A DNA stretch of 61,880 nt. Origin: Clostridia bacterium. Lineage in GTDB: Bacteria > Bacillota > Clostridia > Christensenellales > Borkfalkiaceae. A program made the position numbers and the translations under genes. Positions 1-61,880 of this stretch are shown here, in pieces. The notes under the pieces are model-generated. The model did no database searches, was not told the origin of the DNA, and saw only the letters and a list, made by a program, of their open reading frames with translations. Every line of letters begins with the position of its first letter. The stretch's first letter is position 1. The DNA lies in contig JAFTQO010000010.1 in NCBI GenBank assembly GCA_017462735.1, positions 1 through 61,880 on the forward strand. The letters are read 5' to 3'.

Positions 1-49
1 GGACACCCTGATTAAAAATCAGGTGCTCTACCGACTGAGCTAATGGGCC
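1..49 (-). tRNA. tRNA-Lys(UUU), 3' end cut by window edge
   Basis: On the minus strand the 5' acceptor strand, D arm and anticodon arm are visible. The anticodon stem CCTGA/TCAGG encloses loop TTTTTAA, giving anticodon UUU. The T arm and 3' acceptor strand lie outside the window. It is the last visible member of a five-tRNA minus-strand cluster. Confidence 0.9.
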
Positions 50-91
50 ACACTTTGTATGACAAGCGGTAAAACCGCATTGTTTACCATT

Positions 92-167
92 TGGCTGGGG
101 TGGCAGGATTTGAACCTACGAATGCCGGAATCAAAATCCGGTGCCTTAACCACTTGGCGACACCCCA
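92..167 (-). tRNA. tRNA-Gln(UUG)
   Basis: Complete cloverleaf on the minus strand. The 7-bp acceptor stem pairs 161-167 with 96-102, the anticodon loop TTTTGAT sits in a CCGGA/TCCGG stem (anticodon UUG), and CCA is encoded at 92-94. Second-last visible gene of the tRNA operon. Confidence 0.95.
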
Positions 168-181
168 GTGTGCAAAATAAG

Positions 182-259
182 TGGGGCGGGCAGAGAGAAT
201 CGAACTCACGACCTCCAGGGCCACAATCTGGCGCTCTAACCAACTGAGCTACACCCGCC
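182..259 (-). tRNA. tRNA-His(GUG)
   Basis: Minus-strand cloverleaf with anticodon GUG in loop TTGTGGC. The discriminator is C73 and the extra G-1 is encoded opposite it, the histidine identity pair. CCA is encoded at 182-184. The pair closing the anticodon loop (31:39) is A-C rather than A-U, so the stem is CCAGA/CCTGG; this is odd but isolated. Confidence 0.93.
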
Positions 260-271
260 ATAAAGATAAGT

Positions 272-348
272 TGGCGCGCCTGAAGAGATTCGAACTCCTG
301 ACACACGGCTTAGAAGGCCGTTGCTCTATCCAACTGAGCTACAGGCGC
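272..348 (-). tRNA. tRNA-Arg(UCU)
   Basis: Minus-strand cloverleaf. The acceptor stem GCGCCTG pairs with CAGGCGC, the anticodon loop CTTCTAA sits in an ACGGC/GCCGT stem (anticodon UCU), and CCA is encoded at 272-274. Part of the same operon. Confidence 0.95.
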
Positions 349-376
349 GTATCGAAAGCTGTCTCCCGCATGTTTT

Positions 377-450
<74 letters not shown>

Positions 451-487
451 ATTTATCGGCTTCGGTGCTCACCAACAGCGCTTGTAT

Positions 488-516
488 ATAATAACACTAA
501 TAAAAAGAATTGTCAA
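488..516 (-). promoter_or_regulatory. sigma-A promoter of the tRNA operon
   Basis: Read on the minus strand, a perfect -35 TTGACA (511-516), a 17-bp spacer and -10 TATTAT (488-493) face the tRNA cluster. No other gene lies between, so it should drive all five tRNAs. Confidence 0.85.
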
Positions 517-530
517 ACACTTTTTGCCCG

Positions 531-605
531 TTTTTCACAAAAAAATAAACAAATTTTTCTTTTTTGAGGATATGTGAAAAAATGTGAAAAAATGTGAAAA
601 AATCA
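531..605. repeat. Phased A-tracts with TGTGAAAA repeats
   Basis: The 10-bp unit with core TGTGAAAA is repeated three times in tandem (573-602), and a reverse copy TTTTTCACA sits at 531-539. The 10-bp period puts the A-tracts on one helix face, so the DNA is expected to be curved. It lies just upstream of the tRNA promoter. The motif is also one base off a DnaA box (TTATNCACA), but nothing else suggests an origin. Confidence 0.6.
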
Positions 606-641
606 CTTTTGCAAAAAACAGCGGATAAATTTCCCGTTTTA

Positions 642-671
642 TTTACATATTTTTCACGGATATGTTATAAT
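642..671 (+). promoter_or_regulatory. Candidate sigma-A promoter pointing toward purH
   Basis: TTTACA (642-647), an 18-bp spacer and TATAAT (666-671) on the plus strand. The next plus-strand gene is purH, about 370 bases away, and the transcript would run antisense across the minus-strand DUF1294 gene. No better promoter is visible right before purH. Confidence 0.4.
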
Positions 672-696
672 AAAAGCAAAGAAAGGGGTATTCCTT

Positions 697-990
697 TTAC
701 AACCCTAAAAACCCGAATCCGCTGCGGATGGTCACAAACCACAACCAAAGGTTGAGCGCAGATAAGACGGGCATCAAAATCATCAAAAACAGATTGTTTA
801 ATCGGTATTTAAAGACGAACATACACACGTAGATGGTAATGGCGCCTCCAAGCGCCGCCGTCAAGGCAAGTTTTCCGTCCGTGACTTTTTGGACGGGGTC
901 TTCTTCTTTTTTGAGGGCTTTCATCATCAAAAAGGCATAGAAATTGACGGCTAATACGTAGACGATTAATAAAACGGTTAAAATAAACAT
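697..990 (-). CDS. DUF1294-type small membrane protein
   Basis: A 97-residue protein with three to four hydrophobic segments: about 1-24, 42-60, 66-84 and the C-terminus. The middle part, with an ALGGA motif followed by a basic loop (KYRLNN) and another hydrophobic stretch, resembles DUF1294 membrane proteins, whose function is unknown. An AGGA ribosome site lies 12 bases before the ATG. It is divergent from purH and close to the tRNA operon. The upstream region has a short inverted repeat (AAAGTA/TACTTT, 995-1011). The family call is from pattern recognition only. Confidence 0.7.
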
Positions 991-1039
991 AACAAAAGTA
1001 TTTCCTACTTTTGCGAAAAATAATCACAGAGGTGTCATT

Positions 1040-2578
1040 ATGAAAAAAAGAGCATTGGTTAGCGTATCGGACAAAACGGGCATCGTAGAATTTTGCAGCC
1101 GCTTGATTGCTTGCGGTTACGAAATCATTTCTACGGGCGGCACGGCAAAAGCGCTTCAAGATGCAAAACTTCCTGTTATCGGGATTAGCGATATCACGGG
1201 CTTTCCCGAGTGTTTAGACGGCAGAGTTAAGACGTTGCACCCCGCCGTACACGCAGGACTTTTGGCGATGCGTTCCAACGAAGAACATATGGCGCAACTT
1301 GAAAAACTCGGTATCAACACGATTGATATCGTTGCCGTCAACCTCTATCCTTTCAAAGCGACGATTATGAAAGAGGGCGTGACTTTTGCCGACGCTGTAG
1401 AAAACATCGACATCGGCGGTCCTACGATGATCCGCGCGGCAGCAAAGAACTACCAAGACGTAGCCGTTTTGGTCGACCCTGCCGACTATGAAAAGGTACT
1501 TAGCGAGTTAGAGGCAGGCGAAATCTCTTTGGAGACGAAGAAATATTTGCAATACAAAGTCTACGCGCATACGGCGGTGTACGATAGCATGATTTCTAAT
1601 TATTTAGCCCAGCAACTCGGCATCCGTTATCCCGACACGATGACTTGCGCTTACGAAAAAACGCAAGATATGCGTTACGGTGAAAACCCTCACCAAAACG
1701 CGTCCTATTACAGCGAGGTGTTCCCCCGCGCGGGCTCTTTGTCCAAGGCAAAGCAACTTTGGGGTAAGGAACTTTCCTACAACAATATCAACGACGCCAA
1801 CGGCGCGTTGGAACTCGTTAAGGAATTTGACGAACCCTGTGTCGTTGCTTGTAAGCACGCTAACCCTTGCGGCGTAGGTACGGGCAAGACCATTTACGAA
1901 GCCTACGTAAAAGCGTATGAAAGCGACCCCGTGTCCGTGTTTGGCGGCATTTTGGCGATTAACGGCGAAGTGGACGAGGCTACGGCGACGGAAATCAACA
2001 AAATCTTTATCGAAATCGTTATCGCTCCTTCCTTTACGGCAGGCGCTCTCGAAATTCTCAAAGGCAAGAAAAATATCCGCTTGCTCGAACTCCCTGACAT
2101 CAAGGCAAGACGCGACAAGTCTGCTTATGATATGAAGAAAGTATACGGCGGCTTGCTCGTCCAAGACTATGACGAAACGTTGTTTGCCGAAGAGAACGTA
2201 AAAGTGGTGACTAAGCGTGTTCCCACCGAGGAAGAAATGGCGGCTATGCTTTTCAACTGGAAAGTGGTAAAACACACCAAGTCCAACGCCATCGTCATCG
2301 GCAACGCGGACAAGACGACGGGTATCGGTATGGGGCAAACCAACCGTATCTGGGCGGCGCAACAAGCGATTGAACACGCTGGCGATAAAGCAAAGGGTTC
2401 GGTAATGGCAAGCGACGCGTTCTTCCCTTTCCCCGACGTAGTAGCAGAGTGTGTAAAGGCTGGTATCACGGCAATCATCCAACCTGGTGGCAGCAAAAAC
2501 GACCAACTTTCCATCGACGCTTGTGACGAAGCGGGGATTGCGATGATATTTGTGGGCGATCGCCACTTCAAACACTAA
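1040..2578 (+). CDS. purH: Bifunctional AICAR formyltransferase / IMP cyclohydrolase
   Basis: Catalyses the last two steps of de novo purine synthesis: formylation of AICAR with 10-formyl-THF, then ring closure to IMP. The 512 residues match the normal family length. The N-terminal MGS-like cyclohydrolase domain begins with the usual [11 protein letters not shown] and STGGT motifs. The C-terminal transformylase domain contains the KHANPCGVG active-site motif (about residues 273-281). The ATG is preceded by AGAGGTG. No other pur genes are adjacent; a strong hairpin terminator follows about 155 bases downstream. Confidence 0.97.
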
Positions 2579-2734
2579 AAAGGCGTATATATGTCGCAGG
2601 GTTTTGTCGCACTGTGGCAACCTTCGGTCACGTACGCCAAAGTACGCTCCCTTAGGTTATCCTCGCGCTCCTGCCCCTGCTTGTATCTCCACCTTTTTAA
2701 CAACTATTAACTTTTATAAAGTAAAAAGACGTAT

Positions 2735-2770
2735 AAGCGGCGCAGTACAACAAAGTACTGCGCCGCTTTT
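2735..2770 (+). terminator. Intrinsic terminator after purH
   Basis: A perfect 14-bp GC-rich stem (2735-2748 with 2755-2768) and a 6-base loop, followed by a short T run. Between the purH stop and this hairpin (2579-2734) I see no gene; the stretch has a small inverted repeat CGTAC/GTACG near 2632-2648. Confidence 0.8.
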
Positions 2771-2831
2771 AATGCATAGTGGAGGAAGAAATAAATTCAT
2801 TCCACAATTCTGCACTTTGCATTTTGCATTA
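2771..2831 (+). repeat. Dispersed intergenic repeat, copy 1
   Basis: About 60 bases running from GCATAGTG through ATTCCACAATT to a TGCATTTTGCATT end. It matches 30224-30291 along its length with a few substitutions. Both copies are followed directly by a short hairpin. It looks like a small non-coding dispersed element, with no ORF. Confidence 0.65.
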
Positions 2832-2832
2832 A

Positions 2833-2858
2833 AAAAGCACCCGTGGTGGGGTGCTTTT
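2833..2858 (-). terminator. Terminator of the TSCPD gene
   Basis: A 10-bp stem AAAAGCACCC/GGGTGCTTTT with a 6-base loop, ending 4 bases from the stop codon of the minus-strand gene at 2863. A-rich and T-rich flanks make it usable in both directions. Confidence 0.8.
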
Positions 2859-2862
2859 GATA

Positions 2863-3132
2863 TTATTCTTCTAAGATAAGGCCGTCTCGTTCTGCTTTAT
2901 AGCGGGTAATGGCCTGTGACAGTTGGTCGGGGCAAGAGGTGTTGTTGCGGCATTTGATACCGGCAAGCAAAGTTTCCACCTCGTCGATATTTTTGCCTTC
3001 GACAAGCCGAGCAATCCCTTGCAGGTTGCCGCCGCAACCGCCGATAAATCGCACGCCGCGCAAAGTATTTTCCTCGTCGACGTTGAATAAAATTTGTCGG
3101 GAACAAGTCCCTTTCGTAGAATAAGTAAACAT
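2863..3132 (-). CDS. TSCPD domain protein (TIGR03905 type)
   Basis: An 89-residue protein with the family pattern: an N-terminal strand with a TCSRQI motif, then GVRFIGGCGGNLQGI (about 27-41), and the name-giving TSCPDQL motif at about 65-71. TSCPD domains occur at the end of some ribonucleotide reductases and as free small proteins; the role of the free form is not established. Cysteines at 10, 33, 61 and 67 could bind metal (inference). GAGGT precedes the ATG. It is the last gene before the terminator and is downstream of the DUF4364 gene. Confidence 0.85.
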   Translation of the reverse strand: MFTYSTKGTCSRQILFNVDEENTLRGVRFIGGCGGNLQGIARLVEGKNIDEVETLLAGIKCRNNTSCPDQLSQAITRYKAERDGLILEE

Positions 3133-3161
3133 AATCGGTACCTCGTTTTTAAAGTAGGGGG

Positions 3162-3689
3162 TTAGTCCACCAACGTTTCGTAGATGGCAGAATATAAATC
3201 AGAGGCTTTATTGCCCCAATTTTTATAGATGTTTTGCGCCGTTTTTTTGTTGGGCACGACGAATTTAAGTTCCAGCATCGGTTGTGCGGGCGCGAGAATT
3301 TTCAAAAACACGGTATAACTGCCGTCTTTGTTTTGGTAGTAGTCCGCCTTACACTCCTGCTTGGTTTTGAGGTTCCCGCTGTTATTTTTGACGAAAGCGG
3401 TAATTTCCTCGCGAATGCTTTTGGGAATATTGATATAAAAGGAGTTAAGACTTTCTCTGCCGTCGGTAGTGATGGTGTACAAAGGCTCGTCCTCGAGGGA
3501 AGCGGCACGACAAATAAACCCGTCGTCCAACAGTTTGGGGATGAGTTCCATACAGTCCATATAATTCAGCCAGTTGTTTCCTGCAGTGCACATTTCTACG
3601 ATGGTCTGTTCCGAAAGGGCGCTTTCCATCTTATCAAAGACGAACAGCAGGATCAGTTTATTGACGGACGTTTCGCCTTGTACTTGCAT
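3162..3689 (-). CDS. DUF4364 family protein (winged helix-like)
   Basis: A 175-residue protein of a Clostridia-typical family. The N-terminal 75 residues have the layout of a PadR/MarR-like winged helix: helices, then a DGFI turn and a strand containing LYTITTDGRESL. The C-terminal half is a beta-rich domain of unknown role. A transcription role is plausible but not shown. AAAGGAG lies before the ATG. Same strand as the TSCPD gene 29 bases downstream, so probably one transcript. Confidence 0.85.
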   Translation of the reverse strand: MQVQGETSVNKLILLFVFDKMESALSEQTIVEMCTAGNNWLNYMDCMELIPKLLDDGFICRAASLEDEPLYTITTDGRESLNSFYINIPKSIREEITAFVKNNSGNLKTKQECKADYYQNKDGSYTVFLKILAPAQPMLELKFVVPNKKTAQNIYKNWGNKASDLYSAIYETLVD

Positions 3690-3712
3690 TTGTAAAAACT
3701 CCTTTCACAAGC

Positions 3713-3741
3713 AAAAAAAACCCAACGTTGTTCAACTCGGG
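3713..3741 (-). terminator. Terminator of the HPr-like gene
   Basis: On the minus strand CCC, a GTTG/CAAC inner stem and GGG form an imperfect hairpin that runs into eight T residues. It lies between the HPr-like gene and the DUF4364 gene. Confidence 0.55.
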
Positions 3742-3787
3742 CAAAAAAACTGCGTTTGCGCGGTTATTTTTCAATTGTTTAGATTAC

Positions 3788-4021
3788 TTACGCTTCCGCT
3801 TCGAATTTTTTGAGTTTTCTCATAAGGGCAGCGCTGTCATCGCCGTAAACTTCTACGACCAAGGGTTTAGATAAATCCAAAGAGAAGATGCCGAGGATAG
3901 ATTTAGCGTCGACGACGTATTTACCGCTCTTGAGCAAAATTTCGTGTTCATAACTTTGCGTTACGGCAACGAAATCCTTTACGCGTTGTGCCATTTCCAA
4001 AGTAATCGTGATAGATTTCAT
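3788..4021 (-). CDS. HPr-like protein lacking the phospho-histidine
   Basis: A 77-residue HPr fold. The regulatory-serine region is clear: DAKSILGIFSLDL, with Ser at 41 matching Ser46 of HPr. The catalytic His15 segment (GLHARPA in HPr) is replaced by MAQRVKDF with no histidine, so it cannot carry phosphate from enzyme I. Crh of Bacillus also lacks this His and acts only as a regulator; a regulatory role here is an inference. GGAGG precedes the ATG and a sigma-A promoter is at 4056-4084. Confidence 0.85.
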   Translation of the reverse strand: MKSITITLEMAQRVKDFVAVTQSYEHEILLKSGKYVVDAKSILGIFSLDLSKPLVVEVYGDDSAALMRKLKKFEAEA

Positions 4022-4055
4022 ATGTATTAGCCTCCGTTTCCAGATAATTGCCTAT

Positions 4056-4084
4056 ATTATACATAAAAAATCGCACAAAATCAA
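4056..4084 (-). promoter_or_regulatory. sigma-A promoter of the HPr-like gene
   Basis: Minus strand: TTGATT (4079-4084), a 17-bp spacer and TATAAT (4056-4061), 34 bases upstream of the ATG. Confidence 0.7.
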
Positions 4085-4103
4085 GGTCTTTTACCAAAAA
4101 TTC

Positions 4104-4132
4104 TTTATTATTTTATTTTTTTATGGTATAAT
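4104..4132 (+). promoter_or_regulatory. sigma-A promoter of the NUDIX gene
   Basis: TTTATT, a 17-bp spacer and TATAAT (4127-4132) with an extended -10 TG at 4124-4125. It sits about 45 bases before the NUDIX start codon. Confidence 0.65.
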
Positions 4133-4178
4133 AGGAAAAAGCGCAGAGGCGAAGAAATGGCGGCTAGGAGAAAAAAGA

Positions 4179-4706
4179 ATGGATTTGACGGAAAGAACGG
4201 TCGGGAAAAACTACGTATATCAGGGCAAAATCATCAGCGTTAGGAACGACGACGCGCTTTTGCCTGACGGCGCGCCCTGCAAAAGGGAAATTGTCGAGCA
4301 TAGCGGCGGCGCTTGCATTTTATACGTCAAAGAAGGAAAAATACTGTTTATAAAACAGTACCGCTACGCGTACGGCGAAGTGGTCTTAGAGATTCCCGCG
4401 GGCAAACTCAACCCGGGCGAAGACCCGTCGCAGGCGGCATATCGAGAACTCATCGAAGAGGCGGGCGTGACGGCAGAAAAAATCAATCTTTTACACGTCG
4501 TCTATCCTTCGCCCGGCTACACCAACGAAAAAATATATATCTACGAGGCAATAGGGGGAGCGTCGGGTGATTCTCATCCCGACGAGGACGAGTTTTTAGA
4601 GGTGGAATATATCCCCTTTGACAAAGTCAAAAAAATGCTTGCTAGCGGCGAAATCAAAGACGGCAAAACGATTATCGCCCTGCAAAATTATTTCTTGCGC
4701 CATTAA
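4179..4706 (+). CDS. nudF: NUDIX hydrolase, ADP-ribose pyrophosphatase type
   Basis: Predicted to hydrolyse ADP-ribose or similar nucleoside diphosphate compounds. The protein has 175 residues. The complete NUDIX box is visible: G, five residues, E, seven residues, then RELIEEAGV. The preceding IPAGK and following YPSPGYTNEKIYIY are typical of the ADP-ribose pyrophosphatase branch. I chose the ATG at 4179 because GGAG lies 7-10 bases before it and the promoter lies inside the longer open frame upstream. Single-gene unit. Confidence 0.9.
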   Translation: MDLTERTVGKNYVYQGKIISVRNDDALLPDGAPCKREIVEHSGGACILYVKEGKILFIKQYRYAYGEVVLEIPAGKLNPGEDPSQAAYRELIEEAGVTAEKINLLHVVYPSPGYTNEKIYIYEAIGGASGDSHPDEDEFLEVEYIPFDKVKKMLASGEIKDGKTIIALQNYFLRH

Positions 4707-4765
4707 GGGTATGCCGCTTTTTTTAAAAGACGGACTAGGCGCTAAAGGGTATCGATATTACATAA

Positions 4766-4790
4766 AAAAGACGGCATTTAGCCGTCTTTT
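4766..4790. terminator. Bidirectional terminator, NUDIX / XRE-1
   Basis: A perfect 10-bp stem AAAAGACGGC/GCCGTCTTTT with a 5-base loop between two convergent genes. The stem touches the stop codon of the XRE gene. Confidence 0.85.
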
Positions 4791-4998
4791 ATTCGTCTTT
4801 TAATCCTAACAGATAATCGCTACTCACTTCCAACGCAAGCGCTAAGTTTTTGATGTGCGTAGCCTTTGGCTCGTTGATGTTTCGTTCCCAAATGGAAATC
4901 ATCCCCTTGGATACGCCAATGAGCCGTGCAAGTTCGGGCTGAGCAAGCCCTTTTTCCGTTCGTAACGATTTAATCGTTTCTCCCAATCCCTTCATCAT
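4789..4998 (-). CDS. XRE-family repressor (cassette 1)
   Basis: A 69-residue protein that is almost only a Cro/C1-type helix-turn-helix: LAQPELARLIGVSKGMIS (about 18-35) is the recognition unit, and the end DYLLGLKDE is typical of minimal Clostridia XRE proteins. There is no effector domain. No ribosome site precedes the ATG; instead an extended -10 (TGG then TACACT, 5005-5012) ends exactly 6 bases before it, predicting a leaderless mRNA. It is divergent from the 54-aa gene at 5093. The same design recurs at 40214 and 45212. It probably represses itself and its neighbour. Confidence 0.85.
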   Translation of the reverse strand: MMKGLGETIKSLRTEKGLAQPELARLIGVSKGMISIWERNINEPKATHIKNLALALEVSSDYLLGLKDE

Positions 4999-5014
4999 AG
5001 CAGTAGTGTACCAA

Positions 5015-5054
5015 AAAACTAAGAAAAATACTTGACGTCTTAGAAAACTAAGAA
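5015..5054. promoter_or_regulatory. XRE-1 operators in the divergent promoters
   Basis: A perfect 6-bp-arm palindrome TCTTAG-AAAA-CTAAGA (5038-5053) fills the 17-bp spacer of the plus-strand promoter. An 11-bp copy of its right half, AAAACTAAGAA, recurs at 5015-5025 in the spacer of the XRE gene's own promoter. This fits a repressor that controls both directions. Confidence 0.75.
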
Positions 5055-5060
5055 TATAAT
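5032..5060 (+). promoter_or_regulatory. sigma-A promoter of cassette-1 cargo
   Basis: TTGACG (5032-5037), a 17-bp spacer and TATAAT (5055-5060). The start codon of the 54-aa gene follows 33 bases later. Confidence 0.85.
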
Positions 5061-5092
5061 AAAAGAGATTTTTAAGAGAAGCGGAGGGAAAA

Positions 5093-5257
5093 ATGAAAAG
5101 ACGAATTGCTTATCGCAGAGAGTATAGACGTTTAGAAAGGGAGTTCCATAAATTGATAGAAGAAGGGGGCACGGAAGAAGATCAGAGACGCAAAGCGCAG
5201 GGGATAGAAAAAGGAGTGCAAAAGAGAAAAGAATTGCTAAGAGGCAATCAGGAATAG
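5093..5257 (+). CDS. Small charged protein, 54 aa (cassette-1 cargo)
   Basis: An ATG at 5093 with GGAGGG 4 bases upstream opens a 54-codon frame. The product is very rich in Arg, Lys and Glu (it begins MKRRIAYRREY), with no hydrophobic segment, and probably forms a helix or coiled coil. I do not recognise a family. Its promoter carries the XRE-1 operator, and a hairpin terminator follows directly, so it is a single-gene regulated unit. It could be a small nucleic-acid-binding or regulatory protein, but this is not shown. Confidence 0.7.
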   Translation: MKRRIAYRREYRRLEREFHKLIEEGGTEEDQRRKAQGIEKGVQKRKELLRGNQE

Positions 5258-5259
5258 AA

Positions 5260-5294
5260 AAAAGGCGGGGCGTTTGTGTGCCTCGTCTTTTTTT
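5260..5294 (+). terminator. Terminator of the 54-aa gene
   Basis: An 8-bp GC-rich stem (GGCGGGGC with GCCTCGTC, including G-T pairs), flanked by A's and a seven-T run, two bases after the stop codon. Confidence 0.7.
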
Positions 5295-5330
5295 GGAAAG
5301 GAGAAAGAAAAATGCTTTAAAAGGAGAAGA

Positions 5331-5534
5331 TTAGCAACCGCAATTACAGCCGCAGGAAGGGGTGAGTAAGGACGACAAAGTGCCGTTTCTATACAAGCAG
5401 TACAAAAGGGCGATGATGATGGGAAGCGAACAGCCGCTGAACAGGTTACCGCAGACGAAACCGTCTTTGTTGCAAAGAACGAGTACGGCAATCAAAATCC
5501 AAAGGGAGTTGTTTCCTTGAGAACAACAATTCAT
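5331..5534 (-). CDS. Cys-rich single-span membrane peptide, 67 aa
   Basis: AGGAGG stands 5 bases before the ATG, so the frame is credible. The product starts MNCCSQGN, has hydrophobic stretches at about 11-22 and 37-47, and ends with a CGCNCGC tail. Ten cysteines in 67 residues suggest metal binding or cross-linking. Similar small Cys-rich peptides in Clostridia are sometimes labelled chorion-like; no function is known. Its 5' leader contains a strong stem-loop (5553-5591). Neighbours give no functional clue. Confidence 0.65.
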   Translation of the reverse strand: MNCCSQGNNSLWILIAVLVLCNKDGFVCGNLFSGCSLPIIIALLYCLYRNGTLSSLLTPSCGCNCGC

Positions 5535-5552
5535 AAAAACCTCCTGTGTTTG

Positions 5553-5591
5553 CCGCAGGATATGTAAAATATTTTTGTAAAATTCCTGCGG
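5553..5591 (-). promoter_or_regulatory. Stem-loop in leader of Cys-rich peptide gene
   Basis: A perfect 8-bp stem CCGCAGGA/TCCTGCGG with a 23-base AT-rich loop that contains a repeated TGTAAAAT. It lies 19 bases upstream of the start codon. No T run follows, so it is not a terminator; an RNA regulatory or stability element is possible. Confidence 0.5.
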
Positions 5592-5673
5592 ATTTGTTAT
5601 TTTCTATTACATCATATTCTGGATATAGAGAAAAATGTTCTGCCTTTTTCTTTTGTTTTTCCCCGCCAAATGG

Positions 5674-5702
5674 TTGCAAAAGATGAAAAAAAGGGGTATA
5701 AT
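5674..5702 (+). promoter_or_regulatory. sigma-A promoter of panT-coaX
   Basis: TTGCAA (5674-5679), a 17-bp spacer and TATAAT (5697-5702). A leader of about 100 bases follows before the start codon at 5808; I recognise no known riboswitch in it. Confidence 0.8.
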
Positions 5703-5807
5703 GATAGATAGTCCGTTGGCAAATACGCAGGGATTGCGGTTTGACCGAAAAAACGGAAGATTTCACTTTTTTCTACGGGTATCTTTTAGAACTCGATGGA
5801 GGTTATT

Positions 5808-6404
5808 ATGAAAAGATTGACAGCAAAGCAACTAGCGGGCATTGCCGTTTTGACGGCGCTCGTAATCGTGTTACAAGCAGTGGGCGGCAGTATCACTATC
5901 GGCGTAGTAACACTCAACTTTACGCTGATCCCTATCGTGCTCGGTGGGATTTTGTACGGTTGGCTCGGCGGCGGATTTTTAGGGCTCGTCTGTGGCGTAG
6001 TCGTCCTTATCCAAGTGATTATGGGCGGCATCCCTTTTTATCAACTCATTTGGGCAAACGACCCCGTGGTCACGACCCTGACGTGTTTAGTCAAGACGAC
6101 GGCGGCGGGTATGCTGGCAGGCTTGCTTTTCAAACTTGTATCCAAAAAGAATACGGTAGTCGCCTTGTTCGTGGCGTCGGGCATCGTACCTATCGTCAAT
6201 ACTATCCTCTTCGTTTTGGGTTGTTTGGGGATGACCGATTCCGTTTACGTTATGGCGGGCGGGCAAAACGTCCTCGCGTTTATCTTAGTCGGGATCGTCA
6301 CCTTCAATTTCTTTATCGAACTTGCCATCAACTTACTGGTAGCGCCTGCGTTGCATAGGGTAATCGGCGTGGTGGACAGAAAGTATCGGGAGAAAAAACA
6401 ATGA
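5808..6404 (+). CDS. panT: ECF transporter substrate-binding (S) subunit, probably pantothenate
   Basis: A 198-residue membrane protein with about six hydrophobic segments and the ECF S-component signature region near the start (LTALVIVLQAVGG, then TLNFTLIPIVLGGILYGWLGG). It would bind a vitamin and dock onto a shared ECF module encoded elsewhere. The start at 5808 is set by GGAGG 5 bases upstream. It overlaps coaX by 4 bases (ATGA), so the two are translationally coupled. That context points to pantothenate; substrate specificity is inferred from the neighbour, not from residues. Confidence 0.85.
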   Translation: MKRLTAKQLAGIAVLTALVIVLQAVGGSITIGVVTLNFTLIPIVLGGILYGWLGGGFLGLVCGVVVLIQVIMGGIPFYQLIWANDPVVTTLTCLVKTTAAGMLAGLLFKLVSKKNTVVALFVASGIVPIVNTILFVLGCLGMTDSVYVMAGGQNVLAFILVGIVTFNFFIELAINLLVAPALHRVIGVVDRKYREKKQ

Positions 6405-7186
6405 TTATTTGTATCGATATCGGCAATACCAATATAAAGTATGCCATTTGGGACGGCGAGACGTTAAAATTCTCTTTCCGCGTAGAGACGGATTTAAAAC
6501 GCACGTCGGACGAATACGGCACTTCCCTTACGGGTATGCTGACGACAAAGGGTGTCTCGGTGGAAGAAATTACGGGCGGCATCGTGTCTTCCGTCGTGCC
6601 TTCTCTCGATTATACGATTGATAAAATGTGCGAGTTGTACTTGCATATCGCACCCAAGCATATCGCGCCGGGGCTCAAATCGGGGCTGAATATCCGTTGC
6701 GACGACGCGCGGGAAGTCGGTGCGGACCGTATCGTCAATTGCGTCTCTGCTATCGTGGAATACGGCAAAAAAGGGGTACCCATGGTCGTCATCGACTTCG
6801 GTACGGCGACGACGTTTAACGTGATTAGCGACAAGCACGAATTTATCGGCGGGGTTATTTCGCCCGGGATTAAAGGCTCTCTCGATTCCCTTGTCAACGG
6901 CACGGCAAAACTGCCGAGAGTTGAGATTGAGGCTCCCAAGAGCGTCATCGCTAAAAACACGGTGACCAATATGCAGGCGGGTATCGTGTTCGGCTTTGCG
7001 GGATTGGTTGAATACATCGTTAAGAAAATCAAGAGAGAACTTGGCAGAGAAGACGTGTTTACCGTCGCGACGGGCGGGTTCAGTACGGTTATCGCCAAGG
7101 AAATCGGGTGCATTGACGCCGTGGACAAACTGTTGACGTTAAAAGGACTCAATTATCTGTACCGCTTGAATGCGGAAGAGGCATAA
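6401..7186 (+). CDS. coaX: Type III pantothenate kinase
   Basis: Phosphorylates pantothenate, the first step of coenzyme A synthesis. The 261 residues are the normal length. ASKHA-fold motifs are visible: DIGNTNIKYAI at the start, GADRIVNCVSA around 107-117, VIDFGTATTFNV with its catalytic Asp, and GGVISPGIKGS. It overlaps the ECF S-component gene, pairing uptake with trapping of the vitamin. hom follows after 38 bases, with its own AAGGAG ribosome site. Confidence 0.95.
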   Translation: MIICIDIGNTNIKYAIWDGETLKFSFRVETDLKRTSDEYGTSLTGMLTTKGVSVEEITGGIVSSVVPSLDYTIDKMCELYLHIAPKHIAPGLKSGLNIRCDDAREVGADRIVNCVSAIVEYGKKGVPMVVIDFGTATTFNVISDKHEFIGGVISPGIKGSLDSLVNGTAKLPRVEIEAPKSVIAKNTVTNMQAGIVFGFAGLVEYIVKKIKRELGREDVFTVATGGFSTVIAKEIGCIDAVDKLLTLKGLNYLYRLNAEEA

Positions 7187-7224
7187 AAGAAAAGAGTAAG
7201 AACACTTACCGAAGGAGAATAGAT

Positions 7225-8523
7225 ATGGCAAAGAAAGTAGGCGTAGCAATTTTAGGGCTTGGCGTCGTAGGCGGCGGCACCTATCAAACGCTGGTAGACC
7301 ATCACGATTTTTATTTAAAAACGCAAAAAGTCGATTTGACGGTAGAGGCGGTTTTGGATAAGGCGGAGGCGAGATTGGACGCGCTCGGCGTGCCCGAAGA
7401 CTTGCGCGCAAAGAGCATTGACGAAGTTTTGGCTAATCCCAACGTCGATATCGTCGTAGAAACGATTGGTGGCGTTGGCGTGGCGAAAGTATTCGTAACT
7501 GCGGCGCTTCGCAACGGCAAGACGGTGGTTACCTCCAACAAGGAACTTATCTGCAAACACTCCCACGAACTGGAGGATATTGCAAAACGCAACGGCTGCG
7601 GTCTTTATTACGAAGCAAGTTGCGTAGGCGGCGTGCCTATTATCCGCACTCTGTTGGACGGCGTACAAGCCAACAAAATCAACAAAATGATGGGTATCGT
7701 CAACGGGACGACCAACTACATTTTGACTAAAATGGCAGGCGAAGGCGCAGACTATGCGGAGACGTTGAAAGAAGCGCAACGCTTGGGCTATGCAGAGTTC
7801 GATCCCACCAACGACGTAGAGGGGTTTGATTCCACCTACAAACTTTCCATTTTGTCCTCTATGGCGTTTCACACCAAAGTCCCTTACACGAAGATTTTCC
7901 GCGAAGGGATCAGCGGTATCGCTACGGAAGACATCGCTTACGGTAAGGAACTCGGCTACACGCTGAAATTGCTTGCTATCGGCAAGAACACGGAAAAGGG
8001 TATCGAGGTGCGCGTGCATCCTACCTTTATCCCCACGGCACATCCTTTGGCAAGCGTCAACGACGCATACAATGCGGTCTATCTGTGCGGAGATGCCGTA
8101 GACGACATTATGTTGTACGGTAGAGGCGCAGGTGCATTGCCTACGGCAAGTGCGGTAGTCAGCGACGTCATTTACGCGGCAACCCATACGGAAATCAAAT
8201 ATTCCACCTTCAAAAATACGGCGAACGCGGAAAGAAACGTAAAATTCGTCTCTAACTTCGCCAGCGCCTATTATATTCGCCTTTCCGTACAGGACAAGGC
8301 GGGCGTGCTTGCTAAACTCACGGGCGTATTTGCTAGAAACGGCATTTCTATCGTAGAAATCGAGCAAAAAGGCAAGAAGGAAGTCGGCGAGAACGGCGAA
8401 GTGCGCGTTCCCCTTATCATCGTCACCCACCAAACCCACGAAAACAGCGTAAAGAACGCCGTTGCAAAACTCGGGGAAACGGATATGGCGAAAGTAGAAG
8501 CGGTCATCCGCGTAGAGCAATAA
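7225..8523 (+). CDS. hom: Homoserine dehydrogenase
   Basis: Reduces aspartate semialdehyde to homoserine with NAD(P)H, on the route to threonine and methionine. The 432 residues carry the Rossmann motif GLGVVGGGTY near the N-terminus, the catalytic domain with VNGTTNYILT and EGFDSTYKL, and a C-terminal ACT domain (about 350-432) typical of threonine feedback control. A hairpin terminator closes the transcript. The partner aspartokinase gene is about 16 kb away, at 24454. Confidence 0.96.
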   Translation: MAKKVGVAILGLGVVGGGTYQTLVDHHDFYLKTQKVDLTVEAVLDKAEARLDALGVPEDLRAKSIDEVLANPNVDIVVETIGGVGVAKVFVTAALRNGKTVVTSNKELICKHSHELEDIAKRNGCGLYYEASCVGGVPIIRTLLDGVQANKINKMMGIVNGTTNYILTKMAGEGADYAETLKEAQRLGYAEFDPTNDVEGFDSTYKLSILSSMAFHTKVPYTKIFREGISGIATEDIAYGKELGYTLKLLAIGKNTEKGIEVRVHPTFIPTAHPLASVNDAYNAVYLCGDAVDDIMLYGRGAGALPTASAVVSDVIYAATHTEIKYSTFKNTANAERNVKFVSNFASAYYIRLSVQDKAGVLAKLTGVFARNGISIVEIEQKGKKEVGENGEVRVPLIIVTHQTHENSVKNAVAKLGETDMAKVEAVIRVEQ

Positions 8524-8525
8524 AC

Positions 8526-8557
8526 AAAAAAAGTGAGGTTGTTCGCCTCACTTTTTC
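8526..8557 (+). terminator. Terminator after hom
   Basis: GTGAGG/CCTCAC stem extended by A-T pairs, a 7-base loop and a five-T run, directly after the hom stop codon. Confidence 0.85.
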
Positions 8558-8596
8558 TTTTACAGAAAAAAGTTTGTTTTTTTTAGGTAAAAGGGC

Positions 8597-8625
8597 TTGC
8601 ATTTTTTTGGCAAGGATGGTATAAT
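8597..8625 (+). promoter_or_regulatory. sigma-A promoter of the rimP-nusA-infB operon
   Basis: TTGCAT (8597-8602), a 17-bp spacer and TATAAT (8620-8625), about 85 bases upstream of the rimP start. Confidence 0.85.
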
Positions 8626-8654
8626 AAGGACACTTGATACTCATACGCTTGATT

Positions 8655-8680
8655 ATTGAGAGTGGTCCGCCACTCTCAAT
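8655..8680 (+). promoter_or_regulatory. Leader stem-loop before rimP
   Basis: A perfect 11-bp stem ATTGAGAGTGG/CCACTCTCAAT with tetraloop TCCG in the operon leader. No T run follows, so it is unlikely to be a terminator. A processing site or protein-binding site is plausible, since nusA operons are often autoregulated. Confidence 0.7.
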
Positions 8681-8709
8681 CTTGTTTATAAGGGGCAAAG
8701 GAGGCAGTC

Positions 8710-9171
8710 GTGAAAGTAAAGACGGAGCAAGAGATATTCGACTTTTTAAAACCCATTGCGGACGGCATGGGGATAGAGATTGTCGAGGTGGAGTTTAAAC
8801 AGGGCAGGGAGCCGACCTTGACGATATACGTCGATACGGAAGAGGGGATAGACCTCAATACCTGCGCCGATTTTCACACGGCGATAGATTCGCCGCTGGA
8901 CGAATTCGACCCTTCCTTCGGCGCGCCGTATACCTTACAGGTCTCTAGCCCGGGCTTGGATAGACCGTTAAAGACGGCAAGAGATTTTGAAAAGCGTATG
9001 GGACAAAAGGTAGAGGTCAAACTGTACGCCCCCTTACAAGGCAAGAAGTTTTTCGAGGCGGTTTTGGTCGGCTACGACGGCAACTGCGTGACCTTAGCGC
9101 AAGGCGAAGAAAGTTTTAAATTAGAACTGTCTAAAATAGCAAAGATTTGTTTGGCGATTGAGTTCGACTAA
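8710..9171 (+). CDS. rimP: Ribosome maturation factor RimP
   Basis: Helps assemble the 30S subunit. The 153 residues are the usual size. An N-terminal alpha/beta domain with LTIYVDTEEGIDLNTCADFH is followed by YTLQVSSPGLDRPLK, the family signature, and a C-terminal SH3-like domain. It starts with GTG at 8710, preceded by GGAGG. First gene of the classical rimP-nusA-rnpM-ylxQ-infB-rbfA operon. Confidence 0.95.
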   Translation: MKVKTEQEIFDFLKPIADGMGIEIVEVEFKQGREPTLTIYVDTEEGIDLNTCADFHTAIDSPLDEFDPSFGAPYTLQVSSPGLDRPLKTARDFEKRMGQKVEVKLYAPLQGKKFFEAVLVGYDGNCVTLAQGEESFKLELSKIAKICLAIEFD

Positions 9172-9215
9172 ACTTGAAAATATAAAAGAGGAAAAATCAA
9201 TTAGGAGATAAAAGT

Positions 9216-10337
9216 ATGAAAAAGAACACCATCCCCGAGGAAAACTTTTTTGCGGCGCTCACCGATTTGGTGGCGGAAAAAGGGATAAGCGAAGAGGCGT
9301 TTATCGAGACTTTGAAAAACGCACTTGCTTCCGCGTACAAAAAACAGTTTGAAAGCGGCGCTGAAATCGTCGTGGACCTCAACCCCGAAAGCGGTTCTAT
9401 CCAATACAAAGCCCTTCGCTACGTCGTAGAGGAAGTAGAGGATAAAGACAAAGAAATTTCTTTGGAAGAAGCGCAAGAACTCGACCCGAAACACCAAGTT
9501 GGCGACGTGATCGAAAGGGTGTTCGTGCCGAAGAATTTCGGGCGTATCGCAGCGCAGACGGCAAAACAAGTAATTTTGCAAAAATTGCATGAAGCGGAAC
9601 GCGACAATACTTTCTCTGCTTTCTCCGATAAGGAAGGGGAATTGATGGAAGGCGTCATCCGCAAAATCGACGAAAGAAACGTCTACGTCGAACTTGGCGA
9701 TAAGAAAATCGAAGGGGTTATGCCTCCTCAGGACCGCACGCCTACCGAACGTTACGCTGTCGGCGACAGAATCAAAGTGTTTGTGAAGCGTGTTAAAAAT
9801 AGCGGCAGAAACTCTCAAATCGTCGTTTCCCGTAGCGCGGCAGGTCTCGTCAAGAAGTTGTTTGAGCAACAAGTTCCCGAAATTGCCCAAGGCATCGTCG
9901 AGGTCAAAGAGGTTGCCCGTGAAGCAGGTTACAGGACGAAGATTGCTATCGTTTCCAACGACTCCCGCGTGGACGCAGTCGGCGCGTGCGTCGGCAACCG
10001 CGGCTCCCGCGTAAACGCAGTCGTAGAAGAACTCGGCGGCGAAAAAATCGACATCATCTTGTGGAACGAAGACCCCTTGGTGTTCATCTACAAGGCGCTT
10101 TCGCCCGCTACCGTCAATTCGGTTACGGTAAAAGGGGAACGTAGCGCAATGGCAGTCGTACCCGACGAAAAGTTGTCGCTGGCTATCGGTAGAGACGGTC
10201 AAAACGCCCGTTTGGCGGCGCGCCTTACCGGTTGGAAGATAGACGTAAAGAGCGCCTCTTCGCCCGAAGCGCAAGCGTTGCTTGCGGCTAACGCAGAGGC
10301 GGAAGAAGACTACGAAGAAACCGCAATCGAGGAATAA
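9216..10337 (+). CDS. nusA: Transcription elongation/termination factor NusA
   Basis: Binds RNA polymerase and RNA and modulates pausing and termination. The 373 residues comprise the N-terminal polymerase-binding domain (about 1-130), an S1 domain (about 133-200, with GVIRKIDERNVYVELG) and two KH domains with GACVGNRGSRVNAV and LSLAIGRDGQNARLAA. It ends with a short acidic tail, as in Gram-positive NusA, without the extra AR repeats of proteobacteria. Confidence 0.97.
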   Translation: MKKNTIPEENFFAALTDLVAEKGISEEAFIETLKNALASAYKKQFESGAEIVVDLNPESGSIQYKALRYVVEEVEDKDKEISLEEAQELDPKHQVGDVIERVFVPKNFGRIAAQTAKQVILQKLHEAERDNTFSAFSDKEGELMEGVIRKIDERNVYVELGDKKIEGVMPPQDRTPTERYAVGDRIKVFVKRVKNSGRNSQIVVSRSAAGLVKKLFEQQVPEIAQGIVEVKEVAREAGYRTKIAIVSNDSRVDAVGACVGNRGSRVNAVVEELGGEKIDIILWNEDPLVFIYKALSPATVNSVTVKGERSAMAVVPDEKLSLAIGRDGQNARLAARLTGWKIDVKSASSPEAQALLAANAEAEEDYEETAIEE

Positions 10338-10340
10338 GTT

Positions 10341-10604
10341 ATGGCGAAAGGGAAAGTGCCTTTTAGGATGTGCATTGCTTGTCGACAAATGAAACCGAAG
10401 AAAGAGATGACGCGTATCGTCAAGAACGCGGACGGCGAAATTTTCGCCGATTTTTCGGGCAAAGCGGCAGGCAGGGGCGCGTATATATGTAGCGACGAAT
10501 GTTGCAGACAAAAATTACAGGACAAAAAACTGTTGCATAAGGCGTTTTCCGCGCAAGTCTCGGGCGAAGTTTACGAAGGCGTACAAGGGGGCGGAAAATC
10601 TTGA
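10341..10604 (+). CDS. rnpM: RNase P modulator RnpM (YlxR)
   Basis: A small RNA-binding protein of 87 residues. The YlxR signature RMCIACRQMKPKKEMTRIV is near the start, followed by GRGAYIC and a second Cys-containing turn (SDECC). YlxR of Bacillus subtilis binds and modulates RNase P. It starts 3 bases after nusA and its stop overlaps the TTG start of the next gene. Confidence 0.92.
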   Translation: MAKGKVPFRMCIACRQMKPKKEMTRIVKNADGEIFADFSGKAAGRGAYICSDECCRQKLQDKKLLHKAFSAQVSGEVYEGVQGGGKS

Positions 10605-10930
10605 TAGAAAAGATACGCGCCTACTTGGGATTTTGTTTGCGCGCGGGAAAAATTATTTTCGGCGTAGACGATATCGAAACGCATAGAAAAAAGATACATT
10701 TATTGCTCGTTGACGAAAAGTTGGCGGAAAATTCTAAAAAACGCCTTCATAAAGCCAACGAAAGGTTTTTATCCCCTCTCTTCCTTTTAGACGAAGGGCT
10801 GCTGGGAGAATTATTGCTCCGTCCGCAAGTCAAGGCGGTGGCAATCAAAGATTACAACCTCGCCAAAGCCATTTTGCAAGCGGCGAAGGATCAACCTCAA
10901 TTCAAATTCTATTCGGGAGGAAACAACTGA
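10601..10930 (+). CDS. ylxQ: L7Ae-family RNA-binding protein YlxQ
   Basis: A 109-residue protein of the L7Ae/L30e fold found between rnpM and infB in Bacillota. It shows the typical N-terminal LGFCLRAGKIIFG motif, then LLLVDEKLAENSKKRL. It starts with TTG at 10601 and overlaps rnpM by 4 bases (TTGA), so translation is probably coupled. The L7Ae fold predicts kink-turn RNA binding; the exact target is unknown. Confidence 0.9.
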   Translation: MIEKIRAYLGFCLRAGKIIFGVDDIETHRKKIHLLLVDEKLAENSKKRLHKANERFLSPLFLLDEGLLGELLLRPQVKAVAIKDYNLAKAILQAAKDQPQFKFYSGGNN

Positions 10931-10934
10931 ACTT

Positions 10935-13478
10935 ATGGCACAAAAAAGTTATAAAAACGTGGAAAAAATAACCGAGTTATTGGGAGACAAAAACCTCGGC
11001 TCGTTAAACAAACGTCTCTCTTCCACAGAAAAGAGCCTTGCGGAAATTTTGCGTAAGTTGACGGCTTTGGAAGCGGAAAAAGCCGAACGCGAGGCAGCCG
11101 AAGAAGCGGCGAGATTGGAGGCGCAACGCGCCGCAGAAGAAGCCGCAAAAGAGGCGGCAAAAGAAGCGGAGAAAGTTTCCCTGCCCGAAGAGGAACCCGC
11201 AGAAGAAGCGCCCGTTCAACCAGAGGAAGAAAAGGCGGAAGAAGTGGCGGCGGAAGAGCCTGTAAAAGAAGTGAAACCTGCTCCCCGCACCCTTACGGTT
11301 ACGCCTGACGCGCCGAGGGCGCCTAGATATTTCCGCAACGGGCAAGTCCAAGGGGAATACGTAGCAAAACCGGGTGCGGAGACGACGCAGACTTACCGTC
11401 CCCGTCCTCAAGGGGAGAGACCCGTTCGTCCTCAAGGTGACAGACCTGCGCGCACGGATAAACCTATGACGCCTCGCTCTCCCCGCATAGGGACGACTCC
11501 TCCCGTCAGCGCGCCCGTATTGCCGACCAAGGAGAATAAAAACTTCTCCCAAACGGCAAAGAAAAAGACGTTTGAGCGCACGTATACGGAGAAGAAACCC
11601 GTTTCTAAGCGTACGCTTATCAAACAACAGGGTATGACGGTAGAGGACTTTGACGAAGATAAGTCGGGCTACAGAAAGATGCGTACGCCCAAAAAGCAGA
11701 AGCGTCAAGAAATCCAAACGGTGAAGATCGAGCACGCCGTCGTTACCACGCAAGAAATTCCTTTGAAAGTCCTTTCGGAAAAACTCGGCGTATCGGCGGT
11801 GGAAATTACCAAACGCCTTTTCAAAGAAGGGATTATGAAAGGCATCAACGACTCTATCGACTACGAAAACGCGGCGCTAATGGCGGCGGATATGGGTATC
11901 GACCTTGAGTATAAGCCCGAAAAGACGGCGGAGGACGTATTGCAAGATACCATCGTAGAAGAAGACGTTACCAAGTTGGTCGCTCGCGCTCCCGTCGTAA
12001 CGGTGATGGGTCACGTCGACCACGGTAAGACCTCCCTGCTTGACAAAATCCGTGCTACGGCAGTCACGTCGGGCGAAGCAGGCGGTATTACGCAAAGCAT
12101 CGGTGCATACACGGTTACGGCAAAAGGTAAACAAATTACCTTCATCGATACCCCCGGTCACGCGGCGTTTACGGCAATGCGTGCCCGCGGCGCGCAAGTC
12201 ACAGACGTCGTTATCTTGGTGGTAGCGGCAGACGACGGCATTATGCCTCAGACGGTAGAAGCAATCAACCACGCAAAATCGGCTAACGTGCCTATTATCG
12301 TGGCGATGAATAAAATGGATAAGTACGAAATCAACCCCGACAAAGTCAAACAAGGGCTTGTCGAGCACGAACTCGTCCCCGAAGAATGGGGCGGCGATAC
12401 GATTATCGTACCCGTTTCTGCAAAGACGGGTATGGGTATCGACGACTTGCTCGATTCCGTCAACCTCGTTGCGGAAATGCAAGAACTCAAAGCAAACCCC
12501 GATAGACAGGCGAAGGGTACGATTATCGAAGCAAAATTGGACAAAGGCAAAGGCCCTGTGGCAAGTATTATCGTGCAAACGGGTACCTTGCATACGGGCG
12601 ACAACATCTTGTCTGGGACGACGATGGGTCGTGTGCGCGCTATGTTCGACGACAAGGGACGTGCGGTCAAGTCGGCAGGTCCGTCTATGGCAGTTTCCGT
12701 CTTGGGCTTTGAAGAGGTGCCCAACGCAGGCGACAGCATTATGGTCGTAGACCAAGCGTTGATGAAGCAAGTCCAAGAAGAAAGAAAGACCAAAGAACGC
12801 GAGAGCATGATTAAGGAGCAAAGCCGCGTTTCGCTCGACGATATCTTTGCGCAAGTGGAAGAGGGGAAACTCAAAAACCTCAACCTCATCGTCAAAGGGG
12901 ACGTACAGGGTAGCGTAGAAGCGGTTAAGCAATCTTTGGAAAAACTTTCCAACGAAGAAGTGAAGGTCAAAGTCATCCACTCGGCGGCGGGCGCTATCAA
13001 CGAAAGCGACGTAATGCTGGCAGAAAGTGCGGGCGCGATTATTATCGGTTTCAACGTGCGTCCTGACACCAAGGCGAAGAAGATTGCAGAAGACGCCAAA
13101 GTCGACGTCCGTTCCTACCGTATCATCTACGAACTTTTGGACGATATGGAACTTGCTCTCAAAGGTATGCTTGCGCCGAAACTGCGTGAAATTCTTACGG
13201 GTAAATGCGAAGTTAGGCAGACGTTCAATATCACGGGCGTGGGCACGATTGCAGGTTGTTACGTTACCGACGGTAAGATTGTCCGCGGCGGGAAATTGCG
13301 TATTTACCGCGAGGATATTATGATTTGCGAAGGCGGTGTTAAACAACTCAAGCGCTTTAAGGACGACGTCAAAGAAGTGGCGTACGGCTTTGAGTGCGGT
13401 TGTGCAATCGACGGCTTTAACGAAATCAAAATCGGGGATATCATCGAGTGTTATATTACCGAGGAGATTAAAGCGTAA
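10935..13478 (+). CDS. infB: Translation initiation factor IF-2
   Basis: GTPase that brings initiator tRNA to the ribosome. The protein has 847 residues. The first 250 or so are low-complexity (Ala/Glu-rich, then Pro/Arg-rich) as usual for IF-2. The IF2N domain follows (about 275-330), then the G domain with GHVDHGKT at 359-366, DTPGHAAF and NKMD, then domains II-IV. The stop codon overlaps the rbfA start by one base. Central gene of the operon. Confidence 0.98.
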   Translation: MAQKSYKNVEKITELLGDKNLGSLNKRLSSTEKSLAEILRKLTALEAEKAEREAAEEAARLEAQRAAEEAAKEAAKEAEKVSLPEEEPAEEAPVQPEEEKAEEVAAEEPVKEVKPAPRTLTVTPDAPRAPRYFRNGQVQGEYVAKPGAETTQTYRPRPQGERPVRPQGDRPARTDKPMTPRSPRIGTTPPVSAPVLPTKENKNFSQTAKKKTFERTYTEKKPVSKRTLIKQQGMTVEDFDEDKSGYRKMRTPKKQKRQEIQTVKIEHAVVTTQEIPLKVLSEKLGVSAVEITKRLFKEGIMKGINDSIDYENAALMAADMGIDLEYKPEKTAEDVLQDTIVEEDVTKLVARAPVVTVMGHVDHGKTSLLDKIRATAVTSGEAGGITQSIGAYTVTAKGKQITFIDTPGHAAFTAMRARGAQVTDVVILVVAADDGIMPQTVEAINHAKSANVPIIVAMNKMDKYEINPDKVKQGLVEHELVPEEWGGDTIIVPVSAKTGMGIDDLLDSVNLVAEMQELKANPDRQAKGTIIEAKLDKGKGPVASIIVQTGTLHTGDNILSGTTMGRVRAMFDDKGRAVKSAGPSMAVSVLGFEEVPNAGDSIMVVDQALMKQVQEERKTKERESMIKEQSRVSLDDIFAQVEEGKLKNLNLIVKGDVQGSVEAVKQSLEKLSNEEVKVKVIHSAAGAINESDVMLAESAGAIIIGFNVRPDTKAKKIAEDAKVDVRSYRIIYELLDDMELALKGMLAPKLREILTGKCEVRQTFNITGVGTIAGCYVTDGKIVRGGKLRIYREDIMICEGGVKQLKRFKDDVKEVAYGFECGCAIDGFNEIKIGDIIECYITEEIKA

Positions 13479-13870
13479 TGAAGGTATCGAGAACCTCCCG
13501 TTTAAACGGGGAATACCAAAAGGAAATCAGCGTACTGCTCCGTCGCTTACAAGGCAGTCGGTCCGATTTTAAAGGGCTGGTATCGGTGACGGAAGCGGAC
13601 GTTGCGCCCGATTTAAAGACGGCGAAAATTTATATCAGCATCTATGCGGCGACGGACGAAGAGAAAAACCGCACCTTTGAAATCATCAAAGAAAGCGCAG
13701 GGTATATCCGTCACGAACTTGCGCAAGTGATGCGTATGCGCACCGTACCCGCCCTTACTTTTTTGTGGGACGGCTCTATGACCTACGGCGCGAAGATGGA
13801 CGAATTATTCCGTAAAATCCACGCGGAAGAAAAGGCTTCTCCCGCCCAAACGGACGAGGAAAGGGACTAA
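13478..13870 (+). CDS. rbfA: Ribosome-binding factor A
   Basis: 30S maturation factor. The 130 residues are a KH-fold protein with the typical DLKTAKIYISIY strand and a C-terminal LTFLWDGSMTYGAKMDELF. The ATG overlaps the infB stop (TAATG). Together with rimP and infB it makes this a ribosome-assembly operon. Confidence 0.95.
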   Translation: MKVSRTSRLNGEYQKEISVLLRRLQGSRSDFKGLVSVTEADVAPDLKTAKIYISIYAATDEEKNRTFEIIKESAGYIRHELAQVMRMRTVPALTFLWDGSMTYGAKMDELFRKIHAEEKASPAQTDEERD

Positions 13871-13882
13871 AGGACGAAAAAG

Positions 13883-14848
13883 ATGAACGTGACGTTGCAA
13901 GAAATTGCCCAAAAACTGAAAAAAGCCAAAAAAGTGGCGTTGTTTACGCATATGCGCCCCGACGGGGACGCGTATGGTAGCACGTTAGCGCTTGCCTGTG
14001 CTTTGGATAGGCAGGGGATTGCTTGCAGCGTATGCAACGAAAGCGACGTTCCTTCCAACCTTACTTTTTTAGAGGGACTGGATAGGATTAAAAAGCACCC
14101 TGACGGCGACGAGGATTTGTATCTGTCTATGGACAGCGCCGAAGGCGCAAGATTAGGGGCGCTCGCCGACGTCTTTTTAGCCTTTTCTAAAAAAGGTACG
14201 ACAATCAACGTCGACCACCATATCTCCAATACCCGTTATGCGAAGTATAACTATGTACAAACTTGCTCGGCAAATTGTATGAATTCGTATCGTTTGATAG
14301 AGGAATTAGGCGTTTCGCTTGACAGGCAAATTGCGACCTATCTTCTCGTCGGGCTTTTGACGGACAGCGGCAATTTTTCTCACGACGACGTGACGGAAGA
14401 GACCCTTGCCGTCGGCTCGAAATTGGTAGCGGCAGGCGCGGATATCTGCGGCTTGCAATACCAACTTTTTAAAAAGCAAAGCAAAGCGCGCGCGGCGTTG
14501 TATGCGAAAGTGATGTCGGGGCTGAGGTATGCGCACGACGATAGATTCGCCTTTGTCGTCATCGATAGAGAGACGATGGAAAAGGTCGGTGCGGACAACG
14601 GCGCGACGGAGGGGTTTGTGGACTTCCCTCTCAACATAGAGACGGTAGAGATAGCCGCTTCGCTCCTCGAGATGAAAAAAGGCCAGTACAAGGTTTCTTT
14701 ACGCTCCAAAAAATATGCGGACGTCAACAAACTTGCCGCAGTTTACGGCGGCGGTGGGCACGTGCGTGCGGCTGGCTGTATGCTGTTTGGCGATTTGGAA
14801 GAAATCATAGACAAGTTGTCCTATACGGTGTCGCAGTATTTAGAGTGA
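13883..14848 (+). CDS. nrnA: DHH-family phosphoesterase (nanoRNase / pAp phosphatase)
   Basis: Degrades very short RNAs and 3'-phosphoadenosine 5'-phosphate. The 321 residues contain the N-terminal DHH domain (MRPDGDAYGS metal-binding Asp residues, then NVDHHISN) and a C-terminal DHHA1 domain ending in GGGGHVRAAG. It is the last gene of the nusA-infB operon, as in many Bacillota, and a terminator follows at once. Confidence 0.94.
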   Translation: MNVTLQEIAQKLKKAKKVALFTHMRPDGDAYGSTLALACALDRQGIACSVCNESDVPSNLTFLEGLDRIKKHPDGDEDLYLSMDSAEGARLGALADVFLAFSKKGTTINVDHHISNTRYAKYNYVQTCSANCMNSYRLIEELGVSLDRQIATYLLVGLLTDSGNFSHDDVTEETLAVGSKLVAAGADICGLQYQLFKKQSKARAALYAKVMSGLRYAHDDRFAFVVIDRETMEKVGADNGATEGFVDFPLNIETVEIAASLLEMKKGQYKVSLRSKKYADVNKLAAVYGGGGHVRAAGCMLFGDLEEIIDKLSYTVSQYLE

Positions 14849-14875
14849 AAAGAACGGACAAGCCCGTTCTTTTTC
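14848..14875 (+). terminator. Terminator of the nusA-infB operon
   Basis: A 10-bp stem AAAAGAACGG/CCGTTCTTTT with a 6-base loop and a T run, starting at the nrnA stop codon. Confidence 0.85.
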
Positions 14876-14972
14876 CAATAAAACTCTACCCTGGGGCGGC
14901 AAAAACGCAAAAATGCGTTGATTTTCAGTAAAGATGGCAATACTTGTAGCGACAACTTTTTGAGGTGAACTC

Positions 14973-17900
14973 ATGGCGGTAAAAAAACTCCCGTTGGAAG
15001 AAATTATCAGCGTAAAGGCGGAAACGGTCTCCGTCTACTCTTACGCTGATTTTTTTGCGGGAAAATCGTTGTTTTCCTCTTTACAAATCAAAAACGACGG
15101 GGCGGAATCGATAGAAGGGTTGCGCCTCGTTCTTACTGCTAGCGGCGGGTTGCTGATACCGCTTGAAAAGCCTATAGAAGAGATTCCTTACGAAAGCAGA
15201 GTGCAAATCGTCGTAGGCGAGACGGTTTCTCCTGCGTATTTTGCAAAAAAATCGCAACCGTCGCAAGAAGAGATTACCGTGACGTTGTATGCGGGCAAAA
15301 AACCCGTTTGCGAAGTCAAGCAAGAATTGCGAGTCCTGCCCTTTGATTTTTGGCAAGGGCTTTCGGGCGACGTGTCTTTGCTCGCTTCCTTTGTGCGCCC
15401 TCGTCTTGCCGATTGCGCGCGTATGCGTGTAGAGGTGGAATCTCAACTCAAAGAGTGGGGTGTTTCCACCCGTTTAGGCGGTTATCAGGGGGCGGATAAA
15501 AACCTCGTGCGCCAGACGGCGGCAGCCCTGTTTAGTTGTATCAAGCGTTACGCTTTCGAAAAGCAAGAGGAAACCCTTTCTTCGCCTGTCGACGCAGGTA
15601 GCGGGACGGCGTTGCTGGCTGACAGAAAGGCTACGCCTTTGCAAGCCGCGCTCTTTTTCGCTTCCTGTTTACAATCCTTTGGACTGTATCCCTTGCTCGT
15701 CTTTGGCGAGACGGAGATAGGGGTAGGCGTACATTTAAAAGATACCTGTTTTTTGGATACGGACACGGACGAGTTATCCTATCTAGAAAACTGCATTGCC
15801 GACGGCGTCAACCAAGTCAGTTGCTTTGACATGACGGATTTATTCAGCGGTAAAAACGTCTCTTACACCCTTTCGGAGACGCATTTTAAAGAAAAACTAG
15901 CAAAAGGGAAATGCTACGAGCGTTGTGTGGACGTCCAAAGATGTCGTATCGCCCGCATTTTGCCTTTGCCGCTTCGGGTCAAAGGGGTAGACGGGTACGA
16001 GATCGTCAAAGAAGAAGAGGGCTCTATCGATGCCCTGCCCGAAAATTTACCGGGCGGGAAAAGTTTGCGCTTAGAGGGTACGAACTCTAAAAATAAGCAA
16101 TGGGAACGCAGACTTCTTGATTTGTCAATGAAGAACGCCTTGCTCAATTTTTCCGTGGATAAAGGGGCGTTCCACCTCCTTTCCGCTAGTGCGGAGCAAA
16201 CGCTTTCGACCTTGACGCAGGGCGGCTGTACGATAGCCGCGGCGACGCAAGACGTGCTTGATTTTTCCAAGAAAAAAGGCTTGGAAAAGGGCACGAAACC
16301 TCGCTATTTAAGCGATTTAATCGCTTTGGAACAATCTTCTTCCATCTTGCGCACGTACACGAAGTCGCAAGATTTAGAAGAGATAGCCTTGCGGCTTATC
16401 CGCAAAAATAAAGAAGCGGACGAAGAGTACGGCGCTAAGATACTCTATCTTGCGCTCGGGTTTTTGAAGTGGCAGTCCAAAGAGGACGGCAAACCTAAGT
16501 ACGCCCCTCTTATTTTACAACCCGTCCAACTGAAAAAAGGGAAGGGTGGGGTGACGTTTACGTTGTCTCTTTTGGATGAAGATTTCTTCATCAACGCAAC
16601 CCTTTTAGAGTTTTTGAAACAGGAATTTAATCTGGACGCTCGGGGATTGGAGTCGGCTGCCGAAGGGATGACGGTAAGCGAAGTGTTTGCCGCCGTCCGT
16701 AGAGAGATTATGCCGATGAAAGATTGGAAGGTGTTGGACGAAGTGTGTCTGTCTACGTTCTCGTTTTCCCGCTACCAAACTTGGCAAGATTTACGGCAAA
16801 ATTTCCAAGAGTTTTCTCAAAATCCTATCGTGGCATCTTTACTGGAAAATAAGCCTTTTAAGGGGGCAGGGTTGGATACAACCTTACAAGAGGACGCCGC
16901 CAAGCCCGCTTTTATCCTCACCCCTCTGCCTGCTGACAGCAAGCAATGGGAGGCGATAGCACAAAGCAGCCTCGGCAAATCGTTTGTCTTACACGGCCCT
17001 CCCGGTACGGGTAAATCGCAGACGATTACGGGGATGATTGCCAACGCGCTGTATCAAGGCAAGCGCGTCCTTTTCGTCGCGGAAAAACAAGCGGCGCTCT
17101 CCGTCGTAAAGAAACGCCTCGACGGACTTGGTTTAGGGGATTTTTGCTTAGAATTACACTCCAATAAAATCGGTAAGACGGAAGTCCTGCGTAAATTGAG
17201 CGATACGCTGGCTTTGGCGGGTAGCCAAAAAGGGGTCAGTTATCGTGAGAAAGCGGATGCGTTAGAAACGCTTCGGGAACGATTGGACGCGCCGCTCGTT
17301 GCGTTGCATAAACCGCGTAGATTAGGCGTCTCCTTCTATCAGGCGATGTTGCTGTGTTTGCGCTATAAAAACGCCCCCGATATTATCAATATCGAGACCT
17401 CGTTTTACGACGGTTTGACGGAGGAAAAAATCCACCGTTACGAAGAGATGATGTTGTCGGCGGCAGCCGCGGCAAAAGAATGTGGCGGCGTGTATAATTC
17501 TCCGTTTACGGGCGTCAATTTGACGAACTATTCCGTCGCGGTGCGCGACGCGGTATATTGTTCGGCTGAAGTAGTCCTTGCCGAAATCAAGCACCTCAAC
17601 AACTATATCCGTTTGTTTTTGGATTTGTACCGTCAAAAAACGAGCGCTATTACGAGGAAAAAATTGGACGCCTTTTATCACGTGGCAGAGCAGTTGGAAA
17701 AGGGCGGATTAAATAAATATTTCAAGAGCAGCGAAGAGGAATTTTACGCCTTTTTCAACGCCAATAAGCGCTTAGACGCTTGTTTAGAAAGATATTTCGA
17801 CCATTATAAAAAATTGGTGGACGTAGGGAAAGAATTGCCCGCGCTCATCGCCTTTTTGGAGGGCGAAGCGCAGGACTACAAAAAGAACAGACTCGTCCAC

Positions 17901-20624
17901 GCGGTGGTAAAACGCCTGCAACGGGTGGCTTTCACGCAGCCTGACGAAGAGGAGTTACGTAGTCATTTGCAACTAGTGGCGGATATTTACGCGGCGATGC
18001 GCACGATACGCGAAAACACCGATTTAAGCAAGCATTTTACGGCAGCGTTCGGCAGGGTAGATTATTTTGAAGGCAGGAAGAATTTCTTAGCCGACTTATA
18101 CGCTTTGCACGAGGTGTGTAGCGGGCTGTTTTTGGACTATAACGCCGACAGTTTCAACAGTATGTGTATTCGCGCGGCTAGCGGTTATACCCGTCCTGTT
18201 TTGCAAGGCTTACGGGCGGCGATAGACAGTTTCTATGCGGCGACGGACGCCTTCCTTGATATTATTAAGGCACGTGATAATTTGACGCAAGAAGAAGAGG
18301 TGTTGACCTACTTTGGTAAAAAAGCGAGCGCATTGATTGAAAATATCGATATGCTCGCAAGTTGGTGCGACTATAAAGAGACGGCAAAAAAATTGGACGA
18401 CGAGGGGCTTACCTTTGTCACGGACGCGTTGGAACACGGCGAAGTGACGGGCGAAAACATCGTCGCCGCCTTTGAGAAGAACGTCTATAAAAATTTCTTA
18501 CAAACCAATTTGCCGCTTGATAGTGGGCTGGCTTCTTTCTCCGCTGCCGTGATGGACGAAGATACGGAAAACTTGCGTAAAACTACGGACGCGTTTGCTC
18601 GGCTCAGCCAAGAAACGATCCGCAACGAACTTATCTCTCATCTGCCAATGCCTGATACGGAAGATTCGTTGAGCGTAGAATTGCTCGCTTTCCGTAGGCT
18701 TTCCAAAAACAATTTGCGCGGGGTAGGGCTTAGAAAATTCTTTGAAGAGATTCCCCGTTTATTGCGGGTAATTGCCCCGTGTATGATGATGAGTCCCAAC
18801 TCGGTGGCGCAATACCTGGCGGCGCAAAACGGGTTGTTTGACCTCGTTATCTTCGACGAAGCGTCGCAAATGCCGACGGCGGAGGCTATCGGGGCTATTG
18901 CAAGGGCAAAGTCGGCGGTAATCGTCGGCGATCCCAAGCAGTTGCCGCCCACCTCTTTCTTTACGGCTACTTACGTAGACGAAGAAAACTTGGAAAACGA
19001 GGATATGGAAAGTATTTTGGACGACTGTCTTGCTATCGGCTTGCCGTCCAAACATTTGACGTGGCATTACAGAAGCAAACACGAAAGTTTGATTGCTTTT
19101 TCCAACGCGACCTATTACGACAACAAACTTTGTACCTTCCCCTCGCCTGACGCGCTCACGCAAAAGGTGCGTCTTTGCTATATCGAAGAGGGCGTTTACG
19201 ACAGAGGGTTGACTAAACGCAATAAGTTGGAAGGAGACGCTTTGGTGGCGGAAGTAATCCGTCGTCTCAAAGACGATTCGGCTTGTAAGTCCAGCCTTGG
19301 CGTCGTGACCTTCTCTACTGCGCAAAAGGACTATATCGAACGGTCTTTGTCTGCGGCGATTGCTAAAGAAGGCTTGGAAGAACGGGCTTACGAGAGGGAA
19401 GAACCGCTGTTTGTGAAGAATTTGGAAAACGTGCAGGGGGACGAAAGAGACGTCGTGCTCTTCTCCGTCTGTTACGGTCCCGACAAATACGGGCGGATTT
19501 CTCTCAACTTCGGTCCTCTCAATCAAGCGGGCGGCTGGCGCCGTCTTAACGTCGCGGTATCGCGTGCTAGAGAGGAGATGCTCGTATTCTCGTCCATGCG
19601 CGGCGCGATGATTGATTTATCCAAGACGGGTTCTCGCGGAGTGGCGGGCTTAAAGGCGTTTTTAGAGTTTGCAGAAAAGGGCAGGACGGGTTTGACGATG
19701 TCGTTGGAGACGCTTGCCAAAAACAAAGAAGGGCTTGGCAAGTACCTCGCTAAGGAACTTGGCGGTTACGGCTACGAGTGCCGATACAACGTGGGCGTGT
19801 CCGACTTTAAGATAGACGTCGCCGTTGTAGACCCCAAGGACAAGCACAAGTTTATTTTGGCGATTTTGTGCGACGGCAACCGTGATTTTTCCGTAAAGGA
19901 CAGGAACGTTTTACAAATTCAAACCCTCAAGCGCAACAATTGGAACGTGGCGAGGGTATACGCCGTCAATTATTATCACAATCCCAAGCGCGAGATTAAA
20001 AAACTCAAAGATATGCTTGATAAACTGACGGGCGCGGACAAGAAAGCGGGTGCCGTCCTCAGTAAGGGAAAACGCGTCTATAAAAAAGCGGACTTGCCAC
20101 AACTGACGGAAAACGCGGCGTTCGTTACTTCTGGGGAACACGACGCAGAATTGCTCCTCCGCATCAAATCCATCGTGGCGGCGGAGGAACCCATTTCCAA
20201 GTCCTTCCTGATTAAGCGCGTCTTACAGACACTCGGCGTGCAAAAGTACGGCGGCAAAGTGGAGGGCTGTTTATCGTCGTTGATAGACGCTTGCGCATTT
20301 AAGGAAGAAAGATTGCTTGGCGAAACGTACTATTATAAGACGGATAAACGCATTTTGATGGATAGATATCGTGTGGAAGGACAGGCGCCGATTAGAAAAG
20401 CCGCGCTTGATTTTACTCCTTACGACGTCGTGGGTTTGATTGCTTGTGCGTTAGGAGACAGGGTAGCGTTGTACGTGGATGAAATCCACGTATTAGTGGC
20501 TTCTACTTTCCAATTACCCAAAGCGACTCCCGATTTTTCGGCGTATATCGACGATTGTATTACGCTAGGAGAAGAGACGGGGTTGTTCGTCCGTTCGGTG
20601 GCGGATAGGATATCGTTGGCTTGA
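14973..20624 (+). CDS. Giant SF1 helicase: DUF4011, Upf1-like core, degenerate Vsr-like domain, DUF3320
   Basis: A 1883-residue protein. A beta-rich N-terminal region precedes a DUF4011-type segment (about 370-520, RRLLDLSMKNALLNF). The Upf1-like helicase core has Walker A GPPGTGKS at 675-682, DEAS at 1295-1298, GDPKQLPP shortly after, and the SF1 C-terminal motifs ENVQGDERDVV and NVAVSRARE. A Vsr-like nuclease region follows (about 1590-1680): Asp1615 is kept, but the usual IECDG motif reads ILCDG, with Leu at 1632 in place of Glu. A DUF3320-like winged helix follows. Such proteins are widespread and often found in accessory or defence loci; the function is not settled. It stands alone in its operon, just before comEC. 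Confidence 0.85.
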   Translation: MAVKKLPLEEIISVKAETVSVYSYADFFAGKSLFSSLQIKNDGAESIEGLRLVLTASGGLLIPLEKPIEEIPYESRVQIVVGETVSPAYFAKKSQPSQEEITVTLYAGKKPVCEVKQELRVLPFDFWQGLSGDVSLLASFVRPRLADCARMRVEVESQLKEWGVSTRLGGYQGADKNLVRQTAAALFSCIKRYAFEKQEETLSSPVDAGSGTALLADRKATPLQAALFFASCLQSFGLYPLLVFGETEIGVGVHLKDTCFLDTDTDELSYLENCIADGVNQVSCFDMTDLFSGKNVSYTLSETHFKEKLAKGKCYERCVDVQRCRIARILPLPLRVKGVDGYEIVKEEEGSIDALPENLPGGKSLRLEGTNSKNKQWERRLLDLSMKNALLNFSVDKGAFHLLSASAEQTLSTLTQGGCTIAAATQDVLDFSKKKGLEKGTKPRYLSDLIALEQSSSILRTYTKSQDLEEIALRLIRKNKEADEEYGAKILYLALGFLKWQSKEDGKPKYAPLILQPVQLKKGKGGVTFTLSLLDEDFFINATLLEFLKQEFNLDARGLESAAEGMTVSEVFAAVRREIMPMKDWKVLDEVCLSTFSFSRYQTWQDLRQNFQEFSQNPIVASLLENKPFKGAGLDTTLQEDAAKPAFILTPLPADSKQWEAIAQSSLGKSFVLHGPPGTGKSQTITGMIANALYQGKRVLFVAEKQAALSVVKKRLDGLGLGDFCLELHSNKIGKTEVLRKLSDTLALAGSQKGVSYREKADALETLRERLDAPLVALHKPRRLGVSFYQAMLLCLRYKNAPDIINIETSFYDGLTEEKIHRYEEMMLSAAAAAKECGGVYNSPFTGVNLTNYSVAVRDAVYCSAEVVLAEIKHLNNYIRLFLDLYRQKTSAITRKKLDAFYHVAEQLEKGGLNKYFKSSEEEFYAFFNANKRLDACLERYFDHYKKLVDVGKELPALIAFLEGEAQDYKKNRLVHAVVKRLQRVAFTQPDEEELRSHLQLVADIYAAMRTIRENTDLSKHFTAAFGRVDYFEGRKNFLADLYALHEVCSGLFLDYNADSFNSMCIRAASGYTRPVLQGLRAAIDSFYAATDAFLDIIKARDNLTQEEEVLTYFGKKASALIENIDMLASWCDYKETAKKLDDEGLTFVTDALEHGEVTGENIVAAFEKNVYKNFLQTNLPLDSGLASFSAAVMDEDTENLRKTTDAFARLSQETIRNELISHLPMPDTEDSLSVELLAFRRLSKNNLRGVGLRKFFEEIPRLLRVIAPCMMMSPNSVAQYLAAQNGLFDLVIFDEASQMPTAEAIGAIARAKSAVIVGDPKQLPPTSFFTATYVDEENLENEDMESILDDCLAIGLPSKHLTWHYRSKHESLIAFSNATYYDNKLCTFPSPDALTQKVRLCYIEEGVYDRGLTKRNKLEGDALVAEVIRRLKDDSACKSSLGVVTFSTAQKDYIERSLSAAIAKEGLEERAYEREEPLFVKNLENVQGDERDVVLFSVCYGPDKYGRISLNFGPLNQAGGWRRLNVAVSRAREEMLVFSSMRGAMIDLSKTGSRGVAGLKAFLEFAEKGRTGLTMSLETLAKNKEGLGKYLAKELGGYGYECRYNVGVSDFKIDVAVVDPKDKHKFILAILCDGNRDFSVKDRNVLQIQTLKRNNWNVARVYAVNYYHNPKREIKKLKDMLDKLTGADKKAGAVLSKGKRVYKKADLPQLTENAAFVTSGEHDAELLLRIKSIVAAEEPISKSFLIKRVLQTLGVQKYGGKVEGCLSSLIDACAFKEERLLGETYYYKTDKRILMDRYRVEGQAPIRKAALDFTPYDVVGLIACALGDRVALYVDEIHVLVASTFQLPKATPDFSAYIDDCITLGEETGLFVRSVADRISLA

Positions 20625-20633
20625 TAGGTGAAA

Positions 20634-22313
20634 ATGACGAAAGAACAGGACAAGTTACTATTGCAGAGGAACAGGGACGGAAAGATATTTAATTTCCGTC
20701 CCGTTACCTTTTGTGCCGTATTTTTGGTGTTAGGGGTGCTTTTTGGGTATTTGATTTTTGTAAAAGGGGAGTCTCCGTTTTGGGCGTTATTTTTCTTGCC
20801 ACTATCTTTTCTTTTCGTTTTTCTTTCTACGCCGTTTATGCGAGGGGTGAAATGGATAGGTATCCTTTGTCTGTTTGCGACGGTAGGCGTGTTTTCTTTT
20901 CAAGGCGTCCTTTCTCGGTATGTAGACAAGACGGACTACGACGGCACGTATACCGTCAGCGGCGTAGTCGTCGAAAAGGGCGGGCGTCAGGACGGTTTTA
21001 CGGTTGTATTGGAAGATTTGTCGATAGCAGGGACGCCCGAAAAAGGCAAAATGGTCGCATACCTGCCCGCGGCTTTTGAAGAAGAAATAAAGTTGTCGCA
21101 CGAAATCGTCTTATACGGGTACGTGCAAACGGACGTGAAACTGGAAGGGGAATACGGTTTTCGAGGCGGCGACATTGCCGAAGATATCGCCTATCGCATC
21201 TTCTCCGTACAAAGCGTTCAGTCGATAGGTAGTACCTTTCGCCCGACCCTTTGGATAAGACAACGCCTTAGCGATGCTCTATACGCAGGGATGGATTCAT
21301 CGGTGGCGTCCTTTTGCGCAGGGCTACTTCTTGGCGACGATACGAGGATGGGGCGGACGCTACTCACAAACGTACGCAACGGCGGCGTAGCGCATTTGTT
21401 TGCCGTATCGGGTCTACATATCGGGGTGTTGTTCGGCGTTTGCGCGTGGATAACGAGTAAAAAATTCTTTTTGCGGAAGCCCAAGATTTATTCCTTTTTA
21501 TTCACGGCGCTGATTTTATTGTTTTACGGTGGGGTGTGCGGGTATTCTTCTTCCGTCTTACGCGCGGTCGTTACCTGTTTATCCGTATATGCTTACACCT
21601 TGCTAGGTGTAAAACGCGACGTGCTGGAAGGATTGTCCTTCGCGGCGCTCCTCTTGCTATTGCTCTTTCCTACGACCCTGTTCGACGCAGGATTTTTGCT
21701 CTCTTTTTCCGCTTGCTACGGGATTGTATTGCTGTCTCGCCCGCTGAAAAAGGCTTTGAATACCGTTTGCGATAAAGTGTCGTCCGTTTGGCGGAAAAAG
21801 GTGTTGAAACAAGAGCAGGCCGTCCAAAAACAGGATATGTTCAAAGGGGATACGCCGCCGAAAAGTATCCCGACAAGATATAAAGAAAAGGTGATAAATT
21901 TTTTATCCGTGACCTTATCGGCGTGGCTCGCGACGACGCCCGTCAGCCTTGCGTTCTTTGGGTATATGTCTGCGTGGGGTTTGTTGCTCAATTGTATTTT
22001 TGTGCCGTTACTGTCCGCCTTTTTCGTCGCCTTGTTGATAGTCGGGGTCTTGGCGGCATTGTTGCCGCTAGTTTGTGCCGGCGTGGTGTTGTATCCTCTT
22101 AACGCGACTTTTTCGCTGGTCGTACTTTTTTTCGAGATTTGTTATTTTGGGCAAACGGCATTGTTGCTTTCGGCAGGGACGGTCGTATGTTACTATCTTG
22201 CGTTGCTCTTTTGCACGGATAAATTTTCTTTGTCTACTGGTTGGAAAAGGCTTGCCGTTGCCACGGCGAGTATGGCGTGTTTCGGCTGTCTTTTAGCGGT
22301 AAATTTTTTATAA
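20634..22313 (+). CDS. comEC: ComEC/Rec2-type membrane protein without beta-lactamase domain
   Basis: DNA-uptake channel family. About 559 residues with an N-terminal TM pair, an OB-like DUF4131 region (about 100-190) and a competence domain with many TM helices (GLLLGDDTRMG, then VAHLFAVSGLHIGVLFG, the family signature). Full ComEC continues with a metallo-beta-lactamase nuclease domain of 200 or more residues; here the protein ends after the last membrane segments. I chose the ATG at 20634 because AGGTG precedes it; a GTG at 20628 is also possible. No other competence genes are adjacent. Confidence 0.85.
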   Translation: MTKEQDKLLLQRNRDGKIFNFRPVTFCAVFLVLGVLFGYLIFVKGESPFWALFFLPLSFLFVFLSTPFMRGVKWIGILCLFATVGVFSFQGVLSRYVDKTDYDGTYTVSGVVVEKGGRQDGFTVVLEDLSIAGTPEKGKMVAYLPAAFEEEIKLSHEIVLYGYVQTDVKLEGEYGFRGGDIAEDIAYRIFSVQSVQSIGSTFRPTLWIRQRLSDALYAGMDSSVASFCAGLLLGDDTRMGRTLLTNVRNGGVAHLFAVSGLHIGVLFGVCAWITSKKFFLRKPKIYSFLFTALILLFYGGVCGYSSSVLRAVVTCLSVYAYTLLGVKRDVLEGLSFAALLLLLLFPTTLFDAGFLLSFSACYGIVLLSRPLKKALNTVCDKVSSVWRKKVLKQEQAVQKQDMFKGDTPPKSIPTRYKEKVINFLSVTLSAWLATTPVSLAFFGYMSAWGLLLNCIFVPLLSAFFVALLIVGVLAALLPLVCAGVVLYPLNATFSLVVLFFEICYFGQTALLLSAGTVVCYYLALLFCTDKFSLSTGWKRLAVATASMACFGCLLAVNFL

Positions 22314-22329
22314 AGAGGCAAAAGAAAGG

Positions 22330-22352
22330 GTGTTTTCTATGAAAACACGCTT
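22330..22352 (+). terminator. Probable terminator after comEC
   Basis: Perfect 8-bp stem GTGTTTTC/GAAAACAC with a 3-base loop. The following T run is poor, so efficiency is uncertain. Confidence 0.5.
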
Positions 22353-22361
22353 TATAAAGGC

Positions 22362-22390
22362 TTGCATTTTTCCCGTCGGTGTGTTATAAT
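22362..22390 (+). promoter_or_regulatory. sigma-A promoter of holA
   Basis: TTGCAT (22362-22367), a 17-bp spacer and TATAAT (22385-22390), 37 bases upstream of the GTG start. Confidence 0.8.
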
Positions 22391-22427
22391 CAACTTGTCG
22401 TCAGCGTATAAAAGGAGAAACAGAAAG

Positions 22428-23423
22428 GTGAAATACGTAGATTTTCGGAAATTTACCGATGAAAACGGCGCCTGTCCCATTTATCTTTTCGAGGGCGACG
22501 ACGGTTATTTCCGTGAAAAGGGAGAAGAACTTCTAAAAAGCAAATTTTTAGGGGAGCGTACCTTAGATTATACGGCGTTCGACGGCAACTCCTTAAAGGG
22601 GGACAGATTAAAGGCTCTTGTCGACGCATGGCAAAGTTATCCCTTTATCGGCCCCAAACGCTTTGTTAAAGTCACCGACTTTTATCCCACGCAAAAGGAT
22701 TTCGACGGGTATCTAAAGAAACTGTTTGAAAATCCGCCCAAGGACGGTTTGCTGTTTATTTGCAACTCGGCAAAAGGCAAGGCAGGGACGGCGGCGCTCG
22801 CCAAAGAAAAGAGCGTAACGTTCGTCGATTGTAACCGCGCCGACGAAGAGACGGTAAAAAAATGGATACATTTGACCTGTAAACGGGCGGGGGTGTATAT
22901 AGACGGCTTGACTTGCGGCTTGCTTGCCGAGTATTGCCTTTGCGATATGTCGAGGGTGAGTAAAGAGACGGAAAAACTGCTTACCATTTGTAGTGCGCTT
23001 GGCGAGACGCGCATCACGGACGAGCGAGTGACGGAAAACGTCTATCCCGACGCAGAATATAAAATTTATCAACTTGCAAGCGCGATTTTGGCAAAAAATT
23101 ACGCCGAGTATATTAAAATTCTTGGCGACTTATCGTCAAAAAATTTCGACGCGGTGTCCTTGCTTTCTTCCCTTGCTTCTTCGTTTAAGACGCTATACGA
23201 CGTCTCGCAGGTAAGGGGCACGGATAAAGAGGTGGCTTCGGCGCTTTCTCTCAACGAGTACGCAGTCAAGAAAAACCGTACCCTCGCCGCGAAGATGGGC
23301 AAGGCGGGGATTTTAGAGACCTATCGAGATTTATATCAAACGATTTCGCAAATTAAGTGTGGAGAAATCACGCCGCAATCGGCGTTAAAATTGACCACGG
23401 CACGCTTATTTACGGCAAAATAA
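22428..23423 (+). CDS. holA: DNA polymerase III delta subunit
   Basis: Opens the sliding clamp in the clamp loader. About 331 residues with the family layout: an N-terminal CPIYLFEGDDGYF, a Rossmann-like ATPase-related domain, and a helical C-terminal domain. The start is taken as GTG at 22428, downstream of the promoter and AAGGAG; longer upstream reading would begin inside the promoter. It is probably cotranscribed with cdaA, 11 bases downstream. Confidence 0.9.
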   Translation: MKYVDFRKFTDENGACPIYLFEGDDGYFREKGEELLKSKFLGERTLDYTAFDGNSLKGDRLKALVDAWQSYPFIGPKRFVKVTDFYPTQKDFDGYLKKLFENPPKDGLLFICNSAKGKAGTAALAKEKSVTFVDCNRADEETVKKWIHLTCKRAGVYIDGLTCGLLAEYCLCDMSRVSKETEKLLTICSALGETRITDERVTENVYPDAEYKIYQLASAILAKNYAEYIKILGDLSSKNFDAVSLLSSLASSFKTLYDVSQVRGTDKEVASALSLNEYAVKKNRTLAAKMGKAGILETYRDLYQTISQIKCGEITPQSALKLTTARLFTAK

Positions 23424-23434
23424 AGGAGGCAGAT

Positions 23435-24295
23435 ATGCAATTATTGGCAACGACGTTTTTTGAAAACGCGGAGCAACTGTTTGACAGCATCGGCATATTT
23501 TTCCAAAACTTTTCCTTCTGGTACGTTTTGGAGACGTTGCTGTTGTTTTTGTTGCTTTTTTACGTATCCAAAATCTTGTACGATAACGATGCGTCCAAAG
23601 TTATGTTTTTCTATTGGGCGCTGATTATTATCGGCGGTATATTTATGCTTGCCGAGTCCAAACTGTTCAATAAGCAGTTCTCTTTAATTTACGTGCTAGT
23701 CGTTTCGGTTTTCTTCTTGGTTATATTCCACGTGGAAGTAAAGAAGAGTCTTTGGGACAAACACGGCGCCGTACCTTCTCGTGAAAAAACGGCGGGCGCG
23801 GGTACGGAAGTGCATTCTGTGCAAGAGGTGGAGCGCTGCATCGAAAATATCATCAAAGCGTTGCAAAATATGTCCAAAAACAACGTCGGCGCGCTGGTGG
23901 TGCTTTCCCGCGGCAATTTGCCTAGACAAGTTTTGCAAAGCGGCGTGCCTTTGAACGCGGAAATTTCCACCCAATTATTAGAGGGGGTATTTTTCCCGAA
24001 AGCGCCCTTACACGACGGGGCGGTTATTATCCGTGGTCACAAAATCCAAGCGGCGGGTTGTTTCCTGCCTCTGACGCAAAAGACGAGTTATCCCAAAGAT
24101 TTCGGCACCCGTCATCGCGCGGGCATCGGTATCACGGAGGTGGCTAACGTCATTTCTATCGTCGTCTCTGAAGAGACGGGTATCATTTCCGTTATCAAGG
24201 CGGGCGTAGTACAACGCTATGCCGATTACGACGTATTGATGACGGCGCTTCGCGACTATTATTGGCAAGAATTGCCTTTGGCTACGAAAAAGTAA
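23435..24295 (+). CDS. cdaA: Diadenylate cyclase CdaA (c-di-AMP synthase)
   Basis: Makes the essential second messenger c-di-AMP from two ATP. 286 residues: three N-terminal membrane helices (about 25-95), a linker, then the DAC domain with the catalytic DGAVIIRG and GTRHRAGIG motifs. The ATG at 23435 follows AAGGAGG. The usual next gene, cdaR, is reduced here to a 38-codon frame at 24308, and glmM is absent. Confidence 0.95.
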   Translation: MQLLATTFFENAEQLFDSIGIFFQNFSFWYVLETLLLFLLLFYVSKILYDNDASKVMFFYWALIIIGGIFMLAESKLFNKQFSLIYVLVVSVFFLVIFHVEVKKSLWDKHGAVPSREKTAGAGTEVHSVQEVERCIENIIKALQNMSKNNVGALVVLSRGNLPRQVLQSGVPLNAEISTQLLEGVFFPKAPLHDGAVIIRGHKIQAAGCFLPLTQKTSYPKDFGTRHRAGIGITEVANVISIVVSEETGIISVIKAGVVQRYADYDVLMTALRDYYWQELPLATKK

Positions 24296-24307
24296 GGAGG
24301 AGCAAAG

Positions 24308-24424
24308 ATGAAATTCGTACAATTTTTAAAATCGGTGTTCGTCTCTAAATTTTGGATTAAGTTAATCACGCTTTTGTTAGCGTTTGCGTTAGTGATATTA
24401 CTCAACGTGACTTTACCTGTGTAA
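24308..24424 (+). CDS. CdaR-like membrane stub, 38 aa
   Basis: AAGGAGG precedes an ATG at 24308 and a 38-codon frame ending in TAA. The product begins MKFVQFLKSVFVSKFWIK and continues with one strongly hydrophobic helix. This matches the N-terminal anchor of YbbR/CdaR proteins (short basic start, KFWIK, then a TM helix), but all YbbR repeat domains are missing. It sits exactly where cdaR normally follows cdaA. It could be a decayed cdaR or a real micro-regulator of CdaA; the good ribosome site favours translation. Confidence 0.65.
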   Translation: MKFVQFLKSVFVSKFWIKLITLLLAFALVILLNVTLPV

Positions 24425-24453
24425 AAAATACCCGAAAGGAAAATATTAGTATT

Positions 24454-25779
24454 ATGAGTTTGAAAGTATGCAAATTTGGCGGCACGTCCATGGCGGACGG
24501 CAATATCATTTTATGCGCAGCAAAAATCGTCGAGGCGGACGAAGCCCGTCGTTACGTGGTTGTTTCCGCACCCGGTAAGCGTTTTAGCGGCGACATAAAA
24601 GTCACCGACTTATTATATCAAGCCTCTGCGCAACAAGAGGCGGGGGATATCCACGGCTTTGAGGATACCTTTGAAAAAATCAGCGCGCGCTTTTTGAGTA
24701 TCGAAAGAGAAATTGGCAAAAACTTGGGTGTGCAAGCCGCTTTGGACGAGATGAAGGCGGCGATGCTCGGCGGGGCAGGACAAGATTATTGCGTTTCCCG
24801 CGGTGAGTTTGTGGCGGCGCATATTATGGCGGCAGTTTTGGACGTACCTTTTGTCGACGCGACGGAATTTGTTCGTTTCAACGAGGACGGGACGCTCAGC
24901 GAAGAGACGTTCGACCTTGCGGCAAAGGTGTTAAAGAAATATCCCCGCGCAGTAGTCCCCGGATTTTACGGGCTGGGCTTCGACGGTAAGGTTAAGACCT
25001 TTTCCCGTGGCGGCGGCGACATATCGGGCGCTATCGTAGCGCGCGGCGTGATGGCGGATTTATACGAAAACTGGACGGACGTCAGCGGGTTTTACGCTTG
25101 CGATCCTCGTATCGTCAACTCCCCTAAATGTATTGGGGAACTTTCTTATCAAGAACTTCGCGAACTTTCCTATATGGGCGCAAACGTTTTGCATAGCGAA
25201 TCCATTTTCCCCGTGCGTAGCGCAGGGATTCCTATCCGCATTTGCAATACTTTCCGTCCCCAGGACGAAGGTACGTATATCGTGGCGACCTCTTCTCGCG
25301 AGGTGGGCGACGGCGTCGTAACGGGGGTTGCAGGCAAGAAGGATTTCACCGTTATTTTCTTGGAAAAGTCCATGATGAACAGCGAAATCGGGTTTGTCGG
25401 CAAAGTGCTTTCCGTCATTGAAAAACACGGCGTTTCCTTTGAACATTTACCTTCTGGTATCGATACGATGTCTTTGGTTATCGACAACGAATATTTGAAG
25501 AACGGTATTTTGGAAAAACTCGTTGCCGAGATGAAAGAGGCGGTAAATCCCGACAAAATTTATATCCACGAAGATATTGCGCTTGTAGCGACGGTAGGGC
25601 ACGGTATGGCAAGAAATATCGGTACTTCTGCTCGTCTTTTCAAGGCGCTTAGCGAGGCGGGGGTCAACGTCAGGATGATAGACCAAGGCTCTAGCGAACT
25701 TAACATCATCGTCGGTGTGGAAAACGAGGACTGTGCCTCCTGTATCCGCGCTATTTATCACGAATTTTTTGAAAACTAA
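24454..25779 (+). CDS. lysC: Aspartate kinase
   Basis: Phosphorylates aspartate, the first step to lysine, threonine and methionine. The 441 residues have the kinase motif KFGGTSMADG at the start, GRGG-type catalytic residues (here SRGGGDISGAIVA) and two C-terminal ACT domains (about 300-441, with VATVGHGMARNIGTSARLF and NVRMIDQGSSELNIIVGV). It is a monofunctional enzyme; homoserine dehydrogenase is encoded separately at 7225. Confidence 0.95.
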   Translation: MSLKVCKFGGTSMADGNIILCAAKIVEADEARRYVVVSAPGKRFSGDIKVTDLLYQASAQQEAGDIHGFEDTFEKISARFLSIEREIGKNLGVQAALDEMKAAMLGGAGQDYCVSRGEFVAAHIMAAVLDVPFVDATEFVRFNEDGTLSEETFDLAAKVLKKYPRAVVPGFYGLGFDGKVKTFSRGGGDISGAIVARGVMADLYENWTDVSGFYACDPRIVNSPKCIGELSYQELRELSYMGANVLHSESIFPVRSAGIPIRICNTFRPQDEGTYIVATSSREVGDGVVTGVAGKKDFTVIFLEKSMMNSEIGFVGKVLSVIEKHGVSFEHLPSGIDTMSLVIDNEYLKNGILEKLVAEMKEAVNPDKIYIHEDIALVATVGHGMARNIGTSARLFKALSEAGVNVRMIDQGSSELNIIVGVENEDCASCIRAIYHEFFEN

Positions 25780-25780
25780 G

Positions 25781-25808
25781 AAAAACGCCTACGTTGAGTA
25801 GGCTTTTT
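25781..25808 (+). terminator. Terminator after aspartokinase
   Basis: GCCTAC/GTAGGC stem with a GTTGA loop flanked by A and T runs. The ribosome site of the next gene lies only 5 bases further on. Confidence 0.65.
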
Positions 25809-25823
25809 CCATAAGGAGAAATT

Positions 25824-26639
25824 ATGCAAGTAAAAAGAGTGTCTTTGCAAGAAGAATACGGCTTTGGCGGCTACTTGGATTGTATGGCGCTGGATTATCC
25901 TTTCGATATCCCGATGGATTGGTCGAGACCTGCCGTTATCGTCGTTCCTGGCGGCGGCTATGGTATGACGAGTAAGCGAGAAGGGGAGATTGTCGCGGCG
26001 GAATTTTTTGCGCGTGGCTATCAGGCGTTCGTGCTTTGGTACGAGGTACGCAGCGACGGCGCTTCTTATCCTAGACAATTTTTGCAACTTGCTTCGGCGA
26101 TTGATTACGTCAAAAAGCACGCGAAGGAATTTTCCGTCAAGCCTGATTCCGTATTTGCGGTAGGGTTCTCTGCGGGCGGACATCTCGTGGGTAGCCTTGC
26201 AACGGGACATCAAGACGCCTCGGCGATTGCAGGAAAACCGCTCAACGCTTCTCCCGCGGCAGTTGGGCTTTGCTATCCCGTTATCAATTACGAGGTCGGG
26301 CACAACGAAACGTACGAAAACGTCTTGCAAGGCTACGAAGGGGAAGAAAAAGCGCGTCTTATCGAAAAACTTTCGCTTGATAAAGCGGTCAACGATGCAA
26401 CGCCGCCTGCCTTTATTTGGACGACGGCAGAAGATAGTGTAGTGGACAGCCGAAACTCTTTGTATTACGCGCTGGCGCTTGCAAAACGTAAAATCCCTTA
26501 CGAGTTGCACGTCTATCCTCAAGGGGAACACGGCGCGTCGACGGGCGCGGTGGAAATCACCAACGAAATGCCTCATTATAAGCGCATTTCCGCTTGGCTT
26601 GACGATTGCGTTTCTTTCTTCAATCTTTTCGTGAAATAA
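25824..26639 (+). CDS. Alpha/beta-hydrolase, carbohydrate-esterase-like
   Basis: A 271-residue hydrolase of the acetyl-xylan-esterase/feruloyl-esterase-like branch. The oxyanion-hole HGGG motif of the family is here PGGGYG (about 43-48). The nucleophile is Ser116 in GFSAGGH, and the likely acid and base are Asp204 (AEDS) and His236 (GEHG). No signal peptide is visible, so it should act in the cytoplasm on imported sugar esters. AAGGAG precedes the ATG. Substrate unknown. Confidence 0.88.
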   Translation: MQVKRVSLQEEYGFGGYLDCMALDYPFDIPMDWSRPAVIVVPGGGYGMTSKREGEIVAAEFFARGYQAFVLWYEVRSDGASYPRQFLQLASAIDYVKKHAKEFSVKPDSVFAVGFSAGGHLVGSLATGHQDASAIAGKPLNASPAAVGLCYPVINYEVGHNETYENVLQGYEGEEKARLIEKLSLDKAVNDATPPAFIWTTAEDSVVDSRNSLYYALALAKRKIPYELHVYPQGEHGASTGAVEITNEMPHYKRISAWLDDCVSFFNLFVK

Positions 26640-26652
26640 GTAAAAAACTACT

Positions 26653-26685
26653 GTAAAAGCGCAGGATTTTCTCCTGCGCTTTTAC
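26653..26685. terminator. Bidirectional terminator between convergent genes
   Basis: A perfect 14-bp stem (26653-26666 with 26672-26685) and a 5-base loop, with A and T runs on both sides, between the hydrolase and the NodB gene. Confidence 0.85.
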
Positions 26686-27488
26686 TATTGTTTTCGCGCG
26701 CGTGTGTATACTTTTCCAACTTTCAATCGGCAACCGTGCGCTTTCGCCATTTGCGACACGCTGACGGCTTGATAACCTTTTTCGTATAGGGCTGGCAACA
26801 ATCGTTCTATCCCTGCTATCGTGCTTTCATAGCCGTCGTGCAAAAGGACGATAGCGCCGTCTTCTAATTTTTCAAAGGTTCTTTTTATGAGTTGGTCGGC
26901 GGAACGGTCAGACCAATCTCTCGTATCGGCAAACCAATCTATGACGGGCACGGCTACCTGTTCTAAAACCCTTTCGTCGGTTCGTCCGTAAGGGGCGCGG
27001 AACAAGTGCAAAGGGTTGCCGTCGATTTCTTGCAAAAGTTCGTCAACGCGCCCAATTTCCTCTTGGATTTGTTCTGCGGACAAAGTGGTTAAGTCGTGGT
27101 GGGAAAAAGAGTGATTTCCCAGTTCCATGCCCAATGTAAAAGCGGTGTACAGGCTTTCTTTGAAACGCTTGTTTAAGCCTCTGCCGTTGCAAAACAGAGT
27201 GGCGGTGGCAGGGCAGTCGTGGTGCGTTTTATTAAAGGAGATAAAGACCTCTAAAAGCGCGTCTAGTTTATCCGTTGGGGAATCGTCGAAAGTCAACGCG
27301 ACCAATTTTTTATCGGGATGTATTTTTGAAATATCCACCATTTCCGTGTTCCAGGCGCCGTCTTTGATCATTTCTATCGGTTCTTGTGGCGGTGGCGTGC
27401 TTCTTTTTTCTTGTCGGGGATGACAACCGAAAAGGAATAAACAGGGCAGCAAGATAAAGAAAAGGACTTTTTTGAATAGGTTAGCCAT
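26685..27488 (-). CDS. NodB-type polysaccharide deacetylase lipoprotein
   Basis: A 267-residue predicted lipoprotein with lipobox Cys at 22 (LFLFGC). The NodB domain motifs are complete: TFDD at 66-69 (Asp68 and Asp69), metal ligands H126 and H130 in HSFSHHD, RAPYG at 164-168 and LLHDG with H217. It should remove N- or O-acetyl groups from a cell-surface polysaccharide such as peptidoglycan, acting outside the membrane. In a spore former it might belong to cortex or wall modification (inference). Confidence 0.92.
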   Translation of the reverse strand: MANLFKKVLFFILLPCLFLFGCHPRQEKRSTPPPQEPIEMIKDGAWNTEMVDISKIHPDKKLVALTFDDSPTDKLDALLEVFISFNKTHHDCPATATLFCNGRGLNKRFKESLYTAFTLGMELGNHSFSHHDLTTLSAEQIQEEIGRVDELLQEIDGNPLHLFRAPYGRTDERVLEQVAVPVIDWFADTRDWSDRSADQLIKRTFEKLEDGAIVLLHDGYESTIAGIERLLPALYEKGYQAVSVSQMAKAHGCRLKVGKVYTRARKQ

Positions 27489-27570
27489 AAGGAAAGTATG
27501 CGAATATTTCCTTTTTTTATGTCAAAAGGTGTCAAAACCTCTCGTTTAAAAATAAAAAAGCAAAGAAGTG

Positions 27571-27599
27571 TTGACAGTCCACTAAAAATATGTTACAAT
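27571..27599 (+). promoter_or_regulatory. sigma-A promoter of the phosphotransferase gene
   Basis: TTGACA (27571-27576), a 17-bp spacer and TACAAT (27594-27599). Transcription should begin near 27606, with GGAGG at 27622. Confidence 0.85.
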
Positions 27600-27631
27600 A
27601 AGATAATATGACAGCCCTTACGGAGGACGGT

Positions 27632-28738
27632 ATGATGAACGAAGAATTGCAAATTAGAGAGGTTTGCAATCGATTTCAATTGCAAGGTGAATACCGCAAT
27701 TACGAAGTAATCAACAGCGGACATATCAATACGACGTACAAGGTATATTTTTTCCGCGACGGAGAAATTAAAGACTATATTCTGCAAAGGGTAAATACGT
27801 ATGTGTTTAAAGAACCCGTAGAGATGATGGACAATATTTCTTCGGTGACGGAATACGTCCGTGCGAAAATTAAAGCGACGGGTATCAGCGCAAAGCGGTA
27901 CGTATTGCATTATTCTACGACGGTTGACGGGGATTACTATACTTTCTTACCGGACGGCGGCTTTTGGAGATGTTGTCGTTTCATCGATGATTCCATGTCT
28001 TTTTTGAAGCCGGAAAGTAGTAAAATCGTGGAGGAATCGGGAAAAGCCTTTGGAGAATTCGAGGCGTATCTTGCCGATTATCCCGTGCAAAAACTCAACA
28101 TCGTAATTCCTCATTTCCATAACACGGTAAAAAGATACGAAACCTTTAAAGAGGCGATTGTCAATAACTTCGCAGGTAGGGCGAAGAGTGTCGACGCGGA
28201 AATTCGGGAGTATTTGGATTTAGAGGAGATGGCTACCCGTTTGTACCGTATGCAAAAGTTAGGGCAACTGCCTTTGCGGGTAACCCACAACGATACGAAG
28301 ACGAGCAACGTATTATTCGATGCTGCGACGGGAGAACATTTATCCGTTATCGACCTCGATACGGTAATGCCCGGGCTTGTGGCGCACGACTTTGGCGATG
28401 CTATCCGCGTGGCGGCGTCTACGGGCGAAGAAGACGAAAAAAATTTGGAAAAAGTCGCGCTGGATATGGAGAAATACGAGGCGTTTACCAGAGGGTTCGT
28501 CGGCACGGTAGGGTCGCTGCTTACCGAGGAGGAAAAGAAGACTTTATCGCTTGGCGCCGTTGCGATGACGGTAGAGTGCGGTATGCGTTTCTTGACCGAT
28601 TATTTGGATGGGGACAAGTATTTTAAAATTCATTATCCCGACCAAAACTTGGTGCGCGCAAGATGCCATTTGGTACTTGCCAAGGATATGATTAAGCGCC
28701 TTGACGAAATGCAACATATCGTAGAAAAATATCTATAA
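27632..28738 (+). CDS. Aminoglycoside-phosphotransferase-fold sugar kinase (NahK-like)
   Basis: About 368 residues with the choline/APH kinase fold: a nucleotide-binding N-lobe, the catalytic loop HNDTKTSNVLFD (His219, Asp221) and a DLDT metal motif. The HNDTK variant and length resemble N-acetylhexosamine 1-kinases, which act on GlcNAc or GalNAc released from glycans; this substrate is inferred. The ATG at 27632 is chosen for GGAGG 5 bases upstream; 27635 is an alternative. Single-gene unit. Confidence 0.8.
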   Translation: MMNEELQIREVCNRFQLQGEYRNYEVINSGHINTTYKVYFFRDGEIKDYILQRVNTYVFKEPVEMMDNISSVTEYVRAKIKATGISAKRYVLHYSTTVDGDYYTFLPDGGFWRCCRFIDDSMSFLKPESSKIVEESGKAFGEFEAYLADYPVQKLNIVIPHFHNTVKRYETFKEAIVNNFAGRAKSVDAEIREYLDLEEMATRLYRMQKLGQLPLRVTHNDTKTSNVLFDAATGEHLSVIDLDTVMPGLVAHDFGDAIRVAASTGEEDEKNLEKVALDMEKYEAFTRGFVGTVGSLLTEEEKKTLSLGAVAMTVECGMRFLTDYLDGDKYFKIHYPDQNLVRARCHLVLAKDMIKRLDEMQHIVEKYL

Positions 28739-28750
28739 ACAGGTACATGG

Positions 28751-28783
28751 CCTGCTCGAACTATCCGTTCGGGCAGGTTTTTT
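28751..28783 (+). terminator. Terminator after the kinase gene
   Basis: An 11-bp stem CCTGCTCGAAC/GTTCGGGCAGG with a 5-base loop and six T's. Confidence 0.88.
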
Positions 28784-28812
28784 GTATACTTTTTGGAGTA
28801 AGTTGCATACTG
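28784..28812 (+). promoter_or_regulatory. Candidate forespore (sigma-G type) promoter of spoVAD
   Basis: GTATA (28784-28788) and CATACTG (28806-28812), 17 bases apart, match the sigma-G consensus (GHATR and CATNMTA) with one mismatch. spoVA genes of Bacillus use sigma-G. No good sigma-A site is seen here. Confidence 0.4.
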
Positions 28813-28828
28813 AACGCAAGAGGTGAGT

Positions 28829-29827
28829 ATGCAGACGGTTATCTTTAAAAATCAGCCTAGGATTATTGCCGGCGGTTCGGTGGCAGGGCCAAAGGAATGT
28901 AGTGGCGTCGTGGGAAAATACGTCGACAAAACGCTTGAAGACGATATGTTTGAGGAAAGCACGTACGAAAAAGCGGAGTGTAAGATGTTGTCCTTTGCCA
29001 TAGCCAAAGCCATAGAAAAGGGAGAGATGAGCGAGCAGGACGTCGATATGCTGATTTCGGGAGATTTGCTCAACCAAATTATTTCCGCTTCCTTTGCCGC
29101 ACGGGACTACGATTTTCCCTTTTTAGGGGTATACGGCGCGTGTTCTACAATGGCGGAAAGTATGGCGCTAGCAGCGACTTTTATCGACGGTGGATACGCA
29201 AAGCGTATCGTCGCGGCAACGGGCAGTCATTTTTCTTCGGCAGAGAGACAGTACCGTTATCCCTTGGAACTAGGCAATACTCGCCCGCCGCAATCACAAT
29301 GGACGGTGACGGGGGCGGGCGGAGTGCTAGTGACGGAAAAATCTATCGGCAAAAGCAGTCTAGCAATCACTTCGGCGACCTTTGGGAAAGTGGTAGATTT
29401 CGGGATTACCGACGTCAACAATATGGGTGCGGCAATGGCGCCTGCCGCCTGCGATACCATCTTGCGGCACTTTGCGGATATGGGGAGAAAACCTAGTGAT
29501 TACGACCTCGTTTTGACAGGCGATTTAGGGGCGCTCGGTAGTCGAATTTTAAAAGATTTGACGTGGGAAAAAGGGTTAGATATTGCAAAAAACCACGTCG
29601 ATTGCGGGGAAATTGTTTACAACGTTATCGAGGACGAATTTCAAGGCGGTAGCGGTGCGGGATGTAGCGCCGTCGTCTTCTCGTCGTATATTTTAGATAA
29701 ATTAAAAAAGAAACAATTAAACAAGGTGCTGTTTGTCGCCACGGGTGCGTTATTGTCAACGATATCCAGCGCGCAGGGAGAAAGTATCCCGTGTATTGCC
29801 CACGCCGTATCGGTAGAAAATGTCTAA
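28829..29827 (+). CDS. spoVAD: Stage V sporulation protein AD
   Basis: Soluble, thiolase-fold component of the SpoVA channel that moves dipicolinic acid into the forespore. About 332 residues with the family motifs GVYGACSTMAESMA, AATGSHFSSAERQYR and TGDLGALGS. I chose the ATG at 28829 because AGAGGTG lies just before it; a GTG at 28823 is possible. spoVAC and spoVAE are not adjacent; a spoVAE-type gene is 8 kb downstream. A spore-forming organism is implied. Confidence 0.93.
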   Translation: MQTVIFKNQPRIIAGGSVAGPKECSGVVGKYVDKTLEDDMFEESTYEKAECKMLSFAIAKAIEKGEMSEQDVDMLISGDLLNQIISASFAARDYDFPFLGVYGACSTMAESMALAATFIDGGYAKRIVAATGSHFSSAERQYRYPLELGNTRPPQSQWTVTGAGGVLVTEKSIGKSSLAITSATFGKVVDFGITDVNNMGAAMAPAACDTILRHFADMGRKPSDYDLVLTGDLGALGSRILKDLTWEKGLDIAKNHVDCGEIVYNVIEDEFQGGSGAGCSAVVFSSYILDKLKKKQLNKVLFVATGALLSTISSAQGESIPCIAHAVSVENV

Positions 29828-29898
29828 CGGTAATGGGATTTGATAGGCATATAAGCATATATTTATATAATAAATTATGCTAAGGACGTAAATTTTTG

Positions 29899-29927
29899 TT
29901 GACAAATAGAAAGAGCGGTGTTATAAT
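29899..29927 (+). promoter_or_regulatory. sigma-A promoter of the T-box operon
   Basis: TTGACA (29899-29904), a 17-bp spacer and TATAAT (29922-29927), just upstream of the T-box leader. Confidence 0.88.
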
Positions 29928-29933
29928 TTAAGA

Positions 29934-30174
29934 AAAATCGGCGAGGAAAAAGGGAGTATCGTAACCCCTCCGTCCCAGAGAACTGTCGGTGCTGAGAAGA
30001 CAGTACGGAGCCTACGAGAAAAACACTTTGGAGCCTGCGAAAGAAAGCCTATGGGCAAGTAGAATCGCGCGTGACGCTGCGTAAACGCGAAAGAGTGGAT
30101 TGCAAAATCAATTTGGGTGGTACCGCGGAAGTTAGACCTTTCGTCCCATACGGGGCGATAGGTCTATTATTTTT
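29934..30174 (+). ncRNA. T-box leader riboswitch, aspS-gatCAB operon
   Basis: The conserved T-box GGGTGGTACCGCGG is at about 30115-30128, followed by the terminator stem (30134-30165) and a T-rich tract. Stem I is visible: the AGTA side of the loop-E motif at about 29955-29958, the AGAGA bulge, apical ACTGTC/GACAGT and CTCCGT/ACGGAG. On the 3' side GAA (30018-30020) is followed by A and then AAC (30022-30024), so the specifier codon is probably AAC (Asn). Uncharged tRNA would stabilise the antiterminator and switch the operon on. Confidence 0.9.
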
Positions 30175-30223
30175 CCGCCTTTATGTGCAAAGGTGTATAT
30201 ACTTCGTTTGATATATAGTGTAT

Positions 30224-30291
30224 AACGCATAGTGAAGGAAGGGAGAAAAATAATTCCAAAATTATGCACGTTGCATTCTGCATTTTGCGCT
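30224..30291 (+). repeat. Dispersed intergenic repeat, copy 2
   Basis: Related along its length to 2771-2831: GCATAGTG, then AATTCCAAAATT, then TGCACGTTGCATTCTGCATTTTGC. It lies inside the transcribed leader, between the T-box terminator and aspS. It is followed by a CTCCG/CGGAG hairpin (30299-30320), as copy 1 is by its own hairpin. It has no coding content. Confidence 0.65.
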
Positions 30292-30360
30292 AACAAAACT
30301 CCGTCTCTGCGGAGTTGTCAATTAGAAAATAAAGTGCGCCGCACGGCGCAGGAGGATAGT

Positions 30361-32139
30361 ATGTTAAGAACGAATACTTGTAACGAATTAAGAGAAAGCG
30401 ACATTGGCAAGCAAGTCGTGTTGACGGGCTGGGTGGACACCGTTCGTGACCACGGCGGCGTATTGTTCGTCGACTTGCGCGACCATTACGGTATTACGCA
30501 AATCGTCCTTTTGGACGATAAACTTTTGGACGGCGTATCCAAAGAGACGGTTGTTCTTATCCGTGGCGTCGTCACCAAGCGTGACGAAGACACGGTGAAC
30601 AATAAAATCGAGACGGGTTTAATCGAGGTGAGAGCCAGCGAATTAGAGGTGCTCGGTCCTTGTCAACTTGCGTTGCCTTTTGAAATCTCTTCTTCGACGA
30701 ATACCCGTGAAGAGGTTCGTTTAAAATACCGTTATTTGGATTTGAGGAACAAAAAGATTCACGACAATATCGTACTCCGTTCCCAAATTATCAGTTATTT
30801 GAGAAAGCAAATGGAAGAAATGGGCTTTATGGAATTCCAAACCCCCATTTTGACGGCGTCTTCGCCCGAAGGCGCGCGCGACTATCTCGTGCCCAGCAGA
30901 AAGCACAAGGGTAAGTTTTACGCGCTTCCGCAAGCCCCTCAACAATTCAAGCAACTTTTGATGGCGTCTGGGTTTGATAAGTATTTCCAAATCGCACCCT
31001 GTTTTAGAGACGAAGACGCAAGACAGGATAGATCCCCCGGTGAATTCTACCAACTCGACTTTGAGATGGCGTTTGCCACGCAAGAGGACGTCTTTGCGGT
31101 AGCGGAACAAGTCGTGTACAACACCTTTACGAAATTCTCGACGAAAAAAGTTTCCCCCGCGCCTTTCAAGCGTATTACTTTTGCGGACGCGATGATGAAA
31201 TACGGCACGGATAAACCCGACCTTAGAAACCCTTTGATTATTCACGACTTGACCGATTTCTTTGCAAAGCACGAATTCCTCGATTTCAACGGCAGGACGG
31301 TGCCTTTTAAAAACAAACTTGTCCGTGGTATCGTGGCAAACTACTTGGTAAGAAAGGGTAGTGGCGACGGTGACGGCAAGAAGGCGTTTGAAAAGGCAAT
31401 CGACGCGTATTCTAGAAGTATCGGGATGAAATTCGGCTGTGGCTATATCACGTTGGAAGAGGGCGAGTTCAAAGGCCCGATTGCCAAATTCTTAACCGAA
31501 GAGCAAAAGAAGGAACTTTGCGAGATTTGCGGCATTCAAGAAGGGGATTCCCTGTTCTTTATCAGCGACGTACCTGCCGTCATCAATAAACTTGCAGGCA
31601 GTATCCGTACGTGGCTGGGCGAAACGCTGGATCTTATCCAAAAAGACAGATTTGAATTTTGCTTTATCGTCGATTTCCCGATGTACGAGTACAACGAAGA
31701 AGCGGGAAAAATCGACTTCACGCACAACCCGTTCTCTATGCCTCAAGGGGGTATGGACGCGCTCCTTAGCAAAGACCCGCTGGAAATTTACGCATACCAA
31801 TACGACATCGTATGCAACGGCGTAGAACTTTCTTCCGGCGCAGTACGTAACCACAATCCCGATATTATGAGAAAGGCGTTTGAAATTGCCGGCTACGGCG
31901 AGGAAGAACTCAAAGCGAAGTTTGGCGCGCTTTACACGGCGTTCTCTTACGGCGCTCCTCCCCACGCAGGTATGGCGCCCGGCGTAGACAGAATGGTTAT
32001 GTTGATTGCAGAAGAAGAGACCATCCGCGACGTCATCGCTTTCCCTCTTAACTCCAACGCGCAAGATTTGATGATGGGCGCGCCCGGGGAAGTGACGGAG
32101 ATGCAACTTAGAGAAGCGCACGTAAAAATTAGAGACTAA
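30361..32139 (+). CDS. aspS: Aspartyl-tRNA synthetase
   Basis: Class II enzyme that charges tRNA-Asp. 592 residues of the bacterial type: an N-terminal OB anticodon-binding domain (GWVDTVRDHGGVLFVDLRD), the catalytic core with FRDEDARQDR, the GAD insertion domain and the C-terminal motif 3 PPHAGMAPGVDRMVM. With gatCAB beside it and an AAC specifier in the leader, a non-discriminating enzyme that also charges tRNA-Asn is plausible. Start at 30361 after GGAGG. Upstream in-frame codons come from the repeat and are not part of it. Confidence 0.96.
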   Translation: MLRTNTCNELRESDIGKQVVLTGWVDTVRDHGGVLFVDLRDHYGITQIVLLDDKLLDGVSKETVVLIRGVVTKRDEDTVNNKIETGLIEVRASELEVLGPCQLALPFEISSSTNTREEVRLKYRYLDLRNKKIHDNIVLRSQIISYLRKQMEEMGFMEFQTPILTASSPEGARDYLVPSRKHKGKFYALPQAPQQFKQLLMASGFDKYFQIAPCFRDEDARQDRSPGEFYQLDFEMAFATQEDVFAVAEQVVYNTFTKFSTKKVSPAPFKRITFADAMMKYGTDKPDLRNPLIIHDLTDFFAKHEFLDFNGRTVPFKNKLVRGIVANYLVRKGSGDGDGKKAFEKAIDAYSRSIGMKFGCGYITLEEGEFKGPIAKFLTEEQKKELCEICGIQEGDSLFFISDVPAVINKLAGSIRTWLGETLDLIQKDRFEFCFIVDFPMYEYNEEAGKIDFTHNPFSMPQGGMDALLSKDPLEIYAYQYDIVCNGVELSSGAVRNHNPDIMRKAFEIAGYGEEELKAKFGALYTAFSYGAPPHAGMAPGVDRMVMLIAEEETIRDVIAFPLNSNAQDLMMGAPGEVTEMQLREAHVKIRD

Positions 32140-32152
32140 TCAGGAGAAAAGT

Positions 32153-32431
32153 ATGCAAGACCTTTTAGACACGTTGGAAAAAGTAAACCAACTGGCTCTT
32201 ACACAAGACGAAAAAGCGTCCGTGCAAGCCTATTTTGAGAGAGTGGCACAAGATTTGCCGTCTTTTGCTGAGGTCGATACGCAAAACGTAACGCCTATGG
32301 TGTACGTCATGCCTCTCAGCAACGTTTTGAGAGAAGATGAAAGCAGTCAGCCGTTCACGAGGGACGATTTGCAAAAAGGTGCGCCTGAGGCGGAAGACGG
32401 GTACTGGGAAGTACCTAGGCTTATCGAGTGA
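32153..32431 (+). CDS. gatC: Asp/Glu-tRNA amidotransferase subunit C
   Basis: A 92-residue structural subunit that wraps around GatA in GatCAB. It has the typical N-terminal helix pair, DTQNVTPMVYVMPLSNVLREDE and a C-terminal EDGYWEVPRLIE. It starts 13 bases after aspS with GGAG upstream and is followed closely by gatA. Confidence 0.9.
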   Translation: MQDLLDTLEKVNQLALTQDEKASVQAYFERVAQDLPSFAEVDTQNVTPMVYVMPLSNVLREDESSQPFTRDDLQKGAPEAEDGYWEVPRLIE

Positions 32432-32443
32432 GGGAGGTTAAGG

Positions 32444-33538
32444 ATGATCTATACGACGAAAAAGGAGCCGACCTATCAGCAAAAAGCGGTTGCGCTCGAC
32501 GATATGATTTTAACCAAAGACAGCCCTACGAGCGCAGGCTCGAAAATGCTGGAAAACTTCACCTCGCTGTTTGACGGGACGGTGGTAGAGAAACTTGCCG
32601 AAAATTACGAGATTGTAGGAAAAGTAACGGTCAGCGAGTTTTCTCGCGGTATGCTGGCAGACAGCGCGGTTGCCGCTTTGGACGAAAAGCAAATTAAAGG
32701 GGTAATAGGGGTGGAAACGAATGGCGCATACACCCGTTCCGCCGCTCTTTCCGGTAAGGTGTTTGTCAAACCCACTTACGGCACGGTGTCTAGATTCGGG
32801 CTTATCCCCGTCGCTTGTTCGGGGGATACGGTAGGCGTGATGGCGGATAACGCGGAGACTTGCGAAGAGTTGCTTTCCGTGATAGCAGGACACGACGATA
32901 AAGACGGTACGAGTTTGCCGCAAGAAATGATTGAAAAAGCCAAAGAAGTAACGCCTGTGAAAAAGGTGGCTATCGTCAAAGGCTTTGACGGGGCGGCGGT
33001 AGAATCTGCCGTTGAAAAAGCGCGAGCACAAGGCGTGGAAATCTTCGAGGTAGACGGTGAGATTTTGTTGCAAGCAAAAGCGGCTTGGGCGATTTTGTCC
33101 TCGGCGGAATTTTGCAACAACGTGTCGAAATACGACGGGGTCAAATACGGCTACCGCGCGAAAGGTTGCCGCACGATTGAAGACATCTACGTCAAGTCCC
33201 GTAGCGAGGCGTTCGGCACGGACGTCAAGACGGCGATTTTGTACGGTTCGCACGTGCTGTCTAGCGACAATTACGAAAAGATGTACGACAAAGCGCTCCG
33301 TGTGAGAAGACTGGTTAGAGAATACCTTGACGACTTATTGACGAAGGTGGACGCGGTGATGTTGCCTGCTTGCAGCACGGCAAATTTGTCCGTGAACGCT
33401 ATCTCCGTCTATGAAGAAAGTTTGTATACGGCGCCTGCCTCTATCACGGGTTTGCCCGTCGTGGTGGCTAGCGGCGTACAATGGCTCGGCAAACCGCTTG
33501 CCGAGGGCAGTTTGCTTGCTTTCAGCAAGCAACTTTAA
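32444..33538 (+). CDS. gatA: GatA homologue with erased amidase active site
   Basis: A 364-residue homologue of GatA, which is normally about 485 residues and releases ammonia from glutamine. Collinear segments are clear: VALDDMILTKDSPTSAGSKML, SEFSRGM, VKPTYGTVSRFGLIPVACSGD and SVIAGHDDKDGTS. The Ser-cisSer-Lys triad is gone. The family lysine in VAIKDN is Asp (VALDDM), the GGSSGGS loop is lost with about 22 residues before it and its cis-Ser position is Leu, and the nucleophile Ser of GSDTGGSIR is Ala (GVETNGAYTR). The first 50 or so residues are also missing. The frame is intact, with GGAGG upstream, so it is maintained as a protein and is not a simple pseudogene. Confidence 0.85.
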   Translation: MIYTTKKEPTYQQKAVALDDMILTKDSPTSAGSKMLENFTSLFDGTVVEKLAENYEIVGKVTVSEFSRGMLADSAVAALDEKQIKGVIGVETNGAYTRSAALSGKVFVKPTYGTVSRFGLIPVACSGDTVGVMADNAETCEELLSVIAGHDDKDGTSLPQEMIEKAKEVTPVKKVAIVKGFDGAAVESAVEKARAQGVEIFEVDGEILLQAKAAWAILSSAEFCNNVSKYDGVKYGYRAKGCRTIEDIYVKSRSEAFGTDVKTAILYGSHVLSSDNYEKMYDKALRVRRLVREYLDDLLTKVDAVMLPACSTANLSVNAISVYEESLYTAPASITGLPVVVASGVQWLGKPLAEGSLLAFSKQL

Positions 33539-33549
33539 GGAGGTTGGAT

Positions 33550-34986
33550 ATGGAATACGAAGTAGTCATTGGCTTAGAGGTCCACGTGGAACTTGCCACC
33601 AACTCCAAAATTTTCTGCTCCTGCTCGGCGAAATACGGCGCCGAACAAAACGAACACGTTTGTCCCGCTTGTTGCGGTATGCCAGGGATGTTGCCCATCG
33701 TCAATAAAAAGGTGGTAGACCTCGGTATGACGGCAGGGATGATGCTGAATTGCCATATCAACCGCACGACGACGTTTGATAAGAAAAACTATTACTATCC
33801 CGACCTGCCAGGCGCGTACCAAACGACGCAACTGTTTGCGCCTATTTGTGTCAACGGCAGAGTGGATATCGAGACGTCTAAGGGTAAAAAATCGGTGCGT
33901 ATCAAGCAAATCCATATGGAGGAAGACGCAGGGAAATTGGTTCACGACGATTGGCGTGATTTGACGATGGTCGATTATAACCGTACCAGCGTACCCTTGG
34001 TAGAGATTGTCAGCCAACCAGATCTTTCTTCGGCAGAAGAGGTCGTGGCGTATTTGGAAAGGCTGCGTTCCTTGCTCCGCTTTGCCAAAGTCTCCGATTG
34101 CCGTTGGGAACAAGGCTCTATGCGTTGCGACGTCAATCTGTCCGTCCGTGAAAAGGGCAGCGACAAATTGGGCGTGCGTACGGAAATGAAGAATATGAAC
34201 TCGCTTGCGGCGATTACGCGTGCGATTGAGTACGAAACGGCGCGCCACATTGACGCCATCGTGAACAAGACGGAAGAACTCGTCCAAGAGACCCGTCGTT
34301 GGGATGATGAAAAGGGTAAGTCCTTTGCGATGCGTACCAAGGAAACGGCGGGGGATTATCGCTATTTCCCCGATCCTAACGTAATGCCCGTCGTCATTGA
34401 CGATGTGTGGTACGACCGTATTAAAGCCACGTTGCCCGAGTTCCCCGAAATCAAAAAGCAACGGTATATGGAAGAATTGGGGTTGGGCGATTTCGACGCA
34501 AGTTCGCTGGTAGAAAGCAGGGCGTTTTGCGATGTGTTTGAAGAAGCGTATGCAGAGTGCGGTCTTGCCAAAGACGTTGCTAACTGGATACTCAAAGATT
34601 GCGCCAACCTCTTAAACAAAAAGCAGATGACGGCGGATATGCTCGCTATCGACGGAAGAGCGCTGGGGAAACTTATCAAACTTGTCGCCGACGAAAAGGT
34701 GGGCAGAGCCAACGCAAAATTCATCTTGGCGGAAATTTTCGAGGGGGCGACCGACCCTGAAAAAATCGCCGAAGAAAAGGGCTTTATCGTCAGCAACGAT
34801 ACGGGACTGATTGAAAAGGTCGTCGCAGAAATCGTGGCGGCAGATCCCAAATCGGTAGCCGACTATAAGGGCGGTAAAGAAAAAGCGTTTATGGCGTTGT
34901 TCGGCAAGTGTATGAGAGAACTGAGAGGCAACTGCAATCCGCAAGTGCTTAGGGAGTTGCTCTTAAAAGAAATAGAAAAAGCATAA
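33550..34986 (+). CDS. gatB: Asp/Glu-tRNA amidotransferase subunit B
   Basis: Kinase/transamidase subunit that activates the misacylated tRNA carboxylate and accepts ammonia. 478 residues, full length. GLEVHVELAT opens the protein; the zinc-site cysteines CSC and CPACCG are at about 23-45. The kinase core YYYPDLPGAYQTTQ and the C-terminal helical and YqeY-like tail are present. The start at 33550 follows AAGGAGG. In contrast to gatA, all expected motifs are intact. Confidence 0.95.
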   Translation: MEYEVVIGLEVHVELATNSKIFCSCSAKYGAEQNEHVCPACCGMPGMLPIVNKKVVDLGMTAGMMLNCHINRTTTFDKKNYYYPDLPGAYQTTQLFAPICVNGRVDIETSKGKKSVRIKQIHMEEDAGKLVHDDWRDLTMVDYNRTSVPLVEIVSQPDLSSAEEVVAYLERLRSLLRFAKVSDCRWEQGSMRCDVNLSVREKGSDKLGVRTEMKNMNSLAAITRAIEYETARHIDAIVNKTEELVQETRRWDDEKGKSFAMRTKETAGDYRYFPDPNVMPVVIDDVWYDRIKATLPEFPEIKKQRYMEELGLGDFDASSLVESRAFCDVFEEAYAECGLAKDVANWILKDCANLLNKKQMTADMLAIDGRALGKLIKLVADEKVGRANAKFILAEIFEGATDPEKIAEEKGFIVSNDTGLIEKVVAEIVAADPKSVADYKGGKEKAFMALFGKCMRELRGNCNPQVLRELLLKEIEKA

Positions 34987-35006
34987 AGTGCGTTTTGATA
35001 AAGATT

Positions 35007-35038
35007 GATTGACGAGCGATTTTTTACGTTAGTCAATC
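35007..35038 (+). other. Stem-loop between gatB and oadB
   Basis: GATTGAC/GTCAATC (7 bp) with an inner CG/CG pair and a T-rich loop. There is no T run after the 3' arm, so it is a weak terminator candidate or a leader element. Confidence 0.4.
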
Positions 35039-35102
35039 CTACATATAGTGCCTTGGGGTAGGCGTTTTGACAAACAGATAAAAAAGAAACAGGAGAGATG
35101 TT

Positions 35103-36224
35103 ATGGATTTTTTGTTTCAGTCTTTTATAGGCGTTGAAGGCATTACGTGGTTAAAGTACCTAGTAATGTGGATAATCGGGGGCGTTTTGATTTTCCTTGC
35201 GATTAAAAAGGAAATGGAGCCTGCGTTGCTTTTGCCGATGGGTTTCGGGTGTATTCTAGTCAATATTCCGTTTACCAACGTCTTAGACGTCGGCGAAACG
35301 GCGGGTATCATCGATTGGCTTTTCGACGTGGGTATTGAAGTTTCGGAAGCGATGCCTATTTTGTTGTTTATCGGTATCGGCGCGATGATTGACTTTGGCC
35401 CTTTACTTACCAATCCAAAACTCTTTATTTTAGGCGGTGCGGCGCAATTCGGTATCTTTTTGACCATTTTGCTTTCCGTACTTTGCGGTTTTGGTATCAA
35501 CGACGCGGCGTCGATAGGTATTATCGGTGCGGCGGACGGCCCGACGAGTATTTTGGTGGCGATGAAACTTGAAAGTAATTACGTGGGACAAATTATGGTC
35601 GTGGCGTATTCGTATATGGCGCTTGTACCTATTATACAACCTGCGGTTATCAAGTGCACGACGACGAAAAAAGAACGCGCGATTAAGATGCATTACGCGC
35701 CTCAGCAAGTATCTAAACTGACGAGGATTTTATTCCCGATTATCGTCACGATTATTGCGGGTGTGATTGCGCCTTCCTCGCTGGCTTTGATAGGATTTTT
35801 AATGTTCGGTAACCTTCTTCGTGAATGCGGCGTGCTGGGCAGCATGAAAGAAACCGCGTCGACCACTTTGGCAAATTTGATCACGTTGCTTTTGGGTATC
35901 ACGATAGCCTCGCAACTTCGTGCGGAAACGTTTATTTCTTTGCAGACGATGATGATTATCGGTTTGGGCTTGCTTGCCTTTATTTTTGATACGGTTGCAG
36001 GCATTATGACGGCGAAGTTAATCAACCTTTTCAGCAAAGAGAAAATCAATCCTATGATTGGTGCGGCAGGGATTTCCGCATTCCCTATGGCGGCGCGGAC
36101 GGTACAAAAAATGGCGTTAAAAGAGAATCCGTCCAATCACTTATTGATGCACGGCATCGGCGCTAACGTATCTGGACAAGTGGCGTCGGCAATCGTCGGC
36201 GGCTTAATCTTGGGGCTTTTGTAA
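35103..36224 (+). CDS. oadB: Na+-translocating decarboxylase beta subunit
   Basis: A 373-residue membrane protein with about nine hydrophobic segments. It is the subunit that couples decarboxylation to sodium export. Family motifs include PILLFIGIGAMIDFGPLL, IGIIGAADGPTSI (the conserved intramembrane Asp region) and a C-terminal MHGIGANVSGQVASAI. AGGAGAG precedes the ATG. Only a gamma-like gene follows; no carboxyltransferase (alpha) or biotin carrier is nearby, so partners must be elsewhere. Confidence 0.93.
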   Translation: MDFLFQSFIGVEGITWLKYLVMWIIGGVLIFLAIKKEMEPALLLPMGFGCILVNIPFTNVLDVGETAGIIDWLFDVGIEVSEAMPILLFIGIGAMIDFGPLLTNPKLFILGGAAQFGIFLTILLSVLCGFGINDAASIGIIGAADGPTSILVAMKLESNYVGQIMVVAYSYMALVPIIQPAVIKCTTTKKERAIKMHYAPQQVSKLTRILFPIIVTIIAGVIAPSSLALIGFLMFGNLLRECGVLGSMKETASTTLANLITLLLGITIASQLRAETFISLQTMMIIGLGLLAFIFDTVAGIMTAKLINLFSKEKINPMIGAAGISAFPMAARTVQKMALKENPSNHLLMHGIGANVSGQVASAIVGGLILGLL

Positions 36225-36235
36225 GGAGGTAGAGT

Positions 36236-36442
36236 ATGAATATATTGTCTTTGCTTGCTATAAATACGGAAAACGTGATGAAAGCGTTGGAAATTATGTG
36301 GAAAGGTGTCGTGGCTATCTTTATCGTAATCGCGCTCATTATTATCGTTACCAAAATCGTCAATAAAGTTTGTGTGAGTGCGGAGACGAAACACAAAGAA
36401 CGAAAAGAAAAGGAAACGGAGCAAAACCAACCGAAACCGTAA
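36236..36442 (+). CDS. OadG-like gamma subunit, 68 aa
   Basis: One membrane helix (about 22-46) is preceded by ALEIMWKGVVAIF, the OadG-type start, and followed by a short charged tail rich in Lys and Glu. Such gamma subunits help assemble the sodium pump. AAGGAGG precedes the ATG, 11 bases after oadB. A terminator follows. Confidence 0.75.
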   Translation: MNILSLLAINTENVMKALEIMWKGVVAIFIVIALIIIVTKIVNKVCVSAETKHKERKEKETEQNQPKP

Positions 36443-36465
36443 CTAGGTTGATAAAATTTTAAAGA

Positions 36466-36494
36466 AAAAAGACAAGCGTTTTGCTTGTCTTTTT
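36466..36494. terminator. Bidirectional terminator, oadG-like / glycosidase-like
   Basis: A perfect 12-bp stem AAAAAGACAAGC/GCTTGTCTTTTT with a 5-base loop between convergent genes. Confidence 0.88.
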
Positions 36495-36500
36495 TGTTGT

Positions 36501-37766
36501 TTATTTTGTAAGTTCGTATTCGATAAGATAAGGTTTTTCGGCGGCTGGTTGCAACCTAAGGAAAACGCATTGGGCGGGGGCAAGTTCGAGTTGAATCTCC
36601 GTGCAATCTTTTTTGATAAGTACCTGTTTGCCGTCGTTATTGTTGATTTCATACACGTTGGCGGCATTTTTTAAAGGGAGACGGATACTTTTTGCCGATA
36701 GATAATCGCGATTTAAGAGGAGGGCGTATCGGTTGCCTTCGCCGTCTTGCAGTTCGCCTATCGAGATGCGGTGGGGGAGACGTCCGTCAAAAAGAGCGCT
36801 GCCGGCAAAGTCTTCCGTATAATTGGCGCGTTTAGGGTCGTTTGCAAGGACGGCGTCGTCGTGAAAAACGCCCGTGGAGGTCAAAGCCATCAAAGTATCA
36901 CCCCAAGGCGCTACGAGTCCGTTTAATTTTTTGACGTCGTCAAAGGCGGGCAATTTATTCCCGTTTTTGTCTATGACGGCGTTGATGGCTCTATAATGTT
37001 GTAAGGCTTTTGCACCGTGTAAGAGGGCAAGGTATGCCTGCATTGCCATTTTTTCGTAAGAGATATAGGCGTATTCCGGGTTGTCCATCCCTTGGTAATA
37101 GAACCACATCGGCGCCTCTTTTTCTAGCGAGTGTTTTCTCAATAAAAACAAATCTTTAAAAAGAGGACATTCGTCCAGTTGACTTTCGTCGTTCGGTTTA
37201 AAGGTGTGGAAGGGATAGTAATCTAAGGAAAAGACGGGGGGATTGACTTTGTCTACGTACCTCTTTAGATAATCGTCAAATAAGTCGTTTCCGTATTGAT
37301 ACGCGCCGTTGTAAGAGGGGATAGCGACGGAAAAGGGCATCCGTTTTTCGTCTAATTTTTCCATGATATCCGTTTGTACGGCGGCGATTTCGAGGTCGGC
37401 GGGCATATACGGCTCGTCCCAGACGTAATAGCCAAGCACGCGTGGCGTTTGACACTTTGCAATGCATTTTTCAATTTCACCGTCCACGATTTCGTTACGG
37501 ATGCTGTCTTGGAATCCGCCGAAGTATCGCCAGTCTTGTACCAGCAAATCCACGCCGACTTTCTCGGCGGCAAGGATGGCTTCGTCTACTAGTTTGGGGT
37601 CGACCCAACCCATTTCCACGAGGTTAAAATTCGCCTCTTTGAGGTAGGAAAGTCCTTTTTCCGTATCTTTTGCAATCCCGCTGAAAGTGGAGAGTATGAA
37701 ATTTTCTTGGCGCCATTTTCTCGTCGGGTTGCCGATAGGTTTACGCTTGATGATTTTTACTTCCAT
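36501..37766 (-). CDS. Putative TIM-barrel glycoside hydrolase
   Basis: 421 residues that read as a TIM barrel (about 20-330) plus a small beta domain (about 345-421). LGYYVWDEPY places an Asp-Glu pair (117-118) at the end of a strand, as in clan GH-A-like catalytic acids. WFYYQGMDNPEY, where a nucleophile Glu would be expected, has Gln at 225, so the second carboxylate is uncertain. No signal peptide is present. GGAGG precedes the ATG. I cannot name a GH family; an uncharacterised glycosidase or a non-catalytic relative are both possible. Confidence 0.65.
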   Translation of the reverse strand: MEVKIIKRKPIGNPTRKWRQENFILSTFSGIAKDTEKGLSYLKEANFNLVEMGWVDPKLVDEAILAAEKVGVDLLVQDWRYFGGFQDSIRNEIVDGEIEKCIAKCQTPRVLGYYVWDEPYMPADLEIAAVQTDIMEKLDEKRMPFSVAIPSYNGAYQYGNDLFDDYLKRYVDKVNPPVFSLDYYPFHTFKPNDESQLDECPLFKDLFLLRKHSLEKEAPMWFYYQGMDNPEYAYISYEKMAMQAYLALLHGAKALQHYRAINAVIDKNGNKLPAFDDVKKLNGLVAPWGDTLMALTSTGVFHDDAVLANDPKRANYTEDFAGSALFDGRLPHRISIGELQDGEGNRYALLLNRDYLSAKSIRLPLKNAANVYEINNNDGKQVLIKKDCTEIQLELAPAQCVFLRLQPAAEKPYLIEYELTK

Positions 37767-37883
37767 AATGCCTCCGCTTTTTATCTATGATAAAAAACAC
37801 GTTGCTACTATTATACAATAATTATAAAATAAAGCAAGCGTTTGAAGAGCGTAAATTAGAAAACGAAGAAACTTTTTTTCGAG

Positions 37884-37912
37884 GGATAAAAGGCGTTAAC
37901 TTACGCAAAATA
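37884..37912 (+). promoter_or_regulatory. Candidate sigma-F/G promoter of the spoVAE-type gene
   Basis: GGATA (37884-37888), 15 bases, then CGCAAAATA (37904-37912). This matches the sigma-F form GYATA-N15-GGNANANTW with two mismatches. Forespore expression would fit the gene. Confidence 0.35.
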
Positions 37913-37929
37913 AAAAGAGGAGGGGGGAT

Positions 37930-38313
37930 ATGTTTGCAGAATTTTGGGAGATACTCTTTTCCTTTTTAAAGGCGTTTGCCGTCGGCGGGCTGATATGTAC
38001 GATTGCGCAAGTGGTCATCAATTTTACCGATTTGACGGCGGGGAAAATTTTGGTCATTTTTATGCTTTCGGGGGTGGTTTTGCAAGGTCTGGGCGTGTAT
38101 CAATATTTGGTCGATTTTGCCGGCGCCGGCGCGACCGTTCCCATTAGCGGTTTTGGCTATCTTTTGGCAAACGGCGCTATCCAAGGGGCTGAGAGCGGTT
38201 TTTTCGGTGCGTTTACAGGTGCTTTCAAAGCGGCTAGCGCAGGGATTTCCGCAGCCATTATTTTCTCTTTTATAATGTCTTTGATTTTTAAATCGAGAAG
38301 TAAAAAGAATTGA
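37930..38313 (+). CDS. spoVAE: Stage V sporulation protein AE type
   Basis: A 127-residue membrane component of the SpoVA dipicolinate channel, with about four hydrophobic helices. It shows KAFAVGGLICTIAQVVI, KILVIFMLSGVVLQGLG, then GAGATVPISGFGYLLANGAI, the family hallmark. The N-terminus is short, which favours AE over AC. GGAGGGG precedes the ATG. spoVAD lies 8 kb upstream; no spoVAC is seen, so the usual cluster is scattered. Confidence 0.88.
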   Translation: MFAEFWEILFSFLKAFAVGGLICTIAQVVINFTDLTAGKILVIFMLSGVVLQGLGVYQYLVDFAGAGATVPISGFGYLLANGAIQGAESGFFGAFTGAFKAASAGISAAIIFSFIMSLIFKSRSKKN

Positions 38314-38327
38314 TAAAAGCAGATAAA

Positions 38328-38355
38328 GCCACCCGTTTTTTGCCTTTCGGGTGGC
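38328..38355 (+). terminator. Terminator after the spoVAE-type gene
   Basis: An 8-bp stem GCCACCCG/CGGGTGGC with a 12-base loop, followed after a few bases by a T run. Confidence 0.65.
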
Positions 38356-38412
38356 ATAATCTTTTTTGTCGGCGTCTATAATATATAAGACGGCATAAAG
38401 GAGAGGGAAGGG

Positions 38413-39468
38413 ATGAAGAAGGTATTGTTTGTAGGCGGCGGAAGCGCAGGGCACGTCGTGCCCAATATCGCGCTCATTGACTGTATGCTCCGTATGGGCA
38501 AAATGGACGTATGCTATATGGGCACGGACGGTCTAGAAAAGACGTTGATTGCGCCCATGCGCATCCCGTATTATCAAATATCCTGCCCGAAACTCATCCG
38601 TGGCGGCGGCTTTTCGGCGCTCAAAAACAATTGGTCTATCCCTAAGAAATTCAAGCAAGCCGTCAAAGAAGCGGAGGCAGGGCTGAAAATCTTTTCTCCC
38701 GACCTGGTTTTTTCCAAGGGCGGATACGTGTCCTTGCCCGTGGTCACGGCAGCGAGCAAAATGGAGATACCGTGTATCACGCACGAAAGCGATTTTTCCT
38801 TAGGTCTTGCCAACAAGTTGATGGTAAAAAAGTGCGCGACGGTACTTACCGCCTTCCCTGAGACGGCGGACAAATTAAAAAACGGCAAATACGTCGGGCA
38901 ACCGATTAGAAAAAGTTTGTTCACGGCAAGTAGACACGGCGCAAAACTCGACTATTGCGACGGGACGAAAAAGCCCGTCGTCCTCATCTTAGGCGGCGGT
39001 AGCGGCAGCGTGACTATCAACAACGCCGTGCGCGCGGATATACGCAACTTATGCGATAAGTATTTTATTTTGCACGTATGCGGCAAAGGCAACGTCGTCG
39101 ACAGTACGATGAAAGACTATCGACAATACGAGTACGTTTCTAATATGGGTGATTTATACGCGGCAGCGGACGTCGTCGTCTCGCGTGCGGGCGCAGGCGC
39201 CTTATTTGAGACGCTTGCTTTAAAAAAGCCCGCCGTGTTTATCCCGCTTGTGAAGCAAACGCGCGGCGACCAATTGGAAAACGCCCGCTATTTTGAGCGG
39301 CGCGGGCTTTGCAAAGTCTTGCAGGAAAACGAACTTTCAAAATTGGACGAAAGCATTTCACAAGCGCTAGAGGATGCGGACATCAAAGACGCGCTGTCTA
39401 CCTCCCGATACGGCGAAGGCACGGCGAATACGATGTATCAAATTTTTAAGCATCTCTGCGTCCGTTGA
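38413..39468 (+). CDS. murG: MurG-type undecaprenyl-PP-MurNAc-pentapeptide GlcNAc transferase
   Basis: A 351-residue GT-B glycosyltransferase that makes lipid II. Motifs are VGGGSAGHVVPNIAL near the N-terminus, FSKGGYVSLPVVTAA, HESDFSLGLANKL and, in the C-terminal half, LGGGSGSVTINNA and RAGAGALFETLALKKPAVFIPL. It is not in a division cluster; instead its stop overlaps the TTG start of yunB, so it may be a sporulation-linked copy. Whether another murG exists cannot be seen here. Confidence 0.88.
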   Translation: MKKVLFVGGGSAGHVVPNIALIDCMLRMGKMDVCYMGTDGLEKTLIAPMRIPYYQISCPKLIRGGGFSALKNNWSIPKKFKQAVKEAEAGLKIFSPDLVFSKGGYVSLPVVTAASKMEIPCITHESDFSLGLANKLMVKKCATVLTAFPETADKLKNGKYVGQPIRKSLFTASRHGAKLDYCDGTKKPVVLILGGGSGSVTINNAVRADIRNLCDKYFILHVCGKGNVVDSTMKDYRQYEYVSNMGDLYAAADVVVSRAGAGALFETLALKKPAVFIPLVKQTRGDQLENARYFERRGLCKVLQENELSKLDESISQALEDADIKDALSTSRYGEGTANTMYQIFKHLCVR

Positions 39469-40187
39469 AACGGTATGCCGAGTGGACCCCCGACGGGGTA
39501 TACGTAAAAGGGAAAAAGGACAAAAAAGACCGCCGCCATAAAAAACGTCGGGGTAAAAAATGGCTGATTTTAGTGTTACTGCCTATTATTGCGGGTTTTG
39601 TTCTCTTTTTATGTTTTCAGCGCAACGTGACTCGGGTGCTTTTTTCTATCAGCGAGGCGACGATGCGCGCCTCTACCGCCGTTGCCGTCAACGACGCCGT
39701 CTATTATACGCTGAGCGACGAACTGCGTTATGAGGATCTCGTGACGGTGGAGAGAGACGAACAGGGCAACATCCAAGCGGTAGCGGCGAACGCCTTAAAA
39801 ATCAACAAAATCGCCCGTGATACGGCGTCCATTTCCCAGTCCAATTTAAAAAATTTGAGCCTAAACGGCATCCCTGTACCTATCGGTGCATTGACGGGGA
39901 TAGAGGCGTTTGCGGGGCTGGGTCCTAAGATACACTTTCGCATTATCCCCGTATCCAGCGTTTCGTGTACCTTTTCTTCCGCTTTTGAAAGCGTGGGGAT
40001 TAACCATACCAAACACTCCATTTACTTAAACGTGATTGCTGACATCAGTATCGTAATGCCGTCCAAGACGCAGCGCTTTTCCGTCACGACGCAAATTTTG
40101 GTGGGGGAATCGGTCATCGTCGGCGCCATCCCCGACACCTATTTACAATCTGACATCTTCGGCAACAAACCTGATTTATCGCCATAA
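39465..40187 (+). CDS. yunB: Sporulation protein YunB
   Basis: A 240-residue protein with a basic N-terminus, one membrane helix (about 33-50) and an extracytoplasmic domain. The family pattern (ATMRASTAVAVNDAVYY, then LNGIPVPIGALTGIEAFAGLGP) is recognisable. YunB is made in the mother cell during sporulation in Bacillus; its biochemical role is unknown. It starts with TTG overlapping murG by 4 bases, so the two are coupled. Confidence 0.88.
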   Translation: MKRYAEWTPDGVYVKGKKDKKDRRHKKRRGKKWLILVLLPIIAGFVLFLCFQRNVTRVLFSISEATMRASTAVAVNDAVYYTLSDELRYEDLVTVERDEQGNIQAVAANALKINKIARDTASISQSNLKNLSLNGIPVPIGALTGIEAFAGLGPKIHFRIIPVSSVSCTFSSAFESVGINHTKHSIYLNVIADISIVMPSKTQRFSVTTQILVGESVIVGAIPDTYLQSDIFGNKPDLSP

Positions 40188-40215
40188 AAAAGGACGCTTT
40201 TATAGCGTCCTTTTT
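40187..40215. terminator. Bidirectional terminator, yunB / XRE-2
   Basis: A perfect 12-bp stem AAAAAGGACGCT/AGCGTCCTTTTT with a 5-base loop. It joins the stop codons of the two convergent genes. Confidence 0.88.
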
Positions 40216-40423
40216 AGTCGTAATCTTTTACCCCTAACAAATAATCGGTGGAGACGTCCAAAGCCAAGGCAATATCGACGATAACTTGCATGGGCGGCTC
40301 GTTGTGGTCGTTTAACCATTCGCACAAGGTAGAGGTGCGCACGCACAGCGCCGCCGCCAACTCTTTTTGTGTTTTTCCGTTCTCTTTTAATACGCTTTTT
40401 ACGCGCTCGCCAAATATCTTCAT
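40214..40423 (-). CDS. XRE-family repressor (cassette 2)
   Basis: A 69-residue minimal XRE protein: KTQKELAAALCVRTSTLCEW is the helix-turn-helix and the end reads DVSTDYLLGVKDYD. There is no effector domain. No ribosome site is present; TATAAT (minus strand, 40431-40436) stands 7 bases before the ATG, so the mRNA is probably leaderless. It is divergent from the BspA-like lipoprotein gene. Same design as the genes at 4789 and 45212, but the recognition helix differs, matching its different operator. Confidence 0.85.
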   Translation of the reverse strand: MKIFGERVKSVLKENGKTQKELAAALCVRTSTLCEWLNDHNEPPMQVIVDIALALDVSTDYLLGVKDYD

Positions 40424-40482
40424 AATTCATATTATATAAATTTTAACATAAAATATACTTGACAATTCATAAAATATGAATT
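40424..40482. promoter_or_regulatory. XRE-2 operators O1 and O2
   Basis: O1 is a perfect 7-bp-arm palindrome AATTCAT-AAAAT-ATGAATT (40464-40482) that fills the spacer of the cargo promoter. O2 is AATTCAT-ATTAT-ATAAATT (40424-40442), with the same spacing and one mismatch, overlapping the repressor's own -10 and abutting its start codon. The two centres are 40 bp apart, about four helical turns. Confidence 0.8.
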
Positions 40483-40487
40483 AAAAT
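40459..40487 (+). promoter_or_regulatory. sigma-A promoter of the BspA-like gene
   Basis: TTGACA (40459-40464), a 17-bp spacer and TAAAAT (40482-40487). The start codon follows 28 bases later with AAGGAGG upstream. Confidence 0.85.
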
Positions 40488-40515
40488 AAAAGCATCTCAA
40501 AAAGGAGGACAAGAG

Positions 40516-41928
40516 ATGAAGAAGTGGTTTTTAGGGTTACTTAGTGGATTGTGTGTGGCGACTTGCGCGCTGGGTTTTGCAGCGTGTAATGATTCTGGTG
40601 GGGACGGCGAAGGTGGTGGATTCAGCAAGGGATTGGAATATACGTTGTCAGCCGACCAAAATTCTTACATAGTGACGGGTATTGGCACTTGCGAGGATAC
40701 AGAGTTAATTATTCCTGCGACGCACAAAGGCAAACCTGTGACGGCAATTGGCGATAATGCGTTTGAAATTTGCGATTATTTAACAGAAATTGTCATCCCT
40801 GACAGTGTAACAAGTATCGGAAATTATGCGTTTTGGTATTGCGTTGTTTTAAATGAAATCGTCATTCCTGACTCAGTTACGAGTATCGGTGGTGGGGCGT
40901 TCGCGTCTTGTTGGCATTTAAATGAAATCGTCATTCCCGACTCGGTTACGAGTATCGGTGGTGGGGCTTTTCATGATTGTGAAAGGTTGATTATCTATTG
41001 TGAGGTTGCAAATCAGCCAAGTGGCTGGTATAACGAATGGAACGGTTGTTGGAACGATGGTGCTGGCCCTGTCGTATGGAATTGTAAAAATAATGACGTC
41101 GCAGACGATGGGTACATTTATAGTGTAATAGGCGGATTGCGATATGCGCTCAAAGACGGCGAAGCAATGGTAACGAAGCAATATAAGTATAGTACGTCGA
41201 TTACGTCGGTAACTATCCCTATAAGTGTCGCTTATAAAAACTGTGTTTATGCTGTAACAGGTATCGGTTCGTTTTACGGATATTTTGGTTTGACGGAAAT
41301 CGTCATTCCCGAAAGTGTAACGAGGATTGACGACGCTGCGTTCGCACGTTGTGAAGGTTTGACGATTTATTGCGAAGCGGCAAGTCGACCAGATGGCTGG
41401 GCGTTGGAATGGGAGGGTGATAATCCTGTCGTATGGGATTGTAAAAATAACGACGTTGCAGACGACGGGTATATTTATAGTGTAATAGGCGGATTGCGAT
41501 ATGTGCTCAACAAAGACGGCAAAGCGGCAGTGGCAGAGCAAGCGGTTTTTATCACGGAGGCAACCATCCCTGCCAGCGTCACTTATAAAGGCTTTGTTTA
41601 TACTGTAACGGGTATTTTGGAGAATGCGTTTGCGGGATACAGTATGTTGACGGAAATAGTCATCCCCGACTCCGTAACGTATATCGGCTATCGTGCGTTT
41701 GCTCAGTGCATTGGTTTGAAGGAAATAATCATCCCCGATCCATACATTGGTGAATATGCGTTCGATGGATGTGATAGTTTGATTATTTATTGCGAGGCGG
41801 CAAGTGATCCCTGTAAGTATAACGATTGGAATCCCGATAATCGTCCCGTTTATTGGTACAGCGAAACTCAGCCGACGACGGAAGGTGATTATTGGCGCTA
41901 TGTAGACGGCGTGCCTACGAAGTGGTAA
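40516..41928 (+). CDS. BspA-type leucine-rich-repeat lipoprotein (cassette-2 cargo)
   Basis: 470 residues with a lipoprotein signal (Cys24 after GFAA) and a Gly-rich linker. BspA-like LRR_5 repeats of 23 residues follow (LTEIVIPDSVTSIGNYAFWYC type), in blocks separated by a beta unit that begins CKNNDVADDGYIYSVIGG and occurs twice (about 196 and 315). Such proteins are surface adhesins or host- and matrix-binding proteins; a binding partner cannot be deduced. The promoter contains the XRE-2 operator. Codon use is more AT-rich than in housekeeping neighbours, suggesting a mobile or fast-evolving gene. Confidence 0.88.
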   Translation: MKKWFLGLLSGLCVATCALGFAACNDSGGDGEGGGFSKGLEYTLSADQNSYIVTGIGTCEDTELIIPATHKGKPVTAIGDNAFEICDYLTEIVIPDSVTSIGNYAFWYCVVLNEIVIPDSVTSIGGGAFASCWHLNEIVIPDSVTSIGGGAFHDCERLIIYCEVANQPSGWYNEWNGCWNDGAGPVVWNCKNNDVADDGYIYSVIGGLRYALKDGEAMVTKQYKYSTSITSVTIPISVAYKNCVYAVTGIGSFYGYFGLTEIVIPESVTRIDDAAFARCEGLTIYCEAASRPDGWALEWEGDNPVVWDCKNNDVADDGYIYSVIGGLRYVLNKDGKAAVAEQAVFITEATIPASVTYKGFVYTVTGILENAFAGYSMLTEIVIPDSVTYIGYRAFAQCIGLKEIIIPDPYIGEYAFDGCDSLIIYCEAASDPCKYNDWNPDNRPVYWYSETQPTTEGDYWRYVDGVPTKW

Positions 41929-41937
41929 CAACGAAAT

Positions 41938-41967
41938 AAAAGACGGCTCAAAAGAGTCGTCTTTTTA
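41938..41967. terminator. Terminator between BspA-like and WYL genes
   Basis: AAAGACGGCTC/GAGTCGTCTTT stem with one mismatch, an AAAA loop and T/A flanks, between convergent genes. Confidence 0.8.
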
Positions 41968-41968
41968 T

Positions 41969-42901
41969 TTACTCGTATAAAGCGGCGGTTTTGGTGAGTT
42001 CCGCTTTAATTTTGTCTTTGAGGGATTGCGGGGATAATACCGTTACCCCTGCGCCAAAACCGATGATTTTCTTTGGCAATGCTCCGTCGTTTGGCAGGCG
42101 CACGTTCGCCGTCCATTTCTCACCCGATTGCTTGACGTTTTCCACGCCCAGCCAGTCTTGTACATCCAAGAGGGCGGTTTCGTCTACTTGCAGGCGCACG
42201 TCAATCGCCTCGCTCTCATCCACCCAAAAATGCAAGGGCAAGTCCTCTTTTTTAAAGGCTTTTCGCGTAAAGGTTTCCCCTGTGGCAAAGGTGGCGTAGA
42301 TACGCCCCAAGCGGAAGAGGCGGAAATCTTTTTGTTTTAAGCAGTAGGCGTACACGTACCACACGTTTTGCTTTAAAATGAGCAAATGCGGCTGTATTTT
42401 TCTACGCGAGGCGACGCCTGCTCTGTCGCGGTACTCTATTTCCACCGTTTGCGCGCGGTGGATGCAATCGCTGATATAGCGCATCTTATCGGCAAATTTT
42501 TGCGTGTCCCCCCACGTCCCGCCGTCAATGAGCAGGGTAGAACTTTCCCCGCCGACAAAGGCGGTGTCCGCGCTCAGCGGCTTGCGACTAGCGGTCAGTT
42601 TTTTCTTCGCCGACAAAAACCTTTCTTCGGGCAATTGCGCATAGGTTGCGTCCAACGCTTCGATGGCGGCGGTGTATTCCGTTTGGTTCATAAACCCGAC
42701 GGGCAATCGGTAGTTGTCGGAGATACAAATCCCGCCCCCTCTGCCACGCTTTACGTAGATAGGCACGCTGAAAGAAAGTTCGTCTACGTACCGATAGATG
42801 GTACGGGTAGAGGTCTCGTATTTTTCGGCTAGTTCGCTAGCCGTGACCTTGCGCTTTTGCAAAACGTCCATTAAAACGTCGAGTAACGTCGAAAATTTCA
42901 T
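41969..42901 (-). CDS. WYL-domain transcriptional regulator (HTH_11)
   Basis: 310 residues: an N-terminal DeoR-like winged helix with KRKVTASELAEKYETSTRTIYRYVDEL (about 16-41 in parts), then a WYL domain in which LLILKQNVWYVYAYCLKQKDFRLFRLGRI holds the ligand-binding core, and a C-terminal WCX-type extension. WYL domains sense nucleic acids or small ligands. It is divergent from a 59-aa gene, and a dyad covers both promoters. GAGGG lies about 6 bases before the ATG. Confidence 0.92.
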   Translation of the reverse strand: MKFSTLLDVLMDVLQKRKVTASELAEKYETSTRTIYRYVDELSFSVPIYVKRGRGGGICISDNYRLPVGFMNQTEYTAAIEALDATYAQLPEERFLSAKKKLTASRKPLSADTAFVGGESSTLLIDGGTWGDTQKFADKMRYISDCIHRAQTVEIEYRDRAGVASRRKIQPHLLILKQNVWYVYAYCLKQKDFRLFRLGRIYATFATGETFTRKAFKKEDLPLHFWVDESEAIDVRLQVDETALLDVQDWLGVENVKQSGEKWTANVRLPNDGALPKKIIGFGAGVTVLSPQSLKDKIKAELTKTAALYE

Positions 42902-42933
42902 ATTTTCCCTCTTTTTTGTGAATTGATAAAAAT

Positions 42934-42962
42934 ATTTTACTAAATATACCGTATTTTGTCAA
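42934..42962 (-). promoter_or_regulatory. sigma-A promoter of the WYL gene
   Basis: Minus strand TTGACA (42957-42962), a 17-bp spacer and TAAAAT (42934-42939). The spacer contains the left half of the inverted repeat at 42948-42972. Confidence 0.8.
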
Positions 42963-42972
42963 GTTTTACGGT
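42948..42972. promoter_or_regulatory. Inverted repeat, probable WYL operator
   Basis: ACCGTA (42948-42953) and TACGGT (42967-42972) with 13 bases between them, so the half-sites are 19 bp apart. One half lies in each of the two divergent promoters. Confidence 0.6.
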
Positions 42973-42979
42973 CTATAAT
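42951..42979 (+). promoter_or_regulatory. Promoter of the 59-aa gene
   Basis: TATAAT at 42974-42979 with a poor -35 (GTATTT, 42951-42956) at 17 bp. The weak -35 beside a regulator site hints at activation, though TTGTCA at 42956 is also near. Confidence 0.5.
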
Positions 42980-43012
42980 ATGCTTACAAAAAGCAAAAAT
43001 GAGGAGAAAAAG

Positions 43013-43192
43013 ATGACTCAATTTGACAAATACGTAGAAAGTTTGGCGCAAAGAGGGCGAGAAAGACGGTTGAACGCCGCCAACCTTGCCCTGCAAAAGA
43101 GCCTGAGAGAGCGCACGGAAGAAGAGGTGTACGACAGCATTTATCGTCGCTTAGGGGTTGCCGCTCAAAAACAGCCTGTCGTTTTGGCGTAA
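43013..43192 (+). CDS. Small protein of unknown function, 59 aa
   Basis: An ATG at 43013 follows GAGGAG. The 59-residue product starts MTQFDKYVESLAQRG and is mostly helical and charged, with a short hydrophobic-Pro tail (QPVVLA). There is no membrane segment and I recognise no family. It is divergent from the WYL regulator and sits just before the tyrS promoter, so it is probably the WYL regulator's direct target. Confidence 0.65.
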   Translation: MTQFDKYVESLAQRGRERRLNAANLALQKSLRERTEEEVYDSIYRRLGVAAQKQPVVLA

Positions 43193-43206
43193 AGGCGTGA
43201 AAATAC

Positions 43207-43235
43207 TTGACAAACACCGCTAAAAGGGGTACACT
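43207..43235 (+). promoter_or_regulatory. sigma-A promoter of tyrS
   Basis: TTGACA (43207-43212), a 17-bp spacer and TACACT (43230-43235). Only 38 bases separate it from the start codon, so there is no room for a T-box. Confidence 0.85.
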
Positions 43236-43272
43236 AAAAAGGTACTTTTTTATCGAAAAAAGAGGTGTACGT

Positions 43273-44469
43273 ATGGCTAAAAACGTAATGGATACTTTAA
43301 AAGAACGCGGCTTTGTCAAGCAGACGGTTTTTGAAGAAGAATTATACGAAAAATTGGGCAACGAAAGCGTGCCTTTCTATATTGGTTTCGACCCCACGGC
43401 AGATTCCTTGCACGTCGGGCACTTTATGCAACTTATCGCGATGTCGCACATGCAAAAGGCGGGGCATAAACCCATTATTTTGATTGGTGGCGGTACGGCA
43501 ATGATCGGCGACCCGTCCGGGCGTACGGATATGCGTAGCATGATGACGAAAGAGACGATTCGACACAACGTAGAGTGTTTCAAAAAGCAAATGTCCCGTT
43601 TCATCTCCTTCGAAGGGGAAAACGGCGCTATTATCGTCGACAACGGCGACTGGTTGTTGGGGCTCAACTACGTGGATTTCTTGCGCGATATCGGCGCGCA
43701 TTTCTCCGTCAACAGGATGCTCTCTGCCGAGTGTTTCAAGCAACGCTTGGAAAGAGGTCTTTCTTTCCTCGAATTCAACTATATGTTGATGCAAGCGTAC
43801 GATTTCCTCGTCCTGCACCAAAAATACGGTTGTTCGTTAGAACTTGGCGGCGACGACCAATGGAGCAACATTTTGGCGGGCGCAAACCTGATTAGGATTA
43901 AGGAGCAAAAACCTGCTTTTGCGATGACGTTCACCTTGCTTACGACCAGCGACGGCAAAAAGATGGGCAAGACGGCAAAGGGTGCGGTTTGGTTGGATGA
44001 AAATAAGACCACGCCTTACGAATTCTATCAATACTGGCGCAACACGGCGGACGAAGACGTCGAGAAGTGTATGAAACTGCTCACCTTCCTGCCGATGGAA
44101 GAGATAGAGGCTCTTTGCGCGCACAAAGACGAGCGTATGAACAAGGCAAAAGAAGTCCTTGCGTACGAACTTACCAAAGAGGTGCACGGCGAAGAACAGG
44201 CGAACCTTGCGCAAAGCCAAGCAAAGGCGGCGTTCGGCGGCGGCGATGCAGAACTTTTGACCAAAGAGGTCGAGGGCGTCGTGACGGTAGTCGACGCAAT
44301 GGTCGCGGCTGGGGTAGCCAAGTCCAAAGGCGAGGCGCGTAGACTTATCGAGCAGGGCGGCGTCAGCGTGGACGATACGAAAGTTGCCGATTGCAATATG
44401 GCAATTCCCGCTAAGGAATTCGTCTTGCACAAAGGCAAAAAAGTTCACTTAAAAATCGTAGTAAAATAA
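43273..44469 (+). CDS. tyrS: Tyrosyl-tRNA synthetase
   Basis: Class I enzyme that charges tRNA-Tyr. About 398 residues: HVGH at 47-50 (the HIGH signature), [16 protein letters not shown] at 230-234 (the KMSKS loop) and a C-terminal S4 RNA-binding domain (about 335-398). The start at 43273 is preceded by AGAGGTG and lies downstream of the promoter. Unusually for a clostridial tyrS, no T-box leader is present. Confidence 0.96.
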
Positions 44470-44476
44470 GTAAAGT

Positions 44477-44501
44477 AGGCAGACGGTTTCGTCTGCCTTT
44501 T
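44477..44501 (+). terminator. Terminator after tyrS
   Basis: 9-bp stem AGGCAGACG/CGTCTGCCT with a 4-base loop and a short T run. Confidence 0.75.
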
Positions 44502-44514
44502 GCAAAGAGGAACT

Positions 44515-45144
44515 ATGGATGGCATATTGACGGTGCTTGGGCGTACCGACAGCGAAAAAATCATCGAAAAATCCCGTTTTTTGACGTATAGCGCGCATAT
44601 CGAGAGCGAAGAAGAGGCGCGCGCTTTTATCGCGGACGTTCGCGCTCAACATCCCTTTGCGACCCACGTCTGCTTTGCGTTTATTGCCGATAAAACGGGC
44701 AATATGCAGCGTTTTTCAGACGATGGCGAGCCTCAGGGCACGGCAGGCGTCCCTATCTTAGAGGTGATAAAAAATAAGGGCTTGCGCGAGGTGGTCGTGG
44801 CGGTCGTTCGTTATTTTGGCGGGATAAAGTTGGGGGCAGGCGGCTTGGTCCGCGCTTACTCTTCCTGCGCGGCGGAAAACCTTGCTAGCGCGGAGACCGC
44901 TCTTTTGGAGATGAGCGTCGAGGTGGAGATATCCGTAGACTATACGGGGATAGACGCCTTGCAAAAATACCTTTCCACCCGTACCTGTATCCCCATTTCT
45001 TGCGATTATGGGGCAAAGGTTACGACCACGGTGGCGATCAAATCGGCGGATAAAGAGGATTTTTCGGCAAGTTTGACCGATTATATGCAGGGCAGAGTAG
45101 AGTTCTCTTTTAAAGAAGAATGCTACCGCGCCTTTCCCGTCTAG
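44515..45144 (+). CDS. yigZ: YigZ/IMPACT family protein
   Basis: 209 residues. The N-terminal UPF0029 domain shows SRFLTYSAHIESEEEA, HPFATHVCFAF, FSDDGEPQGTAGVPIL and VRYFGGIKLGAGGLVRAY; the C-terminal DUF1949 domain follows. The eukaryotic relative IMPACT binds Gcn1; the bacterial role is unclear, with ribosome or proteolysis links proposed. AGAGGAA precedes the ATG. It reads on from tyrS with only the terminator between. Confidence 0.93.
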   Translation: MDGILTVLGRTDSEKIIEKSRFLTYSAHIESEEEARAFIADVRAQHPFATHVCFAFIADKTGNMQRFSDDGEPQGTAGVPILEVIKNKGLREVVVAVVRYFGGIKLGAGGLVRAYSSCAAENLASAETALLEMSVEVEISVDYTGIDALQKYLSTRTCIPISCDYGAKVTTTVAIKSADKEDFSASLTDYMQGRVEFSFKEECYRAFPV

Positions 45145-45171
45145 GAAAACTAAAAAGGCGTAGCGAAAAAA

Positions 45172-45210
45172 ATAAAAGCCGTCCGTGGCAAAACCCACGG
45201 GCGGTTTTTG
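45172..45210. terminator. Terminator of XRE-3 and yigZ
   Basis: An 11-bp GC-rich stem GCCGTCCGTGG with CCACGGGCGGT (two G-T pairs), extended by A-T pairs, between convergent genes. Confidence 0.85.
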
Positions 45211-45211
45211 T

Positions 45212-45415
45212 CTATATGTCGCTAAGGCCAAGTAGATAATCGGCAGAAACGTCCAAAAATTGGCACAACAAATATAGCGTTTCTAAAGACGGCATGCTTT
45301 TGCCCGACTTGTAGTCGGATACGCATTGTTTAGAAACGTTGATGGCGGCGGCAATTTCCACCTGAGATTTTCCGCTTGCTTTTAAGACTTCGTTAAATCT
45401 TTCTTGAAATTTCAT
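45212..45415 (-). CDS. XRE-family repressor (cassette 3)
   Basis: A 67-residue minimal XRE protein: KSQVEIAAAINVSKQCVSDYKSG is the helix-turn-helix and the end reads DVSADYLLGLSDI. The ATG at 45415 has no ribosome site; TATAAT (minus strand, 45422-45427) ends exactly 6 bases before it, again predicting a leaderless mRNA. It is divergent from the zinc-ribbon membrane protein gene. Third member of the cassette family. Confidence 0.85.
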   Translation of the reverse strand: MKFQERFNEVLKASGKSQVEIAAAINVSKQCVSDYKSGKSMPSLETLYLLCQFLDVSADYLLGLSDI

Positions 45416-45435
45416 ACTAAAATTATACGCCAAAT

Positions 45436-45472
45436 AGTAAGTTATTACTTGACAGTAAGTTATAAACTTACT
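45436..45472. promoter_or_regulatory. XRE-3 operators O1 and O2
   Basis: O1 is a perfect 8-bp-arm palindrome AGTAAGTT-ATA-AACTTACT (45454-45472) that fills the cargo promoter spacer. O2 repeats the left arm AGTAAGTT (45436-45443) and continues into TTACT, inside the repressor's own promoter spacer. Confidence 0.8.
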
Positions 45473-45477
45473 ATAAT
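45449..45477 (+). promoter_or_regulatory. sigma-A promoter of the zinc-ribbon protein gene
   Basis: Perfect TTGACA (45449-45454), a 17-bp spacer and perfect TATAAT (45472-45477). Confidence 0.9.
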
Positions 45478-45509
45478 AGAGATAATAATCTATTTTTAGG
45501 AGGAAGATT

Positions 45510-46982
45510 ATGGAAAATGCTACGACGGGCAGAAAATGCCCTAATTGTGGAGCAACGGTTGTAGAAGACTCGAAGTTTTGCAGTAACTGCGGCTATGCCT
45601 TTACGGCAATAAAACCGCCGCAAACGGTGCCTGGTGAGGAGAAGTCTTGCACTAAGTCGTTGCAAGTAGCCAAGACGGCAAAGACAGGTTTTTGGATGCG
45701 CGTCATCCCTGCGTTGCTTTTCATGTTGTTTACGGCGTTGACGTTTGTCTTTATGGCGTGTCCGTTTGCGCTTGACCCGATCTTTAAGGAAAGTGTAGGC
45801 AACGTGTACGAAATGGCGGGGGACGAACTGCTTGGGCTTCAAGACTGGGCGGTCACCTTTGTTGTTTTTGCGTGTTTGTTTTTGGTGGTAGGGGTCGTAT
45901 ATGTGCTGTCTGTGACGGTACTGCGCAGAGAGTGGCGTTTTAAAAGTGAACTTTTCTTATACGATATTTTGCTTTGGTTGACGATTGCCATTTATGTTTT
46001 GTACGCTGTATTGTCTATCGCTTGCTTGATTTTGCTTGGTGACGAGGGTTATGGTGGGTCTACTTTCTGCGTACTTATCCTCATTTTCTCTTTGTTGTTT
46101 GCAGGCGGTAACTTGGTTTGTTTTATCCTTTCTAAAAAGCCGTTTGCTGTACGCTTAGAAAACCCGAAAAAAGAAGTTGTGCAATCCGTTGAGCCGACAG
46201 AACCTGTACTTTTAAAAATCCAATTAGATGCCGAAGGCGATAGACAAATCAAAGAATATTTTAAAAAGAGTCGTATTTCTTCGAGATTGACCATTTTTAT
46301 TTTGCTCCCTCTTGTTGCGATTGCTTGGTTTATATTTGCATTTTCAGTGGGTGATATATCGGATGTGGAGAGTGTGAGATACCACGTTGAGGGGGATTCG
46401 GTAAACTCAGCGGCAGTGGTCGTAGTTGTTTCAGTCTTGTGTCTTATCGTAGGGATAATTTTTAGTTCAAAACGGGTAGGTAAGAAGTACTCGGAAAATA
46501 CATCAAATCCTTTGTATCGTGCGGTATGTAAAAGTGGCAAAAAAACGCAAGTATTTGCCATTATTTTTGCGGTGGGGGTTCTTTCGATTGTTTGTGTTAT
46601 AGGCGGTTTGTATCTTACGACTTATGGGCGAATCAAAGATATTCAAGCACGCGGTGGATATAGAAACGGTTATTATTATCGCAATGTTTGGGAGTTGTCT
46701 CAATATAATAAGGTGGCGTTGCCGCGGGTGATTGTGTTGTTGGCGGTTTTTGTAGTGACTGTAATTTTTGTCGTTGTTATATTTGCGTTGAGAAAGTCGC
46801 GTAAAAAGGATTTACGTCATCCTTCGCTTGCAATGCATATGGGGTTGTTCACGGTGGAAAATATGGCGGAGATGAAGACCTATCCCAAGAGAGTGAGAAG
46901 GTATCGCCATTCGGTCAAGATGAGAGGTTTTTATCTTTACGATAAAGAAAAGTATGAAAAGTATGCGGCAGAAAACGCGTAA
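45510..46982 (+). CDS. Zinc-ribbon multi-span membrane protein (cassette-3 cargo)
   Basis: 490 residues. The N-terminal zinc ribbon has CPNCG (10-14) and CSNCG (24-28 region) cysteine pairs. About seven hydrophobic segments follow: two pairs between 55 and 185, one near 190-205, and two pairs between 265 and 430. The tail is basic. I recognise no family beyond the ribbon. AGGAGG precedes the ATG and the promoter carries the XRE-3 operator. A cytoplasmic ribbon on a membrane protein suggests sensing or assembly, but no function can be assigned. Confidence 0.8.
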   Translation: MENATTGRKCPNCGATVVEDSKFCSNCGYAFTAIKPPQTVPGEEKSCTKSLQVAKTAKTGFWMRVIPALLFMLFTALTFVFMACPFALDPIFKESVGNVYEMAGDELLGLQDWAVTFVVFACLFLVVGVVYVLSVTVLRREWRFKSELFLYDILLWLTIAIYVLYAVLSIACLILLGDEGYGGSTFCVLILIFSLLFAGGNLVCFILSKKPFAVRLENPKKEVVQSVEPTEPVLLKIQLDAEGDRQIKEYFKKSRISSRLTIFILLPLVAIAWFIFAFSVGDISDVESVRYHVEGDSVNSAAVVVVVSVLCLIVGIIFSSKRVGKKYSENTSNPLYRAVCKSGKKTQVFAIIFAVGVLSIVCVIGGLYLTTYGRIKDIQARGGYRNGYYYRNVWELSQYNKVALPRVIVLLAVFVVTVIFVVVIFALRKSRKKDLRHPSLAMHMGLFTVENMAEMKTYPKRVRRYRHSVKMRGFYLYDKEKYEKYAAENA

Positions 46983-46989
46983 AAGGGTA

Positions 46990-47018
46990 TTGACAGCCTA
47001 AATCAGGTATGGTATAAT
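46990..47018 (+). promoter_or_regulatory. sigma-A promoter of a short RNA
   Basis: Perfect TTGACA (46990-46995), a 17-bp spacer and perfect TATAAT (47013-47018). It is followed about 75 bases later by an intrinsic terminator, with no ORF between. Confidence 0.9.
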
Positions 47019-47024
47019 ACGGAT

Positions 47025-47092
47025 ACGAAATGATCCCCGGAAGGTTCTTTCGGGGACGGAGGGGAACTCATTTATGGGTTCCCTATTTTTTT
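47025..47092 (+). ncRNA. Short RNA upstream of the AbiF-like gene, candidate RNA antitoxin
   Basis: About 68 nt between a consensus promoter and a T-run. Hairpin 1 is TCCCCG/CGGGGA (47034-47039 with 47051-47056) with a loop that can form GAA/TTC. Hairpin 2 is GGGAAC/GTTCCC (47062-47067 with 47078-47083) followed by TATTTTTTT, a terminator. A purine-rich linker (ACGGAGG) joins them. Structured RNAs upstream of abiF genes are known (the abiF RNA motif), so an antitoxin role is a good hypothesis. I cannot match it to the published motif by eye. Confidence 0.7.
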
Positions 47093-47145
47093 GGCGTAAA
47101 GAGGAAGGCGCGAGATTCTTTATTTCACATTTCCTTTTCTCTATG

Positions 47146-47281
47146 TCTCCCCTGTTAGGGGAGATGTCGCGAAAGCGACAGAGAGGTTAAAATAAGGCAA
47201 GAGATAAAAGTGAATGGTGAAAAAGTAAAAACCTCTCCGTCAAAATTTGCAAATTTTGCCACCTCTCCTTTGCAGGCGAGG
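47146..47281. repeat. Inverted pair of a hairpin repeat unit
   Basis: The unit at 47146-47188 (CTCCCCTGTTAGGGGAG, then GTCGC-GAAA-GCGAC, then AGAGAGGTT) and the reverse complement of 47229-47281 (CTCGCCTGCAAAGGAGAGG, an AAAATTT-type hairpin, then ACGGAGAGGTT) share their start, middle dyad and end. The two copies face each other around a 40-base spacer. This looks like a known type of small non-coding dispersed element of gut Firmicutes. Confidence 0.65.
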
Positions 47282-47331
47282 CATAAGCGAGTGGGTGGTA
47301 GAGCGTCACAACGGTGACTAATGAGGTGCGT

Positions 47332-48324
47332 ATGGCAAGAAAAAGACAACAACCGCCCTTGCCGCAAACGGTAGGAAAAAAAGTCTATTTTACCTTTGAC
47401 GAGCAAATCGCAAAATTAAAAAGCGACGGCTTGATGATCGCAGACGAAAAGCGGGCGAAAGCACGGCTGAAATGGGAGGGCTATTTCAATTTCGCCGTTG
47501 GCTATAACCGCCTGTTTAAGGACGGTAAAAAGTACGTGGCAGGTACGACTTTCGAGCATATCGAGGCTTTGTACGACTACGACAGGCGTATACGGGACGT
47601 GGTGTACGAGTGCACGCAAATTATCGAGTGCAATTTAAAGGCGCTCGTCTCGGACGTCTTTTCCAAGCGCTACGGCGTCAACGAACGCTCGTATCTGGCG
47701 GAAGAAAATTTCACGGACGAGCCGTCCATGTCGCCCAAGGTGCGTTGGATTGTCGGTACTTGCCGCTCCACTTTGGAAGACGGTATCCGTATGGGCTCGT
47801 CTTATTATCACGACTATATCGCCTATTATGATAAGACGTACGGGCACGTGCCTCTGTGGGCACTTATCCGTGCGCTCAGTTTCGGCAATACCTCTAAGTT
47901 TTTGCGGCTGATGAAACTTGCCGATAGGAAGGAGATAGCCAAGGAGTACGGGATAACCCCCGACGTTTTGTGCAATTTGACGGAGATTGCGGTGTCTTTC
48001 CGCAACGTTGCCGCGCACGGAGAGCGGGTCTATTGCGCCGCTTTGCCGAAAGTGCGCCTTTCGGACGATTTATCTATTCTTTCCCGCTTGCAAGTCCCCC
48101 GTTTTGCCGACGGCAGAAGAAAGTACGCGAAGTGCGACTTTATGGCGTTTTTAATCGTGGCAAAGTACCTTTTACGCCCTACGGAGTTTGCCCGTTATTT
48201 GCAAATCGTCAAAGAAGAAACGCAAAAATTGGAGGAAAACATCCCCGCGTGGGCAATGAAAAGGGTATACGAAAAGACAGGGCTTTCGGGCAGTTGGAAA
48301 AAACTCGATTGTATGCAAAAATAG
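47332..48324 (+). CDS. Abi_2/AbiF-family HEPN protein
   Basis: About 330 residues. The N-terminal half shows the Abi_2 pattern: FDEQIAKLKSDGLMI, an R-rich GYFNFAVGYNRLF segment, and YDYDRRIRDVVYECTQIIE. The C-terminal half has the HEPN-type motif RNVAAH (R, four residues, H) in LCNLTEIAVSFRNVAAHGERVY. Abi_2 proteins (AbiD/AbiF) cause abortive infection, and HEPN motifs usually mean RNA cleavage. GAGGTG precedes the ATG at 47332. A short terminated RNA lies 240 bases upstream, separated by an inverted repeat pair. No protein antitoxin is adjacent. Confidence 0.85.
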   Translation: MARKRQQPPLPQTVGKKVYFTFDEQIAKLKSDGLMIADEKRAKARLKWEGYFNFAVGYNRLFKDGKKYVAGTTFEHIEALYDYDRRIRDVVYECTQIIECNLKALVSDVFSKRYGVNERSYLAEENFTDEPSMSPKVRWIVGTCRSTLEDGIRMGSSYYHDYIAYYDKTYGHVPLWALIRALSFGNTSKFLRLMKLADRKEIAKEYGITPDVLCNLTEIAVSFRNVAAHGERVYCAALPKVRLSDDLSILSRLQVPRFADGRRKYAKCDFMAFLIVAKYLLRPTEFARYLQIVKEETQKLEENIPAWAMKRVYEKTGLSGSWKKLDCMQK

Positions 48325-48370
48325 GGCAAGTGGACAAAACTAACGCCTCAAAAAGTAAAAATTTTCAAAT

Positions 48371-48387
48371 TTGTGCAACTTGCACAA
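48371..48387. promoter_or_regulatory. 17-bp palindrome upstream of msmX
   Basis: A perfect palindrome TTGTGCAA-C-TTGCACAA, 31 bases upstream of the -35 box. Its length and symmetry are those of a repressor or activator operator; a sugar-responsive regulator would fit the downstream gene. Confidence 0.55.
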
Positions 48388-48418
48388 AGAAAAGTTGGAA
48401 ATTTATGCGTATTTTGGG

Positions 48419-48447
48419 TTGTAATTTTTAAAAAATCGTGTTACAAT
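48419..48447 (+). promoter_or_regulatory. sigma-A promoter of msmX
   Basis: TTGTAA (48419-48424), a 17-bp spacer and TACAAT (48442-48447). Confidence 0.75.
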
Positions 48448-48490
48448 AGTAACGTACAAAAAAATCAAACTTGATTTGGAGGAAAAAATT

Positions 48491-49828
48491 ATGTCAGGAC
48501 TTTTGCTGAAAGGCATCAACAAAGTGTACCCTTCGGGCGTACAAGCAGTGTTCAATTTCTGTCTCGATATTAGAGATAAGGAATTCATCGTATTGGTAGG
48601 TCCTTCCGGTTGCGGTAAATCTACCACCCTTCGTATGGTTGCAGGCTTGGAGGAAATCTCTTCGGGCGAACTGTACATCGACGGCAGACTCGTTAACGAC
48701 GTCGTACCTAAAGACAGAGACATCGCGATGGTTTTCCAGAACTACGCATTGTATCCTCACATGTCCGTATACGACAACATGGCGTTCGGTTTGAAACTCC
48801 GCAAAGTACCTAAGGAAATCATCGACCAAAAGGTTAAAGCGGCTGCTCAAATCCTCGGTATCACCGACTACTTGTCCAGAAAACCCAAGGCATTGTCCGG
48901 TGGTCAAAGACAACGTGTTGCGCTCGGTCGTACCATCGTTCGTGAACCCAAAGTATTCTTGCTCGACGAACCTTTGTCCAACTTGGACGCAAAACTCCGT
49001 GCTTCGATGAGAACGGAAATCTCCAAATTGCATTCTCGTCTTGCTACGACGTTCATCTACGTTACCCACGACCAAATCGAAGCAATGACGATGGGTACGC
49101 GTATCGTCGTTATGAAAGACGGCTTTATGCAACAAGTGGATACCCCTCAAAACTTGTACGACTATCCTATCAACTTGTTCGTTGCAAGTTTCATCGGTAC
49201 CCCTCAAATGAACTTCTTCAAAGACGCTCGCCTCGTTTCCAAGACGGTTGGCAAGACGAAGAAGATTTGCGTAAACTTCACCGCTGGCAACCAAATCATC
49301 CTTCCCAAAGGCGTTGTTGCCCGTATCAAGAACTTGGAAGAATATCTTGACACCGACAAACCCGTAACCCTCGGCGTTCGTCCCGAAGATATCCACCAAG
49401 ACCAAATGTTCATTGCTAACTCTCCCGACACCATCGTTAAGGCTCGTATCGACGTTATCGAAAAGTTGGGTGCAGAAACGCAAATCTACTGCGAACTTGA
49501 CTACAACAAGGACGGCGAAACCATCGTAGACAGCACCACGCAAATGATCGCGAAGATCTCTAGCCGTGCAGTCGTTGCTTTGGACGAAGTTATCGAACTT
49601 GCTTTCGACGCTCAACACATCCATATGTTCGACGGCGTTACGGAAGCGACGATGCTTGAAAGAGACGAAGGCTACGAAGTTATCGAAGAAAACGCAGAAG
49701 GCGCGGCGTTCGTACCTCCTACACCTCAAGAAATGCGCGCTCGTATCGACGCGGCTCGTACCGTAACGAAAGAAATGAAAGCGCAAATGAAGAAGGACGC
49801 GAAAATCGCAAAAATGTCCAAAAAATAA
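48491..49828 (+). CDS. msmX: Sugar ABC transporter ATPase (UgpC/MsmX/MalK type)
   Basis: 445 residues. The ATPase domain has GPSGCGKST (Walker A), LSGGQRQRVALGR (signature) and LLDEPLSNLDAKLR (Walker B). The OB-like MalK C-terminal domain follows (GVRPEDIH). Compared with usual 365-residue relatives, it has extra length within and after the C-terminal domain, ending in a Lys-rich tail. No permease or binding protein is adjacent, so it is probably a shared ATPase for several sugar importers, like MsmX. Its codon choice is strongly biased, as in the ribosomal genes, suggesting high expression. Confidence 0.92.
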   Translation: MSGLLLKGINKVYPSGVQAVFNFCLDIRDKEFIVLVGPSGCGKSTTLRMVAGLEEISSGELYIDGRLVNDVVPKDRDIAMVFQNYALYPHMSVYDNMAFGLKLRKVPKEIIDQKVKAAAQILGITDYLSRKPKALSGGQRQRVALGRTIVREPKVFLLDEPLSNLDAKLRASMRTEISKLHSRLATTFIYVTHDQIEAMTMGTRIVVMKDGFMQQVDTPQNLYDYPINLFVASFIGTPQMNFFKDARLVSKTVGKTKKICVNFTAGNQIILPKGVVARIKNLEEYLDTDKPVTLGVRPEDIHQDQMFIANSPDTIVKARIDVIEKLGAETQIYCELDYNKDGETIVDSTTQMIAKISSRAVVALDEVIELAFDAQHIHMFDGVTEATMLERDEGYEVIEENAEGAAFVPPTPQEMRARIDAARTVTKEMKAQMKKDAKIAKMSKK

Positions 49829-49847
49829 TCAAAAAGATTAGTTTTAT

Positions 49848-49881
49848 CAATCGGTTGTCAATAGGCAGCCGATTGTTTTTT
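49848..49881 (+). terminator. Terminator after msmX
   Basis: CAATCGG/CCGATTG stem extended inside by TTG/GCA-type pairs, then six T's. Confidence 0.85.
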
Positions 49882-49931
49882 GCGCTTTTTTATAAAAATT
49901 ATAAAAACTGTCGTTTTTCGTCTGTTTTTTC

Positions 49932-49960
49932 TTGTCATTTTGATAGAAAAGTATTAAAAT
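49932..49960 (+). promoter_or_regulatory. sigma-A promoter of typA
   Basis: TTGTCA (49932-49937), a 17-bp spacer and TAAAAT (49955-49960). Confidence 0.75.
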
Positions 49961-49996
49961 AATAGGGTTGAAAATTTTACAAGAAGGGCTTCTTAT

Positions 49997-51823
49997 ATGT
50001 TAAGAGAAGATTTAAGAAACGTAGCGATTATCGCGCACGTCGACCACGGCAAAACGACCCTCGTCAACGAGATGATGGCGCAGGGCGGCGTCTTCCGTGA
50101 CAATCAGCAAATTCAGGACCGCGTGATGGACTCCAACGACTTGGAGAGAGAGCGCGGCATTACCATTTTGGCAAAAAACACGTCCGCGCACTATAAAGGG
50201 GTAAAAATCAATATCGTCGACACCCCCGGCCACGCCGACTTTTCGGGCGAGGTGGAACGCGTCTTGAAGATGGTGGACGGCGCCCTCGTTTTAGTAGACG
50301 CGGCGGAAGGTCCTTTGCCTCAAACTCGTTTTGTTTTACAAAAAGCGTTAGAATTGGGGCTGAAACTGATTATCGTCATTAACAAAGTCGACCGTCCCGA
50401 CGCCCGCATTGCCGAGGTCGTGGAAGAGATGCAACTTTTAATGATGGAACTCGACGCGACGGACGAGCAACTTGACAGTCCCATCGTCTATTGTTGTGGC
50501 AGACAAGGCACCTCCTCTTTGGACGCAGACAAACAAGAAGAGGACTTGGCGCCCCTGTTTGATACCATTTTGGAGACGATCCCCGCGAAAGAAGTGGACG
50601 TCGACGGCGCAGGGCAACTTTTGGTGTCGTGTATCGACTACAACGAGTTCGTCGGGCGTATCGGTATCGGCAGGATAGAACGCGGGAAACTCAAAGTCAA
50701 CGCACCCGTGTCCGTGTGCAACTTCAACGATAGCAAGGTACGAACCAATTGCCGTATCGTCAATTTGTACCAAATCGAAGGGCTGGAAAGGACGCTGGTC
50801 GAAGAGGCAAAAGCGGGCGATATCGTCGTCTTTTCAGGGATTGAAGGGCTGAATATCGGGGACACCGTATGCGACCCTGCAAAAGTGGAGCCCGTGCAAT
50901 TCGTCAGCATTGAAGAGCCGACGGTGGAGATGACTTTTTCCGTCAACGACAGTCCTTTTGCGGGTAAAGAGGGTAAATTCGTTACCTCCCGCCAACTCCG
51001 TGACAGGCTGTATCACGAATTGCTCCGTGACGTTTCTTTGCGGGTCAACGATACCGACCAGACGGATAGTTTCCGCGTTTGCGGCAGAGGGGAAATGCAC
51101 CTCTCTATCTTGATTGAGACAATGCGCCGTGAGGGGTATGAGTTCCAAGTCTCCACGCCGAGGGTGTTGTATAAAGAAATCGACGGGGTTTTGAACGAAC
51201 CTATCGAGCGTTTCGTTGCTGACGTGCCTGAAGATATGACGGGTCCCGTCTTTTCGGCTATGGGCAATCGAAAAGGGGTACTGATGCATATGACGGCAAT
51301 CGGTAGCCGTATGCGCTTGGAGTTCTCCGTTCCCTCCCGTGGCTTGTTTGGTTACAAAAGCGAATTTTTGACGGCGACCAAAGGTCAAGGGATTATGAAC
51401 ACCATCTTTTTTGGTTATGAGCCGTACAAAGGAGATATGCAACGCCGCAACACGGGTTCGCTCGTGGCGTTTGAGACGGGTGATGCGGTCACGTACGGAT
51501 TATTTAATGCGCAGGGCAGAGGCACTTTATTTATCGGTGCGGGTACGCCCGTGTACGAAGGGATGGTCGTAGGCTATACCAACTTAGCAGACGATATCAA
51601 CGTCAACGTCTGCAAAACGAAACACCTGACCAATACCCGTTCTTCGGGTAGCGACGATGCCTTGACTCTCGTTCCTGTGACAAAAATGAGTCTTGAAGAA
51701 TGTTTAGAGTTTATTGCCGACGACGAGTTGTTGGAAGTTACCCCCAAATCCTTGCGTATCCGTAAGCGTATTTTGAACGGCGAACTTCGCGCCAAAGCAC
51801 GCTTTAAGGACAAAAACAGGTAA
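49997..51823 (+). CDS. typA: Translational GTPase TypA/BipA
   Basis: 608 residues, full length. The G domain has [29 protein letters not shown] and NKVDRPDA. Domains II, III and V follow, then the BipA-specific C-terminal domain. It acts on the 50S subunit in stress and low-temperature growth. AAGAAGGG lies before the ATG. The HAD gene starts 3 bases after the stop. Confidence 0.97.
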
Positions 51824-51826
51824 GCG

Positions 51827-52471
51827 ATGAAAGGGTATATCTTTGATTTTGACGGTACGCTTGTTGACTCGATGGACCCTGCAATCGACGCGTTGCTCGG
51901 TTTTTTAAAGGAAAGCGGTGTGGACTATCCAGACGATATCGTGTCCATTATGTTGCCGCTTGGCTATAAAGGAATTGCATCTTACTTCTATAAAGAGTTT
52001 GGACTGGGCAACAGCGCGGAAGAGGTCTTTGATGCATTGATTGACAGACTTGTGCGCGTATACTCGTACACGGTAGGGGCAAATAAAGGGGTGGAACCTC
52101 TTTTGCGCCGCTTAAAGACGGAGGGAAACCGCCTGTATTTGTTGACGGGTAGTCCTAGGGAATTTTTTCTGCCTTGTTTAAGGCGGCTGGAACTTTACGA
52201 AATGTTCGATGGTTGTTGGTCGGTGGCAGAGTTTCAAAAAACCAAATCGGACCCAAATCTGTATCTTGCCGTTGCAAAAGAGGTAGGATTACCGCTTTGC
52301 GATTGTGTTGTTGTGGACGATAGCGCCGAAGCGCTGGCAACCGCCCACTCGGTGGGGATGAAAACGGTAGGAGTATACGATAAGTACTCTGCCCGCGACG
52401 AAGAAAAGATGCGTGCTTTCGTCGATAAATACGTATACGATTTTTTTGATTTTGATAAAGACGTCTCCTAA
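51827..52471 (+). CDS. HAD-family phosphatase (phosphoglycolate phosphatase-like)
   Basis: 214 residues with the HAD motifs: nucleophile Asp in FDFDGTLVDSM at the start, TGSP as motif II, a Lys in QKTKSDPN, and VVDDSAEAL as motif IV. A helical cap lies between about 15 and 85. The substrate is not evident. It is coupled to typA, with a 3-base gap. Confidence 0.9.
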   Translation: MKGYIFDFDGTLVDSMDPAIDALLGFLKESGVDYPDDIVSIMLPLGYKGIASYFYKEFGLGNSAEEVFDALIDRLVRVYSYTVGANKGVEPLLRRLKTEGNRLYLLTGSPREFFLPCLRRLELYEMFDGCWSVAEFQKTKSDPNLYLAVAKEVGLPLCDCVVVDDSAEALATAHSVGMKTVGVYDKYSARDEEKMRAFVDKYVYDFFDFDKDVS

Positions 52472-52488
52472 ACGGGGGACGTTTTTTC
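52461..52488 (+). terminator. Terminator after the HAD gene
   Basis: 8-bp stem ACGTCTCC/GGGGACGT (one T-G pair), a 6-base loop and six T's. The stem overlaps the stop codon. Confidence 0.8.
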
Positions 52489-52517
52489 TATCCAAAGTAG
52501 ACAATATTATTATATTG

Positions 52518-52538
52518 ACGCGCGCGCACGCGTATATA
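52518..52538. other. Alternating purine-pyrimidine tract
   Basis: 21 bases of strict purine-pyrimidine alternation (CG-rich, then TATATA), a sequence prone to Z-DNA. It lies between the HAD terminator and the ribosomal operon promoter, in otherwise AT-rich DNA. Confidence 0.6.
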
Positions 52539-52578
52539 GAGGTATAAAAAACGTCCAAAAGGGCAATAAAAGGTGCGG

Positions 52579-52650
52579 AGAAAAAATTTTTCAAAAAAAT
52601 TAAAAAAGTTTGTCCAAACAGTTGACAGACGCTTGCATTTTTGATATTAT
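52579..52650 (+). promoter_or_regulatory. UP-element-like tract and promoter of the S10 operon
   Basis: A/T-tracts (52579-52610) precede TTGACA (52622-52627), a 17-bp spacer and TATTAT (52645-52650). This is the layout of a strong, growth-rate-controlled promoter. Confidence 0.85.
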
Positions 52651-52656
52651 AGATAG

Positions 52657-52894
52657 GCTGTGTAATTATGCGTTGTATAGGGTTGAAGCGGGAAGTTACT
52701 GCAAAACGGGACAAAAAGCCGTCCTGACAGATAATTTCCGTGGACAAAAGTGGGGGCTAGACTCCTGCGACTAACCGAGGCTTTACGCGAAATGCTCGGT
52801 AAAAAAGAGTGTTTTTATTTTGCGGAAAACCTCGATACACACGGATGTGTTGATACAGCGAAAATAAAAAGTTAGTATAAAAGGAGTAACAACA
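52657..52894 (+). ncRNA. S10 operon leader RNA
   Basis: About 240 untranslated bases before rpsJ. Stem-loops include ACCGAG/CTCGGT (52773-52799) followed by an A/T-rich stretch, and a CACAC/GTGTG hairpin near 52841-52858. S10 operons in Bacillota are commonly controlled by L4 binding to the leader. I cannot match a specific Rfam model by eye. Confidence 0.6.
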
Positions 52895-53194
52895 ATGGCA
52901 GTACAAAAAATCAGAATTAAGTTGGCGGCTTACGATCACGAACTCGTTGACGAAGCGGCAAGCAGAATCGTGGAAACGATGAAGAAGAGCGGTGCAAAGA
53001 TCTCCGGTCCTATTCCCCTTCCTACGGAAAGAGAAATCGTGACGATCCTTCGTTCCCCTCACAAATACAAAGACTCTCGCGAACAATTCGAAATGCGCAC
53101 CTACAAGCGTATCATCGACATCTATTCGCCCAATGCAAAGTTGCTTGATTCTATCCACCTCCCCGCAGGCGTAGACATCAAAGTTAAACTGTAA
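52895..53194 (+). CDS. rpsJ: 30S ribosomal protein S10
   Basis: 99 residues, normal length. It opens with [28 protein letters not shown]-type sequence and contains the conserved [11 protein letters not shown] loop. S10 also pairs with NusB in antitermination. First gene of the S10 operon, after AAAGGAG. Confidence 0.98.
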
Positions 53195-53264
53195 CCTTTT
53201 GCCGAGAAATACTTTCAAAGGTATTCGAGAATAAATAAAAATTTTTAAGGAGTGAACTTTATCT

Positions 53265-53900
53265 ATGAATAAAGCAATCATCGGACGCAAAGTTGGCATG
53301 ACGCAACTGTTTGCGCAAGACGGGAAAATGATTCCCGTGACGGTAGTGGAGGCAGGTCCTTGCCCCGTAGTACAAGTTAAGACTGTGGAAAACGACGGTT
53401 ATGCAGCCCTCAAACTTGGTTTCATCGAAACCAGCGAAAAGGCGCTCAACAAACCCGAACTCGGCCAATTCAAGAAAGCCGGTTTGAAACCCCACAAAGT
53501 TTTGAAGGAAATCAGAATTGATGGCGCAGAAACCTATACGGTAGGTGCTGAAATCAAAGCGGACGTCTTCGCGGCAGGCGACAAGGTAGACGTATCCGGC
53601 GTGACGAAAGGTCACGGTTTCACGGGCGTTATCAAGAGATGGAACCAACATCGCTTGAAAGAAACGCACGGTGTAGGCCCTGTACACAGAGAACCTGGTT
53701 CTATGGGCTCTATCAGCGACCCTTCGAGAGTTTTCAAGCATAAGCACCTCGCTGGTCAATACGGTGTGGAGAACGTTACGATCCAAAACCTTGAAATCGT
53801 CAAGGTAGACGTAAGCAGAAACGTCCTTCTCATCAAAGGCGCAATCCCCGGTCCTAAGGGTAGCATCGTGACCGTATCCAACAGCGTTAAGAGCAAATAA
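53265..53900 (+). CDS. rplC: 50S ribosomal protein L3
   Basis: 211 residues. It shows GRKVGMTQLFAQDG, GVTKGHGFTGVIKRW and the GPVHREPGSMGS loop that reaches the peptidyl-transferase centre. AAGGAG precedes the start. Confidence 0.98.
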   Translation: MNKAIIGRKVGMTQLFAQDGKMIPVTVVEAGPCPVVQVKTVENDGYAALKLGFIETSEKALNKPELGQFKKAGLKPHKVLKEIRIDGAETYTVGAEIKADVFAAGDKVDVSGVTKGHGFTGVIKRWNQHRLKETHGVGPVHREPGSMGSISDPSRVFKHKHLAGQYGVENVTIQNLEIVKVDVSRNVLLIKGAIPGPKGSIVTVSNSVKSK

Positions 53901-53914
53901 GGAGAGATACGAAA

Positions 53915-54538
53915 ATGGCGGCTATTAAAGTATTAAATATGGCAGGCTCCGAAGTAGGCAGCATCGAACTTAACGACAGCGTTTTCGGCGTAGAATACAG
54001 AGAGTCTTTGATTCATCAAGCAGTCGTTACCCGTCTTGCAAACGAAAGACAAGGTACGAAATCCACCCTTACGAGAAGCGAAGTAAGAGGGGGCGGTATT
54101 AAACCTTGGAGACAAAAAGGTACGGGTCGTGCCCGTCAAGGCTCCATCCGCGCGCCTCAATGGATTAAAGGTGGCGTAGTGTTCGCACCCAAATCCCGCG
54201 ATTTCTCCAAGAAGATGAACGCGACGGCGAAGAAGCAAGCGCTTTTCTCCGCGCTTTCCAAGAAAGTTGCCGACGGCGAATTTATCGTCGTAGACGAATT
54301 GAAGGTTGCAGAAGGCAAGACGAAAGAAATGGTTGCTTTTGTGAAGGCTCTCGGCCTTGACAAGACGGCGCTTATCGTAATGGACAACGACGACGTGCTC
54401 GTAATCCGCGCGGCGGCTAACATCCAAAGCGTACAAACGTTGCCTTTGGCGCAACTTAGCACCTACGAAGTAGTTGCTAACAACAAAGTGGTTTTCACCA
54501 AGACCGCGGTTGAAAAATTCCAGGAGGTGAACGCGTAA
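53915..54538 (+). CDS. rplD: 50S ribosomal protein L4
   Basis: 207 residues with the extended loop [24 protein letters not shown] that lines the exit tunnel. L4 is the likely autoregulator of this operon. Its stop overlaps the rplW start by one base. Confidence 0.98.
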
Positions 54539-54828
54539 TGTTTGCAGAAGACATCATTTTGAAGCCCGTGCTTACCGAAAAAGGTTACGACGGGATTGCG
54601 GATAAAAAATACACGTTCATCGTGAAGAAAGACGCAAACAAGATTCAAATCAAGCAGGCAGTAGAAAGCCTTTTCGGCGTAGAAGTTGCCAGCGTTAACA
54701 CCGTTACCTGCAAAGGTAAACTCAAGAGAATGGGTAGACACGAAGGCTACACGCCCGATTGTAAGAAGGCTATCGTTACTTTGAAAGAAAGCAGCAAGCC
54801 CATCGCATTCTTTGAGTCTTTGACTTAA
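54538..54828 (+). CDS. rplW: 50S ribosomal protein L23
   Basis: 96 residues. It begins with [11 protein letters not shown] and has the conserved [17 protein letters not shown] segment. It sits at the tunnel exit and docks trigger factor and SRP. Confidence 0.97.
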
Positions 54829-54845
54829 TGAGGAGGAACTAGAAA

Positions 54846-55673
54846 ATGGCTATTAAATCGTATAAACCCACGTCTGCAGGTCGCCGTTTCGTTACGGTTT
54901 TGACCAACGACGATTTGACGGGGGATAAGCCCTTAAAATCCTTGATGCACGACCAACGTCATAGCGGTGGCCGTAACAACTTAGGTAGAATCACCACGAG
55001 ACACATCGGTGGTGGTAACCGTAGAAAATACCGTATCATCGACTTCAAGCGTATCAAAGACGATATTCCCGCAACGGTTAAGAGCATTCAATATGACCCT
55101 AACAGAAGCGCGCACATCGCGCTTATCGCGTATGCGGACGGCGTAAAGGCGTATATTCTTGCGCCCGTAGGTCTCAACGTAGGCGACAAAGTTATGAGCG
55201 GTCCCAACGCGGATATCAAAGTTGGCAACGCCCTTCCTTTGGAAAATATCCCCGTAGGTACGATGGTACACAACGTAGAACTTACCGCAGGTAAGGGTGG
55301 CCAAATCGCAAGAAGCGCTGGTATTTCTGCGCAAATCATGGCTATCGAAGGTAAGTATGCGACCCTTCGTATGCCCAGCGGCGAAATGAGATACGTGCAC
55401 GTAAAATGCCGTGCGACCATCGGTCAAGTCGGCAACGTCGACCACGAACTCGTTTCCTTGGGTAAAGCAGGTAAAGCAAGATATCTCGGTTTGAGACCCG
55501 AAGTCAGAGGTTCGGTTATGAACCCTGTTGATCACCCTCACGGTGGTGGTGAAGGTAAGTCTCCTATCGGTCACGCAGGTCCTATGACGCCTTGGGGTAA
55601 GCCCGCTCTTGGCTACAAGACCAGAAAGAAGAAGAATGCAACCAACAAGTTCATTCTTAAGAGAATCAACTAA
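54846..55673 (+). CDS. rplB: 50S ribosomal protein L2
   Basis: 275 residues. It contains the conserved [17 protein letters not shown]-like start region and the C-terminal [13 protein letters not shown] loop with the essential His near the peptidyl-transferase centre. Confidence 0.98.
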
Positions 55674-55688
55674 GTGGAGGATTGAAAA

Positions 55689-55970
55689 ATGTCTAGAAGC
55701 GTAAAGAAAGGACCTTACGTCGAAGCGAAATTGTTCAGCAGAATTGAAGCAATGAACGCTGCGAACGAAAAGAAAGTAATCAAAACGTGGTCGAGAGCGT
55801 CTACGATCTTCCCTGATTTCGTAGGTCATACGATTGCAGTATACGACGGTCGTAAGCACGTGCCCGTATACGTAACGGAAGATATGATTGGTCACAAATT
55901 GGGCGAATTTGCGCCTACCCGCACCTTCCACGGCCACGCGGCAAAAACCACCGCACCCGGTAAGAGATAA
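55689..55970 (+). CDS. rpsS: 30S ribosomal protein S19
   Basis: 93 residues with the family core [21 protein letters not shown], and [23 protein letters not shown] precedes the start. Confidence 0.98.
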
Positions 55971-55981
55971 GGAGAAGAAAA

Positions 55982-56383
55982 ATGGCAACGAATATGATTA
56001 AAAAGACGCAAAGGGTTGCAGAAAATAGAGAAAAACGCCCTTATGCAGTCGCAAAATACGTTAGAGTTTCCCCTTACAAAGTAAGAACGGTTCTTGCCTT
56101 GATCCGCGGGAAGAGTTATAAAGAAGCGAAAGCGATCCTCGATTACAGCGTAAACGGCAGCGCGCTTGCCATCAAAAAAGTTTTGATGTCTGCGGCGGCT
56201 AACGCTGAACACAACATGGGTATGGACAAGGCTGACTTGTACGTAGCAGAATGCTACGCAGACGGCGGCCAAATGCTCAAGAGAATGCAACCCGTATCCA
56301 AAGGTAGAGGTCACGCAATTTTGAAGAGAACGAGCCACATCACGGTAATTCTCGACGTTAAGAAATTAGAAGGAGAAGTATAA
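55982..56383 (+). CDS. rplV: 50S ribosomal protein L22
   Basis: 133 residues with a slightly long N-terminus. It has [23 protein letters not shown] and a C-terminal beta-hairpin with [16 protein letters not shown]. Its stop overlaps rpsC by one base. Confidence 0.97.
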
Positions 56384-57048
56384 TGGGACAAAAAGTTAAT
56401 CCTCACGGCCTGAGAGTCGGCGTTATCAACGGTTGGAACACCCAATGGTATGCAGATAAGAAAGAATTCTCCAAGTTTCTTAAAGAAGACAACGTAATCC
56501 GTACCTTCTTGAAAAAGAAGTACTATGCAGCGGCAGTCAGCAAAATCTTGATTGAACGTGCTGCAACGAGAATCGTTGTAACCATCTACACGGCACGTCC
56601 TGGCGTTATCATCGGTAAAGCAGGCGCCGAAGTAGAGACGATTAAAAAAGATTTGGCAAAACTTACCGGCGGTAAGACGGTAAGCATCAACATCACCGAA
56701 GTAAGAAAGCCCGATTGCGACGCGCAACTCGTAGCAGAAGGCGTGGCGGCTCAACTTGAGAAACGTATGTCTTTCCGTCGTTGCATGAAGCAAGCGATTG
56801 GCCGCTCTATGCGCGCTGGCGTTAAGGGTATCAAAATGATGGTTAGCGGCCGTTTGGACGGCGCTGAAATCGCAAGAAGCGAAAGTTATCACGAAGGTTC
56901 TATTCCCCTTCAAACGCTTCGTGCGGACATCGACTACGGTTTTGCGGAAGCGCACACGACCTTCGGTTGTATCGGCGTAAAATGCTGGATTTACAAAGGC
57001 GAAGTGATTAGAAGCGCGAAGAAGTCCTTTGAAGGAGGCGAACAGTAA
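56383..57048 (+). CDS. rpsC: 30S ribosomal protein S3
   Basis: 221 residues with a KH domain ([14 protein letters not shown]) and the C-terminal S3 domain ([23 protein letters not shown]). One-base overlaps on both sides indicate translational coupling with rplV and rplP. Confidence 0.98.
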
Positions 57049-57497
57049 TGTTAATTCCCAAAAGAGTAAAAAGACGTAGACAACATCGCGGCACGATGAA
57101 AGGTAAGGCTACGAAAGGTAACGTAATCGCATACGGCGAATACGCGCTCGTATCCGAAGAACTCGGCTGGATTAAATCCAACCAAATCGAAGCAGCCCGT
57201 ATCGCGATGACGAGATTCATCAAACGTGGCGGTAAAGTATGGATTGACATCTTCCCCCACAAACCCATCACGAAGAAACCTGCAGAAACCCGTATGGGCT
57301 CTGGTAAAGGTTCGGTAGAATACTGGGTAGCAGTGGTAAAACCCGGCCGTGTTATGTTCGAAATGGCAGGGGTAAGTGAAGAAGTTGCAAGAGAAGCAAT
57401 GCGTCTTGCATCCCACAAATTGCCCGTTAAGTGCAAGTTTGTCAAGAAAGAAACTGTTGTTGCGGAAGCAGAAACGGTTGAAGGAGGCGAACAATAA
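57048..57497 (+). CDS. rplP: 50S ribosomal protein L16
   Basis: 149 residues. It starts with [16 protein letters not shown] and has [21 protein letters not shown] followed by [16 protein letters not shown]. It ends with a short Glu/Gly tail containing the next gene's ribosome site. Confidence 0.98.
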
Positions 57498-57691
57498 TGA
57501 AGAATAAAGAAGTGAAAGAAATGACCAACGAAGAATTGGTTAAGAAACTCGCGGAACTTAAGAGCGAACTTTTCAACCTTCGTTTCCGTTTGGCTTCCGG
57601 TCAACTTGAAAACCCCGTATCCATCAGAACTTGCAAAAGAGACATCGCTCGCGTAAACACGGAAATCCGCGCGCGTGAACTCAAAGCGTAA
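57497..57691 (+). CDS. rpmC: 50S ribosomal protein L29
   Basis: 64 residues, a two-helix hairpin with ELKSELFNLRFRLASGQLENP. It overlaps rplP by one base. Confidence 0.97.
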   Translation: MKNKEVKEMTNEELVKKLAELKSELFNLRFRLASGQLENPVSIRTCKRDIARVNTEIRARELKA

Positions 57692-57708
57692 AGTGGAGGT
57701 AGACGATT

Positions 57709-57963
57709 ATGGAAAGAAATTTGAGAAAAGAAAGAATCGGGCTTGTTATTTCCGATAAAATGGAAAAGACGGTTGTCGTAGAAATCACCGATAAGAGCAA
57801 GCACCCCCTTTACAAGAAAACCATTACGAAAAGTAAACGTATTAAGGCGCACGACGAAAACAACGAATGTGGCGTAGGCGACAAAGTTAGAATCGTAGAA
57901 ACGAGAAAACTTAGCAAAGATAAGAACTGGCGCGTCGCTGAAATCGTCGAAAAAGCGAAGTAA
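57709..57963 (+). CDS. rpsQ: 30S ribosomal protein S17
   Basis: 84 residues, an OB fold with [16 protein letters not shown] and [25 protein letters not shown]. Confidence 0.98.
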
Positions 57964-57982
57964 TTAGAAGGAGAGAAAAGTT

Positions 57983-58351
57983 ATGATACAAGCTCAAACC
58001 AGACTCAAAGCGGCTGACAACAGCGGCGCTAAAGAGTTGATGTGTATTAAAGTATTAGGCGGCTCCTTCCGTAAAACGGGCAACATCGGCGACGTAATCG
58101 TAGCGTCCGTTAAGACGGCAACCCCCGGTGGCGCAGTAAAAAAAGGTGACGTAGTAAAAGCGGTCATCGTAAGAAGCGTAAAGGGTATTAGAAGAGCCGA
58201 CGGCACGTTCGTCAGATTCGACGAAAACGCAGCAGTAATCATCGACAACAACAAACAACCCAAGGGTACCCGTATCTTTGGGCCGATCGCGAGAGAATTG
58301 AGAGATAAGGACTATATGAAGATTATCTCCCTTGCTCCCGAAGTGCTTTAA
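57983..58351 (+). CDS. rplN: 50S ribosomal protein L14
   Basis: 122 residues, exact family length, with [20 protein letters not shown] near the start and [23 protein letters not shown] at the end. Confidence 0.98.
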
Positions 58352-58368
58352 TTTAGGAGGATGAAACA

Positions 58369-58797
58369 ATGAACGTAAAAGTAAATGATAACGTACTTGT
58401 AATCGCCGGTAAAGACAAAGGCGTACAGGGAAAAGTCCTTGCCACCTCTCCTAAGGCAAACACCATCGTAGTAGAAGGTGTTCGCATCCAAAAGAAGCAC
58501 GAAAAGGCAAGAAAAGCCAATGAAACCAGCAAAATCGTAGAAGTACCTGGACCTATCGACGTTTCCAACGTAAAAGTGGTGTGCCCTACTTGCGGTAAAG
58601 CAGTACGCGTAAAACACAGCGTTGTAGACGGCAAAAAGGTAAGAGTATGTGCATGTGGCGCAGTTCTTGACAAGGTTTACTCCAAGAAAGCAGCGGCTAA
58701 AGCAGCAGCGGCAGCGGAAGAAGCACCTAAGAAGAGAACGAGAAAGCGTGCGGCAAAACCCGCCGCTGAAACGGCTGAAACCACGGAAAACAAGTAA
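58369..58797 (+). CDS. rplX: 50S ribosomal protein L24, long form with zinc ribbon and basic tail
   Basis: 142 residues, against about 105 usual. The KOW motif (VIAGKDKGVQGKV) is at the N-terminus. CPTCG and CACG (about 65-90) form a four-Cys zinc ribbon known in some L24 proteins. The last 40 or so residues are an Ala/Lys/Arg/Glu tail that looks disordered. Position in the operon confirms identity. Confidence 0.95.
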   Translation: MNVKVNDNVLVIAGKDKGVQGKVLATSPKANTIVVEGVRIQKKHEKARKANETSKIVEVPGPIDVSNVKVVCPTCGKAVRVKHSVVDGKKVRVCACGAVLDKVYSKKAAAKAAAAAEEAPKKRTRKRAAKPAAETAETTENK

Positions 58798-58811
58798 CGA
58801 GGTAGACAGAC

Positions 58812-59369
58812 ATGGCAGAAAAAGTATATAAAAACAGAGTAAAAGAAAAGTACGAAAAAGAAGTAGTACCTTTCCTTATGAAAAAGTTTGGCTACAAATC
58901 GGTTATGGAATGCCCCAAACTCGTTAAGATTGTTATCAACACGGGTCTCGGTGACATCAAAGACAACGCGAAATCGGTACAAACGACGGCTAACGAAATC
59001 AAGTTGATTTCCGGTCAACAACCCATCTTGACGCAAGCCAAGAAATCGGTTGCAAACTTCAAAGTAAGAGAAGGCCAAAACGTCGGTATCAAAGTAACCC
59101 TTCGCGGCGAAAGAATGTATAACTTCTACGACAAGTTCGTTTCCATCGCGCTTCCCCGTCTTCGTGACTTTAGAGGTGTATCGGCAAAAGCGTTCGATGG
59201 CCGCGGCAACTATTCCGTCGGTTTGAAAGAACAACTGATTTTCCCTGAAATCACGTACGACCAAGTGGAGAAGATCAGAGGTATGGACGTAGCAATCGTC
59301 ACGACTGCGAAAACGGACGAAGAGGCAAGAGAGTTGCTTAGAGCGCTCGGTATGCCTTTCAAGAAGTAA
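58812..59369 (+). CDS. rplE: 50S ribosomal protein L5
   Basis: 185 residues. It contains [34 protein letters not shown] and the C-terminal [18 protein letters not shown]. It binds 5S rRNA. Confidence 0.98.
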
Positions 59370-59381
59370 GGAGAAACGAAC

Positions 59382-59567
59382 ATGGCAAAAAAAGCAATGA
59401 TAAATAAACAGCAAAAAACGCCTAAGTTTTCTACGAGAGCGTACACGAGATGTAGCATTTGTGGCAGACCTCACGCAGTACTGAGAAAGTACGGTGTATG
59501 CCGTATTTGCTTTAGAAACCTTGCGTACAAGGGTGAAATCCCTGGCGTTAAGAAATCGAGCTGGTAA
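59382..59567 (+). CDS. rpsN: 30S ribosomal protein S14, zinc form (type Z)
   Basis: 61 residues. The zinc ligands are kept as CSICG and CRICF pairs, so this is the C+ form used when zinc is sufficient. A second zinc-free copy, if any, would be elsewhere. Confidence 0.98.
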
Positions 59568-59582
59568 TAGGAGGTAAAGAAA

Positions 59583-59972
59583 ATGACAGATCCTATCGCA
59601 GATATGCTTACAAGAATTAGAAACGCAATCACGGCTAAAAAAGACGGCGTAGAAATCCCTGCCTCCAACGAAAAGAAAGCCATCGCTGAAATTTTGTTGG
59701 AAGAAGGTTGGGTTAAAGACGTAAAAATCGTTGAAGACGGTTACAACGGCAAGATTGCAATCACTTTGAAATATGACGACAAAAAATCGGTTATCTCCGG
59801 CTTGCAACGTGTTTCCAAGCCCGGCCTTCGTGCATACGCAGGCGTAGCCGATATGCCCAGAGTGCTCGGTGGTTTCGGTACGGTTATCCTTTCCACCAAC
59901 AAAGGTATCATGACGGGCAAGAAAGCAAAGGCAGCCAACGTTGGCGGTGAAGTTCTTTGCTACGTATGGTAA
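59583..59972 (+). CDS. rpsH: 30S ribosomal protein S8
   Basis: 129 residues. It opens with [13 protein letters not shown] and ends with [18 protein letters not shown]. In other bacteria S8 represses the spc operon by binding its mRNA. Confidence 0.98.
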
Positions 59973-59987
59973 CAGGAGGGAAAAGAA

Positions 59988-60536
59988 ATGTCGAGAATTG
60001 GTAAAATGCCTATCGCAATCCCTGCTGGCGTAACGGTAGATTTTAAGGACGGCGTCGTCACGGTAAAAGGCCCCAAAGGCACTCTTTCGAGAGAAGTAGT
60101 GGGCAACATCGGCTTTGAAATGGACGGTGCAAACCTTTTGGTTAAAGCGCTTGACGACAAAGCGGAAACGAACGCAAAGCACGGCTTGTACCGCGCGCTT
60201 GTTAACGGTATGGTAATGGGCGTAAAGGACGGCTTTGTAAAAGCGTTGGAAGTAAAAGGTGTCGGTTGGAAAGCAGCCGTACAAGGCAACAAGTTGGTGC
60301 TGAACGTAGGTTTCTCCCACCCTGTTGAATTTGTAGCACCTGAAGGTATCAAATTCGAATGTCCTACCCTGACGGACGTCGTTGTATCCGGCATCAGCAA
60401 AGAAGTTGTCGGTCAAACGGCAGCCAACATCAGGGCGGTCAGAGTACCCGAACCTTACCATGGCTACGGTATTCGCTATAAAGGCGAAGTCGTAGAACAT
60501 AAGGAAGGTAAGACCTCTGGTAAGGGCAAGAAGTAA
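59988..60536 (+). CDS. rplF: 50S ribosomal protein L6
   Basis: 182 residues: two similar alpha/beta domains starting SRIGKMPIAIPAGV, with the conserved EPYHGYGIRYKGEVV at the C-terminal end. Confidence 0.98.
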   Translation: MSRIGKMPIAIPAGVTVDFKDGVVTVKGPKGTLSREVVGNIGFEMDGANLLVKALDDKAETNAKHGLYRALVNGMVMGVKDGFVKALEVKGVGWKAAVQGNKLVLNVGFSHPVEFVAPEGIKFECPTLTDVVVSGISKEVVGQTAANIRAVRVPEPYHGYGIRYKGEVVEHKEGKTSGKGKK

Positions 60537-60549
60537 GGAGGCGTGAAGT

Positions 60550-60933
60550 ATGATTTCTAAAATTGATAAAAATGCAGTTAGACAAAAACGTCATCTGCGC
60601 GTAAGAAAGACGATTACGGGTACGGCAGAAACCCCCCGTATGAACGTATACAGAAGCCTCAACCACATCTACGTCCAAGTTATCGACGATAGAGCAGGCG
60701 ACGTCAAAGGCGGCGTAACGCTTGCGTCTGCGTCCACGATGGACAAAGCAGTCAAAGAAAAGATTGCAGGGATGAGCAAAACGGATGCTGCCAAGGTAGT
60801 AGGCGCCGTAGCCGCAGAAAGAGCAATGGCAAAGGGCGTTGAAGCAGTTGTATTCGACAGAGGCGGCTATCTTTACACGGGCCGTGTAAAGGCAGTTGCA
60901 GAAGGCGCGCGTGAAGCGGGACTTAAATTCTAA
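60550..60933 (+). CDS. rplR: 50S ribosomal protein L18
   Basis: 127 residues with [27 protein letters not shown] at the start in parts, and [26 protein letters not shown] at the end. It is a 5S rRNA binder. Confidence 0.98.
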
Positions 60934-60945
60934 GGAGAGAGGACA

Positions 60946-61473
60946 ATGGCAGACGAAAAGAGAGAAAGAAGACCTCAAAGAAGACAAGCCGAAGACGACG
61001 GTTTGATTAAAAAACTGATCGAAGTTAACCGTGTAACCAAGGTTGTTAAAGGCGGTAAGAACATGCGCTTTGCTGCGCTTGTTATCGTCGGTGACGGCAA
61101 GGGTAAAATCGGTGTAGGCACGGGTAAAGCAAAAGAAGTACCCGAAGCAATCGATAAGGCTACTCTTCGCGCAAAGAAAAATATGGTTTCCGTATCCATC
61201 GTAGACGGTACGATCCCTCACCAAGTAATCGGTAAATTCGGCCGTGGCGCAGTTTTGATGATGCCCGCTGAAGAAGGTACCGGTGTTATCGCAGGCGGTC
61301 CTGTCCGTGCGGTAATGGAAGCCGTAGGCGTAAAGAATATCAGAACGAAATCTCACGGTTATCAAACCCCCAGCAACTGCGTAAAAGCGGCTGTAGAAGG
61401 GTTGAAGGAACTCAAGACGGCAGAACAAGTTGCTGCCCTTCGCGGTAAGACCGTAGAAGAGATTTTGAGTTAA
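60946..61473 (+). CDS. rpsE: 30S ribosomal protein S5
   Basis: 175 residues. It has [31 protein letters not shown] and [21 protein letters not shown]. The N-terminus is charged and short, as usual. Confidence 0.98.
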
Positions 61474-61489
61474 GACGGAGGAAGGAAAA

Positions 61490-61669
61490 ATGGCGAAAAT
61501 TAAAGTTACGCTTGTAAAGAGCACGATTGGTCAAGTCGACGCTGTAAAAGGCACGATTTCGGCACTTGGTCTTAAGAAAATCCGTTCTTCCAAAGAACTT
61601 GAGGATACCCCTGCAGTACAAGGTATGATTGCAAAGGTAAAACACCTCGTAAAAGTAGAAAACGTCTAA
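61490..61669 (+). CDS. rpmD: 50S ribosomal protein L30
   Basis: 59 codons from ATG 61490 after GGAGGAAGG. The product starts [12 protein letters not shown] and contains [22 protein letters not shown], the L30 signature. It lies between rpsE and rplO, its canonical place. Confidence 0.97.
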
Positions 61670-61680
61670 GGAGATATACA

Positions 61681-61880
61681 ATGAGAATAGATACTCTGTC
61701 CCCCGCAGAAGGGGCTAAAAAAGAGTCCAAAAGACTTGGTCGTGGTATCGGCTCGGGCTTAGGCAAAACCTCTGGTAAAGGTCACAAAGGTCAATGGGCG
61801 CGTAGTGGCGGCGGTGTCCGTCCCGGGTTTGAAGGCGGTCAAATGCCTATCGCTCGTCGCGTACCTAAGAGAGGTTTCAA
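61681..61880 (+). CDS. rplO: 50S ribosomal protein L15, cut by window end
   Basis: The first 66 codons are present. The product starts [20 protein letters not shown] and continues with the conserved [19 protein letters not shown] and [17 protein letters not shown]. The rest, and presumably secY, lie beyond the window. Confidence 0.96.

Follow-up and report, generated by a model that had tools for sequence, protein, structure and literature searches.

A small terminated RNA ahead of an AbiD/F HEPN protein gene in a gut Clostridia bacterium, a probable antitoxin of a separate RNA class

The window analysed here, a stretch of 61,880 nucleotides, is one contig of an incomplete genome (0.92 Mb, 68.75% complete). 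It carries a gene for an AbiD/F HEPN protein behind a sigma-A promoter and a small RNA that ends in a terminator. We consider it likely that RNA and gene form an RNA-neutralised, type-III-like toxin module, in which termination in cis would be combined with binding in trans and whose RNA belongs to a new class; the small RNA probably acts as the antidote of the toxin. Counted in favour of this module are the Abi_2 domain and PbAbiF fold of the protein, the covariation of the RNA, its linkage to the gene, a blind model search, the match between RNA type and protein clade, and the residues lost together with the RNA. The carrier of the pair is a gut bacterium, and two relatives are 'Clostridia bacterium' MAGs whose sources are sheep colon and roe-deer caecum.

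The window locus and its Abi protein

A preliminary description of this DNA had claimed a perfect sigma-A promoter, a two-hairpin RNA of about 68 nt with a terminator and, 240 bases further on, an Abi_2/AbiF gene with an RNVAAH motif, and each of these was borne out. The promoter (TTGACA-17-TATAAT, 46990-47018), which like all features of the pair is on the forward strand, agrees with the consensus at 12/12 positions; it drives the RNA and would serve the gene through readthrough. The RNA, our proposed antitoxin, spans 47025-47092, its start being placed from the -10 box, and both the fold and the T-rich tail of an intrinsic terminator were confirmed. In hairpin P1 (47034-47056) positions 47034-47039 pair with 47051-47056 below a variable upper part. 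A linker, CGGA (47057-47060), delimited in alignments, leads to the terminator hairpin P2 and its U-run (47061-47092); the stem of P2 occupies 47061-47084 and carries a conserved CAUUUAUG (47069-47076) around the loop. A dispersed hairpin repeat (about 47134-47287) then separates the RNA from abi. GAGGTG at 47323-47328 is, from the sequence, a probable ribosome binding site for the abi gene (47332-48324), which starts with the ATG at 47332 and encodes the proposed toxin of 330 residues. Between terminator and abi, a consensus scan of the window found no second promoter reaching 9/12.

The window abi is flanked by a gene for a zinc-ribbon protein on one side and by an ABC ATPase gene on the other, and no protein antitoxin adjoins it, as had been claimed. 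Proteins of the HTH_3 type can be antitoxins. A gene for a 73-residue HTH_3 protein (E 6.6e-14) lies on the minus strand at 45212-45433, 1.9 kb from abi, between yigZ and the zinc-ribbon gene. It is missing from the corresponding place in L002, the closest relative of the window locus, where the RNA directly succeeds yigZ and the zinc-ribbon gene is also missing between yigZ and abi. The window further contains a second perfect sigma-A promoter (12/12, 45449-45477), before the zinc-ribbon gene (45510-46982), and a T-box leader (RF00230, 107.7 bits) at 29935-30151.

Judged by domain score, motif and predicted fold, the window Abi belongs to the Abi_2/AbiD-F HEPN family. Pfam Abi_2 matches it with an E-value of 2.9e-36 (125.9 bits, cut-off 25.6), PADLOC names it AbiD (E 4.5e-49), and its gene is the only Abi_2 gene detected in the window's genome. 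The HEPN R-x4-H motif, R224-N-V-A-A-H229 (48001-48018), lies at the end of the Abi_2 domain; all 13 aligned proteins, that of the window included, share its R, N, A228 and H. An apparent in-frame TAA in the abi gene of L009 turned out to be the normal end of that gene. An AlphaFold2 model, built on an alignment of 12 proteins (window and related loci), reached a pLDDT of 85.2 and a pTM of 0.83. PDB entry 8vz6, 'PbAbiF dimer bound to ncRNA', is the only structure that matches its fold at E<=0.001 (E 7.7e-11, TM 0.68/0.75) and also the sole PDB sequence match of the protein at E<=1 (E 1.2e-11). Both proteins share fold and HEPN motif, and PbAbiF has the closest solved fold; identity over the fold alignment is 22%. 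A clade-specific segment follows the HEPN motif (residues 235-268, 48034-48135, including R242 and Y265) and is, along with N215 (47974-47976), the candidate RNA-binding part. Residues 241-270 are the least certain of the model outside the N-terminus, with block means of 74, 63 and 65. By analogy with PbAbiF and with the AbiF of Clostridioides difficile, in both of which the motif's R and H are described as required (PMC12373285), the window Abi would be a dimer with ribonuclease activity.

Structure and class of the RNA

The RNA folds with an energy of -30.1 kcal/mol (z -3.52), and 1/200 shuffles was equally good. Reading of upstream regions revealed an element of the same type before the same-genus orthologues L002, L005, L006, L007, L008, L009, L010 and L036 and a more diverged one before L013, L040 and L041; altogether, window-type RNAs precede 15 abi homologues besides that of the window. 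A corresponding promoter of at least 10/12 is present in 13/13 abi-linked RNA loci tested, 9-14 bases before the element. We aligned nine genus sequences with MAFFT, the structure being supplied, and fitted 15 sequences (13 abi-linked and 2 unlinked) to the structure. In the former, 98.6% of cells are paired and 7/16 pairs changed on both sides; in the latter, 96.7% of cells are paired and 12/16 pairs changed on both sides, including all 6 pairs of P1, which lies outside the terminator. The covariation score of the 15 sequences, 0.711, exceeds that of shuffled alignments (0.393) and of slid structures (0.233 or less). Further pair types are not above the shuffles (156, 290 and 171 of 500 equally high in three alignments).

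While the stems vary, the linker and the CAUUNAUG loop region stay conserved. The linker reads CGG in the genus and in L157 and CUG in L013, L040, L041 and L158; the terminator loop is CAUUNAUG or, as in L157, UAUUUAUG in 14/15 sequences, the exception being L002, which has lost it. Because the RNA recurs in relatives with covariation, we place it beyond chance. At about 2620-2680 of L040 (minus strand), a second hairpin-plus-terminator resembling the window RNA was noticed by eye, some 125-180 bases ahead of the main element; the search model R1 described below did not find it.

The window RNA differs from the known abiF RNA of Rfam: RF03085 gave no match in the window at gathering (37 bits) or at E<=5. 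The RNA reached the gathering score of no Rfam family. RF03085 was likewise not matched in ten further window-type loci, L040 and L041 included (E<=2 or E<=1), in L083 at E<=0.5, or at gathering in L036, L157, L158, L162, L163 and L164. Matches at E<=5 in 46900-47400 totalled three and were taken as chance: two to whalefall-1, inside the repeat and far below threshold, and one to SSRC38 over the terminator (16 bits against 80, E 2.4). RF03085 does occur before more distant homologues, at or above gathering in L014 (a 29%-identical protein; 44.5 bits), L044, L134, L143 and L141; L132 and L151 look abiF-like by eye and score below gathering. It is the only Rfam family found ahead of Abi_2 genes in these searches. 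RF03085 and the window RNA take the same place before Abi_2 genes, but the former is a single 37-nt hairpin with a bulge, unlike the latter. On sequence comparison, the window RNA is a separate class without an Rfam entry, with no detectable likeness to RF03085 and specific to one AbiD/F clade. Gut-1 matches near L040 (1222-1293, 54.5 bits, above threshold) and L041 (3690-3762, 31 bits, below threshold) appear to be short-hairpin repeat arrays at a distance from the RNA, on the downstream side of abi in L040 and on the upstream side in L041, and were judged unrelated.

In a midpoint-rooted tree of 34 proteins, from which L009 was left out, one set (support 100/99) holds 11 carriers of the window-type RNA, two RNA-less orthologues and L037, and another (91/96) holds two RF03085 carriers and six proteins whose RNA is abiF-like by eye, below gathering. 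As far as these sequences go, the type of RNA agrees with the clade of the protein. A third type of RNA, which starts with AGUGAUCGUGUU and consists of a hairpin and a terminator, precedes the abi genes of L126-L131 (e.g. L129:1405-1472). In an alignment of five of the six sequences (L127 left out), 9/19 predicted pairs changed on both sides; this type has no Rfam match at gathering score, and in L128 a sub-threshold Atu_C8 match (29.4 bits against 50, E 0.052) overlaps it. Further RNA classes ahead of Abi homologues are likely. A promoter-like site and a hairpin-rich stretch other than the window type were seen before abi in L046, L061, L057, L058, L043, L139 and L152; R1 was run on all of these except L152. 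Searches of open-access titles and abstracts brought up none that deals with the window RNA class.

Association of RNA and gene across genomes

Model R1 was built from nine sequences and scanned over 57 genomes of the genus, with at most 96 candidates scored per genome. It gave strong matches (63-83 bits) in 10 genomes, the next best match scoring 26.7 bits. An abi orthologue is present in 12/57 genomes, not counting an 18.7-bit partial Abi match in G215. Strong RNA matches were thus found in 10/12 genomes with abi versus 0/45 without it (Fisher p 1.5e-9, genomes being treated as independent of kinship). In 9/10 RNA genomes the RNA is directly upstream of abi on the same contig. In G201 it stops 38 bases short of the end of contig C32, which also holds yigZ, and the gene starts 36 bases from the end of C151; as both are near contig ends, a contig break separates them.

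Model R2, built from 13 sequences, gives the window RNA 77.5 bits. Over 398 genomes of the family it matched 17 at E<=1e-4, 14 of them scoring no less than 33 bits. Eleven had contributed to R2, and the three new ones (L162-L164, 33.5-37.3 bits) each have, directly downstream of the RNA, an abi homologue 38.6-40.3% identical to that of the window. The remaining three genomes (29.4-31 bits), like a second weak match in G211, have no abi nearby. In 396 genomes of the order, seven had matches and three of these were abi-linked (those of the window, L041 and L040); the weak ones in G240 and G392 (28.2 and 25.2 bits) are probably chance hits. The order and family searches scored at most 13 candidates per genome under strict filters. 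Weak model matches (up to 26.7 bits in the genus, 28.2 in the order and 31 in the family) were taken as chance, and 0/14 distinct weak-match stretches searched contained an abi gene. The linkage holds in 16 loci from six genus codes. Conservation, covariation, linkage and the blind model search all support the claimed pairing, in which an AbiF-type HEPN protein goes with a terminated RNA encoded ahead of it. Viral contigs contained no match to an exact 27-base pattern of the RNA, and R1 scored no higher than 15.1 bits on 13 of 14 viral loci, those it was run on. The identity of viral Abi homologues does not exceed 27% in 14 viral-contig loci and 26.5% among the matches listed (20 of 60 phage records).

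The site of the pair is chromosomal. In 12/12 abi genomes of the genus, yigZ lies upstream of abi within about 2.3 kb. A MalK-like ABC ATPase gene follows abi in six loci (window, L002, L007, L011, L012 and L036); no ABC ATPase match was found within 1.5 kb downstream in L005, L006, L008, L009 and L010, L037 being outside this comparison. In six abi-less genomes that were read, yigZ and the ABC ATPase gene are separated by a gene that by eye resembles an aldo/keto reductase. The parts read showed no evident defence island or prophage at the abi site. Inverted repeats had been described, as an unusual trait, between RNA and gene and are indeed present at about 47134-47287; a part for them in the system was rejected. 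They have 18 other matches in the window's own genome and are missing from the 80%-identical L002, in which about 30 nt separate the terminator from the start codon, and we therefore judge them incidental. In the orthologous upstream regions read, the terminator is close to the gene.

Two orthologues of the genus, L011 and L012 (L003 is the same locus as L012), lack the RNA: abi directly follows yigZ with no room for it, and R2 found none elsewhere in the two genomes (81% and 84% complete; 150 first-look candidates scored). Both proteins retain the HEPN motif. We compared them with the RNA-linked proteins at 85 columns conserved in at least 11/12 of the latter. Altered columns number 11 in L011 and 8 in L012, and the 4 altered in both (215, 239, 242 and 265) have a hypergeometric p of 0.0085, computed ignoring shared ancestry. 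P239 was dropped, since L002 has Ser there and L163 and L164 do not retain it. Among RNA-linked proteins, four of which were added to the original 12, N215 and R242 are unchanged in 16/16, and position 265 is Tyr or Phe in 16/16; all three are altered in both RNA-less orthologues, and N215, R242 and Y265 are candidate antitoxin contacts. A single clade for the L011 and L012 proteins has a p of 0.285, so that one or two losses of the RNA are possible.

The converse also occurs. G299 (L157:1501-1557, 38.8 bits) and G570 (L158:1501-1556, 32.5 bits) contain a window-type RNA with no abi nearby, and an Abi_2 gene was found in neither genome (75% and 94% complete, respectively). The RNA promoter scores 11/12 in G570 and 8/12 in G299. 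These RNAs are possibly solitary RNA antitoxins or remnants. By eye, a hydrolase-like ORF comes after the RNA of L158. The pairing is not obligate, since the RNA is missing before two orthologues and, in two genomes, is present with no toxin gene detected.

The proposed module and its alternatives

The best-described parallel comes from C. difficile prophage phi027. PMC12373285 reports that AbiFCd is toxic and that RCd22, a terminated RNA encoded upstream of it, counteracts it both in cis and in trans, by direct binding, with termination itself adding to the repression; PbAbiF in turn pairs with an RNA called AbiFr (PMC12737573; PMC12373285). The order of sigma-A promoter, structured RNA, terminator and gene for an Abi_2/AbiD-F HEPN protein is common to the C. 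difficile system and the window; a structured RNA with a terminator lies between promoter and abi here as in AbiF-type systems with RNA antitoxins. The RNAs differ: RCd22, with major products of 88-115 nt, a full form of 132 nt and two RF03085 motifs, is described as prophage-borne (PMC12373285), whereas the window RNA has about 68 nt, no RF03085, P1 and a terminator hairpin with the CAUUNAUG loop, and is chromosomal, downstream of yigZ. ToxIN and its kin, the type III systems, also have an RNA antitoxin upstream of a ribonuclease toxin with a terminator in between (in part as described in PMC12373285). The window differs from them in a toxin that is HEPN and not ToxN-type and in having one RNA unit, not a tandem-repeat array. 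The direct repeat that classically marks type III systems was not found inside the RNA when 46950-48500 was searched, and the protein fold is that of AbiF.

From AbiFCd/RCd22 and PbAbiF-AbiFr as described in print we infer toxicity and neutralisation for the window pair. The single sigma-A promoter would yield a short RNA that mostly ends at its own terminator, and occasional readthrough would supply the abi mRNA, leaving the short RNA in excess. Abi, by prediction and comparison an AbiD/F HEPN ribonuclease, would be toxic by cutting RNA. The short RNA would bind it via P1, linker and the conserved loop of the terminator, probably contacting the segment after the HEPN motif, and so block the active site. 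A shortfall of RNA, as in phage infection, would free the toxin to cut RNA, and growth would stop.

The RNA might instead be a leader acting in cis alone, whose terminator hairpin, as attenuator or ligand switch, limits abi transcription with no antitoxin role in trans. It does end in a terminator between promoter and gene, and the part that termination plays in C. difficile points the same way (PMC12373285). We nonetheless think this unlikely. The conservation of P1, of the linker and of the terminator loop exceeds the requirements of a terminator; gene-less RNAs exist, that of L158 with its 11/12 promoter; and RCd22 is reported in the same source to work in trans as well. The one alternative pairing tested as an antiterminator, the 5' strand of P1 with the 5' arm of the terminator, was possible in 81.3% against 81.6% in shuffles, with no excess covariation, and was set aside. 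Far less probable still is a translational leader, in which translation from the AUG of the terminator loop would yield either the product of a short leader ORF or an N-terminally extended Abi. A purine-rich arm precedes this AUG, which is in frame with abi in L007, L008 and L009, and its frame ends at the abi start in L010 and L013; yet the peptide stops after 6-38 residues in the seven remaining AUG-bearing loci linked to abi, L002 lacks the AUG, and terminator anatomy accounts for the purine arm and the UUU codons. The frame not being conserved, we rejected this ORF.

A Cas13-like role, with the RNA directing the HEPN protein to RNA targets instead of silencing it, is hardly credible. AbiF is held to be a toxin-antitoxin ancestor of Cas13 (PMC12373285; PMC12737573), but the RNA contains no variable single-stranded stretch that is as long as a guide and resembles a spacer; most of it is paired, and what varies is the top of P1. 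Equally improbable is an RNA of other function that merely has abi downstream. Two genomes do have the RNA without a detected abi, and yet the linkage counts, 10/12 against 0/45 in the genus and 16 linked loci overall, strongly disfavour chance neighbours. We thus retain the RNA-neutralised toxin module as the likely reading. Counted against it are the two RNA-less orthologues among the 12 of the genus, the G299 and G570 RNAs, a chromosomal site by yigZ without evident defence island or prophage, and the lost loop of L002.

An AbiF-type toxin with an RNA antitoxin is already known from C. difficile; what is new is the RNA class, an extra RNA family missed by Rfam-based annotation. We tentatively raise the wider possibility that AbiD/F toxins use several unlike, clade-specific RNA antitoxins (the window RNA, that of L126-L131 and RF03085), swapped whole while the toxin fold stayed. 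RNAs might then outlive or escape their toxin, as in G570 and G299, and toxins of RNA-losing lineages would have lost the RNA-reading N215, R242 and Y265 while keeping the catalytic motif. If this is true, the passage from antitoxin RNA to Cas13 crRNA would be one among many swaps of RNA partner. A second well-defined RNA class, together with its natural exceptions, lets the gain and change of RNA partners by HEPN toxins be directly tested.
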